This document shows, one piece after another, positions 1 to 64,000 of a DNA stretch of 64,000 bases; within the stretch, counting starts at the first letter, position 1, and each line of letters begins with the position of its first letter. Source of the DNA: Loktanella sp. PT4BL (GTDB lineage Bacteria; Pseudomonadota; Alphaproteobacteria; Rhodobacterales; Rhodobacteraceae); assembly GCF_003201935.1 (NCBI RefSeq), contig NZ_QJJL01000006.1:62001-126000 (forward strand). The letters are read 5' to 3'. The notes below the pieces were generated by a model. That model saw only the letters and a program-made list of their open reading frames with translations. It was not told the origin of the DNA and searched no databases. Position numbers and translations under genes: made by a program.

Positions 1-135
1 CTGCGCCAATTGCGCGATTCCGTTGAAAGCCATGTTACCGGCAACGCCGGCTGTCATCGCGCTCAAACGGCCAAACCGCGATACGCGGCTGGCTGGCACG
101 GCAAGCGCGCGCACGTTGGGGTGTTTGTCACTCAT
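1..135 (-). CDS. Partial ABC1/AarF/UbiB-family kinase, N-terminus only
   Basis: An ATG at 135-133 opens a frame that runs without a stop to the window edge, giving 45 residues beginning MSDKHPNVRALAVPASR. Its RFGRLSAMTAGVAGNMA stretch resembles the N-terminal region of alphaproteobacterial ABC1 (AarF/COQ8/UbiB) atypical kinases, which support ubiquinone biosynthesis. The diagnostic KxGQ and kinase motifs lie outside the window, so the assignment is from memory of the family N-terminus. No good Shine-Dalgarno is visible. The TIGR03643-like gene lies 35 bp upstream in the same direction. Confidence 0.55.
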   Translation of the reverse strand, partial: MSDKHPNVRALAVPASRVSRFGRLSAMTAGVAGNMAFNGIAQLAQ

Positions 136-170
136 CACGTGGAGGTAGGCGGGTCGCGCCACATTGCCAG

Positions 171-386
171 CTATTTATAATGCGCCCGCCTGTCCGAAAA
201 GTCGCGGACGCGTTTACGCCATGCGCGGTAACTGCCGGTTTTCAGGGTGTCGCGCATCAGGGTTTTGACGTCATTCTCGCCAATCCCGTATTCGCGGTGG
301 ATATCCGCAAAGCTGACGTGATCCGAAAGCGCCATCTGGATCACTTCGCTGACATGTTCGGGGGCAAGTTCAGGTTTCTTCGTCAT
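171..386 (-). CDS. TIGR03643 (DUF2805) family small protein
   Basis: A 71-residue protein beginning MTKKPELAPEHVSEVIQMAL. It contains a helix-turn-helix-like section (SFADIHREYGIGENDVKTLM) and a basic tail with AWRKRV. This pattern matches the small conserved TIGR03643/DUF2805 proteins, whose function is unknown to me. I chose the ATG at 386 because GGCAGGG lies just upstream. An in-frame ATG at 413 has no ribosome binding site. The gene is followed on the same strand by the partial ABC1-kinase gene, so the two may be co-transcribed. Confidence 0.7.
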   Translation of the reverse strand: MTKKPELAPEHVSEVIQMALSDHVSFADIHREYGIGENDVKTLMRDTLKTGSYRAWRKRVRDFSDRRAHYK

Positions 387-479
387 GCCCTGCCACGTAG
401 CGGGGCCGCGCATGAAAGCAAGCTGCGACCAATGACCCTCTACAGTCGCCTTCCATCGCGCCCGTCCTATCTGGGGAAC

Positions 480-1307
480 ATGGATCAGAACACCCCCTCT
501 CCCTTCAAGCGGCTGCTCACCCTTTGTCTCGGTGTCTTGCGCCCGCCTGCAGGCCGCAAACGGATCGCGGTGGCGTTTCTATATGGCGTCGTCTGTCACG
601 CGATTTTTGCAGCCGCGGTGATCGCGATGATCACGGCCATGTTTTTCGGGATGAGCGAAAGTCTGGGCCGTGTACCAGGCACTTGGGCGATTTTGGCCAA
701 CGCACTTTTGATCCTGCAGTTTCCACTGATGCATTCCCTGCTCCTCAGCGCGCGGGGGCGGCGGTTGCTTGGCTATCTCGCCCCCGCGGCCTACAGCGGC
801 ACGCTCTCAACCACGACTTATGCGATTGTGGCCTCCGTTCAGCTTCTGGCGCTCTTTGCGCTTTGGACACCCAGCGGCATTGTCTGGTGGCGCGCCGAAG
901 GGACCGCATTCTATGTCATCTGCACCTTCTATGTGATCGCTTGGCTGCTGCTGATCAAAGCCAGCTATGACGCCGGGGCCGAGGTGCAATCAGGTGCCTT
1001 GGGGTGGATGTCCTTGGCGCAAAACATCAAACCCGTCTTCCCCGACATGCCTGTTACGGGTCTGTTCCGGATCATCCGACAGCCAATCTATGTGGCTTTT
1101 GCCCTGACGCTTTGGACTGTCCCTGTCTGGACACCCGACCAGTTGGCCCTTGCGATCAGTCTGACCGCATACTGCCTTGCCGCACCCCTCCTGAAAGAGC
1201 GGCGATTTGCCCAGCGCTACGGGGAAAGGTTCGCACGCTACCAAGCCACAGTGCCTTATGCGGTGCCAGCCCTGCGCAAGTTGCCAAAGCATACAGACCA
1301 GCCATGA
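480..1307 (+). CDS. Isoprenylcysteine carboxyl methyltransferase-like (NnrU/PEMT-type) membrane protein
   Basis: A 275-residue integral membrane protein with about six hydrophobic segments. The C-terminal pattern MPVTGLFRIIRQPIYVAF, followed by PLLKERRFAQRYGERFARYQ, matches the SAM-binding, membrane-embedded methyltransferase fold of the ICMT/PEMT superfamily (GxxRxPxY, then E..L...G..Y..Y). The substrate cannot be inferred. I chose the ATG at 480 because GGGGAA precedes it. The longer frame opening at 180 only reads through the opposite-strand gene and is hydrophilic. It converges on clpA across a strong terminator. Confidence 0.75.
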   Translation: MDQNTPSPFKRLLTLCLGVLRPPAGRKRIAVAFLYGVVCHAIFAAAVIAMITAMFFGMSESLGRVPGTWAILANALLILQFPLMHSLLLSARGRRLLGYLAPAAYSGTLSTTTYAIVASVQLLALFALWTPSGIVWWRAEGTAFYVICTFYVIAWLLLIKASYDAGAEVQSGALGWMSLAQNIKPVFPDMPVTGLFRIIRQPIYVAFALTLWTVPVWTPDQLALAISLTAYCLAAPLLKERRFAQRYGERFARYQATVPYAVPALRKLPKHTDQP

Positions 1308-1338
1308 AAAAACCCGCCGCGCAGTTTGCGCGGCGGGT
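1306..1338 (-). terminator. Rho-independent terminator of clpA
   Basis: A perfect 11-bp stem (1312-1322 with 1328-1338) has a 5-nt loop. On the minus strand it is followed by a run of T residues (complement of the A run at 1307-1312). It starts 22 bp after the clpA stop. Read on the plus strand the stem lacks a T tract, so it mainly terminates clpA. Confidence 0.9.
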
Positions 1339-1359
1339 GATTATCAATGCACCTGATGG

Positions 1360-3684
1360 TTAGTCTGCCGTCAGAAGCGGCGGCTTTTTGCTGCCACCTG
1401 TGATCCGGCCCGGCGACGGTTCTTCAAACGTCAGATCCAGCGCGCCTTTCTTGACACCAACCTTGACGACACCACCCTTGACCAGCTTGCCAAAGAGCAG
1501 CTCTTCGGCCAGCGGCTTTTTGATGTGTTCCTGAATGACACGGCCCAGCGGGCGCGCACCCATCTTTTCATCATAGCCCTTGTCGGCCAGCCATTCGGCG
1601 GCGGCCTTGGTCAGTTCGATGTGCACATTACGGTCGATCAGTTGTGCCTCAAGCTGCAGCACGAATTTCTCGACAACCTGCATGATCACCTCTTTCGGCA
1701 GTGCACCGAAGCTGATGATCGCATCCAGACGGTTGCGGAATTCCGGCGTAAATGTCCGCTCGATCGCGGCGGTATCCTCACCGGTCCGCGCTTCACGGCC
1801 AAAGCCCAGAGCATTCTTCGACATCTCGGCCGCACCTGCGTTCGAAGTCATGATGATGATAACGTTGCGGAAATCGGTTGTCCGGCCGTTGTGGTCGGTC
1901 AATTTCCCGTGGTCCATCACCTGCAACAGGATGTTGTAGACGTCAGGATGTGCCTTTTCCATCTCGTCGAGCAACAAGACACAATGCGGGTTCTGATCGA
2001 CACCGTCAGTCAGCATACCACCCTGATCAAAACCGACGTAACCGGGAGGCGCACCGATCAAGCGTGAAACCGCGTGCTTCTCCATGTACTCGGACATGTC
2101 AAAGCGCAACAGTTCAACACCCAGTGTATCGGCCAGTTGCTTGGCCACTTCGGTTTTACCAACACCGGTTGGGCCGGCGAACAGGTAGTTACCAATCGGT
2201 TTCTCCGGTTCACGCAGACCTGCTCGTGCCAGTTTGATGGCGGAAGACAGGGCCTCGATCGCCTGATCCTGACCAAAGACAACGCGCTTGAGGGACTTTT
2301 CAAGATCCTTAAGCACCTCTGCATCGTCTTTCGAGACGTTCTTAGGCGGAATACGGGCAATCTTAGCCACGACTTCCTCGATCTCTTTGGCGCCAATCAT
2401 CTTGCGACGCTTGGATTCCGCGACCAGATGCTGTGCGGCACCCGCTTCGTCGATCACGTCAATCGCCTTATCGGGCAATTTTCGGTCGTTGATATAACGC
2501 GCAGAAAGCTCCACCGCGGTTTTGATCGCGTCGGCGGTGTATTTGATGTGGTGGTGCTCTTCGAAGTAAGGCTTCAGACCCTGCAAAATCTTGATCGCGT
2601 CAGGAACCGAAGGCTCTGTCACGTCAATCTTCTGGAACCGGCGCGACAAGGCACGGTCCTTTTCAAAGTGCTGGCGGAATTCCTTATAGGTCGTGGACCC
2701 CATGCAGCGCAGCTTGCCCCCCTGCAAGGCAGGTTTCAGCAAGTTGGACGCATCCATAGCGCCGCCGGATGTGGCACCGGCACCGATCACTGTGTGGATT
2801 TCATCAATGAACAGCACCGCATCTTTATGCTCTTCCATCTCTGTCATCACAGCTTTCAGGCGTTCCTCGAAGTCACCGCGATAGCGTGTACCGGCCAACA
2901 ACGCCCCCATATCGAGCGAATAGATGGTCGCCTTCGACAGCACTTCAGGCGTTTCGCCGTTCACGATCTTGAACGCGAGACCTTCGGCAATAGCGGTTTT
3001 ACCCACGCCTGGATCACCCACCAGAAGCGGGTTGTTCTTGCGGCGGCGGCACAGCACCTGAATGCAGCGTTCAACCTCATGCGCGCGACCGATCAGCGGA
3101 TCAACATCGCCTTTGGTCGCTTTGGCGTTCAGATCGACGCAGTACTTGGACAGCGCGCTTTCTTTTTCGTCGCCTTCGCCCGGCGCGATTGTTTCGCTTT
3201 CGTCGGTAGATCCTGTGACAGGGCGCGATTCACCGAAAGCGGGGTCTTTGGCCACGCCATGGGCGATAAAGTTCACCGCGTCATAGCGCGTCATATCCTG
3301 TTCCTGCAGGAAGTAGGCGGCATTGCTTTCACGCTCGGCAAAGATCGCGACCAGCACGTTAGCGCCGGTCACTTCGCTGCGGCCGGATGATTGCACATGG
3401 ATTGCCGCACGTTGAATAACCCGCTGGAACGCAGCAGTCGGCACCGCCTCGGACCCTTCAACATCCGTGATCAAGGTTGAAAGATCATCCTCGATAAATC
3501 CTTCCAGATCCTTGCGCAGCTCATCAAGGTTAACCGAGCACGCACGCATCACGCGCGCCGCGTCAGGTTCGTCAATCAACGCAAGAAGCAGGTGTTCCAG
3601 CGTGGCAAGTTCATGCTTGTGTTCATTGGCCAGCGCAAGTGCGCCATGAATGGACTGCTCGAGTGTGGTCGAAAATGATGGCAC
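1360..3684 (-). CDS. clpA: ATP-dependent Clp protease ATP-binding subunit ClpA
   Basis: Hsp100/AAA+ unfoldase that, with ClpP, degrades N-degron and other substrates in the cytoplasm. The 774-residue protein has an N-terminal Clp-N repeat region, then two AAA+ modules with Walker A motifs GDPGVGKT (about residue 223) and GPTGVGKT (about residue 504), and the arginine-finger-type FRNRLD segment. I place the start at the GTG at 3684 (protein begins [17 protein letters not shown], as in other ClpA). AAGGAG lies at an ideal distance upstream, and the in-frame ATG at 3795 would add 37 basic residues unlike the family. No clpS is adjacent. Confidence 0.95.
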
Positions 3685-3790
3685 GGCTTGTGCTCCTTCA
3701 TATCGGGGGTTGGCGCGAACCAACCGTGGCCTCTTACCCTTAAGGTTTGGTTTTATTTGCCAACCTTCAAGGACTTTTTTCGCTTTTGGC

Positions 3791-3807
3791 ATCACAATTC
3801 GTGTGAT
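3791..3807. promoter_or_regulatory. Short inverted repeat upstream of clpA
   Basis: ATCACA-ATTCG-TGTGAT forms a 6-bp inverted repeat about 107 bp upstream of the clpA GTG start, between gloB and clpA. It could be an operator or an mRNA hairpin. No regulator can be named from sequence alone. Confidence 0.3.
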
Positions 3808-3853
3808 GCTTGGTTTTTGACCTGCTTTTCACCACGCGCTTGCAGCAGGATGG

Positions 3854-4627
3854 TTAAAACTTGTCTTTTTGCGCCCGTGCAAAGGTAAACACATCCAGAT
3901 CAGACGCGTCGTTCATGCCAAGGGCGGCTTTGAATTCGGGAACATCAGCGCGCAAAAACGGGTTCGTGCGCTTCTCTTCGGTCAGCGTTGACGGGACAGT
4001 TGGTTTGCCAGCGGCGCGCGCCGCTTCGATCTCCTTGATACGAAAGATAAGGTCGGAATTCTCCGGGTCAAGGGACATCGCAAAACGCGCATTGGCGCTC
4101 GTGTACTCATGGCCGGAACAGACCAACGTATCATCAGGCAGCGCGCGCAGTTTTTGCATGCTGTCCCACATCTGCGCAGGCGTTCCTTCAAACAGGCGCC
4201 CACAGCCCAGCGCCATGAGGCTATCGGCGGTAAAGACCAGCCCCGCATCCGGCATATGAAAGGCAATATGGCCGATGGTATGGCCCGAGACATCCATAAT
4301 GTGGGTCGGTTGCCCGCAGACCGTCACGGTGTCGCCATCCTCAACAGCCAGATCAAGGTCCGGCAAACGATGGGCATCAGCCTTGGCCCCGATCACGCGC
4401 GCACCTTCACGCAGTGCGGCAACGCCATCAATATGATCATTGTGGTGATGGGTGATCAAAATATCATTCAGGCGCCATCCCTGCGCGGCAAGTGCGGCCG
4501 CAATCGGCGCTGCCTCTGGCGCATCGACCAACGCGGTTTCGCCTGTGTCGTGGTTATGCACCAAAAAAGCATAATTATCCGTCCGGCATGGCACCACGAC
4601 CAATTCAACCTCTGATCTCTTTGTCAT
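3854..4627 (-). CDS. gloB: Hydroxyacylglutathione hydrolase (glyoxalase II)
   Basis: Hydrolyses S-D-lactoylglutathione to D-lactate and glutathione, the second step of methylglyoxal detoxification, in the cytoplasm. The 257-residue protein has the metallo-beta-lactamase metal motif THHHNDHIDG near residue 55, later HTIGHI and the C-terminal HEYT segment, and ends with the HxxxC domain region typical of GloB (EEKRTNPFLR). I chose the ATG at 4627, preceded by GAAAGG, over the ATG at 4756, which adds 43 unrelated residues. It is divergent from the downstream methyltransferase gene, with 63 bp between starts. Confidence 0.93.
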   Translation of the reverse strand: MTKRSEVELVVVPCRTDNYAFLVHNHDTGETALVDAPEAAPIAAALAAQGWRLNDILITHHHNDHIDGVAALREGARVIGAKADAHRLPDLDLAVEDGDTVTVCGQPTHIMDVSGHTIGHIAFHMPDAGLVFTADSLMALGCGRLFEGTPAQMWDSMQKLRALPDDTLVCSGHEYTSANARFAMSLDPENSDLIFRIKEIEAARAAGKPTVPSTLTEEKRTNPFLRADVPEFKAALGMNDASDLDVFTFARAQKDKF

Positions 4628-4690
4628 GGCAATGTGCCTTTCTCTTGATATGCTACCCCCATAGCTTTGCCCAAGGAGTTGCAAACCGCA

Positions 4691-5464
4691 ATGCATCTCG
4701 ACGTTCTGGATCTGCGCAACTTTTATTACCGCAGCGCATTGGGGCGTGCGGCGCAAAAAGTGATCCGCGACGAACTCTGCGCGCTCTGGCCCGAGGCCAA
4801 GGGGCAGATGGTTGTGGGGTTCGGTTTCGCGGTGCCCTTGCTAAGGCCCTTCCTGAAAGATGCGCGGCGGGTGATCGGACTGATGCCGGGGCCACAAGGT
4901 GTGATGCCATGGCCACCCGATGGCAACAATGTCAGCGTGCTCTGTGAAGATACATCCTGGCCGATCGAGACAGGCCATGTCGACAAACTCGTCATGCTGC
5001 ACGGGCTGGAAACCACCGAACAGCCCTCATTGCTGCTGGATGAGGCATGGCGCGTCCTTGGCCCGGGCGGGCGGGCCGTCTTTATTGTACCGAACCGCGC
5101 GGGGCTTTGGTCGCGCTCGGATGCCACACCCTTTGGCTATGGGCGCCCCTATTCCCTCAGCCAGCTGGAGGCCCAGCTCCGGCGGCACCAATTTGTGACC
5201 GAACGCACCATGTCCGCGCTCTACCAGCCGCCCTCGGCAAGCAAGCTCTGGCGCAAATCAGCCGGTTTTCTTGAAAAAGTAGGGCATAACCTACCGGTTG
5301 TGGCCGCAGGTGGCGTGTTGATCGTCGAGGTCAGCAAACAAATGGCCGCCCCCACACGGCCGGGATTGACCGAAGCGGTGCGCAAACCCTTCAGGGCCCT
5401 TGAAGGCATCACAAAACCCAAGCCGAAGCCGGAACCGTCAGCGTCACGGGTCATCGTCAGATAG
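4691..5464 (+). CDS. Class I SAM-dependent methyltransferase
   Basis: A 257-residue protein related to UbiE/type-11 methyltransferases. The [25 protein letters not shown] block corresponds to motif III of the fold (acidic/hydrophobic strand, then LKPGG). The usual glycine-rich motif I is weak ([10 protein letters not shown]). This form is often found beside gloB in Rhodobacteraceae, though the partnership is from memory. I chose the ATG at 4691 with AAGGAG upstream; a TTG at 4667 would place the SD inside the gene. The C-terminal tail is Pro/Lys rich. The substrate is unknown. Confidence 0.8.
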
Positions 5465-5475
5465 CAAGGGAAAGA

Positions 5476-6003
5476 TTACCGCTCACGCGCGAGCACGAGC
5501 ACCCAATAAGGCCCCCGCGCGCTGTCTGCCTTCGCAAGTGCGAAGTCCTCGAACCGTGGATCGAGATTATTTGCCCTATGCCCGGAAGAATTCATCCATG
5601 CATCCAGCACGGCCTGCTCATCAACCTGACCGCGCGCGATATTCTCGCCGACACGGTTCCACTGATAGCCTGCATCGGTGACGCGTTGTCCAACGGTTGA
5701 TCCGTCACTCCCCGTGTGGGAGAAAAAATTATTCGCAGCCATGTCATTTGCATGCCGGTTCGCCGCCACACCAAGGCGGCTATCATAGGTCAGCGCCCCT
5801 GCACCTGCCCCTGACCGCACACCATTGAGCATACTTGAAAATGTCTGGCTGGGGGCTGCGGACACGGCAACTTGCGGCAAATCCGCAATCGGGATAGGCG
5901 CCGCACCGCTGCTAGAACTTGTACTCAGGCTCGTCGTGCTGCCACCGGCACCGCCACATGCTGTAGCAAGGCATAACGCGGCTATCGCAAAAGTTCTTTT
6001 CAT
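5476..6003 (-). CDS. CAP/SCP-domain (PR-1-like) lipoprotein
   Basis: A 175-residue protein with a signal peptide ending in a lipobox-like LATAC (Cys16), then a Ser/Thr-rich linker and a CAP domain. CAP motifs include LTYDSRLGVAANRHANDMA, FFSHTGSDGSTVGQRV, RVGENIARG and AWMNSSGHRANNLDPRF, which carry the conserved His/Glu/His cleft residues. Bacterial CAP lipoproteins are exported; their activity is generally undefined. The -3 position of the lipobox is Ala rather than Leu/Val. It converges on the methyltransferase gene with 11 bp between stops and is divergent from the TPR/beta-barrel gene at 6277. Confidence 0.85.
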   Translation of the reverse strand: MKRTFAIAALCLATACGGAGGSTTSLSTSSSSGAAPIPIADLPQVAVSAAPSQTFSSMLNGVRSGAGAGALTYDSRLGVAANRHANDMAANNFFSHTGSDGSTVGQRVTDAGYQWNRVGENIARGQVDEQAVLDAWMNSSGHRANNLDPRFEDFALAKADSARGPYWVLVLARER

Positions 6004-6276
6004 GAATCTTGTCCAAATCTTGTTTCAGAAAACAGCTATGGCACCATCCACTTTTCACTCAATCGAAACCTGCAAAGCACTGCTGGGTAAGCACAAATAT
6101 GCCCGCGACAGCAAAAACTAGAGAGGAAGTCCGCCGAAAATGGGATGGAATTGTGGCAAAAATAAAGCGACGCGATAAGAGGCGGCGAAACAGGCTGACT
6201 TTCTGACTGTGATAGCGCATGAGAAAAGACATGGTGGAAGTCACGTTTGCCGACCAGCCGAAAGGGGGCGACCAGA

Positions 6277-7641
6277 ATGCGGATCATAGCACGCCTCTGC
6301 GCCATAGCAGTTGCGACAACCCCAGCCTACGCCCAGTCAGCAAATAGTCTTCAAGAGCAGGCCGAAGCCGCCCTTGTCGCAGGCGCGCCCGCCACAACCC
6401 TGCGCCTTGCCCAAGAGATGCTATGCGCGCAACCGGACGATTTTGTTGCGCTCTACCTGCTGGCACTTGCCCAGTCGGACCTGAATGACCCGCAAAGCGC
6501 CGCAGCCTCTGGTGCAAGGGCCTATGCCGCCGCGACAAGCCAGGACACCCGCTTTGAAACTGCGCGCTTTGTGGCCGGCGCACATTTTCAGGCCGGTCAC
6601 TATACCCGATCTGCATTCTGGTTGCGACGCGCGGCCAATCACGCATCCACCGAAGCCGATTTGCAATTCATCGCAGAGGCCTATGCCAATACGGTTGACA
6701 CCAACCCGCTCTCGATCGCGGTCACCGCCGCAATTGCGCCCACCGATAATATCAACAACGGGTCAGAAGACGGTGTCCTGCGGCTGGAAGGGATCGACCT
6801 GACCTTCGTGCTGCCCGAAGACCGCCGCGCGCTTTCCGGTATCGGCTTTTCTGCCAGCACCGAGCTGCACTACAGGATTTCAGAGACCGCGAACCAGGTC
6901 ACCACACTTAACGCAACGCTTGCGGGCGATACCTATCTGTTGTCAGACGACGCAAAGGCACTGCTTGCTGACTCTCCCGATCCCGAAGTGCAGGCAATTG
7001 ATGGTCGCGATTTTGCGACAGTGACGGCCAGTGTGGGCATCGCGCGACAGCAAAACAACATCAGCCCCCTCGGTCCAGTCATCCTCGGGGCGGCCTTCGG
7101 GACCTATTGGGAGGGCAGCGAAAGGCTGCTCGACTTTCACGACCTCAGCCTCGAACAGACCGTTCCCCTTGGCAACACGAGCCGCCTTCGGCTTCGCGCG
7201 CTCCGGCGATGGCAGGCCGCTCGCACCCCGACGCTATACGATGCAAACATCTACGACCTGACCATCGCCTATGACCGGATGCTGGCAAACCGCGACCAGT
7301 TGCAACTTAGCCTGATATCACAGCGCAATGAGGCAGGACCGGAAAATTCTTTCGACGAATACCAGATCGGCATCGGCTATCTGCTGGCCGAGCCCGTTTT
7401 TGGTGCAAAATTCTCTACGTCTTTCAACATCGGGTTTCGCACATTCGAGGAATTCACAACCACACTCGACGGCCGGGAAGACCGCTTTTACCTCGCTTCG
7501 GCAACTGCGGTGTTCGAGGAGTACAGCTACTTTGGCTTCTCCCCCAGCGTCACGATCTCGGGCTCCCGTATAGACTCAACCGCCGAGGAAAACACGACAT
7601 CAGCAGCACAGATCCTTTTCGGGGTCGCATCGCGGTTCTAG
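6277..7641 (+). CDS. TPR plus C-terminal beta-barrel protein, Slam (DUF560)-like
   Basis: A 454-residue predicted outer-membrane protein. It has a signal peptide (MRIIARLCAIAVATTPAYAQ), then an alpha-helical Ala-rich region of roughly 130 residues with TPR character (LRLAQEMLCAQPDDFVALYLLALAQ, YTRSAFWLRRAAN). About 300 residues of alternating amphipathic strands follow, ending in SRF with a terminal Phe, the usual beta-barrel signature. This layout matches surface lipoprotein assembly modifier (Slam/DUF560) proteins. I chose the ATG at 6277, preceded by AGGGGGCG; a TTG at 6247 is less likely. It is divergent from a CAP-domain lipoprotein. The family call is moderate; an unrelated TPR-barrel protein is possible. 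Confidence 0.65.
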   Translation: MRIIARLCAIAVATTPAYAQSANSLQEQAEAALVAGAPATTLRLAQEMLCAQPDDFVALYLLALAQSDLNDPQSAAASGARAYAAATSQDTRFETARFVAGAHFQAGHYTRSAFWLRRAANHASTEADLQFIAEAYANTVDTNPLSIAVTAAIAPTDNINNGSEDGVLRLEGIDLTFVLPEDRRALSGIGFSASTELHYRISETANQVTTLNATLAGDTYLLSDDAKALLADSPDPEVQAIDGRDFATVTASVGIARQQNNISPLGPVILGAAFGTYWEGSERLLDFHDLSLEQTVPLGNTSRLRLRALRRWQAARTPTLYDANIYDLTIAYDRMLANRDQLQLSLISQRNEAGPENSFDEYQIGIGYLLAEPVFGAKFSTSFNIGFRTFEEFTTTLDGREDRFYLASATAVFEEYSYFGFSPSVTISGSRIDSTAEENTTSAAQILFGVASRF

Positions 7642-7696
7642 GGACAGGACCGATTGGCGTTTGCATCACCACAGCAAAGCCCAGTATGCACAGACC

Positions 7697-8797
7697 ATGA
7701 CAACACCCTTTGAAATCTTCATGGTCTGCACCCCCGGCTTTGAACAGACCCTCCTCGCCGAAGCGCTGGAGAACGGCTTTGCCAACGCGCAGATCACCGC
7801 AGGCGGGGTCACGATCACCGGCACATGGGAGGACGTCTGGCGCGCCAACCTTGTCATGCGCGGGGCCACGCGGATCTTGGCGCGCGTGGGAAGCTTTATG
7901 GCATTCCATCTTGCCCAACTCGACAAACGGGCGCGCAAATATCCATGGGGTGACGTGTTGCGTCAGGACGTCCCTGTACGGGTTGAGGTCAGCACTTCGA
8001 AGAAGTCGAAGATTTACCATGCAGGTGCCGCAACCCAGCGGATCGAGACCGCGCTGAAAGAGAGCCACGGCATGACAATCGCGGCAGACGCGCAGGTGGC
8101 AATCAAAGTCCGCATCGACGACAACCGCGTCACCATCAGCGTCGATACCTCTGGCGAGAGCCTCCACAAGCGCGGCCATAAAGAGGCGGTTGGGAAAGCC
8201 CCGATGCGCGAGACACTGGCCGCACTGATGCTGCGCGACTGCGGCTATGACGGCCGCGAACCGGTGCTCGACCCGATGTGCGGCTCGGGCACCTTCGTGA
8301 TCGAAGCCGCCGAAATCGCCTGTGGCCTCTTCCCCGGCCGGACCCGCGACTTTGCCTTCCAGCAACTTGCAACCTACAAGGACGACAGCTGGCGTAAGGT
8401 GGGTGAAACCCGCGCGCCCACCCAGCATTTCCACGGCAGCGACCGTGACGCAGGCGCCATCCGCATGGCCACCGCCAATGCCGAAAGGGCCGGCGTGGCC
8501 GACCACATCACCTTCCAGAACCTCTCCGCCACCGACATCAAACGCCCCGAAGGCCCACCGGGTCTGATTATCTGCAACCCGCCCTATGGCGGACGGATCG
8601 GCAACCAGAACATGCTCTATGGTGTCTATGCAGGTCTCGGCGAGGCGATTAAACGCGAATTCACGGGCTGGCGGGTTGGCATGGTCACCAGCGAAGCAGG
8701 CCTCGCCAAAGCATCAGGCCTGCCTTTCAAACCCAAAGGGCCCGCCATTCCACACGGCGGCCTCAAGGTCTGGCTCTTCCAGACAGACGCACTCTAG
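7697..8797 (+). CDS. THUMP-domain class I RNA methyltransferase (RlmL/Trm14-like)
   Basis: A 366-residue protein. The N-terminal half carries a THUMP RNA-binding domain (about residues 50-150, VAIKVRIDDNRVTISVDTSGESLHKRG). The C-terminal Rossmann methyltransferase has motif I PVLDPMCGSGTFVIEAAEI and the N6/N2-guanine-type catalytic motif ICNPPYGGRIG. Family members methylate 23S rRNA or tRNA guanosine. The length equals the first half of E. coli RlmKL, so this is the single-enzyme form. I chose the ATG at 7697, where THUMP homology begins; no clear Shine-Dalgarno is visible. Confidence 0.88.
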   Translation: MTTPFEIFMVCTPGFEQTLLAEALENGFANAQITAGGVTITGTWEDVWRANLVMRGATRILARVGSFMAFHLAQLDKRARKYPWGDVLRQDVPVRVEVSTSKKSKIYHAGAATQRIETALKESHGMTIAADAQVAIKVRIDDNRVTISVDTSGESLHKRGHKEAVGKAPMRETLAALMLRDCGYDGREPVLDPMCGSGTFVIEAAEIACGLFPGRTRDFAFQQLATYKDDSWRKVGETRAPTQHFHGSDRDAGAIRMATANAERAGVADHITFQNLSATDIKRPEGPPGLIICNPPYGGRIGNQNMLYGVYAGLGEAIKREFTGWRVGMVTSEAGLAKASGLPFKPKGPAIPHGGLKVWLFQTDAL

Positions 8798-8802
8798 CCC
8801 CT

Positions 8803-8851
8803 GTTATTACTGGCCCAAAAATATCCCCGCCGGAGGCACCTGCCCTCTCAG
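8803..8851. repeat. Dispersed intergenic repeat, copy 1
   Basis: The segment from GTTATTACTGGCCC through ATATCCCCGCCGGAGGC to GCCCTCTCA is closely matched by a second copy at 62287-62336. Both lie immediately after a plus-strand stop codon. This copy runs into the dxs stop region. Confidence 0.6.
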
Positions 8852-10770
8852 ACAGTCACACCCTGACGTTTGACCTCAATCCCTGCTGCCTGCATCGCTG
8901 TCGCGGCAATATCCACCGCCGTCAGCCCTGCATCCGCATACATCGCATCAGGGGCCGCGTGATCAATATAGCGGTCAGGCAATGTCATCGTGCGCACCTG
9001 ACAGCGCCCGTCCAGCAGGCCGTCATTGGCCAGATCATGCAGGACCATGGCACCAAAGCCACCCTTTGCGCCCTGTTCGACCGTGATCAGCGCCTTGTGA
9101 TTGCGCAAGAGTTGCCGGATCAGCGCGCGGTCCAGCGGCTTGGCAAAACGCGCATCGGCAATCGTGGCCGTCGCACCTTGTGCAGCCAGCTTCTCGGCGG
9201 CCTTCTGACATTCGGCCAGATGCGCGCCAAAGCACAGGATCGCCACGTCAGATCCTTCCTGCACGATACGTCCCTTGCCGATCTCGATGATCTCACCGCG
9301 CTCTGGCAGCTCAAGCCCGGCACCTTCGCCCCGCGGATAGCGGAACGCAATCGGACCCTCATCATAGGCGGCGGCAGTGCGCACCATATGCATCAGTTCC
9401 AATTCGTCCCCTGCCGCCATCACAACCATATTGGGCAAAGCGGACATAAATCCGATATCGAAGGCCCCCGCATGGGTTGGCCCGTCAGCACCCACCAGTC
9501 CTGCACGGTCAATCGCAAAGCGGACCGGCAGGTTCTGCAGGGCCACATCATGCACCACCTGATCATAGCCACGCTGGAGGAATGTCGAATAGATCGCACA
9601 GAACGGTTTGAGCCCGCTTGCCGCCATGCCAGCTGCAAAGGTCACGCCGTGTTGTTCTGCGATCCCCACATCAAACACGCGGTTCTTAAACCGCGCACCC
9701 ATGATATCGACGCCTGTCCCCGAGGGCATCGCGGCCGTCACCGCGACAATGCTCGGGTCCATCTGTGCTTCGGTCGCCAGCGCCGTGCCGAAAACCTTGG
9801 TATAGCTTGGCGCGTTGGGGCGCGATTTCGCCTGCGCGCCACTGACAACATCGAATTTCGACACACCATGCCCGCGATCCGCACTGGTTTCGGCGGGGGC
9901 ATAGCCTTTGCCTTTCTTGGTGCAGACATGGATCAGAACAGGCCCAGTTGCACGGGTGCGCGCAGCGCGCAGCACCGGCAAAAGCTGGCGCATATCATGG
10001 CCGTCAATCGGGCCGACGTAGGAAAACCCCAGTTCTTCGAACAAGGTGCCGGACCCACCGGTCTGCATCCCTGTGACCAGATGGCGGGCACGGCGGGCGT
10101 GGTCGCGCAAGGGGCCGGGCAAGGCGGCCTCGAACCCTTCGGCCATCTTGTGCAGTTCTCCCATGGGCGAGGCATAAAGGCCGGACAGATATTTCGACAT
10201 GGCACCCACAGGCGGGGCAATCGACATCTCGTTATCGTTGAGGATCACAAACAAACGGCGGCCTTCGGCGCCCGCGTTGTTCATCGCCTCATAGGCCATG
10301 CCCGCACTGATCGACCCGTCACCGATCACGGCAATTGCGTCACCTGTCGGCATCCCCATGTCACGGCCAACGGTGAAACCAAGGGCGGCAGAGATCGAGG
10401 TGCTGGAATGTGCCGCACCAAAAGGGTCATAGTCGCTCTCGGCGCGTTTGGTGAAACCCGACAGCCCGCCCTCTTGGCGCAGGGTGCGGATCCGGTCGCG
10501 GCGACCAGTGATCACTTTATGCGGGTAACACTGGTGTCCGACATCAAAGATCAGCTTGTCGCGCGGGGTGTCAAAGACAGCGTGGATCGCCACGGTCAAT
10601 TCGACAACACCCAGCGAAGACCCAAGGTGCCCGCCCGTTTCCGACACGGCCGAAATGACCTCTGCGCGGACATCGTCGGCCAAATTGGCGAGAGCGGTAT
10701 CATTCATGCGGCGCATGTCGGCAGGGCCGGAAACGCTATCGAGGAAGGGTGTTTGAGGACGGATGGTCAT
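8848..10770 (-). CDS. dxs: 1-deoxy-D-xylulose-5-phosphate synthase
   Basis: TPP enzyme that condenses pyruvate and glyceraldehyde 3-phosphate, the first committed step of the MEP isoprenoid pathway. It supplies precursors for carotenoids, phytyl tails and quinones. The 640-residue protein shows the N-terminal [16 protein letters not shown] signature, the TPP motif [18 protein letters not shown], and [15 protein letters not shown] in the transketolase-like central domain. I chose the ATG at 10770, preceded by AAAGGTG. It is the last gene of the puf transcription direction, 182 bp after pufX, a linkage also known from Rhodobacter. Confidence 0.95.
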
Positions 10771-10834
10771 GACGGCACCTTTGTGGTAAATAAAAAAGCG
10801 CCGCAAAAGGGTTTCCCCGATTGCGACGCTAGTC

Positions 10835-10944
10835 TCCTGTAGCCAACAGGAAGGGAACTGGGGTCGAAACCCCAATATCGGGCCAGCCAGGGAGGGTAGC
10901 CCGATGGCGCTGGAACAGGCGGGGCGTCGCGCGCCGCCTGCTCC
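10835..10944 (-). other. Cluster of four hairpins between pufX and dxs
   Basis: Four inverted repeats follow each other: 10835-10840/10846-10851 (6 bp), 10859-10864/10869-10874 (6 bp, UUCG tetraloop on the dxs strand), 10877-10883/10899-10905 (7 bp), and 10912-10922/10934-10944 (CAGGCGG/CCGCCTG core extended by GGA/TCC). None is followed by a T run on the minus strand. They look more like mRNA-stabilising or attenuating structures than simple terminators. This is inference from base pairing only. Confidence 0.55.
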
Positions 10945-10951
10945 GATCTCG

Positions 10952-11188
10952 CTAGACTTGTGCGACCTCAGGGGCCGCTTCGATCACCAGAGATGACCGG
11001 TTGATGGGATCAGGCGTGTCGCGGCTTTCTTCGGGAAGGATGCGGCCAATAAAGGCCATCGCTGCAATCACAAACCAGATCGCGAGAACAAAGATCGCGG
11101 CGTAACCCGCCCCCTTGAGCATCAAGAGCGTAATATCGGCGGTCAGCCTGCTCTTTTCGCTCATTTCGAGGATGTTATCGTTTTTCAT
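10952..11188 (-). CDS. pufX: Photosynthetic reaction centre PufX protein
   Basis: A 78-residue single-span membrane protein. The motif MLKGAGYAA followed by a transmembrane helix and IGRILP matches the Rhodobacter PufX pattern (MMKGAGW...GRMLP). PufX opens the LH1 ring and allows quinone exchange between reaction centre and cytochrome bc1. Two adjacent ATGs exist (11191 and 11188). AAGGAG, which overlaps the pufM stop codon, is 7 nt from the second and 4 nt from the first, so I prefer 11188. It lies where pufC would be in pufC-bearing relatives. Confidence 0.88.
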
Positions 11189-11199
11189 CATCTCTCTCC

Positions 11200-12126
11200 T
11201 TAGTTTACTGGCGCATAGCCGTGGACTTGCGCCCAGACGAACCAGTTATCAACAACCGTACCGGTCAACAGGATCCCGATACCGCCGGTCAGCGTTGTCA
11301 GGACTGCGAACCACCAAGCCCAGCGGTGGATACCTTCCATGGTGGCGTTAAAGCCCATGGTCCAGCGCCAGAAGAGGGCGGCACGCTCGGTCGCGGTACC
11401 GCGGTCCACGATCTGTTCGATCTCGCGCTCACCGCCAAAGCGGCTTACAGCAAGGATCGTCGCACCGTGCATGGCAAACAGCAGGGCAGACCCATAGAGG
11501 AACGCAATGCTCAGAGCGTGGAACGGATTGTAGAACAGGTTGCCATATGTGATCGAAAACAGGTTCGTCCAGTCCAGGTGCGAGAACACGCCGTAAGGCA
11601 CCATCTCGGACCAGTCGCCCATCAGGATCGGACGGAACAGACCCAGCACCAGGAACAACCAGATCGCAGAGGCGAAGGCCCATGCCACATGCTTGCCCAT
11701 GCCCAGAGCTTCGGCGCGCAGGTAGGTGCGTACCCACCATGTCAGCACCGAGATCAGCAGGAAGAAGGACGCGATCATGAAGTAACCGCCGTCATCCATT
11801 GGCGGCATGCCCAGCCCGTACCCCGGCGAGGGTGGATCAAGCGACAGCCAGAACAGATCCCGCAGGAAGATCGCAGGGTTGTAGTCAGCCTGCGCCCAGA
11901 ACGACATGCCCACCATCAGGAACCAGATCAAACCGGTCGCCAGTGAGATGACCCCGAAGGACCCCAGATAGATCGGGCCCAACTGTGCATTGCCAAAGAT
12001 GCCGGCAAGCTTGGAGAACCCCGTTGTGGTTCCGCGATCAATCGCGGTTCCGTCAGGTCCGGGGAGGCCCATTTCGGGCGGCCCCTGTACTTGAACCTGT
12101 GTGAAGATGTTTTGATATTCAGCCAT
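11200..12126 (-). CDS. pufM: Photosynthetic reaction centre subunit M
   Basis: A 308-residue, five-helix subunit of the type-II reaction centre. With PufL it binds the special-pair bacteriochlorophylls, bacteriopheophytins, quinones and non-haem iron. Family segments include [53 protein letters not shown] with the chlorophyll-ligating His, and the iron-ligand region [11 protein letters not shown]-like ([14 protein letters not shown]). I chose the ATG at 12126, because AGGAGG is 8 nt upstream, over the ATG at 12132. The SD overlaps the pufL stop, so translation is coupled. Confidence 0.97.
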
Positions 12127-12138
12127 TTTCATATCCTC

Positions 12139-12969
12139 CTACAGATCGACCCACCAAGGGAGCTCATAGTACCAGTCCCACCAGACGATCCATTCCTCGA
12201 ACCAGATGGTGCCGGAAATCACGATACAAATCGCAGACCAGAAACCCGCATTCAGCGCCAGGAACAGACCGAGGCGGTGAATCCCCAATGGCCCGATCGA
12301 ATAGCCGATCAGATCGCGGAAATACGTATCTTCATGATCAGGTGACTTGATCTCTTGGCCCTTGCCCGGGTTCACGGCCGACAACACCAGTGATCCGTGC
12401 AACGCAAGTGCGAGACAGGTGGTGAAGAAGAACGTGATCGCGATCATATGGACCGGATTGTAGTGGAAGTTCCCGTAGGTGTAGCCCACGTTGTTCACCC
12501 AATCGAGGTGGCTGAAGATGCCATATGGGAACGCATGCCCCCAAGCACCCAGCAGAACCGGACGGATCACAACAAGCGTAACATAGGCAAAGATCGCCAC
12601 ACCGAATGCAAAGGGCACGTGATAGCCAATGCCCAATTTGCGGCAGATCTCGACCTCACGCATCATCCAGCTGACAAAGGCACCAATGGCACAGATCGTG
12701 ATGATCTGCCAAAGACCGCCATCAAGCAGTGGTGCGGCACCCAAACCGTATTCAAGCGGCGGTGGGTTGATCGAAATCAGCCACGGGTTCCATGTGGGGC
12801 CCTGGCTGGCCCCGTAAAATATCAGTATTGTCCCAAGGACGGCGAAAAAGAACGTCGTGACCCCGAAGAAGCCAACATAAAATGGCCCCACCCAAAAGTC
12901 GAACAGATCACCGCCTACCAATGTCCCGCCACGGACCCGGTATTTTCTCTCGAAGCTGAGCTGTGCCAT
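12139..12969 (-). CDS. pufL: Photosynthetic reaction centre subunit L
   Basis: A 276-residue subunit with five transmembrane helices, starting [20 protein letters not shown] as in other purple bacteria. Diagnostic segments are [36 protein letters not shown] with special-pair and iron-side histidines, and [22 protein letters not shown] precedes the ATG at a normal distance. It is separated from pufA by 124 bp containing a strong hairpin. Confidence 0.97.
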
Positions 12970-13044
12970 CTTCCAATCTCCATTCTAGACAGGCCCTGCA
13001 TCCGCGTTCCGGTGCGCCCTATCTTCATCAATGTCGGTGTTTGC

Positions 13045-13069
13045 TACGGGCGGAACCGGCCCGCCCGTA
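13045..13069 (-). other. pufA-pufL intercistronic mRNA hairpin
   Basis: A perfect 9-bp stem (13045-13053 with 13061-13069, TACGGGCGG/CCGCCCGTA) has a 7-nt loop and no downstream T tract. In Rhodobacter capsulatus a hairpin in the same position protects the pufBA segment from 3'-end decay and raises LH1 over reaction-centre levels. The same role here is inferred from position. Confidence 0.75.
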
Positions 13070-13093
13070 ACGTGATTTAGTCAGCAAAGCTGA

Positions 13094-13249
13094 TTACATT
13101 CCGCCGAAGGCGAGCTGGAACCAGTTTGTGCTTTCATTGCTCAACAGAACGAGGTGAATCATTGCTGCAAGCAGGAACAGGAATACGCCCTGGGCCACGA
13201 AAACGCGGCGTGGGTCGAATACCAACCAGATCTTATAGAACTGTGCCAT
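13094..13249 (-). CDS. pufA: Light-harvesting 1 alpha subunit
   Basis: A 51-residue single-span antenna polypeptide that binds bacteriochlorophyll in the core LH1 complex. It begins [20 protein letters not shown], the classic LH1-alpha N-terminus, and carries the bacteriochlorophyll-ligating His32 in [16 protein letters not shown], overlapping the pufB stop codon, acts as its ribosome binding site. It follows pufB by 12 bp. Confidence 0.96.
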
Positions 13250-13261
13250 TTGCTAATTCTC

Positions 13262-13417
13262 CTACCAGCTGAACCAAGGAAGCTTGATGTACGTCAGTAC
13301 GTGAGCAACCACGGCAACGATCGTGAAGATCGTGAACCCGCTCATGTAAACTGCGTGCAGCTCCTGGGCCTGCTCGTCAGTGAGACCTGTGAAAGAAAGG
13401 TCAGATTTGTCAGCCAT
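13262..13417 (-). CDS. pufB: Light-harvesting 1 beta subunit
   Basis: A 51-residue LH1-beta polypeptide beginning [20 protein letters not shown]. It has the interface His21 (ELHAVYMSG) and the chlorophyll-ligating His39 ([16 protein letters not shown]); the terminal WFSW-like ending is typical. GGAG lies 9 nt before the ATG. It is the first structural gene after pufQ, with 147 bp between them. Confidence 0.96.
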
Positions 13418-13498
13418 GTTTTGTCTCCAAAATTAAGTACTGACGCCGCGCACCCCCCGCGGCCGGGTTACGACAAAGGCTCATCCTTTGCCCCAATC

Positions 13499-13521
13499 CA
13501 TCATCCCGGGGGGGAATGATG
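13499..13521 (-). other. Hairpin between pufQ and pufB
   Basis: CATCAT (13499-13504) pairs with ATGATG (13516-13521), and neighbouring C/G residues can lengthen the stem with one bulge. The position matches the pufQ-pufB intercistronic processing region known in Rhodobacter. No T run follows. Confidence 0.4.
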
Positions 13522-13564
13522 AACATCGGATGCCCGTTTTCGGACAAATGTCGTGCCATCAGGT

Positions 13565-13789
13565 TCATGCGCTGAAGATCTGTGGCGTAATAATGCGGGC
13601 CTGTGTCCAGGCCTTTGCGAAGGGGCCTTTCTCCGGGAGCTCCATCCGGCGCGCGGCAGACAACACCCATGTCAGGATGCAAAGCGGCAGCGTGGCCAGA
13701 AAGATCAGCCCGAAATAGGCATAGTATTCGCGCTTTGGCGGCGCTGACCGGGCCCGTGTGTGGGGCATGTCTGTTGTAAAATCGGTCAT
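13565..13789 (-). CDS. pufQ: PufQ, puf operon cytochrome/bacteriochlorophyll-related protein
   Basis: A 74-residue protein with one transmembrane segment ([22 protein letters not shown]) and the conserved PufQ tail [23 protein letters not shown]. PufQ is required for normal bacteriochlorophyll synthesis in Rhodobacter, probably in delivery of intermediates. GGAGG precedes the ATG, which overlaps the bchZ stop as ATGA. Its puf promoter probably lies within bchZ, as in relatives (inference). Confidence 0.9.
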
Positions 13790-15246
13790 TTGCGTCCTCC
13801 AGTATTGGATTGAAGTGTTTCGACGGTCTCAAGAACGACCCGGTCATTGCCGGCGTCGAGGGCTGCGCGCTCGGCTGCGTCACGCAGCGTTTTGGCGGCA
13901 GAAATTCGTGTCAGGATCGGGTGGGTCGCCACGATCTCGTCGAGCTTGGCCTGTGCGTCGGCATCCCAGGGGAAATCGCGGCGCAGCGGTGTCAGCGTGG
14001 CATCGGTGGCATCCATGTCGCTGCCCAGCGGCAGGATATGGAACAGCGCGTCAAACAGACCGTTGCAGACCTCTTGCAGCAGATAGGTTGCGCCCGCGTA
14101 CCCCATGAACGGCGTGCCGGTGGCACGGCGGATCGCAGCACCGGGGAAGCTGGCAGGGATAAACACCGGCGATGGGCCATGCCCCGCCTTCATCTCGGCC
14201 ATATACATCTTCTCGTTGATTGATCCCAAAACGATCAGCGGGCGCTTGGTGTGGATCAGGTTGCGCACTTCTTCGTTGTTGGTTTTCTTGCCACGGCAAC
14301 GGGCCACGGCAAAGGCACAGGGAAAGCCCAGATCACCTTCAAGGAAATGGCGCACGCCGCGGGCATAGGTTTCATTCGCAACAATTGCGAATTCGGCAGT
14401 GGCAAAGAAATCCTGCGTGACCGAACGCCACAAATCCCACACCGGTTTGATGGTCGAATGTTTCTCTTGCTCGATGAACGGCTCTGGGTCGAGGCCCGTC
14501 AATTCACCCAGCTTGCGCAGGAATTTCGTGGTGGAATCAATGCCGAACGGCGCTTGCAGGTATGGCTTGCCCAGCACCTCACAAAGGCCGCGCCCGAATT
14601 CGCGGTACATGGTGACGTTCACATCGGCGTTCACCAGATTGCGCATCTCGGCCACATGGGCACCGAGGGGCATCACCATATTGATCTCGGCACCAATGCC
14701 TTCGACCAGACGCCGGATTTCGGCCAGATCAGAGGGCATATTGAACGCGCCATACATCGGCCCAAGGATATTCACGCGCGGCCTCACACCTTCTTCGCGT
14801 TTTTTCTCAGGCGGCATCCGGCCTTTGGTCATGCCGAATTCCGTGAAAATCCACGTCATCGCACGGTCGGCACATTCCCATTGGTCTTCATCAATGGTGC
14901 GCGGCAAAAAGCGTTGAATGTTGGTGCCCTGCGGCGTCACACCGCCACCGATCATCTCGGCAATGGACCCGGTCACAACAACCGCAGGCAGTGCGGGGTC
15001 AAGCGTCTTCCAGGCCCGCTTCATCGCGTCCTCGGTGCCCTCACCCATCTCGCTTTCGCCCAGACCGGTGACGACAATCGGCAATTCATGCGGCGGCAGG
15101 CCATCGGTGTAATGCAACACGGATGTCACTGGCAGGTTCTCACAACCCACTGGCCCGTCGATAACTACCTGCAAACCTTTGACGGCACAGAAGGCGTAGA
15201 CGGCACCCCAGTAACCACCCGCACGATCATGATCGGTGACTAGCAT
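13786..15246 (-). CDS. bchZ: Chlorophyllide a reductase subunit Z
   Basis: A 486-residue nitrogenase-like MoFe-beta homologue. With BchY it forms the catalytic part of chlorophyllide a oxidoreductase, reducing ring B (C7=C8) to give a bacteriochlorin. The N-terminus [19 protein letters not shown] and cluster-ligand region [19 protein letters not shown] are characteristic. The start is the ATG at 15246, overlapping the bchY stop as TGATG; a TTG one codon earlier is less likely. Confidence 0.96.
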
Positions 15247-16850
15247 CAAATCATCTCCTGCGCTTTGGCGGCACGCGCCATCTTATCGAGCTTCTTCTGA
15301 TGCTGCGCACGGAAGTCAGGCCGCAAATTCGGCGCACCCTCCCAGACACCGGCGGTGTCGCCACTGCCCACGCCCTCGAAGAAGTCGCGCATCTTGTCCA
15401 TTTTCTGTTTGCCCGCGATGGCCGCATTGACGACCTGCGCCAGGGAACCGGCCCCCGCAGGGCCCATCAGCGGACGGGCTGAAATCAGGTTGGTAAAGTA
15501 AAGCGACGGGATACCCGCCTCTTTGGCGTGCTGGACCACCGGTGTGGTGCCAATCGCCAGATCAGGTTTGATGGCATCGACAGCGGCCAGATCATCCTCA
15601 AGCGAAGCGCGATATTTGATTTTCACGCCTTTGGCAGCCAGCCATTCCGCATCGGGGCGCGACCATTCCGTCTTGGGGCAAGCCGTGCCGACGTATGGCA
15701 CATCCGCGCCGCTTTCGATCAGCAAACGCGCCACCAGAAGCTCGGAGCCTTCATAACCCGACAGCGTCACCGTGCCATTGATCTGCGCGCCAGCCAGCGC
15801 ACCCTTAATGGCGGGCAGGAACGCGTTCTGCGCCGCTGCAATCTGATCCGGGGCGACATTGTAAGCATCACCAATCGCCGCCAGCCAGGCGGCTGTGCCA
15901 TCGTGACCCACAGGGGCCGAACCCACGATCTTGCGACCAGCCGCCTGAAATTCACGGATGGATGCCGTGTAGAACGGGTGGATCGCCGCCGCGACACCGC
16001 AATCAAGGGCGGCGTAAAGCTCGCGCCATTCACGGGTCGGAACCACAGGACCGGCGGCAAGGCCCATAGGGGCCAGCATCGCGCCAATCATCATGGGATC
16101 AGCGGGGAACATCTCGCCCAGCAAGGCCACATTCGGACGGTCGGATTTACCACCCACAGGGCGGGCAACAGGGCCTGCCTTAATCTCTTCGCGGGCATAT
16201 TGCAGCATCGCACCGGCCAGCACATCCTTGGCCTCGGCGTGGGTCGGGATACCGAAACCGGGCACATCAATTCCCACGATCCGCACGCCATTAATCTCTT
16301 TGGGCAGCAACCGCAGCGGCACACCGGATGCGGTGGGCACGCAGAGGTTGGTTACCACGATGGCGTCATAGCGATCAGGATCAGCCATATCGTGGACACT
16401 CTCGCGGATGTCCTCGAACAGTTTACCCGTCACCAATGTCTCGGAATTGAACGGAACATAGCCGACAGACCGGCGCGCCCCGTAAAAATGCGAAACAAAC
16501 GTGAGACCGTATACACAACAAGCCGAACCGGACAGAACCGTGGCCACACGCTTCATCCGAAGGCCTACACGCAAAGACCCGAACGCAGGGCACATGCTCT
16601 GCGGTTGATCGTGGGGTCCTTGCGGATAATCCTTCGCATATTGATCAAGGATCTCGGATTTGCCAGCGGCACGCGCGGCAGCTTCCATTGATCCGGCACT
16701 GGCGGTGCAACCGCCCTCAAGCGCTGTCGCCTGCTGGGACACATCCAGCGCTTCGGGCGAATCCGCACGTGCAACACCCTCGATGATCTGGACCTGTCCA
16801 GCCTCATCATAGCCAACTTCATAGCCTTGGGTGTTAGTGTCATGCGTCAT
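15246..16850 (-). CDS. bchY: Chlorophyllide a reductase subunit Y
   Basis: A 534-residue NifD-like subunit of chlorophyllide a oxidoreductase. Cluster-ligand cysteines are visible in [36 protein letters not shown] and [21 protein letters not shown] lies about 10 nt upstream of the ATG. The 5' end overlaps by 11 nt a 48-codon frame that separates it from bchX. Confidence 0.96.
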
Positions 16851-16986
16851 ATTTGACAGGCTCCTTGGCGGCAGGTGCGGTCGCCATGATATCGCGCAGA
16901 AGGCGTTTCATCTGTGCGGGGGTGGCGCGGGCAAGCATTTCTTGCACTTCGCGTTCAACGTTCTTGCGGGCGTCAGGCGTCGTCAT
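16840..16986 (-). CDS. 48-aa unannotated ORF between bchX and bchY
   Basis: The ATG at 16986 opens a 48-codon frame: [20 protein letters not shown], then ATPAQMKRLLRDIMATAPAA, then KEPVKYDA. A near-perfect Shine-Dalgarno (GGAGGTGA, 4 nt from ATG) precedes it. It overlaps the bchX 3' end by 14 nt and the bchY 5' end by 11 nt, giving a translationally coupled bchX-ORF-bchY chain. The protein would be a charged amphipathic helix without cysteines or membrane segments. I do not recognise it. It also carries the bchY Shine-Dalgarno, so a purely leader role is possible. Confidence 0.6.
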   Translation of the reverse strand: MTTPDARKNVEREVQEMLARATPAQMKRLLRDIMATAPAAKEPVKYDA

Positions 16987-17977
16987 AGATCACCTCCAGG
17001 CTCTCTTTCGGCTGGGCGTTCTTGCCGCGCATGTCCACATCGGTGGCGGGTACAAGTTGATAGTCGCCGCCGGTGTCCTTGGCGTCGAACAGTCCCAGCA
17101 GTCCATCTTGATCAAGCGGGTTGGGGCGCACAGGCGGGGCAATGCCCACAGCCTCGGCCAGACCTTCAAACATCGGACCCCATTCGCTTTGATGGGTGCC
17201 AACGATCTGATAGTTCGCGCTTTTCTTTCTCAGGTCATCGTTTTGCGGGATTGCAGCAAGGACAGGTATGCTAACAGCTTCGGCGAAAGCCTGCGCTTCT
17301 CCTGTGCCGTCATCTTTGTTGATGACAAGTCCAGCGACCCCAACGTTGCCACCCAGTTTTCGGAAGTATTCGACTGCCGAGCAGACATTGTTAGCAACAT
17401 AAAGCGATTGGAGGTCATTTGAGGCAACCAAGATAACTTTCTGCGCCATATCGCGCGCGATGGGCAGGCCGAAGCCGCCGCAGACAACGTCGCCCAGGAA
17501 ATCCAGCAGGACATAGTCAAAGTCCCAATCATGGAAGCCCAGCTTTTCAAGCAATTCAAACCCGTGAATAATCCCGCGCCCACCACAGCCACGGCCCACT
17601 TCCGGTCCGCCAAGCTCCATCGCGAAAACACCGCCGCGCTTGAAGCAGACATCACCAATGGCAACCTCTTCGCCAGCAAGCTTTTTCTTTGCGGAAGTCT
17701 CGATAATTGTGGGGCAGGCTTTGCCGCCAAACAGCAGGCTGGTGGTGTCTGATTTCGGATCACAGCCAATCAGAAGCACGCGCTTGCCCATCTCGGCCAT
17801 CATATGGCTGAGGTTGGCCAACGTGAAAGATTTGCCGATCCCGCCTTTGCCATAGATCGCGATGATCTGGGTCTTTGATGTGGGTTCGCCCTGCGGGACC
17901 TCCAGCGTGGGTTCCTCATGCGCTTCATCGCGCAGGCGCTGGTCGAAATCCTTCAGGTTCGGAATTTCATCTTTCAT
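16973..17977 (-). CDS. bchX: Chlorophyllide a reductase iron protein subunit X
   Basis: A 334-residue NifH/BchL-like ATPase that passes electrons from its 4Fe-4S cluster to BchYZ. The P-loop YGKGGIGKS is at residues 42-50. Cys ligands lie in [10 protein letters not shown] and [10 protein letters not shown], and switch residues in [15 protein letters not shown]. Its ATG overlaps the bchC stop as ATGA. The BchX-specific N-terminal extension of about 35 residues before the P-loop separates it from BchL. Confidence 0.96.
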
Positions 17978-18912
17978 GCGGTTCCCCAGTTCAAAATCAT
18001 TTTCAGGCAGGCCGGATCAGTGAACGCCGTTTCATAGGCGGTGCCTGCGGCTTCTGCGGGCTGTTGGTGTGTGATCAGATCGGCCAGCTCCAACGTGCCC
18101 GCCTCGACCAAGGCTTTGGTAGCGGTCATATCGTCCGCCGCCCATTCGGCGCTGATGCGGAAACGGGCTTCCTTCATAAAGGCAGGCGGAAATGCGAATT
18201 GCAGAGGCGCGGTATAGAACCCTGCCAAGACGATTTCACCGCCTTTGGCGATGCGGCCGATCCAGTCGTTCAGCAGATCGCCGCGACCTGATGCATCGTA
18301 GACAGATTTGTAATCTCGGCGCGCGTCGGCTTCGGGCGTTGTCACCTCATACCCGCTGGCACCACCCATGCGGATCGGATCAACTTCCCAAACGGTTGGC
18401 GCAGGCGCACCGGACGCAATGGTCAATCGCGCCAGAAGACGGCCCAACACACCGTGACCGATAATCAGGTCTGGCACAGCCTTGTTTGGTCCCGCCATCG
18501 CATGGCGCGCCGTCGCAGCCAAAGCCAGCAACGCACCCGCAGCACCGAGACCCCGATCAATACGGGTCACGCGAGATGCTTTGGTGACCAGCGTTTGCGC
18601 CGCCGCACCGAACAGACCGAAGGCACCTTCATAGCAACTCGCGCCGGGCACGAAGACATGCTCACCCACGCGGTAGCCACTGTCAGCACCCGCCTCGATC
18701 ACTTCGCCAGCGGCTTCATATCCGGGGATCAAAGGGTATCCCATGCCGGGGAACGGGGGCATCTCACCGGTCCAAAACAGTTTTTCCGTACCTGTCGAGA
18801 TGCCGGAATGCCTGATCGCGACCACAATATCATCCGCCGCAGGAGGTACGATTCCCACCTGATCAAGCGCGAGCTTTCCCGGCGCTGATAGAATGACGGC
18901 CTTTGTTTCCAA
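17974..18912 (-). CDS. bchC: 3-hydroxyethyl bacteriochlorophyllide a dehydrogenase
   Basis: A 312-residue MDR-type dehydrogenase that oxidises the C3 hydroxyethyl group to acetyl in bacteriochlorophyll a synthesis. It shows [23 protein letters not shown], then [13 protein letters not shown], and the cofactor-domain segment [13 protein letters not shown]. The start is a TTG at 18912 ([11 protein letters not shown], matching the family's METxAVIL), preceded by GGGGAG; an ATG at 18945 lacks a ribosome binding site. PpsR-type boxes lie about 85-125 bp upstream. Confidence 0.94.
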
Positions 18913-18995
18913 CGCTTTTCTCCCCAGTGTACAGCTTTGGAACATTCCAAATCACAACACTCTGTCCTGTCCTAGTTTAGCCTTACAGATCAAAG

Positions 18996-19013
18996 TGTCA
19001 ATTTATTTAGACA
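18996..19013. promoter_or_regulatory. PpsR/CrtJ-type box upstream of bchC, site 1
   Basis: TGTCAATTTATTTAGACA fits the TGT-N12-ACA consensus of the photosynthesis repressor PpsR/CrtJ. It lies about 84 bp upstream of the bchC TTG, with 7 bp of AT-rich sequence separating it from a second box. Confidence 0.8.
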
Positions 19014-19020
19014 TGCAAAG

Positions 19021-19038
19021 TGTCAACTTTTCCTTACA
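19021..19038. promoter_or_regulatory. PpsR/CrtJ-type box upstream of bchC, site 2
   Basis: TGTCAACTTTTCCTTACA again fits TGT-N12-ACA and starts 25 bp from site 1. It overlaps the last codons of crtF. Tandem sites at two to three helical turns are the usual cooperative arrangement for PpsR/CrtJ. Confidence 0.75.
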
Positions 19039-20171
19039 CCGGTCACAATGGATGTGATAAATGCGCGGCGCGGCTTTGGCGTTTGCACGTCGGCAAAGCC
19101 CGCCTGCTTCAACAGGGCCGCAATCTCCACCTGAGACCGCGCGCGTCCGGTGCGCATCGCCATGCAATAAACGGCAAAATAGGCATCCCCGGCGCGTTGG
19201 GGGCTATCTCCGCCGGTCATCGGTTCCGACACCAGTATTCGGCCACCTTCTGGCAGCGCATCATGGACCGCTTTCAGCAAGGCGATGACGGTTGCATCGG
19301 CGTGGTCATAAAGAACGCGGATCAGGCTGATGATATCGGCGCCCTGCGGCAAAGGATCATCACGAAAAGAGCCGGAAACGATCGTGGCGCGGTCACGCAG
19401 ACCCGCCGCGTCAAAGCGCTCTGCCGCAGCAGGGGCCACGGCGGGAAGATCAAACAGCGTCAGGTGCAGATGCGGATGCGCCACACCAACAGCGGCCAGA
19501 AATGCCCCCGTACCACCACCCACATCGAGGATGCGCTTACCTTCGGAGAACCCGAACATTGCAAGCGTATCTTCGGCAACAAGCGCCTGACTATCCGCCA
19601 TCAGTCGGGAATAGACTGCCGTTGTTTGAGGATCAGTCGCACCGCCAGCGCCGAACACATAGGGCCAGAAATCCGCCAGTTCGGTCGCGACCTCACCGCG
19701 GAAAAAGGCAACAGGATCAGCCAGATCGCGGTAGAGTACATCATGGTGGTCAATCATCCCGCGCAAGCCAGGCACGCCCGCCAGAGCCGCACCCCGCGTC
19801 GTCAGCGCATAGCGCCCGGAACGACGGCGCCTCAGAAGGCCAATGGCGACAGACGCGGAAAGCAGAACCGCAAGCCGGTCTTTTGGAACCGCCAGTTCAT
19901 AGGCCAAAGCCTCGGCGCTCATCTCGTTGGCCAACAAAAGCCCGGCCATATCAAACCGCACAAAGGCCTGCAAAATCTGGCTATGGCAAAATCCCGCGAC
20001 CAGATCGAACATCGCCTCACCTTCGGTTCGTACGATACGACGGGTCAGGGGAAAGCGGGCTGCCCACTTTTGAAATCCACGCGATGCAACCAAACGGGTC
20101 AATCGCCCCGCAGGCCGCAACGCCCCACGCGGCAACGCAGGCTTTTGCAGGGGTGCATCAACGTCTTTCAT
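19023..20171 (-). CDS. crtF: Demethylspheroidene (hydroxyneurosporene) O-methyltransferase
   Basis: A 382-residue SAM-dependent methyltransferase that adds the 1-methoxy group in spheroidene synthesis. The C-terminal catalytic domain has motif I RILDVGGGTGAFLAAV and later DIISLIRVLYDHADATVIALL; the N-terminal domain is a dimerisation/winged-helix region. The ATG overlaps the crtE stop codon as TAATG, so the two are translated together. Confidence 0.93.
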   Translation of the reverse strand: MKDVDAPLQKPALPRGALRPAGRLTRLVASRGFQKWAARFPLTRRIVRTEGEAMFDLVAGFCHSQILQAFVRFDMAGLLLANEMSAEALAYELAVPKDRLAVLLSASVAIGLLRRRRSGRYALTTRGAALAGVPGLRGMIDHHDVLYRDLADPVAFFRGEVATELADFWPYVFGAGGATDPQTTAVYSRLMADSQALVAEDTLAMFGFSEGKRILDVGGGTGAFLAAVGVAHPHLHLTLFDLPAVAPAAAERFDAAGLRDRATIVSGSFRDDPLPQGADIISLIRVLYDHADATVIALLKAVHDALPEGGRILVSEPMTGGDSPQRAGDAYFAVYCMAMRTGRARSQVEIAALLKQAGFADVQTPKPRRAFITSIVTGVRKS

Positions 20172-21052
20172 TATTCGCCGGGGACGGTAGATCTGCCACG
20201 CGCGCCAGCAGGCACCAGTTTATCGGCATAAGCGCGCACCATCTGCGCGAGGGCCGCTTCGCCGGGACAGGCAGGAATAGAGGAAATTGCGCCGCCCAGA
20301 ATGTCGTCGAAACGCTTTACAGCACCCGCAACACCGTAAGCGGCCACCGCATTGGGCCGACCGTGCAGATCATCCTGACCGGCCGGTTTGCCCAGCGTAT
20401 CCTCATCGCACAGCGCATCGCGCAAATCATCCGCGACCTGAAACGCCTCGCCGATGCGCGCACCCAGTTCTTCCCAAGGTTCGGCCTCTTGCCCCGCAGC
20501 CACAGCCCCCATCTGCGTCGCGGCAATGAACAAGGCACCGGTTTTGGCCTGATGGTAAGCGGACAAATCAATGTTATCTTCGCTTTCCCAGCCCTGGCCT
20601 GCGCAAATGCCAAAGGGCATCCCCGTGCGGGTGCCCAGAATATCAATCAACCGCAGAGCGCGCGCTGGCATATCGCCCGCAGCACGGGCCAGCACCTGAA
20701 ACCCCATGATGATCAGGCTGTCACCCGCAAGCACCGCCAAAGGTTCGGAATAGGCACGATGCAGCGCCGGTTTGCCGCGCCGCATATCGGCATCGTCAAA
20801 GCAAGGCAGATCATCATGCACAAGGCTCGCGCAATGGATCACCTCAAGGGCCACCGCCGCCGCATTGGTCAACTCAGGGCGATCATCGCCGCAGGCCATC
20901 GCCACAGAGGTCAGGATTGTCGGCCTGATCCGCGCACCGCCGGGGGTGACCGCATATTCGAGCGCCGCCGCCAGTTTCGCCGGCGCAACACCACCCTGGC
21001 CTGCCTTGATGGCCGCTGCCATGGTCGCGTCAATCCGTTCCGAGATTCTCAT
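20171..21052 (-). CDS. crtE: Geranylgeranyl diphosphate synthase
   Basis: A 293-residue trans-isoprenyl diphosphate synthase supplying GGPP for carotenoids and the phytyl tail. The first aspartate-rich motif is DDLPCFDDADMRRG and the second is VADDLRDA, with the GARIRP basic site upstream. AAAGGAG lies just before the ATG. It is divergent from crtD across an 84-bp gap carrying two PpsR-type boxes. Confidence 0.94.
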   Translation of the reverse strand: MRISERIDATMAAAIKAGQGGVAPAKLAAALEYAVTPGGARIRPTILTSVAMACGDDRPELTNAAAVALEVIHCASLVHDDLPCFDDADMRRGKPALHRAYSEPLAVLAGDSLIIMGFQVLARAAGDMPARALRLIDILGTRTGMPFGICAGQGWESEDNIDLSAYHQAKTGALFIAATQMGAVAAGQEAEPWEELGARIGEAFQVADDLRDALCDEDTLGKPAGQDDLHGRPNAVAAYGVAGAVKRFDDILGGAISSIPACPGEAALAQMVRAYADKLVPAGARGRSTVPGE

Positions 21053-21077
21053 GGACGTCTCCTTTGCAATCTATAGT

Positions 21078-21095
21078 GTCTATTTTAGTTTACAT
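21078..21095. promoter_or_regulatory. PpsR/CrtJ-type box between crtE and crtD, site 1
   Basis: TGTCTATTTTAGTTTACA fits TGT-N12-ACA. It begins 26 bp downstream of the crtE start codon boundary and lies within the short divergent promoter region, so it could repress both directions. Confidence 0.8.
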
Positions 21096-21103
21096 ATGTC
21101 AAT

Positions 21104-21121
21104 GTAAATCAAACGTAACAA
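21104..21121. promoter_or_regulatory. PpsR/CrtJ-type box between crtE and crtD, site 2
   Basis: TGTAAATCAAACGTAACA fits TGT-N12-ACA, starts 26 bp from site 1, and ends 15 bp before the crtD ATG. Confidence 0.75.
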
Positions 21122-21136
21122 AAGACTCAGGGCCGG

Positions 21137-22690
21137 ATGAAAGCGGATTCCCCCAAAATTGTTGTTGTTGGCGCTGGAATCGGCGGATTGGCCGCTGCAC
21201 TGCGGCTGGCCCATCAGGGTTGCGATGTCACTGTGCTGGATATGCACAGCGCGCCGGGCGGCAAAATGCGCACGGTGGCATCAGATGCAGGGCCGGTCGA
21301 TGCAGGCCCGACTGTCCTGACAATGCGGCCCGTGTTCGAGGAGTTGTTCGCCGATGTCGGCGAAACGCTCGGCGATCACCTCACGCTTGAACCGCTGACC
21401 ACACTCGCGCGTCATTATTGGGATGACGGCGCAATGCTCGATCTTGACGCCGATCCTGCGCAAAGCCTTGCCAATGTCACCGCCTCCTTCGGCGCCAAAG
21501 CAGGACAGGAATTTGCGACTTTCTCGGCGCGCGCCAAACGCCTGTTTGATGCTTTTGATGCGCCGATGATGCGCACGCCCGAACCCGACCAATGGGCGAT
21601 CACGAAAACCGTGCTGCGCCAGCCCGGCCTGATCCCCGCCATGGCCCCCCACCGCACCTTGGCCGGATTGCTGCGGACTTCTTTCAGCGATCCCCGCCTT
21701 GCACAGCTTTTCGGCCGCTACGCCACCTATGTTGGCGGCTCACCCGATGCCTCACCGGCTATTCTGGCACTGATCTGGCAGGCCGAGGCACAAGGCGTCT
21801 GGTCCGTGAAGGGCGGGATGCATCAACTGGCGCAAACCATTGCCGGACTGGCGCAAGCACGCGGTGCCACCTTCCACTATAACACGCCCGCCACGCGGAT
21901 CACGCGGCAGAACGGGCGGATCAATGGTGTGCAAACAGCCACAGGGCACTTTCCCGCAGATATGGTGCTGTTCAACGGCGATCCGCGCGCACTGGAAACC
22001 GGTCTTCTTGGCGACGGCGCGAAAGACGCGGTGCAGACACAACACACAACACCCCGCAGCCTCTCGGCCTTTGTCCACGCCTTTGCCGCAGTCCCCGAAG
22101 GTGTCGCGCTCAAACATCACACTGTGTTTTTCGGGCACGATCCCAAAGCCGAATTCAAGGCGCTCGCCAAAGGCGAAATGCCGACCGACGCCACACTCTA
22201 TCTTTGCGCACAGGATCACGGGGCAGTCGCACCCGACGCCCTGCAACGGTTCGAGATCATCATGAACGGCCCGCCTGTGCCACGCGACCCTGAAAAGGAA
22301 AAACCCCCATGTCAGACACAGATTTTCAAGCGTTTCCGCGACTTCGGCCTGACGTTCAGCCCGACGCCGGGACCAGAGGCACTCACGACACCGCAGGGGT
22401 TCGACGCGCTGTTTCCAGCGAGCCTCGGTTCCCTTTACGGGCGGAGCCCGCACGGCATGATGGCGGCCTTCAAACGCCCGACAGCACGCACACCGGTGCC
22501 GGGGCTGTACCTTTGCGGGGGCGGGGCGCACCCGGGGGCGGGGGTGCCAATGGCGACACTCTCCGGAGCGCACGCGGCCGCGGCGATCATGGCGGACCAT
22601 GCTTCCACCTTGATGTCCCCCCAAACGGCTACGCGTGGTGGTACATTGACGGGATCAGCACGGACGGGACAAAAGCGGTCTCTGTCATAG
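21137..22690 (+). CDS. crtD: 1-hydroxycarotenoid 3,4-desaturase (methoxyneurosporene desaturase)
   Basis: A 517-residue FAD-dependent phytoene-desaturase-family enzyme that introduces the 3,4 double bond in the spheroidene branch. The dinucleotide-binding motif VVVGAGIGGLAAALRLAHQG is at the N-terminus. The C-terminal signature LYLCGGGAHPGAGVPMATLSG is followed by AAAAIMAD. The last 25 or so residues (after MADHAS) look low in conservation and overlap the crtC coding region in another frame. It is divergent from crtE. Confidence 0.93.
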   Translation: MKADSPKIVVVGAGIGGLAAALRLAHQGCDVTVLDMHSAPGGKMRTVASDAGPVDAGPTVLTMRPVFEELFADVGETLGDHLTLEPLTTLARHYWDDGAMLDLDADPAQSLANVTASFGAKAGQEFATFSARAKRLFDAFDAPMMRTPEPDQWAITKTVLRQPGLIPAMAPHRTLAGLLRTSFSDPRLAQLFGRYATYVGGSPDASPAILALIWQAEAQGVWSVKGGMHQLAQTIAGLAQARGATFHYNTPATRITRQNGRINGVQTATGHFPADMVLFNGDPRALETGLLGDGAKDAVQTQHTTPRSLSAFVHAFAAVPEGVALKHHTVFFGHDPKAEFKALAKGEMPTDATLYLCAQDHGAVAPDALQRFEIIMNGPPVPRDPEKEKPPCQTQIFKRFRDFGLTFSPTPGPEALTTPQGFDALFPASLGSLYGRSPHGMMAAFKRPTARTPVPGLYLCGGGAHPGAGVPMATLSGAHAAAAIMADHASTLMSPQTATRGGTLTGSARTGQKRSLS

Positions 22691-23523
22691 GATTTATCGG
22701 CTCGGTGTTTTCACCGTGGTACGCATGGTCGGGGCGCCGCGACCCAGCCAATCACTGCTGCATCAACGTTGCAACCTACGGGCCGGGCGGGCGGTTCACC
22801 ATGACGGACCGCGGGCGCGCAGCCCTGCACACAACACCCGACACCTTTCAGGTAGGGCCTTCGTCGATGCATTGGACCGGCCGCGATCTGGTGATCGACA
22901 TCAATGAGATCAGCAGCCCGCCCCTGATCAGCCGCGTGCGGGGGCAAATCACGATCACGCCCCATGCGATCACCCACGTCGAACTCCCCCTGACACCGGA
23001 CGGCGCGCATATCTGGCGGCCCTTCGCGCCCTCGTCGGACATCAAGGTTGAGCTGGAAGCAAAAGGCTGGCAGTGGTCAGGCCACGGCTATTTCGACAGC
23101 AATTTCGGCACGCGGTCGCTGGAAGAGGATTTCAGTTTCTGGACATGGGGCCGCTATCCCACCAAAGCAGGCGCGACTTGCATCTACGACGCCGTACGCC
23201 GCGATGGCTCGACGCTCGACACCGCGATTGCCTTTGACAGTGACGGGCGCGCGAAAATCGTCGATGCGCCACCTAGGACACGCTTCAAACGCTCTCTCTG
23301 GCAGGTCATGCGCGAAACCCGCGCTGATCCCGGCGTTGTTCCAAAACAAGTGCTGCCCATGCTGGACGCGCCATTCTATTCACGATCCGCGGTGCAAACG
23401 CAGCTGAACGGCGAAGTGGTGACCGGCGTGCATGAGGCGCTGGACCTGAACCGGTACCGTTCACCACTCATCAAACCCATGCTGGCCGTGAGGGTCCCAC
23501 GGCGGGCGGGGTGGCGCAGTTGA
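22603..23523 (+). CDS. crtC: Hydroxyneurosporene synthase (carotenoid 1,2-hydratase), start unresolved
   Basis: Hydrates the psi-end of neurosporene/lycopene. Recognised from WWYIDGISTDG, IGFIGSVFSPWYAWSGRRDP, HCCINVATYGPGGRFTMTDRG, WQWSGHGYFDSNFG and FSFWTWGRYP, in family order. The coordinates mark where recognisable coding begins (FHLDVPPNG), not a start codon. From there the first standard start is a GTG at 22705, inside the conserved block; upstream in frame the nearest is a TTG at 22513 without a ribosome binding site. At the position where some Rhodobacter CrtC proteins begin (MIAF), the codon here is GTC. It overlaps the crtD 3' end by about 90 nt. Confidence 0.85.
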   Translation, partial: FHLDVPPNGYAWWYIDGISTDGTKAVSVIGFIGSVFSPWYAWSGRRDPANHCCINVATYGPGGRFTMTDRGRAALHTTPDTFQVGPSSMHWTGRDLVIDINEISSPPLISRVRGQITITPHAITHVELPLTPDGAHIWRPFAPSSDIKVELEAKGWQWSGHGYFDSNFGTRSLEEDFSFWTWGRYPTKAGATCIYDAVRRDGSTLDTAIAFDSDGRAKIVDAPPRTRFKRSLWQVMRETRADPGVVPKQVLPMLDAPFYSRSAVQTQLNGEVVTGVHEALDLNRYRSPLIKPMLAVRVPRRAGWRS

Positions 23524-23593
23524 ATGGCGAATGGCAGCTTTGCAGATCCGGCTTCGCGCCACGGTTGCGCACTTTTGCGTTGAATGCTTGAAG

Positions 23594-24775
23594 CTATGCT
23601 GATTGTTTGACGCGGCTTTCATCCAAAATCGCTTCAAATTCATGTACATCAAGACCCGCTGCAAGAGCACGCAAGAACAGTGCTTGCTGGGTTTCAGGCG
23701 CAAGCCCGCTTTTGGGCGGATCACGGTCCAAGTTGGTCGGAAAAGAATAGCCTTCTGCAGCCGCAGCAATTGCAGCCTTTAAGTTTGAAACGCCCAATGT
23801 CCCATTCTGATGCGCGGCCATTGCATGAGGATAGAGCAATTTGCACATCTTAACGCGATCGACCGTTTCCATCGCACGTCCGAATGCAGACGAAACCTGC
23901 AACAAGTTGGCCATGCGGTGAACGTCGCTGCTCCTGTTCGCGCCGGCCGCATGGAAAAGCGCTGGGTTGAAGAATAGGGCGTCCCCTTTCGTCAACGGCA
24001 ACTGAATGTGTCGCTCTTCAAACACCGCCCTGAAATCATCCCGTCGCCATGCGGCATAACCTGCACGGAAGAGTTGTGAGAATGGCAAAAGCTTTGTTGG
24101 GCCACTTTCAACAGGCATGTCACAATGTGCGACGGCACCTTGCAGCGTCAGAGCAGGCGAAAGGTCATGCACATGCGCGGGATATTCCGCGCTAGTTTCA
24201 GCCGTTTGAAAACCGAGGTGATAGTCTCTGTGGGCTTGCTGTGCCACACCACCGGGATGAACCAGATTGATCTGAGCTGTCATTTGATAATTCGGACCAA
24301 GCCATGCCTCGCACGCCGCAGCAATGGATGTATTGGCGAAATATCGCAAGAATACTTCCGGAGCCTCTTCGCACAGTTTCTGCAAGGAGTTCCATATCCT
24401 GTCATTGGACCCTGACGCGGCAAAATGATCACCTCCACTGCCGGTAGCAAGTTTCTCCGTCGCAATGATCCGTTCGTAGATCCCGGTGGCCTCGTCAAGG
24501 ACCACGGTGTCCTCGTAGGCCCCCCGCAGAACCAGAACACCCGCGTCCGACAGAAGGACATGCGCCCATTCGGCCATAATCGCCCGGCGCCGCTCTTTGT
24601 TCTCAAGCGATGGACGCAATCTGGACATGTCATAAATGGGGACATTCTTTTGGATATCGTCCGCATTCGGAACAGTTGATGGGTTTGCAGTTTGATCAAT
24701 AAGCGCGGTGAATGCGCTCAGATCACATGCCGCGCTGTCAAAATATCCTGTATCAGTTTCGATCTCGTGTTTCAT
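23594..24775 (-). CDS. Phytanoyl-CoA dioxygenase (PhyH)-family oxygenase
   Basis: A 393-residue protein of the Fe(II)/2-oxoglutarate double-stranded beta-helix type. The metal pair HRD occurs in QQAHRDYHLGF, and a distal His in FFNPALFHAAGANRS is followed by HRMANLLQVS, where the 2-oxoglutarate-binding Arg is expected. AAGGAG sits at ideal distance from the ATG at 24775; an ATG at 24862 would run into the neighbouring regulator. It is divergent from a LacI-type regulator, with 80 bp between starts, so its inducer is probably the oxygenase substrate or a relative. The substrate is unknown. Confidence 0.8.
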   Translation of the reverse strand: MKHEIETDTGYFDSAACDLSAFTALIDQTANPSTVPNADDIQKNVPIYDMSRLRPSLENKERRRAIMAEWAHVLLSDAGVLVLRGAYEDTVVLDEATGIYERIIATEKLATGSGGDHFAASGSNDRIWNSLQKLCEEAPEVFLRYFANTSIAAACEAWLGPNYQMTAQINLVHPGGVAQQAHRDYHLGFQTAETSAEYPAHVHDLSPALTLQGAVAHCDMPVESGPTKLLPFSQLFRAGYAAWRRDDFRAVFEERHIQLPLTKGDALFFNPALFHAAGANRSSDVHRMANLLQVSSAFGRAMETVDRVKMCKLLYPHAMAAHQNGTLGVSNLKAAIAAAAEGYSFPTNLDRDPPKSGLAPETQQALFLRALAAGLDVHEFEAILDESRVKQSA

Positions 24776-24855
24776 AGAATATCTCCTTCTGTCGCGCTCA
24801 TCTTGCAGCAAAGAAGCCTTGATCGGTTCCGAAAAAGACATCAGAAACACATCAA

Positions 24856-25890
24856 ATGACACATCGGTTTCCGATTAAAGAAGTTGCCAGACAGTCGGGG
24901 CTCAGCACCGCGACAGTTGACCGTGCGCTCAACAGACGTGCAAATGTCAGTCCGCAAACCAAGGCACGCGTTGCGGCCGCCATTCTGGAGCTCGAAGGAC
25001 AAGAGGCGCAACTGGCCGCCCGTGGGCGACGTCTGTTTTTCGATTTTGTGATAGAGGCACCAACGCGCTTTAGCCGTGAAGTGCAAAAAGCCGCCGAACA
25101 GGTCTTGCCACATATCGGGAGTGCCGTGTGCCGTCCAAGGTTCCAAGCGCAAGAGGTTATGGGCGAAGACGAGGTCACCACGGCTTTGTCGCGCATCGCC
25201 AAACGCGGGAGCCATGGTGTGTGCATCAAAGCGCGTGATCTGCCGGCAATTAGAGCGGCAGTCGATCAATTGACCGCATCAGGCATTCCGGTGGTCACGT
25301 TGGTCACTGACCTGACCAACACAAAGCGCATTGCCTATGTCGGAGTTGATAATCGAAGCGCAGGTCGCACCGCAGCCTATTTGATTGCGCAAACAGTCGG
25401 GGACAGCGCAGGAACAGTCCTCACCTCGAGAAGTAATGATCGTTTTTTGGGAGAGGAAGAGCGAGAAGAAGCGTTCAAGGCGGCCCTTTCCCGCCTGCGT
25501 CCAAACCTGCACATCATAGAAGCAAGTGGGGGCAGTGGCGTGCATTTTGAAACATCACGCATTGTAAGAAGGACTGTCGCAGGTCTGGACCAAATACGTG
25601 CCGTATATTCGATGGGCGGTGGCAACATGGCGATTTTGAATGCCCTCGAACAGAACAGGTCACTGCCCGATGTTTATGTGGCACACGATCTGGATAACGA
25701 CAATCGACGGCTGATCGAAGATGGACGTCTCAGTTTTGTACTGCACCATGATCTTCGCGTTGATTTGCAAAACGTGTTCCACGCCTTCCTACATCATCAC
25801 AAGCTCATGCCCGCTCCGCTTTGTACAACGATATCTCATATTCAGGTTGTTACTCCCGAGAATATTCCACCGTACAGCAAGCGCTTCTGA
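24856..25890 (+). CDS. LacI-family transcriptional regulator
   Basis: A 344-residue regulator. The N-terminal HTH is IKEVARQSGLSTATVDRALN, with the hinge-helix region following at about residues 35-55. The periplasmic-binding-protein-like core (YVGVDNRSAGRTAAYLI, then DVYVAHDLDNDNRRLI) resembles ribose/xylose-type sensors (peripla_BP_4 class). It probably controls the divergent PhyH-family gene from the 80-bp intergenic region. I could not find a convincing LacI palindrome with a central CG. Confidence 0.88.
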   Translation: MTHRFPIKEVARQSGLSTATVDRALNRRANVSPQTKARVAAAILELEGQEAQLAARGRRLFFDFVIEAPTRFSREVQKAAEQVLPHIGSAVCRPRFQAQEVMGEDEVTTALSRIAKRGSHGVCIKARDLPAIRAAVDQLTASGIPVVTLVTDLTNTKRIAYVGVDNRSAGRTAAYLIAQTVGDSAGTVLTSRSNDRFLGEEEREEAFKAALSRLRPNLHIIEASGGSGVHFETSRIVRRTVAGLDQIRAVYSMGGGNMAILNALEQNRSLPDVYVAHDLDNDNRRLIEDGRLSFVLHHDLRVDLQNVFHAFLHHHKLMPAPLCTTISHIQVVTPENIPPYSKRF

Positions 25891-25945
25891 AATCGACAAT
25901 TACGCAAAAGCAGCGGAAACCCACTTTGTCCCGCAACGCAGACAC

Positions 25946-26581
25946 TCATCCACCCAAGGTCACGATCACGCCGCCCGCCGCCTCGGCATCTTCTGCGTCA
26001 TGCGTCACCATCAGCACAGGCAGCGCGCGGGCGCGGGCACGGTCAAATACCATCTCGCGTACTTGGGCCCGCAGGGCGGCATCCAGCCGCGAAAACGGCT
26101 CGTCCAGCAGCAACGCGCAGGGTTCTGACAAGAGCATCCGCATCAATGCGACCCGCGCCTTCTGCCCGCCTGACAGCGTGGCGGGATCGCGGTCTGCAAA
26201 GCCACTCAGGCCGACCTCATCCAGAGCCTCTTCGATCTTTGCCTTGCGCGTTGCAGGGCAACCACCGGGTTGCAGGCCAAAGGCCAGATTGGCCCCAACC
26301 GACAAATGCGGAAACAGCAGATCATCCTGAAACAGGATCCCGACCCTGCGTTGATGCGGCGCCGCATGGGTGATGTTCTGGCCATCCAGCCAGACCTCGC
26401 CTGTCGCGGCAAAATCACTGGCCAAGGTGCCCGTGATAAAGGCCAGCAGGGTCGATTTGCCGACACCAGAGGGGCCCATGATCGTCAGCACCTCGCCCGG
26501 CGCGATTTCTTGCGCAACCGACAAGAGCGGCACACCGCCCTTGGTGATCTTCACGTCTTTCAGCACCAAACCCTTATCCAT
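25946..26581 (-). CDS. ABC transporter ATP-binding protein (YnjD-like)
   Basis: A 211-residue ATPase with Walker A GPSGVGKST, Q-loop FQDDLLFPHLSV, signature LSGGQKARVAL and Walker B CALLLDEPFSR. The DDLLFPHLSVGANLAFGL stretch resembles E. coli YnjD. The first codons overlap the 3' end of the permease gene by 8 nt. It energises the transporter formed with the next two genes. Confidence 0.87.
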   Translation of the reverse strand: MDKGLVLKDVKITKGGVPLLSVAQEIAPGEVLTIMGPSGVGKSTLLAFITGTLASDFAATGEVWLDGQNITHAAPHQRRVGILFQDDLLFPHLSVGANLAFGLQPGGCPATRKAKIEEALDEVGLSGFADRDPATLSGGQKARVALMRMLLSEPCALLLDEPFSRLDAALRAQVREMVFDRARARALPVLMVTHDAEDAEAAGGVIVTLGG

Positions 26582-28268
26582 GCCGCAATCCCCTTCTGTT
26601 GCGCCAGATCAGCGCCGGCAGCAGCAGCGCAAGCGCAAATGGCACCAGCGCCGCCCCTGTCTGCATCAACCCATAAACCCCGATCGCCCGCCGGTCGCCC
26701 CCTGAGGCCAGCGCCACAGCCTCGGTTGTCAGGGTTGCCACGCGACCCCCGCCAATCAGCAAGGTCGGCAGATACTGCCCCACCGACACCGCCAGACCCA
26801 CCGCCAATGCGGTCAGGATCGGACGTAAAAGCATCGGCAGGCGCACGCGCCACAGCACGCCGTCAGGACTGGCCCGCAAAGCTGCAGCAATCGTACCCAT
26901 CCGCGTATCCCACGCACGAAACGGATCAGCGAGGGACAGGAAAACATAAGGCAGCACAAACACCAGATGCGCCAGCATCACCGGCAATCGCCCGACATCA
27001 GCCCCCATATTCAACATCAAGGTCTGCAACCCCGGCAGGAATGCCGTTTGGGGAATAAGCAGCGGCAGATACAACAACCAGACCGCCCGTTGGCTGAACG
27101 ACAGACCATAGCGGTACTCGGCCTCAAGACATCCGATTGTCAGGATCAGCGCGACAAGGGCCACTGTACAGGCGATCAGGGCCGTTTCACCAAGAGCCTC
27201 TAACGTGCCCGGACCAAAGCGCATCCAGTTGCGCAGGGTCCAGCCATCAGGAAAGGCATCCGGAAACCCCCAGAACCCCGCAAAAGACCAGATCACCAAG
27301 ACAACCAGTCCCAAAAGGACAGTCACCGCCGAAATCCCGCCCGCGACCAGCGCAGCCTGCGCCACAACCGGATCAAGCCGCCCGCGGCTGCCTTTGGCGA
27401 TCCAGCGTCGCCCCAGAGAGGCCACGACGACTTCGCCAAGCCGCCAGAAGATCAACGCACCGACCACAAGGCCCAGCTGCAACAGCGCACCCGCCGCCGC
27501 CTCAAGCCGCATCGCCAGATCAGGATCAGACATCCATTTGACAATCTGCACCGATAAGGGCGGCGGCGTATTCGGGCCAAGGATCACGGCGACATCCACC
27601 ACCGACATCGAATAGGCCAGAACCACGTAAACCGGCGGTCTGATCTGCGCATAGACACGTGGAAACACGGTCTTCAGCCAGCCTGTGACCCGCCCATAGC
27701 CCAGCGCCTGCGCAATCGTCGTGCTGCGTTGCGCATCGGCCTGCCCGAGGGCTGCCAGCGTAATCAAGAGCAAGAACGGCACTTCCTTGATAATCAGGCC
27801 CGCTGTCATCGTCAGGCCCCAGCTATCCTGCACAATCAGGATATCCGGCGGACGCTCCCAGCCTGTCAGGCCGGGCGATACCAGCCGCGACAACCACCCC
27901 GACGGCGCTATCAGAAAAGCCAGCCCAAAGGCGGCGGCCGCATGTGGCACCGACAACAGCGGCGAGAGCAACCGCTCAAGCGCGCGAAAGGGCCGCGTAC
28001 CGGACCAGCCGGCGGTGACCAGAACCACAATTGCCAATGAAATGCCTGTCGCCAGCACCCCCGTCGAGAGCGATAGCATCACCGCCCTTGGCAGGCCCGC
28101 CCAGTCAAGCAGATCGCGAAACGGATCAAGTGACGGCCCTGCCAGTCCCGCCGCGGGCAAATGCCCGAAGGCCGGCAGCACCGTCCCCCACAGACCGGCC
28201 GCCACCGGCCCCAGCATGGCAAGCAAGGTCAGGATCGGCAGGACAGGAAGGAAACGACGGCGGTTCAT
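26574..28268 (-). CDS. ABC transporter permease, fused double-module (YnjC-like)
   Basis: A 564-residue inner-membrane protein with about twelve transmembrane segments, formed by two binding-protein-dependent permease modules in one chain, as in E. coli YnjC. EAA-like loops are seen around QALGYGRVTGWLKTVFPRVY in the first half and AAALRASPDGVLWRVRLPML in the second. I chose the ATG at 28268 (MNRRRFLPVLPILTLLA); the frame upstream crosses a palindromic repeat. No strong Shine-Dalgarno is visible. Confidence 0.85.
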   Translation of the reverse strand: MNRRRFLPVLPILTLLAMLGPVAAGLWGTVLPAFGHLPAAGLAGPSLDPFRDLLDWAGLPRAVMLSLSTGVLATGISLAIVVLVTAGWSGTRPFRALERLLSPLLSVPHAAAAFGLAFLIAPSGWLSRLVSPGLTGWERPPDILIVQDSWGLTMTAGLIIKEVPFLLLITLAALGQADAQRSTTIAQALGYGRVTGWLKTVFPRVYAQIRPPVYVVLAYSMSVVDVAVILGPNTPPPLSVQIVKWMSDPDLAMRLEAAAGALLQLGLVVGALIFWRLGEVVVASLGRRWIAKGSRGRLDPVVAQAALVAGGISAVTVLLGLVVLVIWSFAGFWGFPDAFPDGWTLRNWMRFGPGTLEALGETALIACTVALVALILTIGCLEAEYRYGLSFSQRAVWLLYLPLLIPQTAFLPGLQTLMLNMGADVGRLPVMLAHLVFVLPYVFLSLADPFRAWDTRMGTIAAALRASPDGVLWRVRLPMLLRPILTALAVGLAVSVGQYLPTLLIGGGRVATLTTEAVALASGGDRRAIGVYGLMQTGAALVPFALALLLPALIWRNRRGLRHG

Positions 28269-28278
28269 ATCTGGTGCG

Positions 28279-28349
28279 ACGCAGTCCCGGACATGATCCG
28301 GGACCTCCCACTGCAACGGCGAGGCCCCGGATCATGTCCGGGGCTGCGT
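28279..28349. repeat. 71-bp REP-like palindromic element
   Basis: Begins ACGCAGTCCCGGAC and ends GTCCGGGGCTGCGT. Each half is itself an imperfect palindrome around GATCCGGG, and the two halves form a long inverted repeat. It lies between the binding-protein and permease genes of the YnjBC-like transporter. A second full copy of the same length is at 53541-53611, and half copies are at 51673 and 53186. Confidence 0.85.
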
Positions 28350-28369
28350 TCACTTACTTTCGACACGGG

Positions 28370-29569
28370 CTACTGCGAAACACCGTAGCGTGTGACCCAA
28401 TCATCCGCGATCCGTGTAGCCCAGCTTGGGTGCGGTTCGTCCTGCACTGTGCCCAACTCGGCAGGTGTCAGTGTCGCAACACCCAGCTCAAGCGCGTCAA
28501 ACAACGCGCGGTCATCTTCGGACAAAGCATCCATGTTCAACACGGTCCCATAGCCGAGGATCGCAGGATCCTGCGCGCGCGCCTGCGCCTCTGGCGACAT
28601 CAGGAAATTGGCAACCACCATCGCACCGGCCTTGGACCCCGAATTGTAAGGCACCGCCACGAAAGACGCGTTCCCGATGGTACCTTTGTCCAACACGAAG
28701 GTCCGCACGCTCGGTGGCAGTTCGTTGTTCGCAATCGCCGTCGAAGCCGCACCGGGGCTGAAGGAAATCGACAAATCCAGCTCGCCGTCCGCGATCAGCG
28801 GGAACATGGCGGTTCCGGTCGGCGGATAGGCCTTGCCCTCACGCCACAGGTTCGGTGTCAGTTCGTCCATATAGGCCCAAAGTGGGGCCGTGATATCTTC
28901 ATAGTTCTCGTCCGTGGCTGGTGCGGCCAACACAGACGGATCAGGCAGAATGTCGACCAGAACCTGCTTGAGGAATGTCGTACCAAGGAAATCAGGCGGC
29001 TGTGGATAGCTGAACCGCCCGGGGTTGGCTTGGGTCCATTCCAGCAGGGCCTGCATGGACCCCAGACGCTCTGGCATATCATCGGTATCATGCACAAAGA
29101 CAACCTGCGCCATGGCCCATGGGCTCTCAAAGCCTTCTGTCGGTACAGTAAAATCGGTTTGCACGGTCTTGCCTTCGACATCGACCAAAGCCCAGTTCGG
29201 CAAGGCCTCTGCATAAGGGCCAAACAAGAGATCGGCCTCTTTCATCGCTGCAAAATTCGCACCGTTGATCCAGATCATGTCGATTGCGCCGTCATCATCC
29301 TCGCCCGCCTGCTTTTCGGACAGCACACGTGTGACCGCATCTGCGGTATCTGTCAGCTTCACATGCTCAAGCGTGACACCATACTCTTCCATCACGCGCT
29401 CACCGACCCACGCGATGAAGTCATTGGTTGTCGTGGATCCGCCCCATGCGTTCCAGAACACCGTTTGGCCTTCGGCCTCGGCGGTGACAGCGTCCCAATT
29501 GCTAACGTCGATATCTGCAAGCGCGGGAACCGGGGCCAGCAAAGCTGCCAGAATGGCAAGATGTTTCAT
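28370..29569 (-). CDS. ABC transporter substrate-binding protein (YnjB-like)
   Basis: A 399-residue periplasmic binding protein. It has a cleavable signal peptide (MKHLAILAALLAPVPALA), then a type-2 fold with WNAWGGSTTTNDFIAWVG near the N-terminus, DMIWINGANFAAMKEADLLFG, and the Pro-rich interdomain PPDFLGTTFLKQ. This pattern fits the YnjB family (COG4134). It is upstream of the double permease and ATPase and downstream of a CDP-alcohol phosphatidyltransferase, mirroring the E. coli ynj cluster. The substrate is not established. Confidence 0.85.
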   Translation of the reverse strand: MKHLAILAALLAPVPALADIDVSNWDAVTAEAEGQTVFWNAWGGSTTTNDFIAWVGERVMEEYGVTLEHVKLTDTADAVTRVLSEKQAGEDDDGAIDMIWINGANFAAMKEADLLFGPYAEALPNWALVDVEGKTVQTDFTVPTEGFESPWAMAQVVFVHDTDDMPERLGSMQALLEWTQANPGRFSYPQPPDFLGTTFLKQVLVDILPDPSVLAAPATDENYEDITAPLWAYMDELTPNLWREGKAYPPTGTAMFPLIADGELDLSISFSPGAASTAIANNELPPSVRTFVLDKGTIGNASFVAVPYNSGSKAGAMVVANFLMSPEAQARAQDPAILGYGTVLNMDALSEDDRALFDALELGVATLTPAELGTVQDEPHPSWATRIADDWVTRYGVSQ

Positions 29570-29581
29570 AAGTTACGTCCT

Positions 29582-30190
29582 TCAGTCAGTATAGATTCGT
29601 TTGGCGGCGAGTATGCGCAGGATCGCCGTTGCGAAGCACAGGCTTCCAAAGAGCCACGCAAGTGGCGCGAAGAAAGTTTCAAAGAGGCAAAGCAGGAGGA
29701 AGAAGACAATCGTTTCCGTCCCTTCCAGAAGCCCGTTGGAATAGTAGAGCGTCTTCTGCCCCTGCAGATCGGTCTTGTGACCATGCTTTTCGGCAAGGAT
29801 CGCGTAGCCCAGAAAGCTCGTCCCATTGAAATAGAAAGAAGCGAGAAGGAAAGCCCCGGCCGCCCCGTTTGCAGCGGGATCGTAAAGCACAAAGGCCATC
29901 GGAATGGCCCCGTAGAACAGGAAATCCGCTGCAATATCCAGATATCCGCCGAAATCCGTTTTCTGCGTTGCCCGCGCCACGGCACCATCAAGGCCATCGG
30001 CCAAACGGCTGGCCAAGAGCGGCACCAAAGCCCAACCAAACTGGCCCAAGGCGATCAAAAGCGCTGCAAACAACCCAAGCGCAAGCCCGACCAGTGTAAC
30101 ACCGTCCGCACTAAAACCACGCGCCGCCAACCCGCGACCCATCAGGTTCAACGGCGGGTCAATCAACTGACGTGCGTAACGGTCGAGCAT
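29582..30190 (-). CDS. CDP-alcohol phosphatidyltransferase (YnjF-like)
   Basis: A 202-residue inner-membrane enzyme with about six helices and the family signature DGLDGAVARATQKTDFGGYL followed by DIAAD (consensus DxxDGxxARxxxxxxxxGxxxDxxxD). All four catalytic aspartates are present. Such enzymes transfer a CMP-activated headgroup or diacylglycerol to an alcohol acceptor. It begins the operon and ends 12 bp before the YnjB-like gene. The acceptor is unknown; the neighbouring importer may provide it (inference). Confidence 0.88.
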   Translation of the reverse strand: MLDRYARQLIDPPLNLMGRGLAARGFSADGVTLVGLALGLFAALLIALGQFGWALVPLLASRLADGLDGAVARATQKTDFGGYLDIAADFLFYGAIPMAFVLYDPAANGAAGAFLLASFYFNGTSFLGYAILAEKHGHKTDLQGQKTLYYSNGLLEGTETIVFFLLLCLFETFFAPLAWLFGSLCFATAILRILAAKRIYTD

Positions 30191-30291
30191 CTGGCCTCCT
30201 CACAAGATGATTTGTTGTGACCGATGCAATCCGTTCGCGCAATCAGCCTGACAACAATGTGAAAGATCAGCAGAAGTCTGACACAAATGGA

Positions 30292-32295
30292 CTAGCTGCT
30301 GGCGATCCGCGGGCGGCCGCTGGCCTCGACCCGTAGGGTGGCCTCGATAAACATGGCCCTGTTTTCAACTGTGATTTCAGAAATATCGCGGGACACGGAA
30401 AAGCGGATTTCCTCCACCCCTGACGCGCGCACCAATCCTTCGGCTTCGTCCCGCAGAGCCGCCTCAAGAACGCCCAGCGCTTCATCACGATCCGCAAAGA
30501 TCTTCGGTCCGTCCGTCAGGTGCACAGCAAAAGACCCTTCACCCGCACTTGTGACGGTTCCTGTGGCCTGCATCCGCACCTGCCCCACAACTGCGCCAAT
30601 GGCATTGGCCACACCGCCATGTTCAGGCAACACCATCCGCGTGCCAAGCCGGTCACCTACAGCGCCATAGTAGGCCGCAGCAGAGGCGCCGAGACCAATC
30701 ACCGGCACACCCAAAGACAACTGCATCCGCACCACGCCACTGTGCCGGTCCAGCCCCGCCATGCTCAGCGGATGCTTGGCGAGCGCTGCCGGATCGGGCC
30801 ATGCCAGATCATCCTCGGCAAAGGCCGCCTGCAACAGGCAATCCACCGTCTGCGCGGTCAGTTGATCTATAATCTGCTGTGCCAGCACCTGTCCGTTTTC
30901 GGCCACCCGCGTTCCCGCACCGGTGCGCCTGCGGGCAAAAAGCGCCAGCGCCTTTTCGGCAGCCTGCGCATCCCATGCGTCCACCATCCCCAGAACATGC
31001 GACGCATCAGAGGGCGTGACCCCGGCAAGAATAGCCAGACCACGCTCTACCAGCCGCCCCAATGCGGGGCTTTCCATCCGTGACTGCACCGCATGGCCAA
31101 GGCGCAAGGGCCCCTCGGCCAGACGCGCCGCCACAACCTGTTCGCGTTTATCCAAACCCGCTGGCATCTCCTGCCAGAGCGGGATCACAAACTGCCCGCC
31201 GTCCGCCGCCGGAATATCCTGCGCCAAGGCGCGATCCAGAACCGCATGGACCAAATCAGGATAGTGCTGCGCGGCCAAAGAGACCGGCATCAACCGGCGC
31301 GGCCCCAACCGCAGTCCGCCGTCCAGCCCCTCAACTACATGCACCTCGCTGTCACCACCAAGGCCCGTCGTGCGCATCGCAACCGCCTCGACCATCGTGC
31401 GGAACGGGCCAACACGCGCCCCCTGCGGGTCGATCTTTGGGCGGCCATCGCGCAGCAGGCAAACATCCGTTGTCGTACCGCCGATGTCGCTGACCAGAGC
31501 ATCGGTTTCGCCTGTCAGCCAACTGGCACCGGCAATGGATGCGGCAGGCCCGCTCAGGATTGTCTCAATCGGTTTTTCGCGCGCCAGATCAGCAGAGACC
31601 AAAGCCCCGTCCCCGCGCACGACCATCAAGCGCGCCGTGATACCCACGGCGGTCAAATGCGCCTCGCAGGCTGTGATCAGACGGTCCAGCATCCCGATCA
31701 GGCGCGCGTTCAGAACAGCCGTCAACGCCCGTTTCGGCCCGCCAAGTGCCTGGCTCAGGTCATGCGAACAACTGACAGGTCGGCCTGTGGTATCGCGCAA
31801 CACATCGCGCACGGCGATTTCATGGGCAGGGTTGCGCGTCGCGAAACTGGCAGCAACGGCAAACCCTGTAATGCCGTCCCCAAGATCAGCTATGGCCGCG
31901 TGCAATGTTGCAAGATCAAGCGGTGCCACCTCGCCGCCTGCATGGTTATGACCGCCCGCAAGCCGGATCACCGGATCGCCGCGCAGCGCCTCGGTCAAAC
32001 CGGCGCGCGCAAGATCGGCGTCATCAAAACCGATAGCGATCAACGCGATCCGGCCGCCCTGACCCTCGACAAGCGCATTCGTCGCAAGGGTAGTGGAAAG
32101 CGATACCATCGCAATATCGGCGGGTTTGACCGCAGCCTGTGCAATTGCCGCATCAATGGCCGCTCCGACACCGACAGCCAGATCAGGCCGCGAGGTCAGC
32201 GCCTTGGCGGACCCAAGAACCCTGTCCTGTGCTTCAGCAATAATCACCGCATCGGTATATGTGCCGCCAGTGTCGACACCCAACAAATATGTCAT
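30292..32295 (-). CDS. Hydantoinase/oxoprolinase family protein (HyuA-type)
   Basis: A 667-residue ASKHA-fold protein with the N-terminal phosphate-binding motif LGVDTGGTYTDAVII. It also shows the family blocks SLSTTLATNALVEGQGG, VLNARLIGMLDRLI, ILSGPAASIAGASWLTG and SDIGGTTTDVCLL. Members are ATP-dependent 5-oxoprolinase, N-methylhydantoinase or acetone carboxylase beta-type subunits, usually with a HyuB partner. No HyuB is adjacent. The DUF1638-like or cyclase neighbours are also missing, so the substrate is open. Confidence 0.87.
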   Translation of the reverse strand: MTYLLGVDTGGTYTDAVIIAEAQDRVLGSAKALTSRPDLAVGVGAAIDAAIAQAAVKPADIAMVSLSTTLATNALVEGQGGRIALIAIGFDDADLARAGLTEALRGDPVIRLAGGHNHAGGEVAPLDLATLHAAIADLGDGITGFAVAASFATRNPAHEIAVRDVLRDTTGRPVSCSHDLSQALGGPKRALTAVLNARLIGMLDRLITACEAHLTAVGITARLMVVRGDGALVSADLAREKPIETILSGPAASIAGASWLTGETDALVSDIGGTTTDVCLLRDGRPKIDPQGARVGPFRTMVEAVAMRTTGLGGDSEVHVVEGLDGGLRLGPRRLMPVSLAAQHYPDLVHAVLDRALAQDIPAADGGQFVIPLWQEMPAGLDKREQVVAARLAEGPLRLGHAVQSRMESPALGRLVERGLAILAGVTPSDASHVLGMVDAWDAQAAEKALALFARRRTGAGTRVAENGQVLAQQIIDQLTAQTVDCLLQAAFAEDDLAWPDPAALAKHPLSMAGLDRHSGVVRMQLSLGVPVIGLGASAAAYYGAVGDRLGTRMVLPEHGGVANAIGAVVGQVRMQATGTVTSAGEGSFAVHLTDGPKIFADRDEALGVLEAALRDEAEGLVRASGVEEIRFSVSRDISEITVENRAMFIEATLRVEASGRPRIASS

Positions 32296-32399
32296 GCAAT
32301 CCCGCCTTACGTCTGGCGCACATCTAAACGACCGACGCGCGCCAAGCGCAACGCTATTTCACGCAGTTCTTCGCGAAAAACGACAGGATAAAGCGCAGT

Positions 32400-34184
32400 C
32401 TAGTCCTGCAACGCAAAAAGCAGCTGTTCGTCATTGCGCAGGGGGACAGGGAGCAACCACGCAACAGAAACCTCACCCGCCGCCAGTCCGGTCAGAAATT
32501 CGCTCACGTAAGTCTGACCCGCACAAAGCAGGACATGTGTCGCCCCCTGTTCTCTGGCAAGCTTCTCAAACGCTGTTTCTTCGAGATCGAACCCCAAGGC
32601 ACCATTCATAAAGGCGTCAGGGCTGCGATGATAGGGCGCCGCCAGCGTGCTGTGATGTGTCACCCAAAGCAAAGGCGCACCCATGTTCGTGCTGTTCATG
32701 ATTACCGCAGGCGGGATGTCATTCAATGCCAGCAGCGTTTCATAGTTGCGGCAGGTAGCTCCTTCTCTTTGCGTCACAGACCCTTGGAGAAAGGGCTGTA
32801 GAGGGTTCAATAGAATCTGCGGCGCAGCGATCCCGATCGCCACGATGAATATCAATGCGGCCGTGGCAAGACTGCGGGTTTGTAGATAGGCCTTTAGCAA
32901 GACGGCAAGGCAAATCCCTCCGATCGCTGGCACGACTGAAGCCACCAAAATGACCGTCCGCATCTGAAGAAAGATCAAACCGATCCCAAAAAACCCGAGC
33001 AGCAACAACTGCCCGAGAACCGCGTTTTGCGTTTGACCTGTCCCCGACCCACCGCGCCGTGACCACCACAGAACAGACCCTGAAACCAACGCGACAACAA
33101 CAGGGATCATAAATGCCAGCGCCGCGAAAAGTTGCGTTTGCACATAGATCAGGAATGGTTTTGCCTCTGTAACACGCGTGGCAATCATCTCTTGCAGCTC
33201 TGGCGGCAAATCGCCGTAGGGTCCACGGATGCAAGGCCCCAGAAGTGGCCATGCAATCGCAAGGCCGATCCCCGTCAGAGCGAACGTCGCGCCAACCTGA
33301 AACACCGCACTCGGGAAACGGCCGCGCAAAGCCAAAGGCGCAAGTGCCGCGACAACGGCGACGGCGATGACGCTCAGCATCGGGGTGCCCAGCTGGTCAC
33401 AGACAGGGCGTGTGCGCAAAGCAGGCGCAGTCAAGCCCAGCCAGAACAGCAGGCTGCCTGCGGCCAAAGCGAGGCAGAACGCCACAAGAAGCCGCTGCGT
33501 TTCGATGCGTTGATCAAATACGCAACGGCCAAAGACCAAAATACCCGCGCCAACAATAAACAGCAGGCTTTCAAGGCCCGTTGACAGAGCAAAAGCCGCA
33601 GCCAGCCCCCCGATGATGCCAGCCGCCACCGGACGATCCGGCCAGACCACCGCATAGACAAGGATCACCATCATCAGGATCTGGACGTTGTGGTGGTCCA
33701 GATTTCCGGCCCGCATATGCAGATCACCCAACAAGGGCCACAAGACCGTACACAGAACCGCAAAACATGCCGAGATTGGCCCGAAGATCCGCTTGGTCCC
33801 AAACCCCACGACAAGAAGTGTCAGGATCAGGATGACCGTCGGCCAAATTGCCGCGCCGACCAGTTCCGCCTTTTCCATTGGCATAAAATACGAAAACGGC
33901 ACGATGAACGCGGCAATCCCCGCATCAATGTAGCGGGACCAATGGATCAACATCCCCTCGGGCGGCATCAGCCGGTATTGTGTCGTATCAAACCAGCTTT
34001 GCCCCGCCAGCCAGTCGCGCACCATGACCAATCGCATGATGTCGTCATTGCCCATGGAGATAAAGTTGTCCTCCATCCCGGCACCCTGAACGACGGCTTT
34101 GAAAACCACGATCAAGATCGCCCCGAGCAACACCACAAACAATGGCCTATGCTGGCAGAATCTGATCAGTGGGACGTCTTTCAT
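32400..34184 (-). CDS. GT-C-fold membrane glycosyltransferase-like protein
   Basis: A 594-residue polytopic protein with about 11-12 helices and a soluble C-terminus. The first periplasmic loop has the acidic motif MGNDDIMRLVMVRDWLAGQS plus QYRLMPPEGMLIHWSRYIDAG, and later GDLHMRAGNLDHHNVQIL. These resemble the catalytic loops of GT-C enzymes that use polyprenyl-phosphate sugars. It follows GT2 and GtrA genes, which make and flip such donors. I chose the ATG at 34184 over a TTG three codons upstream; no clear ribosome binding site. The acceptor is unknown. Confidence 0.7.
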   Translation of the reverse strand: MKDVPLIRFCQHRPLFVVLLGAILIVVFKAVVQGAGMEDNFISMGNDDIMRLVMVRDWLAGQSWFDTTQYRLMPPEGMLIHWSRYIDAGIAAFIVPFSYFMPMEKAELVGAAIWPTVILILTLLVVGFGTKRIFGPISACFAVLCTVLWPLLGDLHMRAGNLDHHNVQILMMVILVYAVVWPDRPVAAGIIGGLAAAFALSTGLESLLFIVGAGILVFGRCVFDQRIETQRLLVAFCLALAAGSLLFWLGLTAPALRTRPVCDQLGTPMLSVIAVAVVAALAPLALRGRFPSAVFQVGATFALTGIGLAIAWPLLGPCIRGPYGDLPPELQEMIATRVTEAKPFLIYVQTQLFAALAFMIPVVVALVSGSVLWWSRRGGSGTGQTQNAVLGQLLLLGFFGIGLIFLQMRTVILVASVVPAIGGICLAVLLKAYLQTRSLATAALIFIVAIGIAAPQILLNPLQPFLQGSVTQREGATCRNYETLLALNDIPPAVIMNSTNMGAPLLWVTHHSTLAAPYHRSPDAFMNGALGFDLEETAFEKLAREQGATHVLLCAGQTYVSEFLTGLAAGEVSVAWLLPVPLRNDEQLLFALQD

Positions 34185-34298
34185 CTGTATCAATCACTCA
34201 ACAAGCCGCGTCACCGCAGAGTCTTTCACATTCTGGAGACAAAACAATGGGAATTATCTGCACGCAAAGCTCCATTCTGCATGCGACGGACAGCAGGA

Positions 34299-34694
34299 TC
34301 AGGCGCGAAAAGCCAGGTGCCGCGCCCCGAAAAAGTTTAAAAGCGATCCGAAGAAAGAACCGAGCGCAAATCCCGCGAAGATGGTCAACGACGCAGTCCC
34401 GAACAGACCGATAACCGCAGAATAAATCAGATAGTTGGTCAGGCTCCCGACGATCTGAACCCCGAAGTACCGCCCGAACTGACCCTGCCTGCTGGCATCA
34501 CGTGTCGCGCGAAATGTCCAATTGCGGTTCAAAGCCCATGTCACCACGACAGCAACAGGGAAAGACAGTGCGCGCGCCAGATATGGATTGAGATCAAACC
34601 CGATCAACAGCCACAACAACCCGCCATCGACGACGAAACCAACACCCCCAACTGCACCAAAGCGCAGCATCTGCGCGATAAGCTCGGAACGCAT
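34299..34694 (-). CDS. GtrA-family membrane protein
   Basis: A 131-residue protein with four hydrophobic helices. The N-terminus MLRFGAVGGVGFVVDGGLLWLL and the central ALNRNWTFRA are the GtrA (PF04138) hallmarks. GtrA-like proteins are thought to help move polyprenyl-phosphate sugars across the inner membrane. It starts 5 bp after the GT2 stop, so the two are coupled. Confidence 0.9.
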   Translation of the reverse strand: MRSELIAQMLRFGAVGGVGFVVDGGLLWLLIGFDLNPYLARALSFPVAVVVTWALNRNWTFRATRDASRQGQFGRYFGVQIVGSLTNYLIYSAVIGLFGTASLTIFAGFALGSFFGSLLNFFGARHLAFRA

Positions 34695-34699
34695 CGGTC

Positions 34700-35656
34700 C
34701 TAGCGCCGCGATGGTGCGGGCAAAGCCAGATAGGCCATCCGCTTCATTTCGCGGCGCCCCAGCGTGACCGTGTCAAGGATCAGACCGGTCACCAAAGACA
34801 ACACGCCGATCACCATGATCGCCGAGGCCAAAATCGCCGTAGGAAACCGTGGCACGAGTCCTGTTTCCACAAACTCGACAACAACAGGCCCGCCAAGTAC
34901 CAGCGAAAGCAGCCCCAACAGGACGCCAACGCCGCAGAAAAGCGCAAAGGGACGCTCCTCCTTCACCAGCAAGACAATCATTTTCAGAATGCGGAACCCG
35001 TCCCGGATCGTATTCAGTTTACTGTCAGAGCCCGGCAGCCGGTCTACGTACACCGTATCCACGTCTGCAATGGGCATGCGCAGTTCCAGCGCGTGAACGG
35101 TCAACTCGGTCTCAATCTCGAACCCGCGCGACAGCGCCGGAAAGCATTTGACAAAGCGGCGCGAAAACACGCGGTATCCGGTCAACATATCCTTGGTGCG
35201 CTTGCCAAAAATACCGGCGACAAGACCGGTCAGCATCCGGTTCCCGAAACGGTGGCCCGGCCGGTACGCCTCTTGAATTTCGGTCACACGACACCCGCTG
35301 ACCATATCAAGCGTTTCATCCAGCAGCTTGTCGACAAGCGCGGGGGCCGCCTTGGCCTCATAGGTGTTGTCGCCGTCCACCATGACGTAAACATCGGCAT
35401 CAATATCGGCAAACATCCGTCGCACGACGTTGCCCTTACCCTGCTGGGTTTCGACCCGCACAATGGCACCCGCCGCGCGGGCGGCTTCGGCGGTACCGTC
35501 GGTGGAATTATTGTCATAAACATAGATGTCGGCTGCGGGCAGCGCTGCGCGAAAATCGGCCACAACAGTGCCAATCGGCTTGGCCTCGTTATAGCACGGG
35601 ATCAGAACCGCGACCTTCACATCTGACGTCAATTCCACGCTTCTGCGCTCCATCAT
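34700..35656 (-). CDS. Glycosyltransferase family 2 (polyprenyl-phosphate sugar synthase-like)
   Basis: A 318-residue enzyme with a cytoplasmic GT-A domain (VLIPCYNEAKPIGTVVADF, DIYVYDNNSTDGT, VMVDGDNTYEAKA with the metal-binding DGD) and two C-terminal transmembrane helices. It resembles dolichol-/undecaprenyl-phosphate mannose or glucose synthases. AAAGG lies upstream of two consecutive ATGs. It heads the GT2-GtrA-GT-C set, which likely decorates a cell-surface glycan. Confidence 0.87.
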   Translation of the reverse strand: MMERRSVELTSDVKVAVLIPCYNEAKPIGTVVADFRAALPAADIYVYDNNSTDGTAEAARAAGAIVRVETQQGKGNVVRRMFADIDADVYVMVDGDNTYEAKAAPALVDKLLDETLDMVSGCRVTEIQEAYRPGHRFGNRMLTGLVAGIFGKRTKDMLTGYRVFSRRFVKCFPALSRGFEIETELTVHALELRMPIADVDTVYVDRLPGSDSKLNTIRDGFRILKMIVLLVKEERPFALFCGVGVLLGLLSLVLGGPVVVEFVETGLVPRFPTAILASAIMVIGVLSLVTGLILDTVTLGRREMKRMAYLALPAPSRR

Positions 35657-35782
35657 CTTACGACCTTTGGCATATCAGGCGGGATGCAACATGGCGATAC
35701 ACTGCGGTTCTTTTGTGGCCGCACTGTGTAATTTCAAAATCACACCATTGTCTGTGCGCTCCGAAACACGAATACTCGGACT

Positions 35783-37072
35783 ATGACACAGACCCAACAC
35801 CACGATGACCTCGCGCGCGCCCTTACCGACAGACGCGATGACCTGATCGCACTGACCCAGGACCTGATCCGCATTCCCACGCTCAACCCGCCGGGACGCG
35901 ACTATCGCGCGATCTGCGAATATCTGGACCGGCGCTTGCGGGGATCGGGGTTTGAAACGGAACTGATCCGCGCCCACGGCACTCCCGGCGATAGCGACAA
36001 ATACCCCCGCTGGAACATCGTCGCACGGCGCGAGGGCGGTCAGCCCGGCGATTGCGTCCACTTCAACAGCCACACGGATGTGGTCGAGGTCGGCCATGGC
36101 TGGACCAAAGACCCCTTTGGCGGTGAACTGGTTGACGGCAAAATCTACGGGCGCGGGGCTTGCGATATGAAAGGCGGGCTTGCCGCGTCAATCATCGCCG
36201 CCGAGGCGTTCCTCGCAACCCACCCCACCTTCTCAGGTGCGATCGAGATTTCCGGCACAGCGGATGAAGAATCCGGCGGTTACGGTGGCGTCGCCTATCT
36301 GGCCGAAAAGGGCTATTTCGAGCCCGCCCGCGTGCAACATGTAATCATCCCCGAACCCCTGAACAAAGACCGCGTCTGCCTTGGCCATCGCGGCGGCTGG
36401 TGGGCGGAAATCGAAACATTCGGCGAAATCGCGCACGGGTCCATGCCCTTTCTGGGCGATTGCGCGGTGCGGCACATGGGGGCGGTGCTGACTGAGTTCG
36501 AAGACAAACTCTATCCCGCCATGGCCGCGCGGCACACCGACATGCCTGTCGTGCCTGAAGGCGCGCGGTCATCGACCATGAACATCAATTCGATCCACGG
36601 CGGGCAACCCGAACAGGATGACGACTATACCGGCCTGCCAGCCCATTGCGTGCCCGACAGTTGCCGCATCGTGATCGACCGCCGCTTTCTGGCCGAAGAA
36701 AACATCGACGACGTGCGCGGCGAGGTGAAGGCGCTACTTGAAGGACTGAAAGCCAGCCGTAACCGCTTTGACTATGATCTGCGCGAAATGAATGTGGTCC
36801 TGCCCAGCATGACCGACCGCGACGCCCCTGTCGTGCAAGTCATCGCCGCCGAGATCGAAAAAACCTTGGGCAAACCCGCCGAATTCGTAGCCTCACCCGG
36901 GACCTACGACCAAAAGCACATCGACCGGATCGGCAAACTGAAAAACTGCATCGCCTACGGGCCGGGGATATTGGAGCTGGCACATAAGCCCGATGAATAC
37001 ATCAGGGTGGACGACATGATGGACAGCGCACTGGTGATGGCGGGGGCGCTGGTCAAGATTTTGGCACCGTAG
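35783..37072 (+). CDS. M20 family ArgE/DapE-type deacylase
   Basis: A 429-residue cytoplasmic metallo-amidohydrolase. Zinc-site segments are HFNSHTDVVEVG, GRGACDMKGGLAA and SGTADEESGGYGG, with EPLNKDRV and the C-terminal PGTYDQKHID His ligand region. Family members cleave N-acyl amino acids, e.g. acetylornithine or succinyl-diaminopimelate. Position before a peptide ABC transporter suggests a role on imported peptides or acylated amino acids (inference). Confidence 0.85.
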   Translation: MTQTQHHDDLARALTDRRDDLIALTQDLIRIPTLNPPGRDYRAICEYLDRRLRGSGFETELIRAHGTPGDSDKYPRWNIVARREGGQPGDCVHFNSHTDVVEVGHGWTKDPFGGELVDGKIYGRGACDMKGGLAASIIAAEAFLATHPTFSGAIEISGTADEESGGYGGVAYLAEKGYFEPARVQHVIIPEPLNKDRVCLGHRGGWWAEIETFGEIAHGSMPFLGDCAVRHMGAVLTEFEDKLYPAMAARHTDMPVVPEGARSSTMNINSIHGGQPEQDDDYTGLPAHCVPDSCRIVIDRRFLAEENIDDVRGEVKALLEGLKASRNRFDYDLREMNVVLPSMTDRDAPVVQVIAAEIEKTLGKPAEFVASPGTYDQKHIDRIGKLKNCIAYGPGILELAHKPDEYIRVDDMMDSALVMAGALVKILAP

Positions 37073-37167
37073 GGCGGGGCCCGCCCCGACATCACGTCAC
37101 CCGCAAGCAGCACTTGAATTGCCCCCCCGTTTTGTAAACACTCGTCCCCAACAACAGGGGGAGCATC

Positions 37168-38643
37168 ATGCACCATTTCAAAACACTCGCGGCATCCACC
37201 GCCATCGTTCTTTGCGCCTCGGGCGCGCTTGCCCAAGACAGCATTACCGTTGCCATCCAGCTGGAACCGCCGAACCTTGACCCCACAGGCGGGGCCGCGC
37301 AGGCGATTGATAGCGTGCTCTACGCCAATGTGTTCGAGGGCCTCACACGGTTTGACGCGGATGGCGCCATCATCCGTGGCCTTGCCCAAAGCTGGGATAT
37401 CTCGGATGACGGTCTGGTCTATACCTTTAACCTTGCCGCTGGCGTCACCTTTCATGACGGCACCACAATGGACGCCGAGGATGTGAAATTCAGCCTTGAT
37501 CGCGCCCGCGCCGAGGACAGCACCAATGCGCAAAAGGGCCTGTTCGCAGGCATCACCGATGTCACCGTGATTGATCCGCTGACCGTGCAGGTCACACTGG
37601 ACCAACCCAACGGCAACTTCCTGTTCAACATGGCGTGGGGGGATGCGGTAATCGTAGCCCCTGAAAGCATCGAAAACATCGCTTCAAACCCCATCGGCAC
37701 CGGCCCCTTCACCTTCACGGACTGGGTGCAGGGCGACCGGCTCGAGCTGACACGCAACCCTGATTACTGGGGTCCGGCCCCTGCGCTGGAAAGTGCAACC
37801 TTCCGCTTCATCTCGGACCCGACGGCCGCCTTTGCTGCGGTGATGGCTGAGGATGTGGACGCCTTTGTCGGTTTCCCTGCCCCTGAAAACCTGCCCCAGT
37901 TCGAGGCCGATCCGCGTTTTCAGGTCCTCGTCGGCAATACCGAGGGCGAAACGATCCTGTCGACCAACAACAAAATGCCGCCCTTCGACGATGTCCGCGT
38001 GCGCAAAGCATTGGCCCATGCCATCGATCGCCAAGCGATCATCGACGGTGCGATGTTCGGATATGGCACACCCATTGGCACGCATTTTGCCCCGCATAAC
38101 CCCGACTACGTCGATCTGCTGGCCAATTCGCAATACGACCCCGAGCTTGCACGCAGTCTCTTGGCCGAGGCAGGCTTTGCGGACGGATTCACCACCACAT
38201 TGAAACTGCCTCCCCCATCTTACGCCCGCCGCGGCGGCGAGATTATCGCCAGCCAGTTGCGTGCGGTCGGGATCGAGACGGAAATCACCAACCTTGAATG
38301 GGCCCAGTGGATCGAAGAGGTCTTTACCAACAAGGACTTTGGCCTGTCCATCGTCAGCCACACCGAGCCCATGGATATCGGCATCTACGCCAATCCTGAT
38401 TACTATTTCCAATACGACAACCCCGAGTTCCAGGAGCTGATGGAAACGCTCAACGCCACCACAGACCCTGCGATGCGCAGCAACCTGCTGGCGCAGGCGC
38501 AAGCGATCATCTCGGAGGACTACGTGAACGGATATCTCTTTGAACTGGCCGTGGCGACCGTCGCCAAGGCAGGGCTGCAAGGGCTGTGGGTGAACCAGCC
38601 GACAGCGGCCGTTGACCTGACCGGCGTCAGCTGGAGCAACTAG
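37168..38643 (+). CDS. ABC transporter substrate-binding protein, family 5 (peptide type)
   Basis: A 491-residue periplasmic protein with signal peptide MHHFKTLAASTAIVLCASGALA. It then shows typical DppA/OppA blocks: LEPPNLDPTGGAAQAIDSVLY, NVFEGLTRFDADG, VTFHDGTTMDAEDVKFSL, NPIGTGPFTFTDW, and VRKALAHAIDRQAIIDG. AGGGGGAGC lies before the ATG. A hairpin after the stop separates it from the permease genes, which often keeps binding protein in excess. Confidence 0.92.
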   Translation: MHHFKTLAASTAIVLCASGALAQDSITVAIQLEPPNLDPTGGAAQAIDSVLYANVFEGLTRFDADGAIIRGLAQSWDISDDGLVYTFNLAAGVTFHDGTTMDAEDVKFSLDRARAEDSTNAQKGLFAGITDVTVIDPLTVQVTLDQPNGNFLFNMAWGDAVIVAPESIENIASNPIGTGPFTFTDWVQGDRLELTRNPDYWGPAPALESATFRFISDPTAAFAAVMAEDVDAFVGFPAPENLPQFEADPRFQVLVGNTEGETILSTNNKMPPFDDVRVRKALAHAIDRQAIIDGAMFGYGTPIGTHFAPHNPDYVDLLANSQYDPELARSLLAEAGFADGFTTTLKLPPPSYARRGGEIIASQLRAVGIETEITNLEWAQWIEEVFTNKDFGLSIVSHTEPMDIGIYANPDYYFQYDNPEFQELMETLNATTDPAMRSNLLAQAQAIISEDYVNGYLFELAVATVAKAGLQGLWVNQPTAAVDLTGVSWSN

Positions 38644-38649
38644 GACAAT

Positions 38650-38676
38650 GCCCCCCGTAAATATCTTGCGGGGGGC
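38650..38676 (+). other. Hairpin after the binding-protein gene
   Basis: GCCCCCCG (38650-38657) pairs with CGGGGGGC (38669-38676), giving an 8-bp GC stem with an 11-nt loop. No T tract follows, so mRNA stabilisation or partial termination is more likely than full termination. Confidence 0.5.
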
Positions 38677-38732
38677 GTCCATGCAGGGCGTGGCATTTTG
38701 CCGACCCGATGCCGTACCTAGAACGCCATCGC

Positions 38733-39245
38733 ATGACGCATGAGCCGATCATCAGAGCGGAGACACCGCAGGACCGGCAGGCGATCTATGATCTGACGCG
38801 CGATGCCTTTGCGCCCATGGCTTTCAGCGATGGCAGTGAACCCGACATAATCAACCAACTCCGCGCAGACGGTGAACTCACGCTGTCATTGGTGGCCGAC
38901 GCGGACGGTATCATCGGCCATGTCGCCTTCTCTCCGGCGAAAATCAGTCAGGCGCAGGGGGCATGGTACGGGCTCGGCCCTATTTCGGTCCGCGCCGATA
39001 AGCAAAGGCAAGGGATCGGCACAAAGCTCGTGCACACCGGCTTGGAGATGTTACGCAACATGGGGGCGGCAGGCTGCGTTCTGACGGGCAACCCCGATGT
39101 GTATCAGCCGATGGGCTTTAAGAATGATCACGCACTGACCTACAGCGGCCTGAATCCAAGATTTATCTTGTACTACACATTTGACGGCAGCATCCCGAAA
39201 GGCGAAATCAACTTCGCCGAAGCTCTGGAAGAGGAGCACCCATGA
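38733..39245 (+). CDS. GNAT family N-acetyltransferase
   Basis: A 170-residue acetyl-CoA-dependent transferase. The acetyl-CoA loop appears as ISVRADKQRQGIGTKLVHTG (Q/RxxGxG/A pattern), with the substrate strand LSLVADADGIIGHVAFSPAKI upstream and CVLTGNPDVYQPMGF downstream, as in YhbS-type acetyltransferases. I chose the ATG at 38733; 38709 adds 8 residues. Its stop overlaps the permease start as ATGA, so it belongs to the transporter operon. Confidence 0.83.
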   Translation: MTHEPIIRAETPQDRQAIYDLTRDAFAPMAFSDGSEPDIINQLRADGELTLSLVADADGIIGHVAFSPAKISQAQGAWYGLGPISVRADKQRQGIGTKLVHTGLEMLRNMGAAGCVLTGNPDVYQPMGFKNDHALTYSGLNPRFILYYTFDGSIPKGEINFAEALEEEHP

Positions 39246-40186
39246 TCCGCTATGTGCTTGGGCGCCTCACCTCGCTGATTATCAGCCTGATTGTGGCATC
39301 CATCGTCATCTTTGCGGTGATCGAGGTAATCCCGGGTGATCCCGCAGCCTTTATGCTGGGCATCAACGCACGCCCCGATACGATTGCGGCCTTGCGCGCG
39401 GAAATGGGCCTCGACCAATCCGTGGTGGCGCGATATTTCGATTGGGTCACGGGGTTGCTGCGCGGTGATTTCGGGCAGTCCTGGACCTATAAAACCCCTG
39501 TCGCGGAGCTGATCGCGGACCGGATCTGGGTTTCACTTCCGCTGGCCATCTATGCGCTGGCGCTCTCGACCATCATTGCCTTTCCCGCAGGGATTTACGC
39601 GGCAAGCCGCCGTGGCGGTGCAGGCGATGTGACAATCATGGGGGCCACGCAACTGGGCGTGGCGATCCCGAATTTCTGGTTCGCGATGATCCTTGTGCTG
39701 ATCTTTGCAATCAACCTGCGCTGGTTCTCGGCAGGCGGATTTCCCGGCTGGGACAACCCGTTGCAAGCGATCAAAGCTCTAACCCTGCCTGCCATTGCGC
39801 TCGCCCTGCCGCAAGCGGCAATCCTCGCGCGGGTCATGCGCTCGTCGCTCCTGGATATGCTGGGCGAGGATTTCATCCGGACCGCCCGCGCGAAGGGCCT
39901 TTCGGCCCGCCAAGCGCTTTGGAAACACGCCGTGCGCAATGCGCTGATCCCGGTGCTCACCATCATCGGTCTGCAATTCTCGTTCCTGCTCGCAGGGGGG
40001 ATCATTATTGAACAGGTCTTCTTCCTGCCCGGTCTGGGCCGCCTGATTTTCCAGTCGATCAGCGCGCGCGACCTGATCGTGGTTGAAAGCGTGGTGATGC
40101 TTCTGGTCTTCACCGTCATCATGGTGAACTTCCTTGTCGATCTGGCCTATGCCGCCGTCGACCCGCGGCTGAGGACCAAATCATGA
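39242..40186 (+). CDS. ABC transporter permease (DppB-like)
   Basis: A 314-residue inner-membrane permease with six helices. N-terminal MIRYVLGRLTSLIISLIV and IEVIPGDPAAFMLG are DppB/OppB hallmarks. The EAA coupling loop is DFIRTARAKGLSARQALWKH, and the tail YAAVDPRLR is typical. Start and stop codons overlap both neighbours (ATGA). Confidence 0.93.
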   Translation: MIRYVLGRLTSLIISLIVASIVIFAVIEVIPGDPAAFMLGINARPDTIAALRAEMGLDQSVVARYFDWVTGLLRGDFGQSWTYKTPVAELIADRIWVSLPLAIYALALSTIIAFPAGIYAASRRGGAGDVTIMGATQLGVAIPNFWFAMILVLIFAINLRWFSAGGFPGWDNPLQAIKALTLPAIALALPQAAILARVMRSSLLDMLGEDFIRTARAKGLSARQALWKHAVRNALIPVLTIIGLQFSFLLAGGIIIEQVFFLPGLGRLIFQSISARDLIVVESVVMLLVFTVIMVNFLVDLAYAAVDPRLRTKS

Positions 40187-40994
40187 GCCGCAATCTGATC
40201 ATCGGCGCGGCGCTGACGGTCCTGTTCATCGCACTGGCGGTGGTGTCCTTTGTCTGGACCCCCGCCGATATCGAAACACTGGATATCCCCAACAGATTGC
40301 AAACGCCCAGCGCCACCAACTGGCTCGGCACCGATCACTTCGGCCGCGATATCCTGTCGATGATCATGATGGGGGCGCGCACCTCGATTGCCGTTGCCCT
40401 ACTCGCGGTGGGCATCGGTATGGCGCTCGGCATCCCTTTGGGATTACTCGCGGCGGCGCGACACGGATCATTCCTTGACGAGCTCATCATGCGCGGCAAC
40501 GACCTTGTCTTTGCCTTCCCGTCGCTGGTCATCGCCATTCTGATTACCGCTGTTTTCGGCGCATCCGCCGTCAATGCCATTATCGCCATTGGTATCTTCA
40601 ACATCCCCGTCTTTGCCCGCCTGACCCGCGGTGCCGCCCTGCCGCTCTGGGAGCGTGATTTCATCCTCGCTGCCCGCGTTTGTGGAAAATCCGCCACGCA
40701 CATCTCGATTGAACATATCCTGCCCAACATCACCAATCTGATGATCGTCCAGGGCACGATCCAGTTCAGCCTTGGCATCCTGGCCGAGGCCGCGCTGTCC
40801 TACATCGGCCTTGGCGCACAACCACCGACTGCCAGCTGGGGCCGGATGCTGGCCGACGCGCAAACACTCGTCAGCATTGCCCCCCATGTGGCCCTTGTGC
40901 CGGGCTTTGCGATCTTGTTGATGGTGCTGGGCCTCAACCTGATGGGTGACGGGCTGCGCGACTGGCTTGATCCCCGCATCAGGGTGGCCCGCAC

Positions 40995-40998
<4 letters not shown>
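40183..40998 (+). CDS. ABC transporter permease (DppC-like)
   Basis: A 271-residue inner-membrane permease with the DppC signature LGTDHFGRDILSMIMMGARTS. Its EAA loop is ERDFILAARVCGKSATHISI, and the tail GLRDWLDPRI is family-typical. It overlaps dppB- and ATPase-like genes by ATGA at each end. Confidence 0.93.
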
Positions 40999-42581
<1,583 letters not shown>

Positions 42582-42639
42582 GAAAGAGATTGCAGCGCGG
42601 CTTGCGTCCATTACGCTGCCGGAAAATGAGGGGGATATC

Positions 42640-43377
42640 ATGCGACTGGCTGGCAAGACGGCGATTGTAACAGGCGGCGGCTCCGGTTTCGGGGCAGGTA
42701 TCGCGCGCAAATTCGCGGCCGAAGGGTGCCATGTCATCGTGGCTGACCTCAATATCGACGGTGCCCAGCACATCGCGGATGAAATCGGCGGGCGTGCGTT
42801 GACATGCGATGTCTCGGACGGTGCCTCGGTCAACTACATGGCAAAGTCGGTGCTGGGGGCGGGACCGCTGGACATCCTTGTGAACAACGCAGGCATCACC
42901 CATCTGCCCAGTGCGATGGAGGACGTGAGCGAGGAGGATTTTGACCGCGTTTTTGCCGTGAACATGAAATCGGTCTACCTGACCGCCCGCGCCTTTGTGC
43001 CCCACTTCAAGGAGCGCAAGCGCGGTGCAATCCTCAACGTGGCCTCGACCGCTGGGGTATCTCCCCGCCCGCGCCTGAACTGGTACAACGCATCCAAGGG
43101 CTGGATGATAACGGCGACAAAGACCATGGCCGTTGAACTGGCCCCTGACGGTATCCGCGTGAACGCGATCAACCCCGTCGCAGGCGAAACGCCCTTGCTG
43201 AAATCCTTCATGGGCGAGGACACGCCGGAAATCCGCGCGAAATTCCTCTCGACCATCCCGCTGGGCCGCTTTTCCACGCCCGAGGACATGGGCAACGCCG
43301 CCTGTTTTCTCTGCTCGGACGAGGCCAGCATGATCACCGGTGTCGCAATGGAGGTGGACGGTGGCCGCTGTATCTAA
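42640..43377 (+). CDS. Short-chain dehydrogenase/reductase
   Basis: A 245-residue classical SDR with the cofactor motif TGGGSGFGAGIA, NNAG in LDILVNNAGITHL, and catalytic Ser-Tyr-Lys in NVASTAGVSPRPRLNWYNASKGW. The FabG-like end GVAMEVDGGRCI is complete. GAGGGGG precedes the ATG at 42640. It begins 58 bp after the transporter ATPase and overlaps the peptidase gene. The substrate is unknown. Confidence 0.88.
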   Translation: MRLAGKTAIVTGGGSGFGAGIARKFAAEGCHVIVADLNIDGAQHIADEIGGRALTCDVSDGASVNYMAKSVLGAGPLDILVNNAGITHLPSAMEDVSEEDFDRVFAVNMKSVYLTARAFVPHFKERKRGAILNVASTAGVSPRPRLNWYNASKGWMITATKTMAVELAPDGIRVNAINPVAGETPLLKSFMGEDTPEIRAKFLSTIPLGRFSTPEDMGNAACFLCSDEASMITGVAMEVDGGRCI

Positions 43378-44380
43378 AGGACCCCGCAACCTGATCACCG
43401 ATGTGGCGGGCCTGCGCGTGGGCAATGCACAGGACGACCATATCAAGACCGGCACCACGGTGCTGGTCTCCGACAAACCGTTCACCGCCAGCGTCCACGT
43501 CATGGGCGGCGCACCGGGGACCAAGGAAACCGATCTGCTGGCCCCCGACAAAACCGTGGAACAGGTTGATGCGCTGGTGCTCTCGGGCGGCTCGGCCTTC
43601 GGGCTTGATGCCTGTTCGGGTATCATGGACGGGCTGCGCGCGATGGGGCGGGGGTTCGCCATCGGTGACATCCGCATTCCCATCGTGCCCGGTGCGATTA
43701 TCTTTGATCTGATCAACGGCGGCGCAAAGGACTGGGACGAAAACCCCTACCGCGCCTTGGGGCGAGAAGCGCTGCAAAGCGCGTCCGAGCAGTTCTCCCT
43801 TGGCACCATAGGCGCAGGCACAGGGGCTATGGCCGCCATGCAAAAGGGCGGGCTCGGCTCTGCCTCTCTGACGCTGGCTGATGGTACGACCGTGGGCGCA
43901 TTGGTGGTGGTGAACGCGCTTGGCAGCGTCACAACAAAAGGCGACAGACATTTCTGGGCCGCCCCTTTCGAGATGGACGGCGAATTTGGCGGCGCTGGGC
44001 CGGATCCAAACGCAGGACATGTGACATCAGAGCCAAGCCGCAAGGAACAGGCGATGATGCAGCAGGCCACACAGGGAGCAAATACCACCATCGCGATCGT
44101 CGCCACAGATGCGCCTCTCAGCAAGGTCCAATGCCACAGGCTCGCGGTGACTGCCCATGACGGCATGGCTCGGGCGATTGTGCCATCCCACACACCGCTC
44201 GACGGTGATCTGGTCTTTGGCGTCTCGACGGGTGCAGGCACCCCTGTGGACCAGACCCGCTTCCGCGAGATCGCAGCCGCAGCGGCCACCTGTCTGGCCC
44301 GCGCCATCGCGCGCGGAGCCTATGAGGCGACAAGCGCGCCCGGCGACATCATCCCGACCTATCGCGAGATGAACGGCTAG
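43361..44380 (+). CDS. P1 (DmpA/S58) family N-terminal-nucleophile peptidase
   Basis: A 339-residue protein of the DmpA/BapA class (aminopeptidases and beta-aminopeptidases that self-cleave into alpha and beta chains). Family blocks are DVAGLRVGNAQDD, GGAPGTKETDLL, ALVLSGGSAFGLDACSGIM, and the autoproteolysis region QGANTTIAIVATDAPLSK. I chose the GTG at 43361 (VAAVSKGPRNLITDV) with GGAGGTG upstream; a GTG at 43340 is alternative. It overlaps the SDR 3' end by 17 nt, so it belongs to the same operon. Confidence 0.85.
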   Translation: MAAVSKGPRNLITDVAGLRVGNAQDDHIKTGTTVLVSDKPFTASVHVMGGAPGTKETDLLAPDKTVEQVDALVLSGGSAFGLDACSGIMDGLRAMGRGFAIGDIRIPIVPGAIIFDLINGGAKDWDENPYRALGREALQSASEQFSLGTIGAGTGAMAAMQKGGLGSASLTLADGTTVGALVVVNALGSVTTKGDRHFWAAPFEMDGEFGGAGPDPNAGHVTSEPSRKEQAMMQQATQGANTTIAIVATDAPLSKVQCHRLAVTAHDGMARAIVPSHTPLDGDLVFGVSTGAGTPVDQTRFREIAAAAATCLARAIARGAYEATSAPGDIIPTYREMNG

Positions 44381-45555
44381 GGCGCAAACGCGCCGTCATA
44401 ATAATCAGGGATCGCACCACCCATGGCCACGATTGCTCCCAGTCTTCCGATCTCATCCGCGCATTTCGCCGCGGCCCCGTTCCCGGCGGTCAGGGCGATG
44501 ATATGATCAGTCTGGGGGTAAATGAACGGGTTGCCGTTGGGCGAGAAGCTTGTCGCGCAGCTATCAAAATGAATAGAGCGATACTTCAGCCCTGGCATCA
44601 GCCCGATCAAGATCTCCGAGATCGCTGCACCCGCCACAGGATCACCGCCACTGCGGAACCACGCGATCATATCATCGACGCTGTGCAATTCGGTATCCAC
44701 CGCATCGCCACCGATTTTGATATAGGTCTTGCCATCAGGATAAAGCACAGGCGGCAGGATATAGGGATCCTCTGACCGGCCCGGCGGGACGTAGATCACC
44801 GAAGGCATCCCTGACAGACGCGCAGCCTCCCCTTCATCCAGTTCGAAAAACGCGATGGTGCGGGCATAGACCCGCATCGGGATCGGATCGGGCAACAGCC
44901 CCTCGGCTTTGGAAAACGCACCACAGGCAACAATCACCTTTTCGGCGGTCAACACGGTACCGCCCGCGCAATGCACCTGCGCCGCGCCACCTGTTTCATC
45001 AATGCGAACCACCGTATCACGATGCAACATCGCACCCGCCTTGGTCGCTGCCGTGATTTCCGCCTTCACATGCAGACGCGGATTGATCCAACCTGCATCC
45101 GTCTCTTCATGCAGCGCAAGGATCCCTTCGGGAAAGGCAAACTCGGGGAACCGCGCAGCCAGTTCCGCCCCGCGCAACGGCGTGTGTGCGACACCATTCG
45201 CCTGCGCATGGCGTTGTGCGTTCAGAATATAGTCGCGCTCTGCGCCCACTTCGGTCCCCGCCACAATCGTACCCGCAGGCGTGTAGAACGGCTGCGTGCC
45301 CTTTGCGGCAATCTCGGGATATCGGGCAATCGCCTCTTGCGCGAAACGGGCCCAGTTCTTGCGGGTGTCGATCTTGCGCGTGATCCGTGCCTGATCATAG
45401 TGGCTTGCGAAAACCCCTGTATGCGTTGCCTTTTCCACCGGTTCATCCGGCCCCACAAGGGCCGTTTTCACGCCCATTTCCGCAAGATGACGCGCCGCCG
45501 CGCTGCCCATCAGCCCTGCACCAATAACAATCACATCATAGCTCTGGTCAGTCAT
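44377..45555 (-). CDS. FAD-dependent oxidoreductase of the DAO family
   Basis: A 392-residue flavoprotein. The Rossmann motif VIVIGAGLMGSAAARHLAEMG is at the N-terminus. Sarcosine-oxidase/TreT-like segments follow (FASHYDQARITRKID, then GWINPRLHV, and FDSCATSFSPNGNPFI near the end). It probably oxidises a secondary amine or amino acid derivative. It converges on the P1 peptidase gene with a 4-nt overlap of the stop regions. It stands alone on its strand. Confidence 0.85.
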   Translation of the reverse strand: MTDQSYDVIVIGAGLMGSAAARHLAEMGVKTALVGPDEPVEKATHTGVFASHYDQARITRKIDTRKNWARFAQEAIARYPEIAAKGTQPFYTPAGTIVAGTEVGAERDYILNAQRHAQANGVAHTPLRGAELAARFPEFAFPEGILALHEETDAGWINPRLHVKAEITAATKAGAMLHRDTVVRIDETGGAAQVHCAGGTVLTAEKVIVACGAFSKAEGLLPDPIPMRVYARTIAFFELDEGEAARLSGMPSVIYVPPGRSEDPYILPPVLYPDGKTYIKIGGDAVDTELHSVDDMIAWFRSGGDPVAGAAISEILIGLMPGLKYRSIHFDSCATSFSPNGNPFIYPQTDHIIALTAGNGAAAKCADEIGRLGAIVAMGGAIPDYYDGAFAP

Positions 45556-45615
45556 GACAGCCCCCGTTTTCTGGCGATCATGGCAAGCGTTTGGGGAAAA
45601 GAAAATAGGCGTCTT

Positions 45616-46218
45616 TCAGGTCCTGCGCGGGCGCAGACCCATGGACCAGACCCTGCGCCGCGCAATCGCCCACGCAAGCGCAGCAAGCACCAGTGCTGAC
45701 AGGGCGGTTTTGCTGATCATCTCCATCGTTCCGACAATCTGCAAGGCATGTACCACTGTGCCAAGGGCGGCCAAACTGACGGCAGCCGTATGCCCCCAGC
45801 GCCAAGCCCGTAGCGGCAAGCGCGGGCGCAAAACCGCCAACAGGCCCGCAGCGAAAACAGCCCACATCGCCAAAGCACCCCAGATCGCAAATGGCGCGGG
45901 CGAGCGGAACAGTAGAACATCAATCACATCAGGCGGGCTGGTGATCCAAAGACCCACAACATGGCCCGCGACAGCCAGCAGCAGCAGCGCACCTGTCGCG
46001 CGGTGCAGTTTGCGCGCGTTTGCCTGCGACAACCCCGGCAGTGCGCCTGCGATTAATAAGGGCTGCATCAATAGCAGCGCCATACCGACCACACCGGCAA
46101 GACCTGCAAAGATGTAAATCGGGTCCCGCCACTGCAAAAGCGGGCTGGATGCGGCAGCAATGACAGGGACACAGACGGCGGCCGCCAGAACGCCCCACAT
46201 CAGCACCGCGCGCAGCAC
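45616..46218 (-). CDS. Ferric reductase-like transmembrane domain protein
   Basis: A 200-residue membrane protein with about six helices and histidines placed in helices (KLHRATGALLLLAVAGHVVGLW, then WGHTAAVSLAALGTVVHALQIVG), matching the haem-binding ferric_reduct/MsrQ-like domain without a flavin domain. I take the GTG at 46218 as start, 1 nt after the stop of the upstream gene and with GGAG upstream; the frame from 46263 overlaps that gene. Likely passes electrons through the inner membrane for its partner (inference). Confidence 0.75.
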   Translation of the reverse strand: MLRAVLMWGVLAAAVCVPVIAAASSPLLQWRDPIYIFAGLAGVVGMALLLMQPLLIAGALPGLSQANARKLHRATGALLLLAVAGHVVGLWITSPPDVIDVLLFRSPAPFAIWGALAMWAVFAAGLLAVLRPRLPLRAWRWGHTAAVSLAALGTVVHALQIVGTMEMISKTALSALVLAALAWAIARRRVWSMGLRPRRT

Positions 46219-46219
46219 C

Positions 46220-46708
46220 CTAGGCAGGCTCCAACACGAAATCGACGTGAAGGGAGGTATCATTCGGACTGGCCATCACAGGACGCAGGAACACTGTCTT
46301 GAAATGCCCGCTGTCATAGGCCAGATGCCCATGCGCCTGACCAAACGCAGGCACGATCTGTGGCATGTTCATGCGAAACACACCATCCGCATCGGTCAGT
46401 GTAGCCCCGTGGCTATGGGCGTCACGCTCATGGCCTTCGGTTGTATGGGCCCATACCTGGATACGCTGCCCTTCCAGAGGAGCACCATCGCCAGCGCGCC
46501 GGACGGTGCCTGTCATCCAGAAACCACCCCCGCCAATGCGCTCTACAATCGGCGCATCAGGGCGATAGTTATTGGCCCCACCGCGCATGGTGGGTGTGGG
46601 CGCCAGACCAGCGGCAGCAGCAGGTGACAACAGCCCTGCCGCGGGGGTGACAAGCGCTGCGGCACCAAGTGCCATGGTATGGCGGCGTGTGATCAATCCT
46701 TTGGTCAT
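46220..46708 (-). CDS. Tat-exported intradiol-dioxygenase-fold protein
   Basis: A 162-residue protein with a twin-arginine signal (LITRRHTMALGAAALVTPAA) followed by a beta-rich domain. MTGTVRRAGDGAPLEGQRIQVW, HSHGATLTDADGVFRMN and QAHGHLAYD resemble the protocatechuate dioxygenase-like (transthyretin-related) fold. The set of iron ligands (2 Tyr, 2 His) is not clearly complete, so activity is uncertain. I chose the ATG at 46708 with CGGAG upstream. It is translationally coupled to the ferric-reductase-like gene. Confidence 0.7.
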   Translation of the reverse strand: MTKGLITRRHTMALGAAALVTPAAGLLSPAAAAGLAPTPTMRGGANNYRPDAPIVERIGGGGFWMTGTVRRAGDGAPLEGQRIQVWAHTTEGHERDAHSHGATLTDADGVFRMNMPQIVPAFGQAHGHLAYDSGHFKTVFLRPVMASPNDTSLHVDFVLEPA

Positions 46709-47010
46709 CAATGATCTCCGATCAGCAAAACATAAGGAAGACATAGCACACGACGCGCACAATCCGAACGCGCCGCTTTGCCCCAAGCTTCAAGATAGTG
46801 TGAAAAGGCACCGTGCAACACAGGGGGTCTTTGTTGTAAATGGTGCACGCGAGATGCAGAGCAGCTTCAAGCCCAACGAGTGATGACACAGCGCGCGCTT
46901 GGTTAGCAGGTGCAAGGTTTGCGCAAGACAAGCGCCATGCAGCCGGATGTTTCGAATTGAATTTTTGACCCAAGGGAAGTACGACCACTTTACCAAGAGC
47001 CATAGGTCAT
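46709..47010. other. Intergenic region without a supported gene
   Basis: About 300 bp between the Tat-exported protein and the acyltransferase, with starts pointing outward. It must hold both promoters, but I see no distinct operator, repeat or coding frame with a ribosome binding site. Confidence 0.5.
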
Positions 47011-47760
47011 ATGACGCACGCCCTGAAATCGATCCAAGAAAATTGGCGTGGTGGAAAAGCATCGCTTCGGTTTTTATTGGGCACACCAGCAGCAATGGGC
47101 AGGATAGCGCTCGGAGCGCAAGTCGGCAGGCCAGCACGGACACCACTTGAAAGCCTGTTCGCAAAGTATCTAGAAGACTGTCGATTTGAAGTTATTGTCG
47201 AAGGAGAAATTCCTGCGGCAGGCACAGGCTGCATTCTTTCTCACAACGAGACATCGTTCGCGGACCTCGCAGCATATTTCGTTGCGATCTGGCCGCATGT
47301 GGATCGGCTCGCCGGTGCCGATGTATACCGGCATATCCCCTTCGCCCGTAAAGCCTGTGCGAAAATCGATATTGAATTGGTCGCGCGGGGCAACCGAAGG
47401 TCCACCGACCCCCTTGTCGACCGCATGGTGGCCGCGGCGAAGGCAGGCAAAAGAGTTGGTTGGGGAGGCGAAGGCAGGCTTTCGGGTCGAGACGGCGTCG
47501 GTCGTTTCAAGGTGGGCGGCAGCATCATTGCGATCAGGGCAAAAGCACCCGTCATTCCGGTGGTCATACATGGTGGCCATCATGCCATGCAGCTTGGAAC
47601 CGTCCGGGCACGACCGAGCACGATACACGTCCGTTTCTGCAAGCCCGTTTCGACCGAACACTACGAAGAAGCCGACGCGCGGGACCTTGCCAATAAACTG
47701 CAACAGGTCGTTTCTGAAAACTACACCGCGCTTTCCGAGCGTCAGGCGGATGTAAGATAA
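47011..47760 (+). CDS. PlsC-like lysophospholipid acyltransferase
   Basis: A 249-residue protein related to 1-acylglycerol-3-phosphate acyltransferases. Motif I is atypical (ILSHNETSFADLAAY instead of NHxSxxD), while GGEGRLSGRDGVGRFKVGG corresponds to the EGxRS...FKxG motif and APVIPVVIHG to motif IV. A hydrophobic N-terminal helix is weak. It could act on phospholipids or ornithine-type lipids. No operon partner is visible. Confidence 0.75.
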   Translation: MTHALKSIQENWRGGKASLRFLLGTPAAMGRIALGAQVGRPARTPLESLFAKYLEDCRFEVIVEGEIPAAGTGCILSHNETSFADLAAYFVAIWPHVDRLAGADVYRHIPFARKACAKIDIELVARGNRRSTDPLVDRMVAAAKAGKRVGWGGEGRLSGRDGVGRFKVGGSIIAIRAKAPVIPVVIHGGHHAMQLGTVRARPSTIHVRFCKPVSTEHYEEADARDLANKLQQVVSENYTALSERQADVR

Positions 47761-47817
47761 TCACTCTTTGGGTCTCACATTGCTTTTGCAGCGAACCGAG
47801 CGCATGCCCCAGCAGCT

Positions 47818-47946
47818 CTATTCCGCATTTGGCTCGCGGAAGCATCCCTCGCATAACGGCAGCGTCATCCTGTGTGGCTGACGTCCATCGCAGACGTCGC
47901 AATATGGCATCGCGCCAACAAGGCCAAGGGTTCCAAGCTGCACCAT
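47818..47946 (-). CDS. Possible 42-aa zinc-ribbon small protein
   Basis: The ATG at 47946 opens a 42-codon frame, MVQLGTLGLVGAMPYCDVCD then GRQPHRMTLPLCEGCFREPN and AE. The pattern C16-x2-C-x12-C-x2-C could bind zinc. It begins only 8 nt beyond the terminator hairpin that follows the binding-protein gene at 48026, and it has no good Shine-Dalgarno. An internal ATG at 47910 would leave 30 residues. I do not recognise it; it may be spurious. Confidence 0.35.
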   Translation of the reverse strand: MVQLGTLGLVGAMPYCDVCDGRQPHRMTLPLCEGCFREPNAE

Positions 47947-47953
47947 GTAAATC

Positions 47954-47982
47954 AAAGGCCCCGTGCAACGCACGGGGCCTTT
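47954..47982 (-). terminator. Terminator hairpin after the pyrimidine-type ABC operon
   Basis: A perfect 13-bp stem (AAAGGCCCCGTGC / GCACGGGGCCTTT) has a 3-nt loop, 44 bp after the stop of the binding-protein gene. A short T run closes the stem on either strand. Confidence 0.8.
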
Positions 47983-48025
47983 CGTTATCGCAAGGTCCTT
48001 GATCAAGCCCGGGACAGCGTTGCAC

Positions 48026-49018
48026 CTAGTTCAAAGCAGCATCCGTAATCACGCTTGTCCATGCGCCTTCCGGCTGCGCGGAGATCACCGGGTCAGAGCC
48101 ACCCGCCAAGAGCGTATCAACGGTGCGCTGGAAATCCGCCGGATCAAGCGCGCCATTGGACCCTGCGGTCAGCTTGGCAATCTCGCCCATCATCCGGATC
48201 TGCGCAGCCTCGGACTGTGCACCGGTCTCGTCATTGTCCAGAACGATGCCAGCGGCCTCAACCGGGTTTTCTTCGGCCCATTTCCAGCCCTTCATCGAAG
48301 CGCGCACAAAACGCACCATCTTGTCGACAAAGACCGGATCTTCGAGGTTCTCTTCCAGCGCATAGATGCCATCTTCAAGCGTGGCGACCCCCTGGTCCTC
48401 ATACATGAAGGTCACCAGCTCATCCTCGGACACACCCGCATCCAAAACCTGACCATATTCGTTATAGGTCATGGTCGAGATACAATCGGCCTCTCGGTTC
48501 AAGAGCGGATCAACGTTGAAACCCTGCCGCAGCACGGTCACACCCTCTTCACCACCATCGGTGGGAATGCCGGCCTGGCTCATCCAGCTCAGGAACGGGT
48601 ATTCATTACCAAAGAACCACACGCCAATTGTCTTGCCGCGGAAATCCTCGACCGTTTCAATGCCGGTGTCTTTCCAGCATGTCAGCATCAGACCGGATGT
48701 CTTGAACGGCTGCGCGATATTGACAACAGGCAGACCGCGTTCGCGGGCCGCCAGCGCGGATGGCATCCAGTTCAGCATTACATCGGCACCACCGCCGGCC
48801 AGCACCTGTGGCGGCGCGATATCCGGACCACCGGGCAGAATCGTGACATTCAGCCCTTCTTCCTCATAGAAGCCCTGATCCAGCGCCACATAGTATCCCG
48901 CAAACTGTGCCTGCGTGACCCACTGCAACTGTAGTGTCACATCATTGGCGTGGGCATCCGCATGGGCCATGCCACCCAGTCCAGCGGCCATCGCCGCTGC
49001 CATCATCATCTTTTTCAT
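48026..49018 (-). CDS. ABC transporter substrate-binding protein (NMT1/THI5-like)
   Basis: A 330-residue periplasmic protein with signal peptide MKKMMMAAAMAAGLGGMAHA. It then has the NMT1/THI5 pattern LQLQWVTQAQFAGYYVALDQ, FYEEEGLNVTILPGGPDIAP, and the Cys/Trp motif TCWKDTGIETVEDFRGKTIGVW. Homologues bind pyrimidine or thiamine-precursor-like rings. Here it lies with permeases, an ATPase and dihydropyrimidinase, pointing to uptake of a pyrimidine or hydantoin-like compound (inference). AGGAGG precedes the ATG. Confidence 0.88.
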   Translation of the reverse strand: MKKMMMAAAMAAGLGGMAHADAHANDVTLQLQWVTQAQFAGYYVALDQGFYEEEGLNVTILPGGPDIAPPQVLAGGGADVMLNWMPSALAARERGLPVVNIAQPFKTSGLMLTCWKDTGIETVEDFRGKTIGVWFFGNEYPFLSWMSQAGIPTDGGEEGVTVLRQGFNVDPLLNREADCISTMTYNEYGQVLDAGVSEDELVTFMYEDQGVATLEDGIYALEENLEDPVFVDKMVRFVRASMKGWKWAEENPVEAAGIVLDNDETGAQSEAAQIRMMGEIAKLTAGSNGALDPADFQRTVDTLLAGGSDPVISAQPEGAWTSVITDAALN

Positions 49019-49066
49019 TTTGACCTCCTAGTCAGTTGTTACACCCTCTTTGCGGGGCTCAATTCT

Positions 49067-49918
49067 TTATTTGCGTTGCGATGGGTGCCAAAAGGTCACC
49101 CGCCCCTCAATCCATGCCATCAATCCGTAAAAAGCACTTCCGGCCAATGCGGCAACGACAATCTCGGCCCAGACCATATCAAGCGCAAGACGCCCCACCG
49201 AAGTCGAGATGCGAAAACCCATGCCCACGGTGGGAGAGCCGAAAAATTCAGCAACAATCGCCCCGATCAGCGCCAGAGTCGTCGCAATTTTAAGCCCGTT
49301 GAAGATAAACGGCATCGCCGCAGGCAGGCGCAATTTGAACAGCGTCGGCCAATAGCCCGCGCCATAGGTGCGCATCAGATCGCGCTGCATCGCTGTCGTG
49401 TCGCGCAAACCGGCCACGGTGTTCACAAGGATCGGGAAGAACACCATCACCGCAACCACAGCCGCCTTGGACTGCCAGTCACTCCCCAGCCAACGGACGA
49501 AAATCGGTGCAATCCCCACAATCGGCAAGGCCGCCATAAAGCCACCCACCGGCAGAATGCCGCGCGTCAGAAAATCCGACCGGTCGGCAAGAATAGCCAC
49601 ACCAAAGGCCGCCAGCATCCCGATGAGATAACCGGTCATGGCCCCTTTGATGATCGTCTGGACAAAATCCGCCCAAAGCGTCGGAATTTCATTGGCAAAC
49701 CGCTCGGCAATCATCGTGGGGGGCGGCAGGATAATCGGGCTGATCTCCAACAGGCGCACCAGAAGCTCCCACATGATCAGCAGTGTCAGACCGAAAATCG
49801 CAGGCACCAATAACCTGACCAGACGGGTATTTGCCGCGGCACTATTCGCCAACCGCGCGTTGACAAACCAGCCCGCCGCCCAGATCGCCAAAGCGCTGAT
49901 AATCGCTGTCCCCGTCAT
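49067..49918 (-). CDS. ABC transporter permease
   Basis: A 283-residue SsuC/TauC-type permease with six helices. The EAA-like loop is MRTYGAGYWPTLFKLRLPAA, followed by MPFIFNGLKIATTLALIGAIVAEF, the usual nitrate/sulfonate/taurine/pyrimidine class pattern. Its start overlaps the stop of the second permease as ATGA. Confidence 0.9.
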   Translation of the reverse strand: MTGTAIISALAIWAAGWFVNARLANSAAANTRLVRLLVPAIFGLTLLIMWELLVRLLEISPIILPPPTMIAERFANEIPTLWADFVQTIIKGAMTGYLIGMLAAFGVAILADRSDFLTRGILPVGGFMAALPIVGIAPIFVRWLGSDWQSKAAVVAVMVFFPILVNTVAGLRDTTAMQRDLMRTYGAGYWPTLFKLRLPAAMPFIFNGLKIATTLALIGAIVAEFFGSPTVGMGFRISTSVGRLALDMVWAEIVVAALAGSAFYGLMAWIEGRVTFWHPSQRK

Positions 49919-50835
49919 ACCGCCTGCATCCCCATCCGGCGCAGAGTCCAGCGTTCAACCAGGCTAAAAAACCCCACGAGGGCCGCCGCCGTCAGGGCCG
50001 CTGCAAAAAGGGCGGCCCATGTGACCAAAGGCTGGCCGTATTGATCGCCCACCAGCATCCGCGCACCGAAACCCGCACGCGCACCCGTCGGCAATTCGGC
50101 GACAATCGCGCCGACCAATGACGCCGAAATCCCGATCTTAAGCGAGGCAAAAAGATAGGGCACCGAGGCCGGCAACCGCAGCTTCCAGAACCCCTGTGCG
50201 GGGCTCGCATAATAGGTGCGCAGCAAATCAAGCTGCATACCGTCAGGGCTGCGCAGCCCCTTCACCATGCCCACGACGACAGGAAAGAAACTCAGATAGG
50301 CGCTGATCACCGCCTTCGGAAACAGTCCCTGAATGCCGATCGCGCCCATCATCACAATAATCATCGGCGCAAGGGCCAGAATAGGAATGGTCTGGCTGGC
50401 AATCGCCCAGGGCATCACGCTCATATCCATGGCGCGGTTATACACGATCCCCACCGCCAACACGATACCAAGGCCTGTCCCGATCACAAAACCCACCAGC
50501 GTGGCCGACAAGGTCACCCAGCCATGAAAGACCAGTGACCGCCGCGATGTGATGCTCTGCAAGGCAATCGTATTCCACATCTCCACCACAACCTGATGCG
50601 GCGAGGGCAAACGCGGCCGCTCCAGCGTATAGGTCATGCCGAACAATTGCGGGTTACGCAGTGCAAGCCCGACACCCGAAAGCTCTTGGCGCGCCACAGG
50701 CGTATCCGGCGTCACCGCAATATCCTGCCGCTGTGCCAGATCCGCCGTCAGATGCATATTCATCGGCACAACAGACACGATCCAGAACAAGAGGATCGCC
50801 CCTATAACGGTCAGAACCGGCAGAACAGACTTCAC
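49915..50835 (-). CDS. ABC transporter permease
   Basis: A 306-residue partner permease of the same SsuC/TauC-type class. It has an extra N-terminal helix and periplasmic segment, then an EAA loop LRTYYASPAQGFWKLRLPAS and VPYLFASLKIGISASLVGAIVAE. The two permeases likely form a heterodimer. Confidence 0.9.
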   Translation of the reverse strand: MKSVLPVLTVIGAILLFWIVSVVPMNMHLTADLAQRQDIAVTPDTPVARQELSGVGLALRNPQLFGMTYTLERPRLPSPHQVVVEMWNTIALQSITSRRSLVFHGWVTLSATLVGFVIGTGLGIVLAVGIVYNRAMDMSVMPWAIASQTIPILALAPMIIVMMGAIGIQGLFPKAVISAYLSFFPVVVGMVKGLRSPDGMQLDLLRTYYASPAQGFWKLRLPASVPYLFASLKIGISASLVGAIVAELPTGARAGFGARMLVGDQYGQPLVTWAALFAAALTAAALVGFFSLVERWTLRRMGMQAV

Positions 50836-50880
50836 CTGCCCACCTCATCATCTTGCCAACAATACTCCCCCCGGAGGGTC

Positions 50881-51663
50881 CTACACATCGTCATGGCCTG
50901 CCCTCAGCCCGTCACGCACCCTGTGCGCAATCTCGATAAACTCGGGTGTATCGCGAATATCCAAAGGCCGCTCTTTGGGCAGCGGGCTTTCGATCACATC
51001 GGTAATCCGCCCTGGACGCGGCGACATGACCACAATCTTGGTCGACAGATACACCGCCTCGGGGATCGAGTGGGTCACAAAGCCAATGGTCTTTTCGGTG
51101 CGCGCCCACAGCTGCAACAACTGCTCGTTCAGGTGATCACGCACGATCTCATCCAGCGCACCAAAGGGTTCGTCCATCAACAGGATATCCGCATCAAAGG
51201 CCAAGGCCCGCGCAATCGAGGCACGTTGCTGCATCCCGCCGGACAACTGCCACGGAAATTTCTTCTCGAACCCCGCCAGATCAACAAGGTCCAGCACCCG
51301 CGCCACCCGTTCGGCCTGTTCCGCCTTGGAGAACCCCATGATCTCAAGCGGCAGCTTGATATTGCCGCCAATCGTACGCCAAGGATACAAGCCGGCCGCC
51401 TGAAACACATAGCCATAGGCCCGCGCCATCCGCGCCTCGTCCGGTGTCATGCCATTGACGGATATCTCCCCACCAGTGGGGGTTTCCAGCCCCGCAATGC
51501 AGCGAAGGAACGTCGTCTTGCCACAGCCAGAAGGACCGATAAACGACACGAAGTCCCCCTTGTTGATCTCAAGGTTCACGTCCTTGAGCGCATGCACAGG
51601 GCCATCATTGGTCTCAAACGTCAGGTTCAGACCTTCCGCTTTAATTGTCGTATTCAAAGCCAC
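50881..51663 (-). CDS. ABC transporter ATP-binding protein
   Basis: A 260-residue ATPase of the SsuB/TauB class. Walker A is GPSGCGKTTF, signature LSGGMQQRASIARAL, Walker B ILLMDEPFGALDE, and the switch His is in VTHSIPEAVYLS. It lies 45 bp before the second permease gene and 50 bp after dihydropyrimidinase, from which it is separated by a half REP-like element. Confidence 0.92.
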   Translation of the reverse strand: MALNTTIKAEGLNLTFETNDGPVHALKDVNLEINKGDFVSFIGPSGCGKTTFLRCIAGLETPTGGEISVNGMTPDEARMARAYGYVFQAAGLYPWRTIGGNIKLPLEIMGFSKAEQAERVARVLDLVDLAGFEKKFPWQLSGGMQQRASIARALAFDADILLMDEPFGALDEIVRDHLNEQLLQLWARTEKTIGFVTHSIPEAVYLSTKIVVMSPRPGRITDVIESPLPKERPLDIRDTPEFIEIAHRVRDGLRAGHDDV

Positions 51664-51672
51664 ATTTCACCC

Positions 51673-51700
51673 CGCAGTCCCGGACCTGATCCGGGACCTC
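51673..51700. repeat. Half REP-like element between hydA and the ATPase gene
   Basis: CGCAGTCCCGGACCTGATCC plus GGGACCTC matches the left half of the 71-bp palindromic elements at 28279 and 53541. Confidence 0.75.
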
Positions 51701-51712
51701 ATCCACTCTACC

Positions 51713-53167
51713 TTAGACACCCGTCGCCGGAATACCGGTCCGCTCCACCGGTCGCGGCGCGGTCAGTTCCTTCCACTTCGACAGCGCCTTGTTCGTCGGC
51801 GTATTCGCCTCGCGTTTGACAAATTTGCCGTGGCCTTCCTGCGTGCGTACTTCGCCATCATGGATCGCGACATGGCCCCGCGTCAGGGTAAAGCGCGGCA
51901 GGCCCTTCACTTGCTTGCCCTCGAACACGTTGTAATCAATCGCTGATTGCTGCGCGCCGGCGGTAATCGTCTTGGACTTCTCTGGGTCCCAGACCACCAG
52001 ATCGGCATCGGCCCCCACCAGAACGGCCCCCTTGCGCGGATAGCAATTCAGCACTTTCGCGATATTCGTCGAGGTCACGGCGACAAATTCGTTCATCGTC
52101 AGACGCCCCGTGCCAACGCCATGGGTCCAGAGCATCGGCATCCGGTCCTCAAGACCACCTGTACCATTCGGGATCTTCGTGAAATCGCCCACGCCATAGC
52201 GTTTCTGTTCTGTGGTGAAGGCGCAATGGTCCGTCGCAACAACGCTCAAAGAACCAGACTGCAGTCCAGCCCAGAGGCTATCCTGATGCTGCTTATTGCG
52301 GAAAGGGGGCGACATCACGCGGCGCGCGGCATGGTCCCAATCCTTGTTGAAATACTCAGATTCATCCAGCGTCAGATGCTGGATCAGCGGCTCGCCCCAG
52401 ACGCGTTTGCCCTGCATACGGGCACGCCGGATCGCCTCATGCGCCTCTTCGCAGGACACATGCACGATATAAAGCGGCACGCCGGTCATATCGGCGATCA
52501 TAATGGCACGGTTCGCGGCCTCGCCCTCGACCTGCGGCGGGCGGGAATAGGCATGCGCCTCGGGTCCGGTATTGCCTTCGGCCAGCAGTTTCGCGGACAG
52601 TTCCGCGACCACATCACCGTTCTCGGCATGGACCATCGCAATGGCCCCTAGCGAGGCGAGACGCGAGAAGGACGCGTACATTTCGTCATCATTGACCATC
52701 AGCGCGCCCTTGTAGGCCATGAAGTGCTTGAAGGTGTTGATGCCGCGGTCCTTGACCACGCTTTCCATCTCGTTGAACACCTGCTCGCCCCACCATGTCA
52801 CAGCCATGTGGAAGGAATAGTCGCAGTTCGCGCGGCCCGACTTGTTGTCCCACATCTGAAGCGCATCATGCAGGCCCTGACCCGGCGCAGGCAGCGCAAA
52901 ATCGACAACCATCGTCGTGCCACCAGAGAGTGCTGCACGCGTTCCGCTTTCGAAATCATCGGTGGAGTATGTGCCCATGAAAGGCATTTCCAAATGGGTA
53001 TGCGGGTCAATGCCGCCAGGCATGACGTAGCATCCGGTCGCGTCGAGCTCTTCGTCGCCCTTCAGGTTCGGCCCGATCTCGATGATCCTGCCGCCGTCGA
53101 TTAGAACGTCTGCCTTATAGGTCAGGTCAGCGGTGACGATAGTTCCGTTTTTGATGACTTTGGTCAT
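51713..53167 (-). CDS. hydA: Dihydropyrimidinase (D-hydantoinase)
   Basis: Hydrolyses 5,6-dihydrouracil/dihydrothymine to N-carbamoyl-beta-amino acids, step two of reductive pyrimidine catabolism. The 484-residue amidohydrolase has the zinc motif GGIDPHTHLEMPFMG, the carboxylated-lysine region HFMAYKGALMVND, the metal His in VHVSCEEAHEAI, and ATDHCAFTTEQKRYG with the catalytic Asp. It sits between the transporter genes and the carbamoyl-amino-acid hydrolase gene. Confidence 0.94.
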   Translation of the reverse strand: MTKVIKNGTIVTADLTYKADVLIDGGRIIEIGPNLKGDEELDATGCYVMPGGIDPHTHLEMPFMGTYSTDDFESGTRAALSGGTTMVVDFALPAPGQGLHDALQMWDNKSGRANCDYSFHMAVTWWGEQVFNEMESVVKDRGINTFKHFMAYKGALMVNDDEMYASFSRLASLGAIAMVHAENGDVVAELSAKLLAEGNTGPEAHAYSRPPQVEGEAANRAIMIADMTGVPLYIVHVSCEEAHEAIRRARMQGKRVWGEPLIQHLTLDESEYFNKDWDHAARRVMSPPFRNKQHQDSLWAGLQSGSLSVVATDHCAFTTEQKRYGVGDFTKIPNGTGGLEDRMPMLWTHGVGTGRLTMNEFVAVTSTNIAKVLNCYPRKGAVLVGADADLVVWDPEKSKTITAGAQQSAIDYNVFEGKQVKGLPRFTLTRGHVAIHDGEVRTQEGHGKFVKREANTPTNKALSKWKELTAPRPVERTGIPATGV

Positions 53168-53185
53168 TGGTCTCTCCCAAGTGCT

Positions 53186-53214
53186 ACGCAGTCCCTGACT
53201 TGATCAGGGACCTC
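53186..53214. repeat. Half REP-like element at the GIY-YIG 3' end
   Basis: ACGCAGTCCCTGACTTGATC followed by AGGGACCTC is a diverged left half of the 71-bp element. It overlaps the GIY-YIG stop codon by two bases. Confidence 0.7.
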
Positions 53215-53503
53215 AGAGAAACGAGACCTCCATCATCAAATCGGACCACTTTGGATTCTGTGCGTTGATCAGCGCATCTTTCCAAGCGCGCCGCCAGCGT
53301 TTGAGTTTCTTTTCGCGGGCGATCGCTTCGTGCAGCGTTTCGTGCATTTCGAAATAGACCAGCTTGCGAATACGGTACCTGGATGTGTGGGTGCCGCCCA
53401 TGCCTGACTTGTGCTCGGACATACGTTTGAGCAGGTCGCCGGTCACGCCAATGTAGATCGCCGTGTTCGACTGGCAGGCCGCGATGTAGGTGTAGAATGC
53501 CAT
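53213..53503 (-). CDS. GIY-YIG nuclease-domain protein (UPF0213/YhbQ-like)
   Basis: A 96-residue single-domain protein. The GIY-YIG motif appears as FYTYIAACQSNTAIYIGVTG, then LLKRMSEHKSG with the catalytic Arg, and YFEMHETLHEAIAREKKLKR with the metal-binding Glu. Such proteins may act on DNA repair intermediates, but the role is unproven. It lies on the same strand between dihydropyrimidinase and the hydrolase gene. Palindromic repeats flank it on both sides, suggesting a later insertion. Confidence 0.88.
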   Translation of the reverse strand: MAFYTYIAACQSNTAIYIGVTGDLLKRMSEHKSGMGGTHTSRYRIRKLVYFEMHETLHEAIAREKKLKRWRRAWKDALINAQNPKWSDLMMEVSFL

Positions 53504-53540
53504 GGCTCACTTTTGCGCACACACGGTTAACAAAAGACCA

Positions 53541-53611
53541 ACGCAGTCCCGGACGTGATCCGGGACCTCTTGCCGCAACGTTGAGGTCCCGGATCACGTC
53601 CGGGACTGCGT
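53541..53611. repeat. 71-bp REP-like palindromic element, full copy
   Basis: Begins ACGCAGTCCCGGACGTGATC and ends ATCACGTCCGGGACTGCGT, forming a near-perfect long inverted repeat with a short central spacer. It has the same length and order as the element at 28279-28349. It lies between the GIY-YIG gene and the carbamoyl-amino-acid hydrolase gene. Confidence 0.88.
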
Positions 53612-53629
53612 GGTGATTTGTGGCAACCC

Positions 53630-54880
53630 TCACCCAACAATCTCCGCCGTTTCCACAACAGCATGAAACAGCACATCGGTCCCTGCCGCCGCCCATTCCG
53701 GTGAAATCTCTTCCGCCTCATTGTGGCTGAGCCCGTCAACACACGGGCACATCACCATCGCCGTCGGGTAGATATCATTGATCCAGCAGGCGTCATGCCC
53801 GGCACCCGACACGATATCCATATGGGAATACCCCAGCCGCTCGGCCGCATTGCGCACGGCTTTTACACAGCCCTCATCGAAAGCGGGCGGATCAAACTGG
53901 CCGACGATTTCGGCCTCAAAACTGACCCCGATCTCTTCGCAAATCTTTGGCGCACGTTCCATCAGCTCGTCTACCATCGCGTTCAGCTTATCCAGTAGAT
54001 GCGTGCGCATATCGACGGTGAAAACCACTTTACCTGGAATGATGTTGCGCGAGTTCGGATAGACGTCGATATGTCCAATCGCGCCCACGGCATTGGGTTG
54101 GTTCTTCATCGCGATCTCGTGCACCAGCTCTGTGATCAGCGCCAAACCACGCCCCGCATTCTTGCGCATATGCATCGGCGTTGAACCGGTATGGCTCTCC
54201 TTGCCGGTCACAGTGCACTGGATCCAGCGCAGACCCTGACCGTGGGTGACGACACCGATATCCTTGCCTTCGGCCTCCAAAATCGGCCCTTGTTCAATAT
54301 GAAGCTCGAAGAAGGCGTGCATCTTGCGGTCGCCAACTTTCTCGGGGCCTTTCCAGCCAATCCGCTCCAACTCGTCCCCGAACCGTTTGCCATCCGCATC
54401 CACACGGTCATTCGCCCAGTCCAGCGTATGTTTGCCCGCAAATACACCCGAGGCCAGCATGGCAGGGGCGTAACGGGTGCCTTCCTCATTGGTCCAGTTC
54501 GTCACGACAATCGGGTGTTTGGTCTTGATATCGAGGTCATTGAGCGTGCGGATCACCTCAAGGCCACCGAGCACACCCAACACACCATCGTATTTCCCGC
54601 CCGTGGGCTGGGTATCCAGATGCGAGCCCACATAAACCGGCAGCGCATCGGGATCCGTGCCCTCACGCCGCGCAAACATATTGCCGATCTCGTCAACACC
54701 CATGGTACAGCCCGCAGCCTCGCACCAGCTCTGGAAAAGGTGGCGGCCTTCACTGTCTTCATCGGTCAGGGTCTGGCGGTTGTTGCCTCCCGCGATACCG
54801 GGGCCGATCTTGGCCATTTCCATCAGGCTGTCCCACAGCCGTTCACCGTTGATACGCAGGTTCTCTCCGGGGGCTGGCAT
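53630..54880 (-). CDS. Zn-dependent N-carbamoyl amino acid hydrolase (beta-ureidopropionase-like)
   Basis: A 416-residue M20/HyuC/AllC-type amidase that would convert N-carbamoyl-beta-alanine to beta-alanine, CO2 and ammonia, step three of the pathway. Metal-site segments are GSHLDTQPTGGKYDGVLGVL, WTNEEGTRYAPAMLASGVF, and FELHIEQGPILEAEG. The C-terminal SGAGHDACWIND carries the last His. I chose the ATG at 54880 with AGAGGAG upstream. The perfect RutR-type operator lies 21-36 bp upstream of the start. Confidence 0.9.
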   Translation of the reverse strand: MPAPGENLRINGERLWDSLMEMAKIGPGIAGGNNRQTLTDEDSEGRHLFQSWCEAAGCTMGVDEIGNMFARREGTDPDALPVYVGSHLDTQPTGGKYDGVLGVLGGLEVIRTLNDLDIKTKHPIVVTNWTNEEGTRYAPAMLASGVFAGKHTLDWANDRVDADGKRFGDELERIGWKGPEKVGDRKMHAFFELHIEQGPILEAEGKDIGVVTHGQGLRWIQCTVTGKESHTGSTPMHMRKNAGRGLALITELVHEIAMKNQPNAVGAIGHIDVYPNSRNIIPGKVVFTVDMRTHLLDKLNAMVDELMERAPKICEEIGVSFEAEIVGQFDPPAFDEGCVKAVRNAAERLGYSHMDIVSGAGHDACWINDIYPTAMVMCPCVDGLSHNEAEEISPEWAAAGTDVLFHAVVETAEIVG

Positions 54881-54900
54881 GGGGGCTCCTCTCTTCTGGT

Positions 54901-54916
54901 TTGACCAACTGGTCAA
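54901..54916. promoter_or_regulatory. RutR-type operator
   Basis: TTGACCAACTGGTCAA is a perfect match to the E. coli RutR consensus TTGACCANNTGGTCAA. It lies in the divergent region between the carbamoyl-amino-acid hydrolase gene and the TetR/RutR-type gene, close enough to control both. Confidence 0.9.
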
Positions 54917-55042
54917 AATAACGCTAACAGAGAGGAAACATCAGTCAAGTTCTCTGCGCTAAATACTGGCAGATGCACCCATCACAGGCAAAATTGGGCA
55001 AATCCGGCCCGGCTTCGCCTGAATTTTGAGCAAAGGATCGGC

Positions 55043-55645
55043 ATGACCAAAGCCCCCACCCGCATCCAGCAGCGCAATCGCGCGGCGATCCTCTCTGCCG
55101 GTCTCGATATTTTCTCGCAATACGGGTTTCGGGGGGCAACGCTGGATCAGATCGCCGATGCGGCGGGCCTGTCCAAACCGAACCTGCTTTACTATTTCCC
55201 TTCGAAAGAGGCCATTCACACGGCGCTTCTGGAACGCCTCCTCGAAACATGGCTCGACCCGTTGAAAGCCCTTGACGGATCCGGTGATCCGGTGGCCGAG
55301 ATCATGGGCTATGCGCAGCGCAAACTGGCAATGAGCCGCGATTTTCCGCGCGAAAGCCGGCTGTTTGCGAATGAAATCCTGCAAGGCGCGCCCCATATCG
55401 AAGAGATCCTGAAGACCGATCTGAAAACGCTGGTCGATGAGAAGGCCGCCATCATCCAGGGCTGGGCAGATGCGGGAAAAATCGCGGCCATCGACCCGCA
55501 TCATCTGATCTTTTCCATCTGGGCCTTTACCCAGCATTACGCAGACTTCGACGTGCAGGTGCGCGCTGTCTTGGGCGACAAAGCCCCACATGACGGGGCC
55601 TTGTCCTTTCTCGACACGCTGTATTCGAAACTCTTGCGTGTTTAA
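55043..55645 (+). CDS. rutR: TetR/AcrR regulator, RutR-like
   Basis: A 200-residue regulator with the HTH LDQIADAAGLSKPNLLYYFP. The downstream pattern KEAIHTALLERLLETWLDPL, MSRDFPRESRLFANEILQGA and DPHHLIFSIWAFTQHYADFD matches the RutR C-terminal ligand domain, which senses uracil/thymine in E. coli. A perfect RutR box lies about 127 bp upstream. It probably represses the flanking pyrimidine-catabolic genes until pyrimidine is present (inference from site and context). Confidence 0.9.
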   Translation: MTKAPTRIQQRNRAAILSAGLDIFSQYGFRGATLDQIADAAGLSKPNLLYYFPSKEAIHTALLERLLETWLDPLKALDGSGDPVAEIMGYAQRKLAMSRDFPRESRLFANEILQGAPHIEEILKTDLKTLVDEKAAIIQGWADAGKIAAIDPHHLIFSIWAFTQHYADFDVQVRAVLGDKAPHDGALSFLDTLYSKLLRV

Positions 55646-55678
55646 GAGAGTATTCACCAATGCGTGGGACGTTTTGGT

Positions 55679-55924
55679 ATGCAGATTATCCATGCCTCAA
55701 CCGTCCGCCACCCGAGCACGAACCCGAGTTGGTGCGCCCGTATCTTTGATGCCAAAGCTGCGCGATCAGGCGGTATTGTCAGACGCGCGGTGAAAGATGT
55801 GGATCGCGAGATCGGGCGCGTTGCATTCGTAAATGAAGTCAGCCGACGCGGTTATCATCTGATCGAATGTGGTGGGCAATTCATCGTTATCTGCAATGCG
55901 GGGAAAATGATCGTGCACACATGA
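55679..55924 (+). CDS. Small protein of unknown function
   Basis: An 81-residue frame (MQIIHASTVRHPSTNPSWCA, then RIFDAKAARSGGIVRRAVKD and on to ECGGQFIVICNAGKMIVHT). It looks coding: GC-rich third positions, compact, and fills most of the gap between rutR and preA. A GTG at 55664 could add five residues. The Shine-Dalgarno is weak. I do not recognise a domain. It converges on preA and is followed directly by a perfect palindrome that could terminate it. Confidence 0.55.
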   Translation: MQIIHASTVRHPSTNPSWCARIFDAKAARSGGIVRRAVKDVDREIGRVAFVNEVSRRGYHLIECGGQFIVICNAGKMIVHT

Positions 55925-55926
55925 TT

Positions 55927-55954
55927 GCGAAAACCTTCGTACGAAGGTTTTCGC
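55927..55954. terminator. 28-bp perfect palindrome, probable bidirectional terminator
   Basis: Both halves (GCGAAAACCTTCGT and its exact complement) pair around 55940/55941. It lies just after the stop of the small plus-strand gene and 38 bp from the convergent preA stop. A second 14-bp palindrome, ACAAAAATTTTTGT, is at 55962-55975 and provides T-rich sequence on both strands. Confidence 0.65.
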
Positions 55955-55991
55955 GCAGACCACAAAAATTTTTGTCAAAAATTCTTGTGCT

Positions 55992-57296
55992 TCACTCGGC
56001 CGCAACCGCCCCCGGATTATTCGGGTGCGTCGTCCAGTTGGCGTATTCCTTCTGCACCACTTTCCCTGTGCGCGGATCAACCTCTCCCGGCTGCATCGCT
56101 TCCATCGTGATGCAGTTTTCCACCGGGCAAACATCGACACAGAGGTTACAGGCCACACATTCCGCATCGATCACGCTGAACGTGCGGTCCGCAGACATGG
56201 CAATTGCCTGATGGCTGGTATCTTCACAGGCGGCATAGCAGCGCCCGCATTTGATGCAGTCATCCTGATTGATCTTGGCCTTGGCCACGTAGTTCAAGTT
56301 CAGATACTGCCAGTCGGTGACATTGGGTACTGCACGCCCAACGACCTCTTCAACTGACGTATAGCCCTTCTCATCCATCCACTGGGACAGCCCGCTGATC
56401 ATCTCCTGCACGATCTTGAAACCATAGGTCATCGCAGCAGTGCAGACCTGCACATTGCCCGCGCCAAGGCTGATAAACTCCGCCGCATCGCGCCATGTCG
56501 TGATCCCGCCGATCCCGCTGATCGGCAGACCGCGTGTTTCGGGGTTGCGCGCGATCTCGGACACCATTGACATGGCAATCGGTTTCACCGCAGGGCCGCA
56601 ATAGCCGCCATGCGATCCTTTGCCGTCAATCGACGGCTCCGGTGACATGGTGTCGAGGTTCACCGATGTGATCGAATTGATCGTATTGATCAGGCTCACT
56701 GCATCCGCCCCGCCACGCATGGCAGCCGCCGCAGGTTTGCGCACATCGGTGATATTGGGCGTCAGCTTCACGATCACAGGCTTGTCGTAATACTGCTTGC
56801 ACCAGCGCGTGACCATTTCGATGTACTCGGGTACCTGCCCCACGGCCGCGCCCATACCCCGCTCGCTCATCCCGTGCGGGCAGCCAAAGTTCAGCTCGAT
56901 ACCATCTGCACCAGTGGCTGCCACGCGGGGGAGGATGTCTTTCCATGCCTGTTCTTCACAAGGCACCATGATCGACACGATCATTGCGCGGTCAGGATAA
57001 TCAGCCTTCACGCGGGTGATTTCTTCAAGGTTCACTTCCAACGGGCGATCCGTGATCAACTCGATGTTGTTCAAGCCCAACAACCGCCGGTCGGCGCCGT
57101 AAATCGCGCCATAGCGCGGGCCGTTCACGTTCACCACGGGCGGGCCTTCGGCGCCAAGTGTTTTCCATACGACACCGCCCCAGCCTGCCTCGAATGCGCG
57201 GCGGACGTTGTATTCCTTGTCCGTCGGCGGGGCCGAGGCGAGCCAGAACGGATTGGGGCTTTTGATGCCCAGAAAGTTGGTTGTCAGATCAGCCAT
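55992..57296 (-). CDS. preA: NAD-dependent dihydropyrimidine dehydrogenase subunit PreA
   Basis: A 434-residue FMN- and 4Fe-4S-containing subunit that reduces uracil or thymine to the dihydro form, the first reductive-catabolism step. The N-terminal dihydroorotate-dehydrogenase-like barrel includes GIKSPNPFWLASAPPTD and IELNFGCPHGMSERGMG. Two ferredoxin clusters occur in CIKCGRCYAACEDTSH and CVACNLCVDVCPVENC. It begins 1 nt after the preT stop, as in the E. coli preTA pair. Confidence 0.95.
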   Translation of the reverse strand: MADLTTNFLGIKSPNPFWLASAPPTDKEYNVRRAFEAGWGGVVWKTLGAEGPPVVNVNGPRYGAIYGADRRLLGLNNIELITDRPLEVNLEEITRVKADYPDRAMIVSIMVPCEEQAWKDILPRVAATGADGIELNFGCPHGMSERGMGAAVGQVPEYIEMVTRWCKQYYDKPVIVKLTPNITDVRKPAAAAMRGGADAVSLINTINSITSVNLDTMSPEPSIDGKGSHGGYCGPAVKPIAMSMVSEIARNPETRGLPISGIGGITTWRDAAEFISLGAGNVQVCTAAMTYGFKIVQEMISGLSQWMDEKGYTSVEEVVGRAVPNVTDWQYLNLNYVAKAKINQDDCIKCGRCYAACEDTSHQAIAMSADRTFSVIDAECVACNLCVDVCPVENCITMEAMQPGEVDPRTGKVVQKEYANWTTHPNNPGAVAAE

Positions 57297-57297
57297 T

Positions 57298-58632
57298 TTA
57301 ATTGCTCCCCATCAAGGTTGCATGAATATCCATCGCCGCATCGCGGCCTTCTGCAACAGCCGTGACCGTCAGGTCGTCGCCGCCGCTCGCACAGTCACCA
57401 CCGGCCCAGACACCTGCCTGGCTGGTCCGGCCCGCACCTGTCACGGCAATCTTGCGCCCTGCCAGTGCCAGACCACCGTCGGTCGTCAGCGTCTGTCCGA
57501 TCGCCTTGAACACCTGATCGGCGGGCAGGCGCACAGTCTCGCCCGTGCCTTTCAATCCGCTACCATCGTCGGTGGTGTATTCCAGTTCGATCTCGCGCAC
57601 CGCACCGTTGCCATGGATCGCCACAGGCTGGGCGTTGAACATCAGCCGCACACCTTTTGATGCAGCCAGATCCTGTTCATAGGTGCTGGCGCTCATCGCC
57701 TCGCGCCCGCGCCTGTATGCAATCGTGACGTTCTGCGCGCCCAGCAGTTTTGATTGCACGGCGGCATCGACAGCGGTCATCCCGCCGCCGATCACCACCA
57801 CATCGCGGCCGATAGGCAGGGCCGCCAAATCGCTGGCCTGCCGCAATTCCTTGATGAAATCGACAGCATTGCGGACACCGTCCTTGTCCTCGCCCGCACT
57901 GCCCAGCACATTCACACCGCCAAGACCCACACCAAGGAAAACTGCGTCATAGCTTTCGGTCAGGCCGCCAAGCGAAATACCTTCGCCCAAACGCACCCCC
58001 GTTTGTACAGTGATGCCGCCAATCCCCAAAAGCCAATCCACCTCGCGCGCGGCGAAATCATCGGTTGATTTATAGGCAGCAATCCCGAATTCGTTCAGGC
58101 CGCCTGCCTTGGCCTCGGCATCATAGATGGTCACATCATGGCCATGCATCGCCAAGCGGTGTGCACAGGCCAGACCCGCAGGCCCCGCGCCGACGACTGC
58201 CACCTTCTTGCCGGTTTCGGGCGCGCGATCGTAGGGGTGGCGCTGTTTCGCCATCAGCGTATCGGTGGCATGACGCTGCAGGCGCCCGATCTCGACCGGC
58301 TTGCCCTCGGCCATCTCGCGCACGCAGGCCTGTTCGCAAAGGTCCTCAGTCGGACAGACGCGGGCACACATGCCGCCCAGAATATTCTGGTCAAAGATGG
58401 TCTTGCCCGCAGCCTCGGGCGTGCCGGTGCTGATCTGGCGAATGAAGAGCGGGATATCGATATTGGTCGGGCAGGCCGTCACGCAGGGGGCGTCATGGCA
58501 GAAATAGCAACGATCCGCTGCAACCGCCGCCTCATGGGGCGTAAAGGGCGCATGTAGATCGCCAAAGTTCTCGCCGAGTATCTCGGCGGGCAGACGCGCT
58601 GCGGCAATTCCGGGGGTCATGGGGCTGGACAT
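57298..58632 (-). CDS. preT: NAD-dependent dihydropyrimidine dehydrogenase subunit PreT
   Basis: A 444-residue FAD/iron-sulfur subunit that passes electrons from NADH to PreA. The N-terminal region carries CYFCHDAPCVTACPTNIDIP and CARVCPTEDLCEQACV for two clusters. The FAD motif VAVVGAGPAGLACAHRLAMH and the NAD motif VVVIGGGMTAVDAAVQSKLL follow. It is the first gene of the preTA pair. A degenerate RutR-like palindrome lies about 50 bp upstream of the start. Confidence 0.93.
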   Translation of the reverse strand: MSSPMTPGIAAARLPAEILGENFGDLHAPFTPHEAAVAADRCYFCHDAPCVTACPTNIDIPLFIRQISTGTPEAAGKTIFDQNILGGMCARVCPTEDLCEQACVREMAEGKPVEIGRLQRHATDTLMAKQRHPYDRAPETGKKVAVVGAGPAGLACAHRLAMHGHDVTIYDAEAKAGGLNEFGIAAYKSTDDFAAREVDWLLGIGGITVQTGVRLGEGISLGGLTESYDAVFLGVGLGGVNVLGSAGEDKDGVRNAVDFIKELRQASDLAALPIGRDVVVIGGGMTAVDAAVQSKLLGAQNVTIAYRRGREAMSASTYEQDLAASKGVRLMFNAQPVAIHGNGAVREIELEYTTDDGSGLKGTGETVRLPADQVFKAIGQTLTTDGGLALAGRKIAVTGAGRTSQAGVWAGGDCASGGDDLTVTAVAEGRDAAMDIHATLMGSN

Positions 58633-58682
58633 GGTGCAATCCTGATCTGGCTTCTCACCATCAGCCTGCCACAGTTTTATTT

Positions 58683-58698
58683 TTTATCAAATGGTAAA
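58683..58698. promoter_or_regulatory. Possible degenerate RutR box upstream of preT
   Basis: TTTATCAAATGGTAAA matches 11 of 14 defined positions of TTGACCANNTGGTCAA and keeps the inner CA-NN-TGGT core and dyad form. It lies 51-66 bp upstream of the preT ATG in AT-rich sequence. It may be regulatory, but chance is not excluded. Confidence 0.45.
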
Positions 58699-58795
58699 TT
58701 TTTGGCAGTTTATGAAAACAGCCGAATACGCCTTTCGCACGGGCAGGATGCCTCCGGCGGAAGTTTGATTAGACATGGAAAATCATAAGGTTAGG

Positions 58796-59704
58796 TTAAA
58801 AGTGGAAAGGCGCGACCACGTTGCGTTTGCCAAGTGTCAGCGCGTCCGCCACATGCAGCATCGGTGACAAATCCACCTCGGATGCATTTGTTTTGACCAA
58901 TTCCGCCATTCGGTCATAGAGCGCGGGATACTCACGATCCGCCCCCGCCGCGACCTCATTGCCATCAATCAACAGCCGCGCACCCCCATCATGGAGTGAG
59001 AGTGTGCCGGTGGTCGTCTCCACCGTGATATCCCAGCTTTGCGGGCCTTCCTGACGCCAGTCAAAATCACCCGTCACATTTTGTGTCCATTGCATATGCG
59101 CCGCAATCGGCGTGTCGCGGTTCTCGGGGAAAAACAGTTCAGCCGACCGCAAGTGGATCGGCATCGGCAGGATTTCCGTGATGATTGACAGCGCATTACT
59201 GCCCGGATCAAACACCCCCATCCCGCCGGGCGCAAAGACCCAGTCCTGCCCCGGATGCCAGCGCCGCACGTCCTCTTTCCAGCAGATATGCGCGCCGGTC
59301 ACGGTTTTATCCGCAAGCCACGCCTTGGCGGGCGCCACGCCTTTCGCCATCCGGCTGTGCCATGTGGTATACAGCGAAACACCCGCCGCGCGCGCCATAT
59401 CGGCCAGCGCATATACCTCGGCCAATGTCGCACCGGGGGGTTTTTCAAGCATCACATGACGGCCGGCGGCAATGGCCTTGGCCGCGTAATCATAGCGCGG
59501 CACGGGGGGCAGGCAGAGCGAAATCACAGGGATATCAGGCCGCTCGGAGAGCATCTGGTCGAAATCGGTGAAGGACTGTACGCCATCAACGGTGCCAGCC
59601 CGGCTGACCGTCGCGGCGAGTTCCCAATCGTCACTCCCACCTATCGCAGGCACGTGTTGATCGATTGCAATTTTGCCGATCCCGACCAGACAAATCGCCG
59701 TCAT
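58796..59704 (-). CDS. Gfo/Idh/MocA-family dehydrogenase (galactose/arabinose 1-dehydrogenase-like)
   Basis: A 302-residue NAD(P)-dependent oxidoreductase. Its N-terminal Rossmann motif is ICLVGIGKIAIDQHVPAI, and the family EKP motif is in HVMLEKPPGATLAEVYALAD. The compact form and the linked arabonate-type dehydratase resemble D-galactose/L-arabinose 1-dehydrogenases of non-phosphorylative pathways. The ATG at 59704 overlaps the dehydratase stop as TGATG. Confidence 0.8.
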   Translation of the reverse strand: MTAICLVGIGKIAIDQHVPAIGGSDDWELAATVSRAGTVDGVQSFTDFDQMLSERPDIPVISLCLPPVPRYDYAAKAIAAGRHVMLEKPPGATLAEVYALADMARAAGVSLYTTWHSRMAKGVAPAKAWLADKTVTGAHICWKEDVRRWHPGQDWVFAPGGMGVFDPGSNALSIITEILPMPIHLRSAELFFPENRDTPIAAHMQWTQNVTGDFDWRQEGPQSWDITVETTTGTLSLHDGGARLLIDGNEVAAGADREYPALYDRMAELVKTNASEVDLSPMLHVADALTLGKRNVVAPFHF

Positions 59705-61461
59705 CAATGCGCCTCTTTGCCAACAGCGTTCCCGCGATGCCCGACGAGGAAGTCAAAATCGGCCCCCGTATCGGCCCCCATGACGCGATCATGGTAAAGC
59801 ATCGCATAACCACTTTCAGGCCGCGGGTTCGCACCGGATTTTTCAGCGCTCCATGTCGCCAGACGCGCGGCCAGTTCCTCATCAGAAATATCCAGATGCA
59901 GACGCCGCCCCGCGACATCCAGTTCGATCATATCACCTGACTGCACCACCGCGAGCGGCCCACCGACAGCCGCCTCGGGCGAGGTATGCAGCACCACGGT
60001 ACCAAAGGCCGTCCCTGACATGCGCGCATCGGAAATCCGGACCATATCGGTGATCCCTTTCTTCAGGATCTTCGGCGGCAGGCCCATGTTCCCCACCTCT
60101 GCCATCCCCGGATAGCCGCGCGGACCACAGTTTTTCAGAACCATGACGCAGGTCTCATCAATATCCAGATCATCGTCGTTGATACGCGCCTTATAGTCGT
60201 CGATGTCCTCGAACACGACAGCGCGCCCACGGTGCTGCATCAACTCCGGCGTTGCCGCAGAGGGTTTCAAGACCGCCCCACCCGGCGCCAGGTTGCCGCG
60301 CAATACCGCGATACCGCCCGATTGCGTGAGCGCCTTTTTCACCGGCAGGATGACATCCTCGTTCCAGTTCTTGACGTGTTTCACCTCGTTCCACATGGAC
60401 CCGCCCGACACGGTCAGCGCGTCCTTGTGCAAGAGCCCCGCCTCGCCCAGCCGCTTGATCACGACAGGCAGGCCACCGGCATAGAAAAACTCTTCCATCA
60501 GGTATTTGCCCGAGGGCATCAGGTTCACAATCGTCGGCACATCGCGGCCCAGACGGTCCCAGTCATCAAGGGTCAGGTCAACGTCCTTCAGGCGCCCCGC
60601 CATCGCCAACAGGTGGATCACCGCATTGGTGGACCCGCCAATGGCGGCATTGGTGCGGATCGCATTCTCGAAGGCCTGCTTGGTCATCACATCGGACGGT
60701 TTCAGATCATCCTTCACCATCTGGACAATGCGCCGCCCCGTCAGATGCGCCATCACACGGCGGCGGCTGTCCACCGCAGGGATTGCCGCATTGCCGGACA
60801 GCGCCATGCCCAGCGCCTCGGCCATCGAGGCCATTGTGCTCGCCGTGCCCATCGTGTTGCACGACCCCGGCGAGCGGGACATCGACGCTTCTGCCTCGAC
60901 GAATTCCTCTGCCGTCATTTCGCCCGCACGCACAGCTTCCGAGAATTTCCACAAATGCGTGCCAGACCCCACACGTTCGCCACGGAACATGCCGTTCAAC
61001 ATCGGACCACCCGACACAACGATGGCGGGCAGATCGACCGAGGCCGCCCCCATCAACAAGGCAGGCGTTGTCTTGTCGCAGCCCGCCAGCAGCACAACAC
61101 CGTCCATCGACATGCCGCGGATCGCCTCTTCCACGTCCATTGCACAGAGGTTGCGATACATCATGGCAGTGGGGCGCAAGCTGCTCTCGGCAGGCGAGAA
61201 CACGGGAAATTCCACAGGAAAACCACCCGCCTCGTAAATCCCGAACTTCACCTTCTCGGCCAGATCGCGCAAATGCGCGTTGCACGGCGTCAGCTCGGAC
61301 CAAGTGTTGCAGATACCGACCACAGGACGTCCATCCAGCAAATCCGCAGGCAAGCCCTGATTCTTCATCCATGAGCGGTGATAGATCGCATCTTTCGACG
61401 ATCCTCCGAACCATTCCTGAGACCGCAATTTGCGAGGCCACTTGGCGGGCTTGAATGTCAT
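59704..61461 (-). CDS. IlvD/Edd-family sugar-acid dehydratase (L-arabonate dehydratase-like)
   Basis: A 585-residue iron-sulfur dehydratase. Features include LRSQEWFGGSSKDAIYHRSW at the N-terminus (the arabonate/xylonate dehydratase rather than IlvD form), cluster cysteines in GICNTWSELTPCN, LLAGCDKTTPALLMGA and SRSPGSCNTMGTAS, and PRGYPGMAEVGNMGLP near the end. It dehydrates an aldonic acid to the 2-keto-3-deoxy form. L-arabonate is the best guess from the linked dehydrogenase; galactonate or fuconate are alternatives. Confidence 0.87.
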   Translation of the reverse strand: MTFKPAKWPRKLRSQEWFGGSSKDAIYHRSWMKNQGLPADLLDGRPVVGICNTWSELTPCNAHLRDLAEKVKFGIYEAGGFPVEFPVFSPAESSLRPTAMMYRNLCAMDVEEAIRGMSMDGVVLLAGCDKTTPALLMGAASVDLPAIVVSGGPMLNGMFRGERVGSGTHLWKFSEAVRAGEMTAEEFVEAEASMSRSPGSCNTMGTASTMASMAEALGMALSGNAAIPAVDSRRRVMAHLTGRRIVQMVKDDLKPSDVMTKQAFENAIRTNAAIGGSTNAVIHLLAMAGRLKDVDLTLDDWDRLGRDVPTIVNLMPSGKYLMEEFFYAGGLPVVIKRLGEAGLLHKDALTVSGGSMWNEVKHVKNWNEDVILPVKKALTQSGGIAVLRGNLAPGGAVLKPSAATPELMQHRGRAVVFEDIDDYKARINDDDLDIDETCVMVLKNCGPRGYPGMAEVGNMGLPPKILKKGITDMVRISDARMSGTAFGTVVLHTSPEAAVGGPLAVVQSGDMIELDVAGRRLHLDISDEELAARLATWSAEKSGANPRPESGYAMLYHDRVMGADTGADFDFLVGHRGNAVGKEAH

Positions 61462-61532
61462 AATCAGACTTCCTTTAAGGCATGTGTTGGCGCATCATTA
61501 ACGCGCCCCCCGATGAAATCCAAGGAGCGGTG

Positions 61533-62282
61533 ATGAACAGCCATCCACAAAATATGACGCACTGGCAAGAGCGGGTCGATATGGCCGCGGCATTCCGCTG
61601 GACAGCACGGCTGAACATGCATGAGGGCGTGGCGAACCACTTCAGCCTTGCGATCAATGATGATGGCACGAGGTTCCTGATGAACCCCAACCAGATGCAT
61701 TTCAGCCGGATCAAGGCCAGTGATCTGATCGTGGTTGACGCCAATGACCCCGACACGCTCACCGGCCCGAACGCACCTGACCCCACAGCATGGGGGCTGC
61801 ACGGGGGCATCCACCGTCTGGTGCCCCACGCGCGCTGTGCGATGCATGTGCATTCCATCTTCGCCACGGTTCTGGCCTCGCTCAAGGACAGCCGCCTGCC
61901 CCCCATCGACCAGAACTGCTGCACCTTCTTCAACCGCTACGTCATCGACGACGGCTATGGCGGGCTGGCATTCGAAAGCGAAGGCGCGCGCTGTGCCGCT
62001 CTCTTTTCCGACCCCAAACAAAAGGTGATGATCATGGGCAACCACGGCGTGCTGGTGATCGGCGCGACCGTGGCGGAAACCTTCAACCGGATGTATTACT
62101 TCGAACGCGCCGCCGAAACCTATATCCGCGCCCTGCAAACCGGCCAGCCCCTCCGCATCCTGCCCGACGACATCGCCGAGAAAACAGCACAGGAACTCGA
62201 AGCCTACCCGGAACAGGACATCCGGCATCTCGCCGAACTCCGCGCCGTCCTCGACGCCGAACAGGCTGATTACGCGACCTAG
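61533..62282 (+). CDS. Class II aldolase/adducin family protein
   Basis: A 249-residue protein with the fuculose-aldolase-like fold. N-terminal RLNMHEGVANHFSLAI holds the substrate-phosphate-type region, ARCAMHVHSIFATVLASL has the HxH zinc ligands, and MGNHGVLVIGATVAETFNRM provides the third His region. It is divergent from the dehydratase, with 71 bp between starts. AAGGAG lies before the ATG at 61533. It may act on the 2-keto-3-deoxy product or be unrelated to the opposite operon. Confidence 0.83.
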   Translation: MNSHPQNMTHWQERVDMAAAFRWTARLNMHEGVANHFSLAINDDGTRFLMNPNQMHFSRIKASDLIVVDANDPDTLTGPNAPDPTAWGLHGGIHRLVPHARCAMHVHSIFATVLASLKDSRLPPIDQNCCTFFNRYVIDDGYGGLAFESEGARCAALFSDPKQKVMIMGNHGVLVIGATVAETFNRMYYFERAAETYIRALQTGQPLRILPDDIAEKTAQELEAYPEQDIRHLAELRAVLDAEQADYAT

Positions 62283-62286
62283 TCCC

Positions 62287-62336
62287 GTTATTATTGGCCC
62301 CCTAAATATCCCCGCCGGAGGCATCCCGCCCTCTCA
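62287..62336. repeat. Dispersed intergenic repeat, copy 2
   Basis: GTTATTATTGGCCC, then AAATATCCCCGCCGGAGGCA and CCGCCCTCTCAT match the element at 8803-8851 with few changes. Like that copy it lies directly after a plus-strand stop. A short inverse match (CCGCCGGAGGCATCCTGCCC on the minus strand) occurs near 58742-58761. Confidence 0.6.
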
Positions 62337-62385
62337 TCCCACACAAACACTTGCCTCACCCCGCAGGTTCCGGCACCACAGGCAC

Positions 62386-63246
62386 ATGACCAAAACACTT
62401 CTTTCCTTCGGCCACGGCTATAGCGCCCGCGCCCTGTCCCGCATCCTTCTGCCACAAGACTGGCGCATCATCGGCACCACACGCTCCGAGGACAAAGCGC
62501 CCCGCCTGATGAACGAAGGGATCGAACCGCGCATCTGGCCGGGTGCCGATATGATCCCTGCGCTGGATGCCGCGACCCACCTGCTGATCTCGGCCGCCCC
62601 CGATGACGCGGGCGATCCTGTGCTGGCGGAACTGCACGATGAAATCGCAAAGCGCGCGGACCAATTCGCATGGGTCGGCTATCTATCCACCACAGGTGTC
62701 TACGGCGACCACCAGGGCGATTGGGTGGATGAGAACACCCCCCTCACCCCCGCCACCAAACGCGGCATCGCGCGGGTCGAGGCAGAGGCCGCATGGGCCG
62801 CCATCCACGGACTGCCGCTGCATATTTTCCGCCTTGCGGGCATCTACGGGCCCGGGCGCGGGCCATTCTCGAAGGTGCGCAACGGCACCGCACGCCGGAT
62901 CATCAAAGAGGGGCAGGTCTTTAGCCGCACCCATGTCGCTGACATCGCCCGCGTGCTGGCCGCCTCGATCGCCAAACCGAACCCCGGTGCGGCCTATAAC
63001 GTCTGCGACAATGATCCGGCCCCACCCGAAGATGTGATCGCCTATGCCGCCGAGTTGCTGGGGCTGCCCATCCCCGAAGCCGTCGCTTTCGAAGACGCCG
63101 ACATGTCGCCCATGGCGCGCAGCTTTTACGCCGAAAGCAAAAAGGTGCGGAACGACCGGATCAAGGACGAACTCGGTGTCGCGCTGCTATACCCCGACTA
63201 CAAGTCAGGGCTCAGAGCGTTGCTGGCACAGGAAATCGGCGCCTGA
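62386..63246 (+). CDS. NAD(P)-binding SDR-family protein (YeeZ-like epimerase-type)
   Basis: A 286-residue protein with an atypical N-terminal Rossmann motif LSFGHGYSARALSRIL. The extended-SDR features are WVGYLSTTGVYGDHQGDWVD and HIFRLAGIYGPGRGPF; the usual YxxxK is absent or altered (TPATKRGIARVEAE). This matches E. coli YeeZ-type proteins of unclear function. The last 35 bp overlap the opposite-strand membrane protein gene. Confidence 0.83.
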   Translation: MTKTLLSFGHGYSARALSRILLPQDWRIIGTTRSEDKAPRLMNEGIEPRIWPGADMIPALDAATHLLISAAPDDAGDPVLAELHDEIAKRADQFAWVGYLSTTGVYGDHQGDWVDENTPLTPATKRGIARVEAEAAWAAIHGLPLHIFRLAGIYGPGRGPFSKVRNGTARRIIKEGQVFSRTHVADIARVLAASIAKPNPGAAYNVCDNDPAPPEDVIAYAAELLGLPIPEAVAFEDADMSPMARSFYAESKKVRNDRIKDELGVALLYPDYKSGLRALLAQEIGA

Positions 63247-63868
63247 TCGCCCAGGCAATCCCGGCGTAAAGCAGCAAGACGACAACGCCCGACGTGAAAT
63301 AGGATGCATAGACAATCAGGCGCTCCGACAGTTCCAGATTGTTCAGGAACGGATAGGGCAAACCGCTCGTCACGCGCCCTGCGGGGCTGGTGTTGAGCGG
63401 TTGCAGCACCAGTTCCGCCCACAAAAGATAAACCCCCACCACAACGCAAAGCCACGCAAAACCCGCCCCCAAACGGCGATAGCTGCGGTGGATGAACAGA
63501 CTGTCAAACACTTGCAAAGCAGGTCCAAGCCCGTGCAGGTAGAGTTCCAGATGCCACGCGGCCAATTCACCATCAGGCGTCACAGAGGCAGGATCGGCAA
63601 AATAAAGACGCCAGTAGAGCATCACGACCATCGTGTTGATGACCGCCGTCATGCAGACAAAGCCGTCCCAGCGGCGCGTGCTCCTGCCTTCCTCGATTGC
63701 CATCATACGGCTGAACACAAAGAACGAACAAAACAGCGCCCAGACAGTCAGGAACCGGAACGGCCCTCCGAACTGGTCCCAGCCCCCGAAAACCAGCATC
63801 CGGATGCAATAGCCTCCTGCCAGCAAAAACGCGGTCCAGCGAAAGATCAAACGGGGGTTTAACGACAT
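63212..63868 (-). CDS. Pr6Pr/FAR-17a-like membrane protein
   Basis: A 218-residue polytopic protein with about six helices. The pattern VINTMVVMLYWRLYF, then HLELYLHGLGPALQVFDSLF and LPYPFLNNLELSERLIVYAS resembles the Pr6Pr and FAR-17a/AIG1-type families, in which a Thr and a His are catalytic in eukaryotic lipid esterases. Bacterial function is unknown. I chose the ATG at 63868 (MSLNPRLIFRWTAFLL); the upstream frame is hydrophilic. Its 3' end overlaps the SDR gene by 35 bp. Confidence 0.6.
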   Translation of the reverse strand: MSLNPRLIFRWTAFLLAGGYCIRMLVFGGWDQFGGPFRFLTVWALFCSFFVFSRMMAIEEGRSTRRWDGFVCMTAVINTMVVMLYWRLYFADPASVTPDGELAAWHLELYLHGLGPALQVFDSLFIHRSYRRLGAGFAWLCVVVGVYLLWAELVLQPLNTSPAGRVTSGLPYPFLNNLELSERLIVYASYFTSGVVVLLLYAGIAWAIRRRFPVPATL

Positions 63869-64000
63869 TCTAGGCTCACTTTTTAGGCAAATCATGCGCA
63901 GGCGCGCCGATATGCGTCCAGTCTTACGTGGCGCAACATGATGCCCTTGCTCAACTGTTGCAAACATCCCATATCAGGGGCGCTTTAACCCGAGGACCCC
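63869..64000. other. Right edge, no feature recognised
   Basis: The last 132 bp show no coding frame with a credible start and no RNA gene. It presumably holds the promoter for the membrane protein gene on the minus strand. Confidence 0.5.

Follow-up and report, generated by a model that had tools for sequence, protein, structure and literature searches.

In the 64,000-nucleotide stretch of Loktanella sp. PT4BL DNA that was analysed (the window), the genes for chlorophyllide a reductase lie in an overlapping bchCXYZ-pufQ string, and a small open reading frame (ORF) sits between bchX and bchY. The features are as follows.

16973..17977, minus strand: bchX, chlorophyllide a reductase iron protein (TIGR02016, E 5.5e-132)
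16990..16997, minus strand: Shine-Dalgarno sequence GGAGGTGA within the final bchX codons, 3 nt before the small-ORF ATG
16973..16987, minus strand: left copy TATGACGACGCCTGA of an imperfect direct repeat (bchX tail and small-ORF start), found by eye
16840..16986, minus strand: small ORF (type A, see below), 48 codons and a stop, predicted helical-hairpin protein
16888..16941, minus strand: conserved protein core EMLARATPAQMKRLLRDI, residues 16-33, from the alignment of 38 members
16861..16866, minus strand: AAGGAG in the small-ORF tail, likely the bchY Shine-Dalgarno sequence, 10 nt before the bchY ATG
16840..16851, minus strand: right copy TATGACGCATGA of the imperfect direct repeat (small-ORF tail and bchY start), found by eye
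15246..16850, minus strand: bchY, chlorophyllide a reductase subunit Y (TIGR02015, E 9e-223)
13786..15249, minus strand: bchZ (TIGR02014, E 2e-246)
13565..13789, minus strand: pufQ, 74 aa (Pfam PufQ, E 1.8e-27)

Chlorophyllide a reductase, the enzyme that commits the pathway to bacteriochlorophyll a, is generally taken to consist of BchX, BchY and BchZ alone. It is a relative of nitrogenase (Pfam Fer4_NifH and Oxidored_nitro). Overlaps run along the whole string: 4 nt between bchC (named from its position and an ADH_N match) and bchX, 14 nt between bchX and the small ORF, 11 nt between the small ORF and bchY, 4 nt between bchY and bchZ if the latter begins at its listed TTG or 1 nt (TGATG) if it begins at the ATG at 15246, and 4 nt between bchZ and pufQ. 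An earlier sequence-only reading of this DNA had described an ATG-initiated frame of 48 codons at these coordinates, with the same overlaps and a product free of cysteine, and our coordinates and translation agree. It had also noted a very strong Shine-Dalgarno sequence 4 nt before the ATG. GGAGGTGA is indeed the only occurrence of its motif in the window with an ATG 2-6 nt downstream (chance mean 0.25), although the distance is 3 nt. The motif is no specific evidence for the small ORF, because it lies in bchX codons and because the junction of relatives without the ORF retains a similar motif directly ahead of bchY. No RNA structure stands out at the bchX-bchY junction (z -0.13). The layout in the window is that of a coupled ORF or leader, in which both neighbours are overlapped and the downstream Shine-Dalgarno sequence lies inside the frame.

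Related junctions were collected by BchX searches at the level of the family (295 genomes, 118 positive), the order (61 genomes, 29 positive, all of the same family, with the 10 best kept as loci), the genus (56 genomes, 32 positive) and the class (337 genomes, 23 positive), and by a BchX protein search of genome contigs, from which the best 80 of 575 were kept. These sets overlap one another, and the family search contributed all its 118 positives except seven (G083, G123, G154, G157, G172, G181 and G233). Four of the resulting 250 loci gave no BchY match (L094, L147, L184 and L250); the other 246 represent 220 distinct junctions, and the counts that follow are based on 222 distinct BchX+BchY sequences. 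Junction ORFs were assigned to classes A, B and C by hand, L134 and L204 being put in type A by eye.

The window's own type, A, has the signature LxxARPEQxxRLLxDI and occupies the junction in 41 of the 222 operons. Type B, which mostly begins M(F/L)DLDxLAxLxxAL, was found in 43, and type C, whose long members look helical by eye and are loosely related to one another, in 12. Seven operons carry very short coupled ORFs. In 104, a class that takes in operons first called gapped but with an in-frame ATG or GTG near the bchX end, bchX and bchY overlap directly or lie less than 25 nt apart, and in 75 of these bchY starts inside bchX. The remaining 15 have other gaps, of which two pass the overlap test for a coupled ORF. 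The sequence-only reading had taken bchX to run straight into bchY in known clusters; this holds for only about half of the operons sampled, 104 of the 222 with gaps below 25 nt included. The 21 loci that the class-level search contributed from beyond the family (L229-L249) all lack types A, B and C; 17 are direct and 4 belong to the other gaps. Types B and C are apparently unrelated to type A, and profile comparison detected no similarity between A and B. Most type B and C ORFs start within bchX and end at the bchY start.

Among 118 gapped operons, 99 contain a coupled ORF, beginning within bchX and terminating on a bchY start, against 47.5 expected when the gap letters are shuffled; the shuffle preserves gap length and hence frame, so that the frame itself is not tested and the expectation is not small. 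The 99 ORFs start at -14 (67), -8 (30) or -11 (2) relative to the bchX end, and overlap bchY by 4 nt (71), 11 nt (22), 8 nt (3), 1 nt (2) or 14 nt (1). Applied to the named loci, the same rule is satisfied at 46 of 83 bchX-bchY, 19 of 78 bchY-bchZ, 0 of 84 bchC-bchX and 0 of 69 bchZ-pufQ junctions. Because 19 bchY-bchZ junctions also fit, the presence of an ORF alone says little.

In eight hand-chosen type A pairs, assumed independent on the tree, pN/pS over window residues 6-35 is 0.34 (pS 0.394, pN 0.135), with 72 synonymous and 73 non-synonymous changes (p 1.8e-10) and a third-position excess (35/28/82 at codon positions 1, 2 and 3). The ratio w of the window copy to near relatives is 0.05 (L032), 0.31 (L210) and 0.17 (L214). 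Two of the 18 listed type A pairs are without constraint (L041/L042, w 1.41; L010/L135, w 1.01) and two are saturated. The value for bchX in the same eight pairs is 0.046, a far stronger constraint; the enzyme thus changes much more slowly than the small protein. In the alignment of 38 members from many genera, A21, Q25 and L29 are invariant and D32 is nearly so. Type B (0.48 and 0.17) and type C1 (0.42) are constrained as well, and C2 gave 0.72 in a saturated set. In these data the small ORF behaves as coding sequence and overlaps both neighbours, and from its pattern of change it is almost certainly a protein-coding gene.

AlphaFold2, run on 19 alignment rows, predicted helices at residues 4-20 and 23-36 (mean pLDDT 77.9, with residues 11-30 at 91-92; pTM 0.45), in line with the helix-forming product anticipated from the sequence. 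The predicted fold fits a small binding protein, without indicating its partner. Family searches placed the protein nowhere. For the window protein, Pfam returned no family at E<=1 and NCBIfam a single weak match (E 0.041, scoring 12.8 bits where the cut-off is 60). The 38 type A members matched nothing in PHROGs and 15 weak Pfam families (E<=0.1), each with at most two members and the best at E 0.0023. Profile search of the PDB gave a best E of 0.24 and fold search no match. Several candidate identities were rejected. A relationship to PCP_red (PF08369, the BchZ tail) had a probability of 0.85 percent, over 10 columns, in hhalign of type A against 69 BchZ tails. The ORF is not PufQ, as neither the window protein nor the 38 members match PF05398 and the window's pufQ lies separately at 13565..13789. 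Pfam includes a model for AnfG/VnfG, and that family was found neither for the window protein (E<=1) nor for the 38 members (E<=0.1). A fragment of bchX or bchY is rejected because BchY starts alike in relatives with and without the ORF.

The type A protein appears to be confined to its junction. Its profile gave 15 strong matches (E 1.3e-14 or better) in the 56 genus genomes, all about 25 nt or less behind BchX, and the remaining matches all have E above 0.01. In the 295 family genomes, all 16 matches below E 1e-6 lie within 200 nt behind BchX, and that of G144 sits further along, in a long gap; 14 of the 16 sequences also went into the profile, which makes their recovery at the junction partly circular, and what informs is the absence of confident matches elsewhere. 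Eight further family matches, at E 0.002-0.009, fall away from the junction and look like chance; seven are in open frames of more than 400 codons. Across the 295 family and 56 genus genomes, including those without BchX, no confident type A homologue was found outside the bchX-bchY junction. The sequence-only reading had proposed a real small gene, and the low pN/pS, the conserved core, codon-position counts unlike synonymous-like drift and this confinement all support it. Its conservation is partial: homologues occur in 41 of the 222 operons and are missing from many close relatives.

The window's genus illustrates this. Thirty of its 32 BchX-bearing genomes yielded loci (the window's own genome is present twice); 16 carry the type A ORF, including the divergent L204 that the profile missed, and 14 do not. 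The two without a fetched locus, G348 and G356, gave no match to the type A profile. In all 14 ORF-less genomes bchY begins at an ATG 8-14 nt inside bchX, which leaves no remnant of the ORF. A BchX+BchY tree of 39 rows requires at least 10 changes of ORF state (13-17 in five shuffles), and sister rows can differ, L037 having the ORF and L038 lacking it. Because type A also occurs in other genera (e.g. Roseovarius, L077, L106), the pattern suggests loss within the genus rather than repeated gain, a direction that goes beyond what the tree proves. Relatives without the ORF have a single stretch resembling TATGACGACGCCTGA and TATGACGCATGA at bchX-bchY.

Taken together, these data lead us to propose, with a probability of about 0.7, that the small ORF is a true gene within the bchCXYZ-pufQ string, encoding a dispensable, translationally coupled and reductase-dedicated helical hairpin while also serving as a coupling relay. 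Ribosomes finishing bchX would reinitiate at the small ORF, or initiate there independently, by way of the Shine-Dalgarno sequence in the bchX tail. They would then read its 48 codons and terminate 11 nt beyond the bchY start, and the likely bchY Shine-Dalgarno sequence AAGGAG would lie in the tail just translated. We infer translation and coupling in vivo from these signals. On the layout of Shine-Dalgarno sequences and overlaps, the ORF would hand coupled translation on from the iron-protein gene to that of the catalytic subunit. Such a relay is quite probable, since the overlaps are kept across ORF types and the genus holds no decayed remnants. The same translation would also yield the helical-hairpin protein, which may act on chlorophyllide a reductase or on its assembly or regulation. 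Conservation of the helical core supports a role for the protein, and the absence of confident homologues away from the junction points to the reductase as its target. The apparently unrelated ORFs in the same slot weaken the case for a specific protein role, and we regard action on the reductase, argued from location, as tentative. Clean removal has probably eliminated the ORF on several occasions; recombination between TATGACGACGCCTGA and TATGACGCATGA could possibly excise it and restore the direct bchX-bchY overlap.

A stronger version of the protein role would make the product a reductase subunit with a structural or assembly function in the ORF-bearing lineages, positioned like the G subunits of alternative nitrogenases. 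The confinement of confident homologues to the position behind bchX, the charged two-helix fold predicted for the protein and the kinship of the reductase with nitrogenase speak for this analogy. We nevertheless consider it unlikely. The window protein matches no Pfam family, and no BchX or BchY column differs in all seven hand-picked pairs of an ORF-bearing and an ORF-less relative; three columns differ in five of the seven, with inconsistent letters. The clean absence of the ORF from close relatives, the 14 of 30 genus phototrophs described above, contradicts an essential subunit, and on gene content the small gene is accessory, not essential.

Alternatively, the ORF could be a pure coupling leader, in which translation from bchX to bchY matters and the peptide is a disposable spacer. 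This would explain why types as different as A and B, unrelated by profile, vary in the slot while the overlaps persist, and why so many genus phototrophs are cleanly ORF-less with a direct overlap. The tail KEPVKYDA, conserved in near relatives, may likewise reflect DNA signals rather than protein, because AAGGAG ahead of bchY and the bchY start lie there. The core, however, lies away from the Shine-Dalgarno and start signals and is under purifying selection; its four positions kept always or nearly always in 38 members, and the constraint on types B and C1 (pN/pS 0.17-0.48), make a mere spacer improbable. The leader and protein roles, both put forward in the sequence-only reading, are not mutually exclusive. 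A chance open frame in a non-coding spacer is hardly credible: such gaps can indeed be spanned by chance, as the shuffles and the bchY-bchZ junctions illustrate, but the ORF is under selection, against none seen in a small control of bchY-bchZ gap ORFs from relatives (pN/pS 1.64, from four pairs with 26 changed bases in all and one row reused), and its core is conserved in many genera.

The small coupled gene we favour resembles several known systems in part. PufQ (PF05398) is likewise a short gene of the overlapping bch chain, with its 4-nt overlap with bchZ. In 69 relatives in which bchZ and pufQ were found close together, however, the two lie within 5 nt in 65 and 13-20 nt apart in four, with no extra coupled ORF, whereas the small ORF is present in some relatives and missing from others. 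Translationally coupled small ORFs and leader peptides are a known general class, and the small ORF shares with them a start in the upstream gene, a stop on the downstream start and a likely downstream Shine-Dalgarno sequence inside the frame; it differs in that its peptide is under purifying selection and other ORF types are its counterparts in the slot. AnfG and VnfG, the small subunits of alternative nitrogenases, are also encoded by a small gene between structural genes of a nitrogenase-like enzyme, but the small ORF has no Pfam match to them, is patchy and is missing in close relatives.

Four of 11 plasmid records matching BchX list a 'hypothetical protein' between bchX and bchY, in a collection whose gene tables are incomplete: those of Roseobacter litoralis, R. 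ponti, Tateyamaria omphalii and Sulfitobacter sp. S190. The R. litoralis protein (WP_158308178.1, pRLO149_94) starts 14 nt before the bchX end and overlaps bchY by 4 nt. The R. litoralis and R. ponti proteins differ from type A in lacking the ARPEQ core and look type C-like by eye. The gene table of one study, based on Dinoroseobacter shibae, gives bchX and then bchY with nothing between them (PMC6052148). A literature search, mostly outside subscription papers, found no published small ORF or translational coupling at bchX-bchY. If a selected small gene does lie in the reductase operon, the gene lists of well-studied photosynthesis clusters are incomplete. The ORF-bearing and ORF-less strains within one genus make its role directly testable.

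Type A is apparently a new family of small proteins, housed at a position in a classical operon whose content proved unexpectedly changeable. A bolder reading, which we consider doubtful, is that the slot is exchangeable in Rhodobacteraceae, where unrelated small reductase regulators would be installed, swapped or removed with the ribosome hand-over to bchY unbroken, tuning an oxygen- or tetrapyrrole-sensitive step by lifestyle. The proteins concerned would, on this speculative view, be the type A helical hairpin (with CxxC in some members), the long type B protein (Cys-Pro, heme-binding-like) and the long helix of type C.

The junction ORFs vary in further ways. Five of the 41 type A members (L015, L018, L019, L134 and L178) begin with M, at most two residues and then CxxC, a possible metal-binding pair that is absent in the window copy. 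The 93-residue junction ORF at L188:1084-1362 consists of a type A start with about 55 extra residues. L187 has two successive junction ORFs, a type C one at -14..+178 and then a frame with type B sequence ending at +260. Cys-Pro occurs in 13 of 14 long type B ORFs (>=40 aa; shuffle mean 1.77, maximum 7), a set to which L005, whose CP is internal, and L187, tested with its type C ORF, also belong. Long type B ORFs with the pair were noted in L020, L027, L100, L112, L117, L124, L133, L140, L142, L169 and L181. The pair usually appears as CPF, CPH, CPV or CPM near the C-terminus, a tail that we take to resemble heme regulatory motifs. The literature search, again mostly outside subscription papers, found no such motif in a bacteriochlorophyll small protein.

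The bchY-bchZ gap of relatives, where the window has the overlap of 1-4 nt instead, contains palindromes such as GAATTTTGGCCAAAATTC and AAATCTTCGTGACGAAGATTT, recognized by eye (L037, L038, L040, L047, L048, L065 and L070, at about 7587-7815), which are possibly RNA processing or stability elements. In L035, L041 and L042 this gap carries a different hairpin-like stretch, GGGGGCGCTGCCCCC, and the bchX-bchY gap of L021 and L132 gives peptide readings of the PRSLF.KMKR type, together hinting at a repeated intergenic element.
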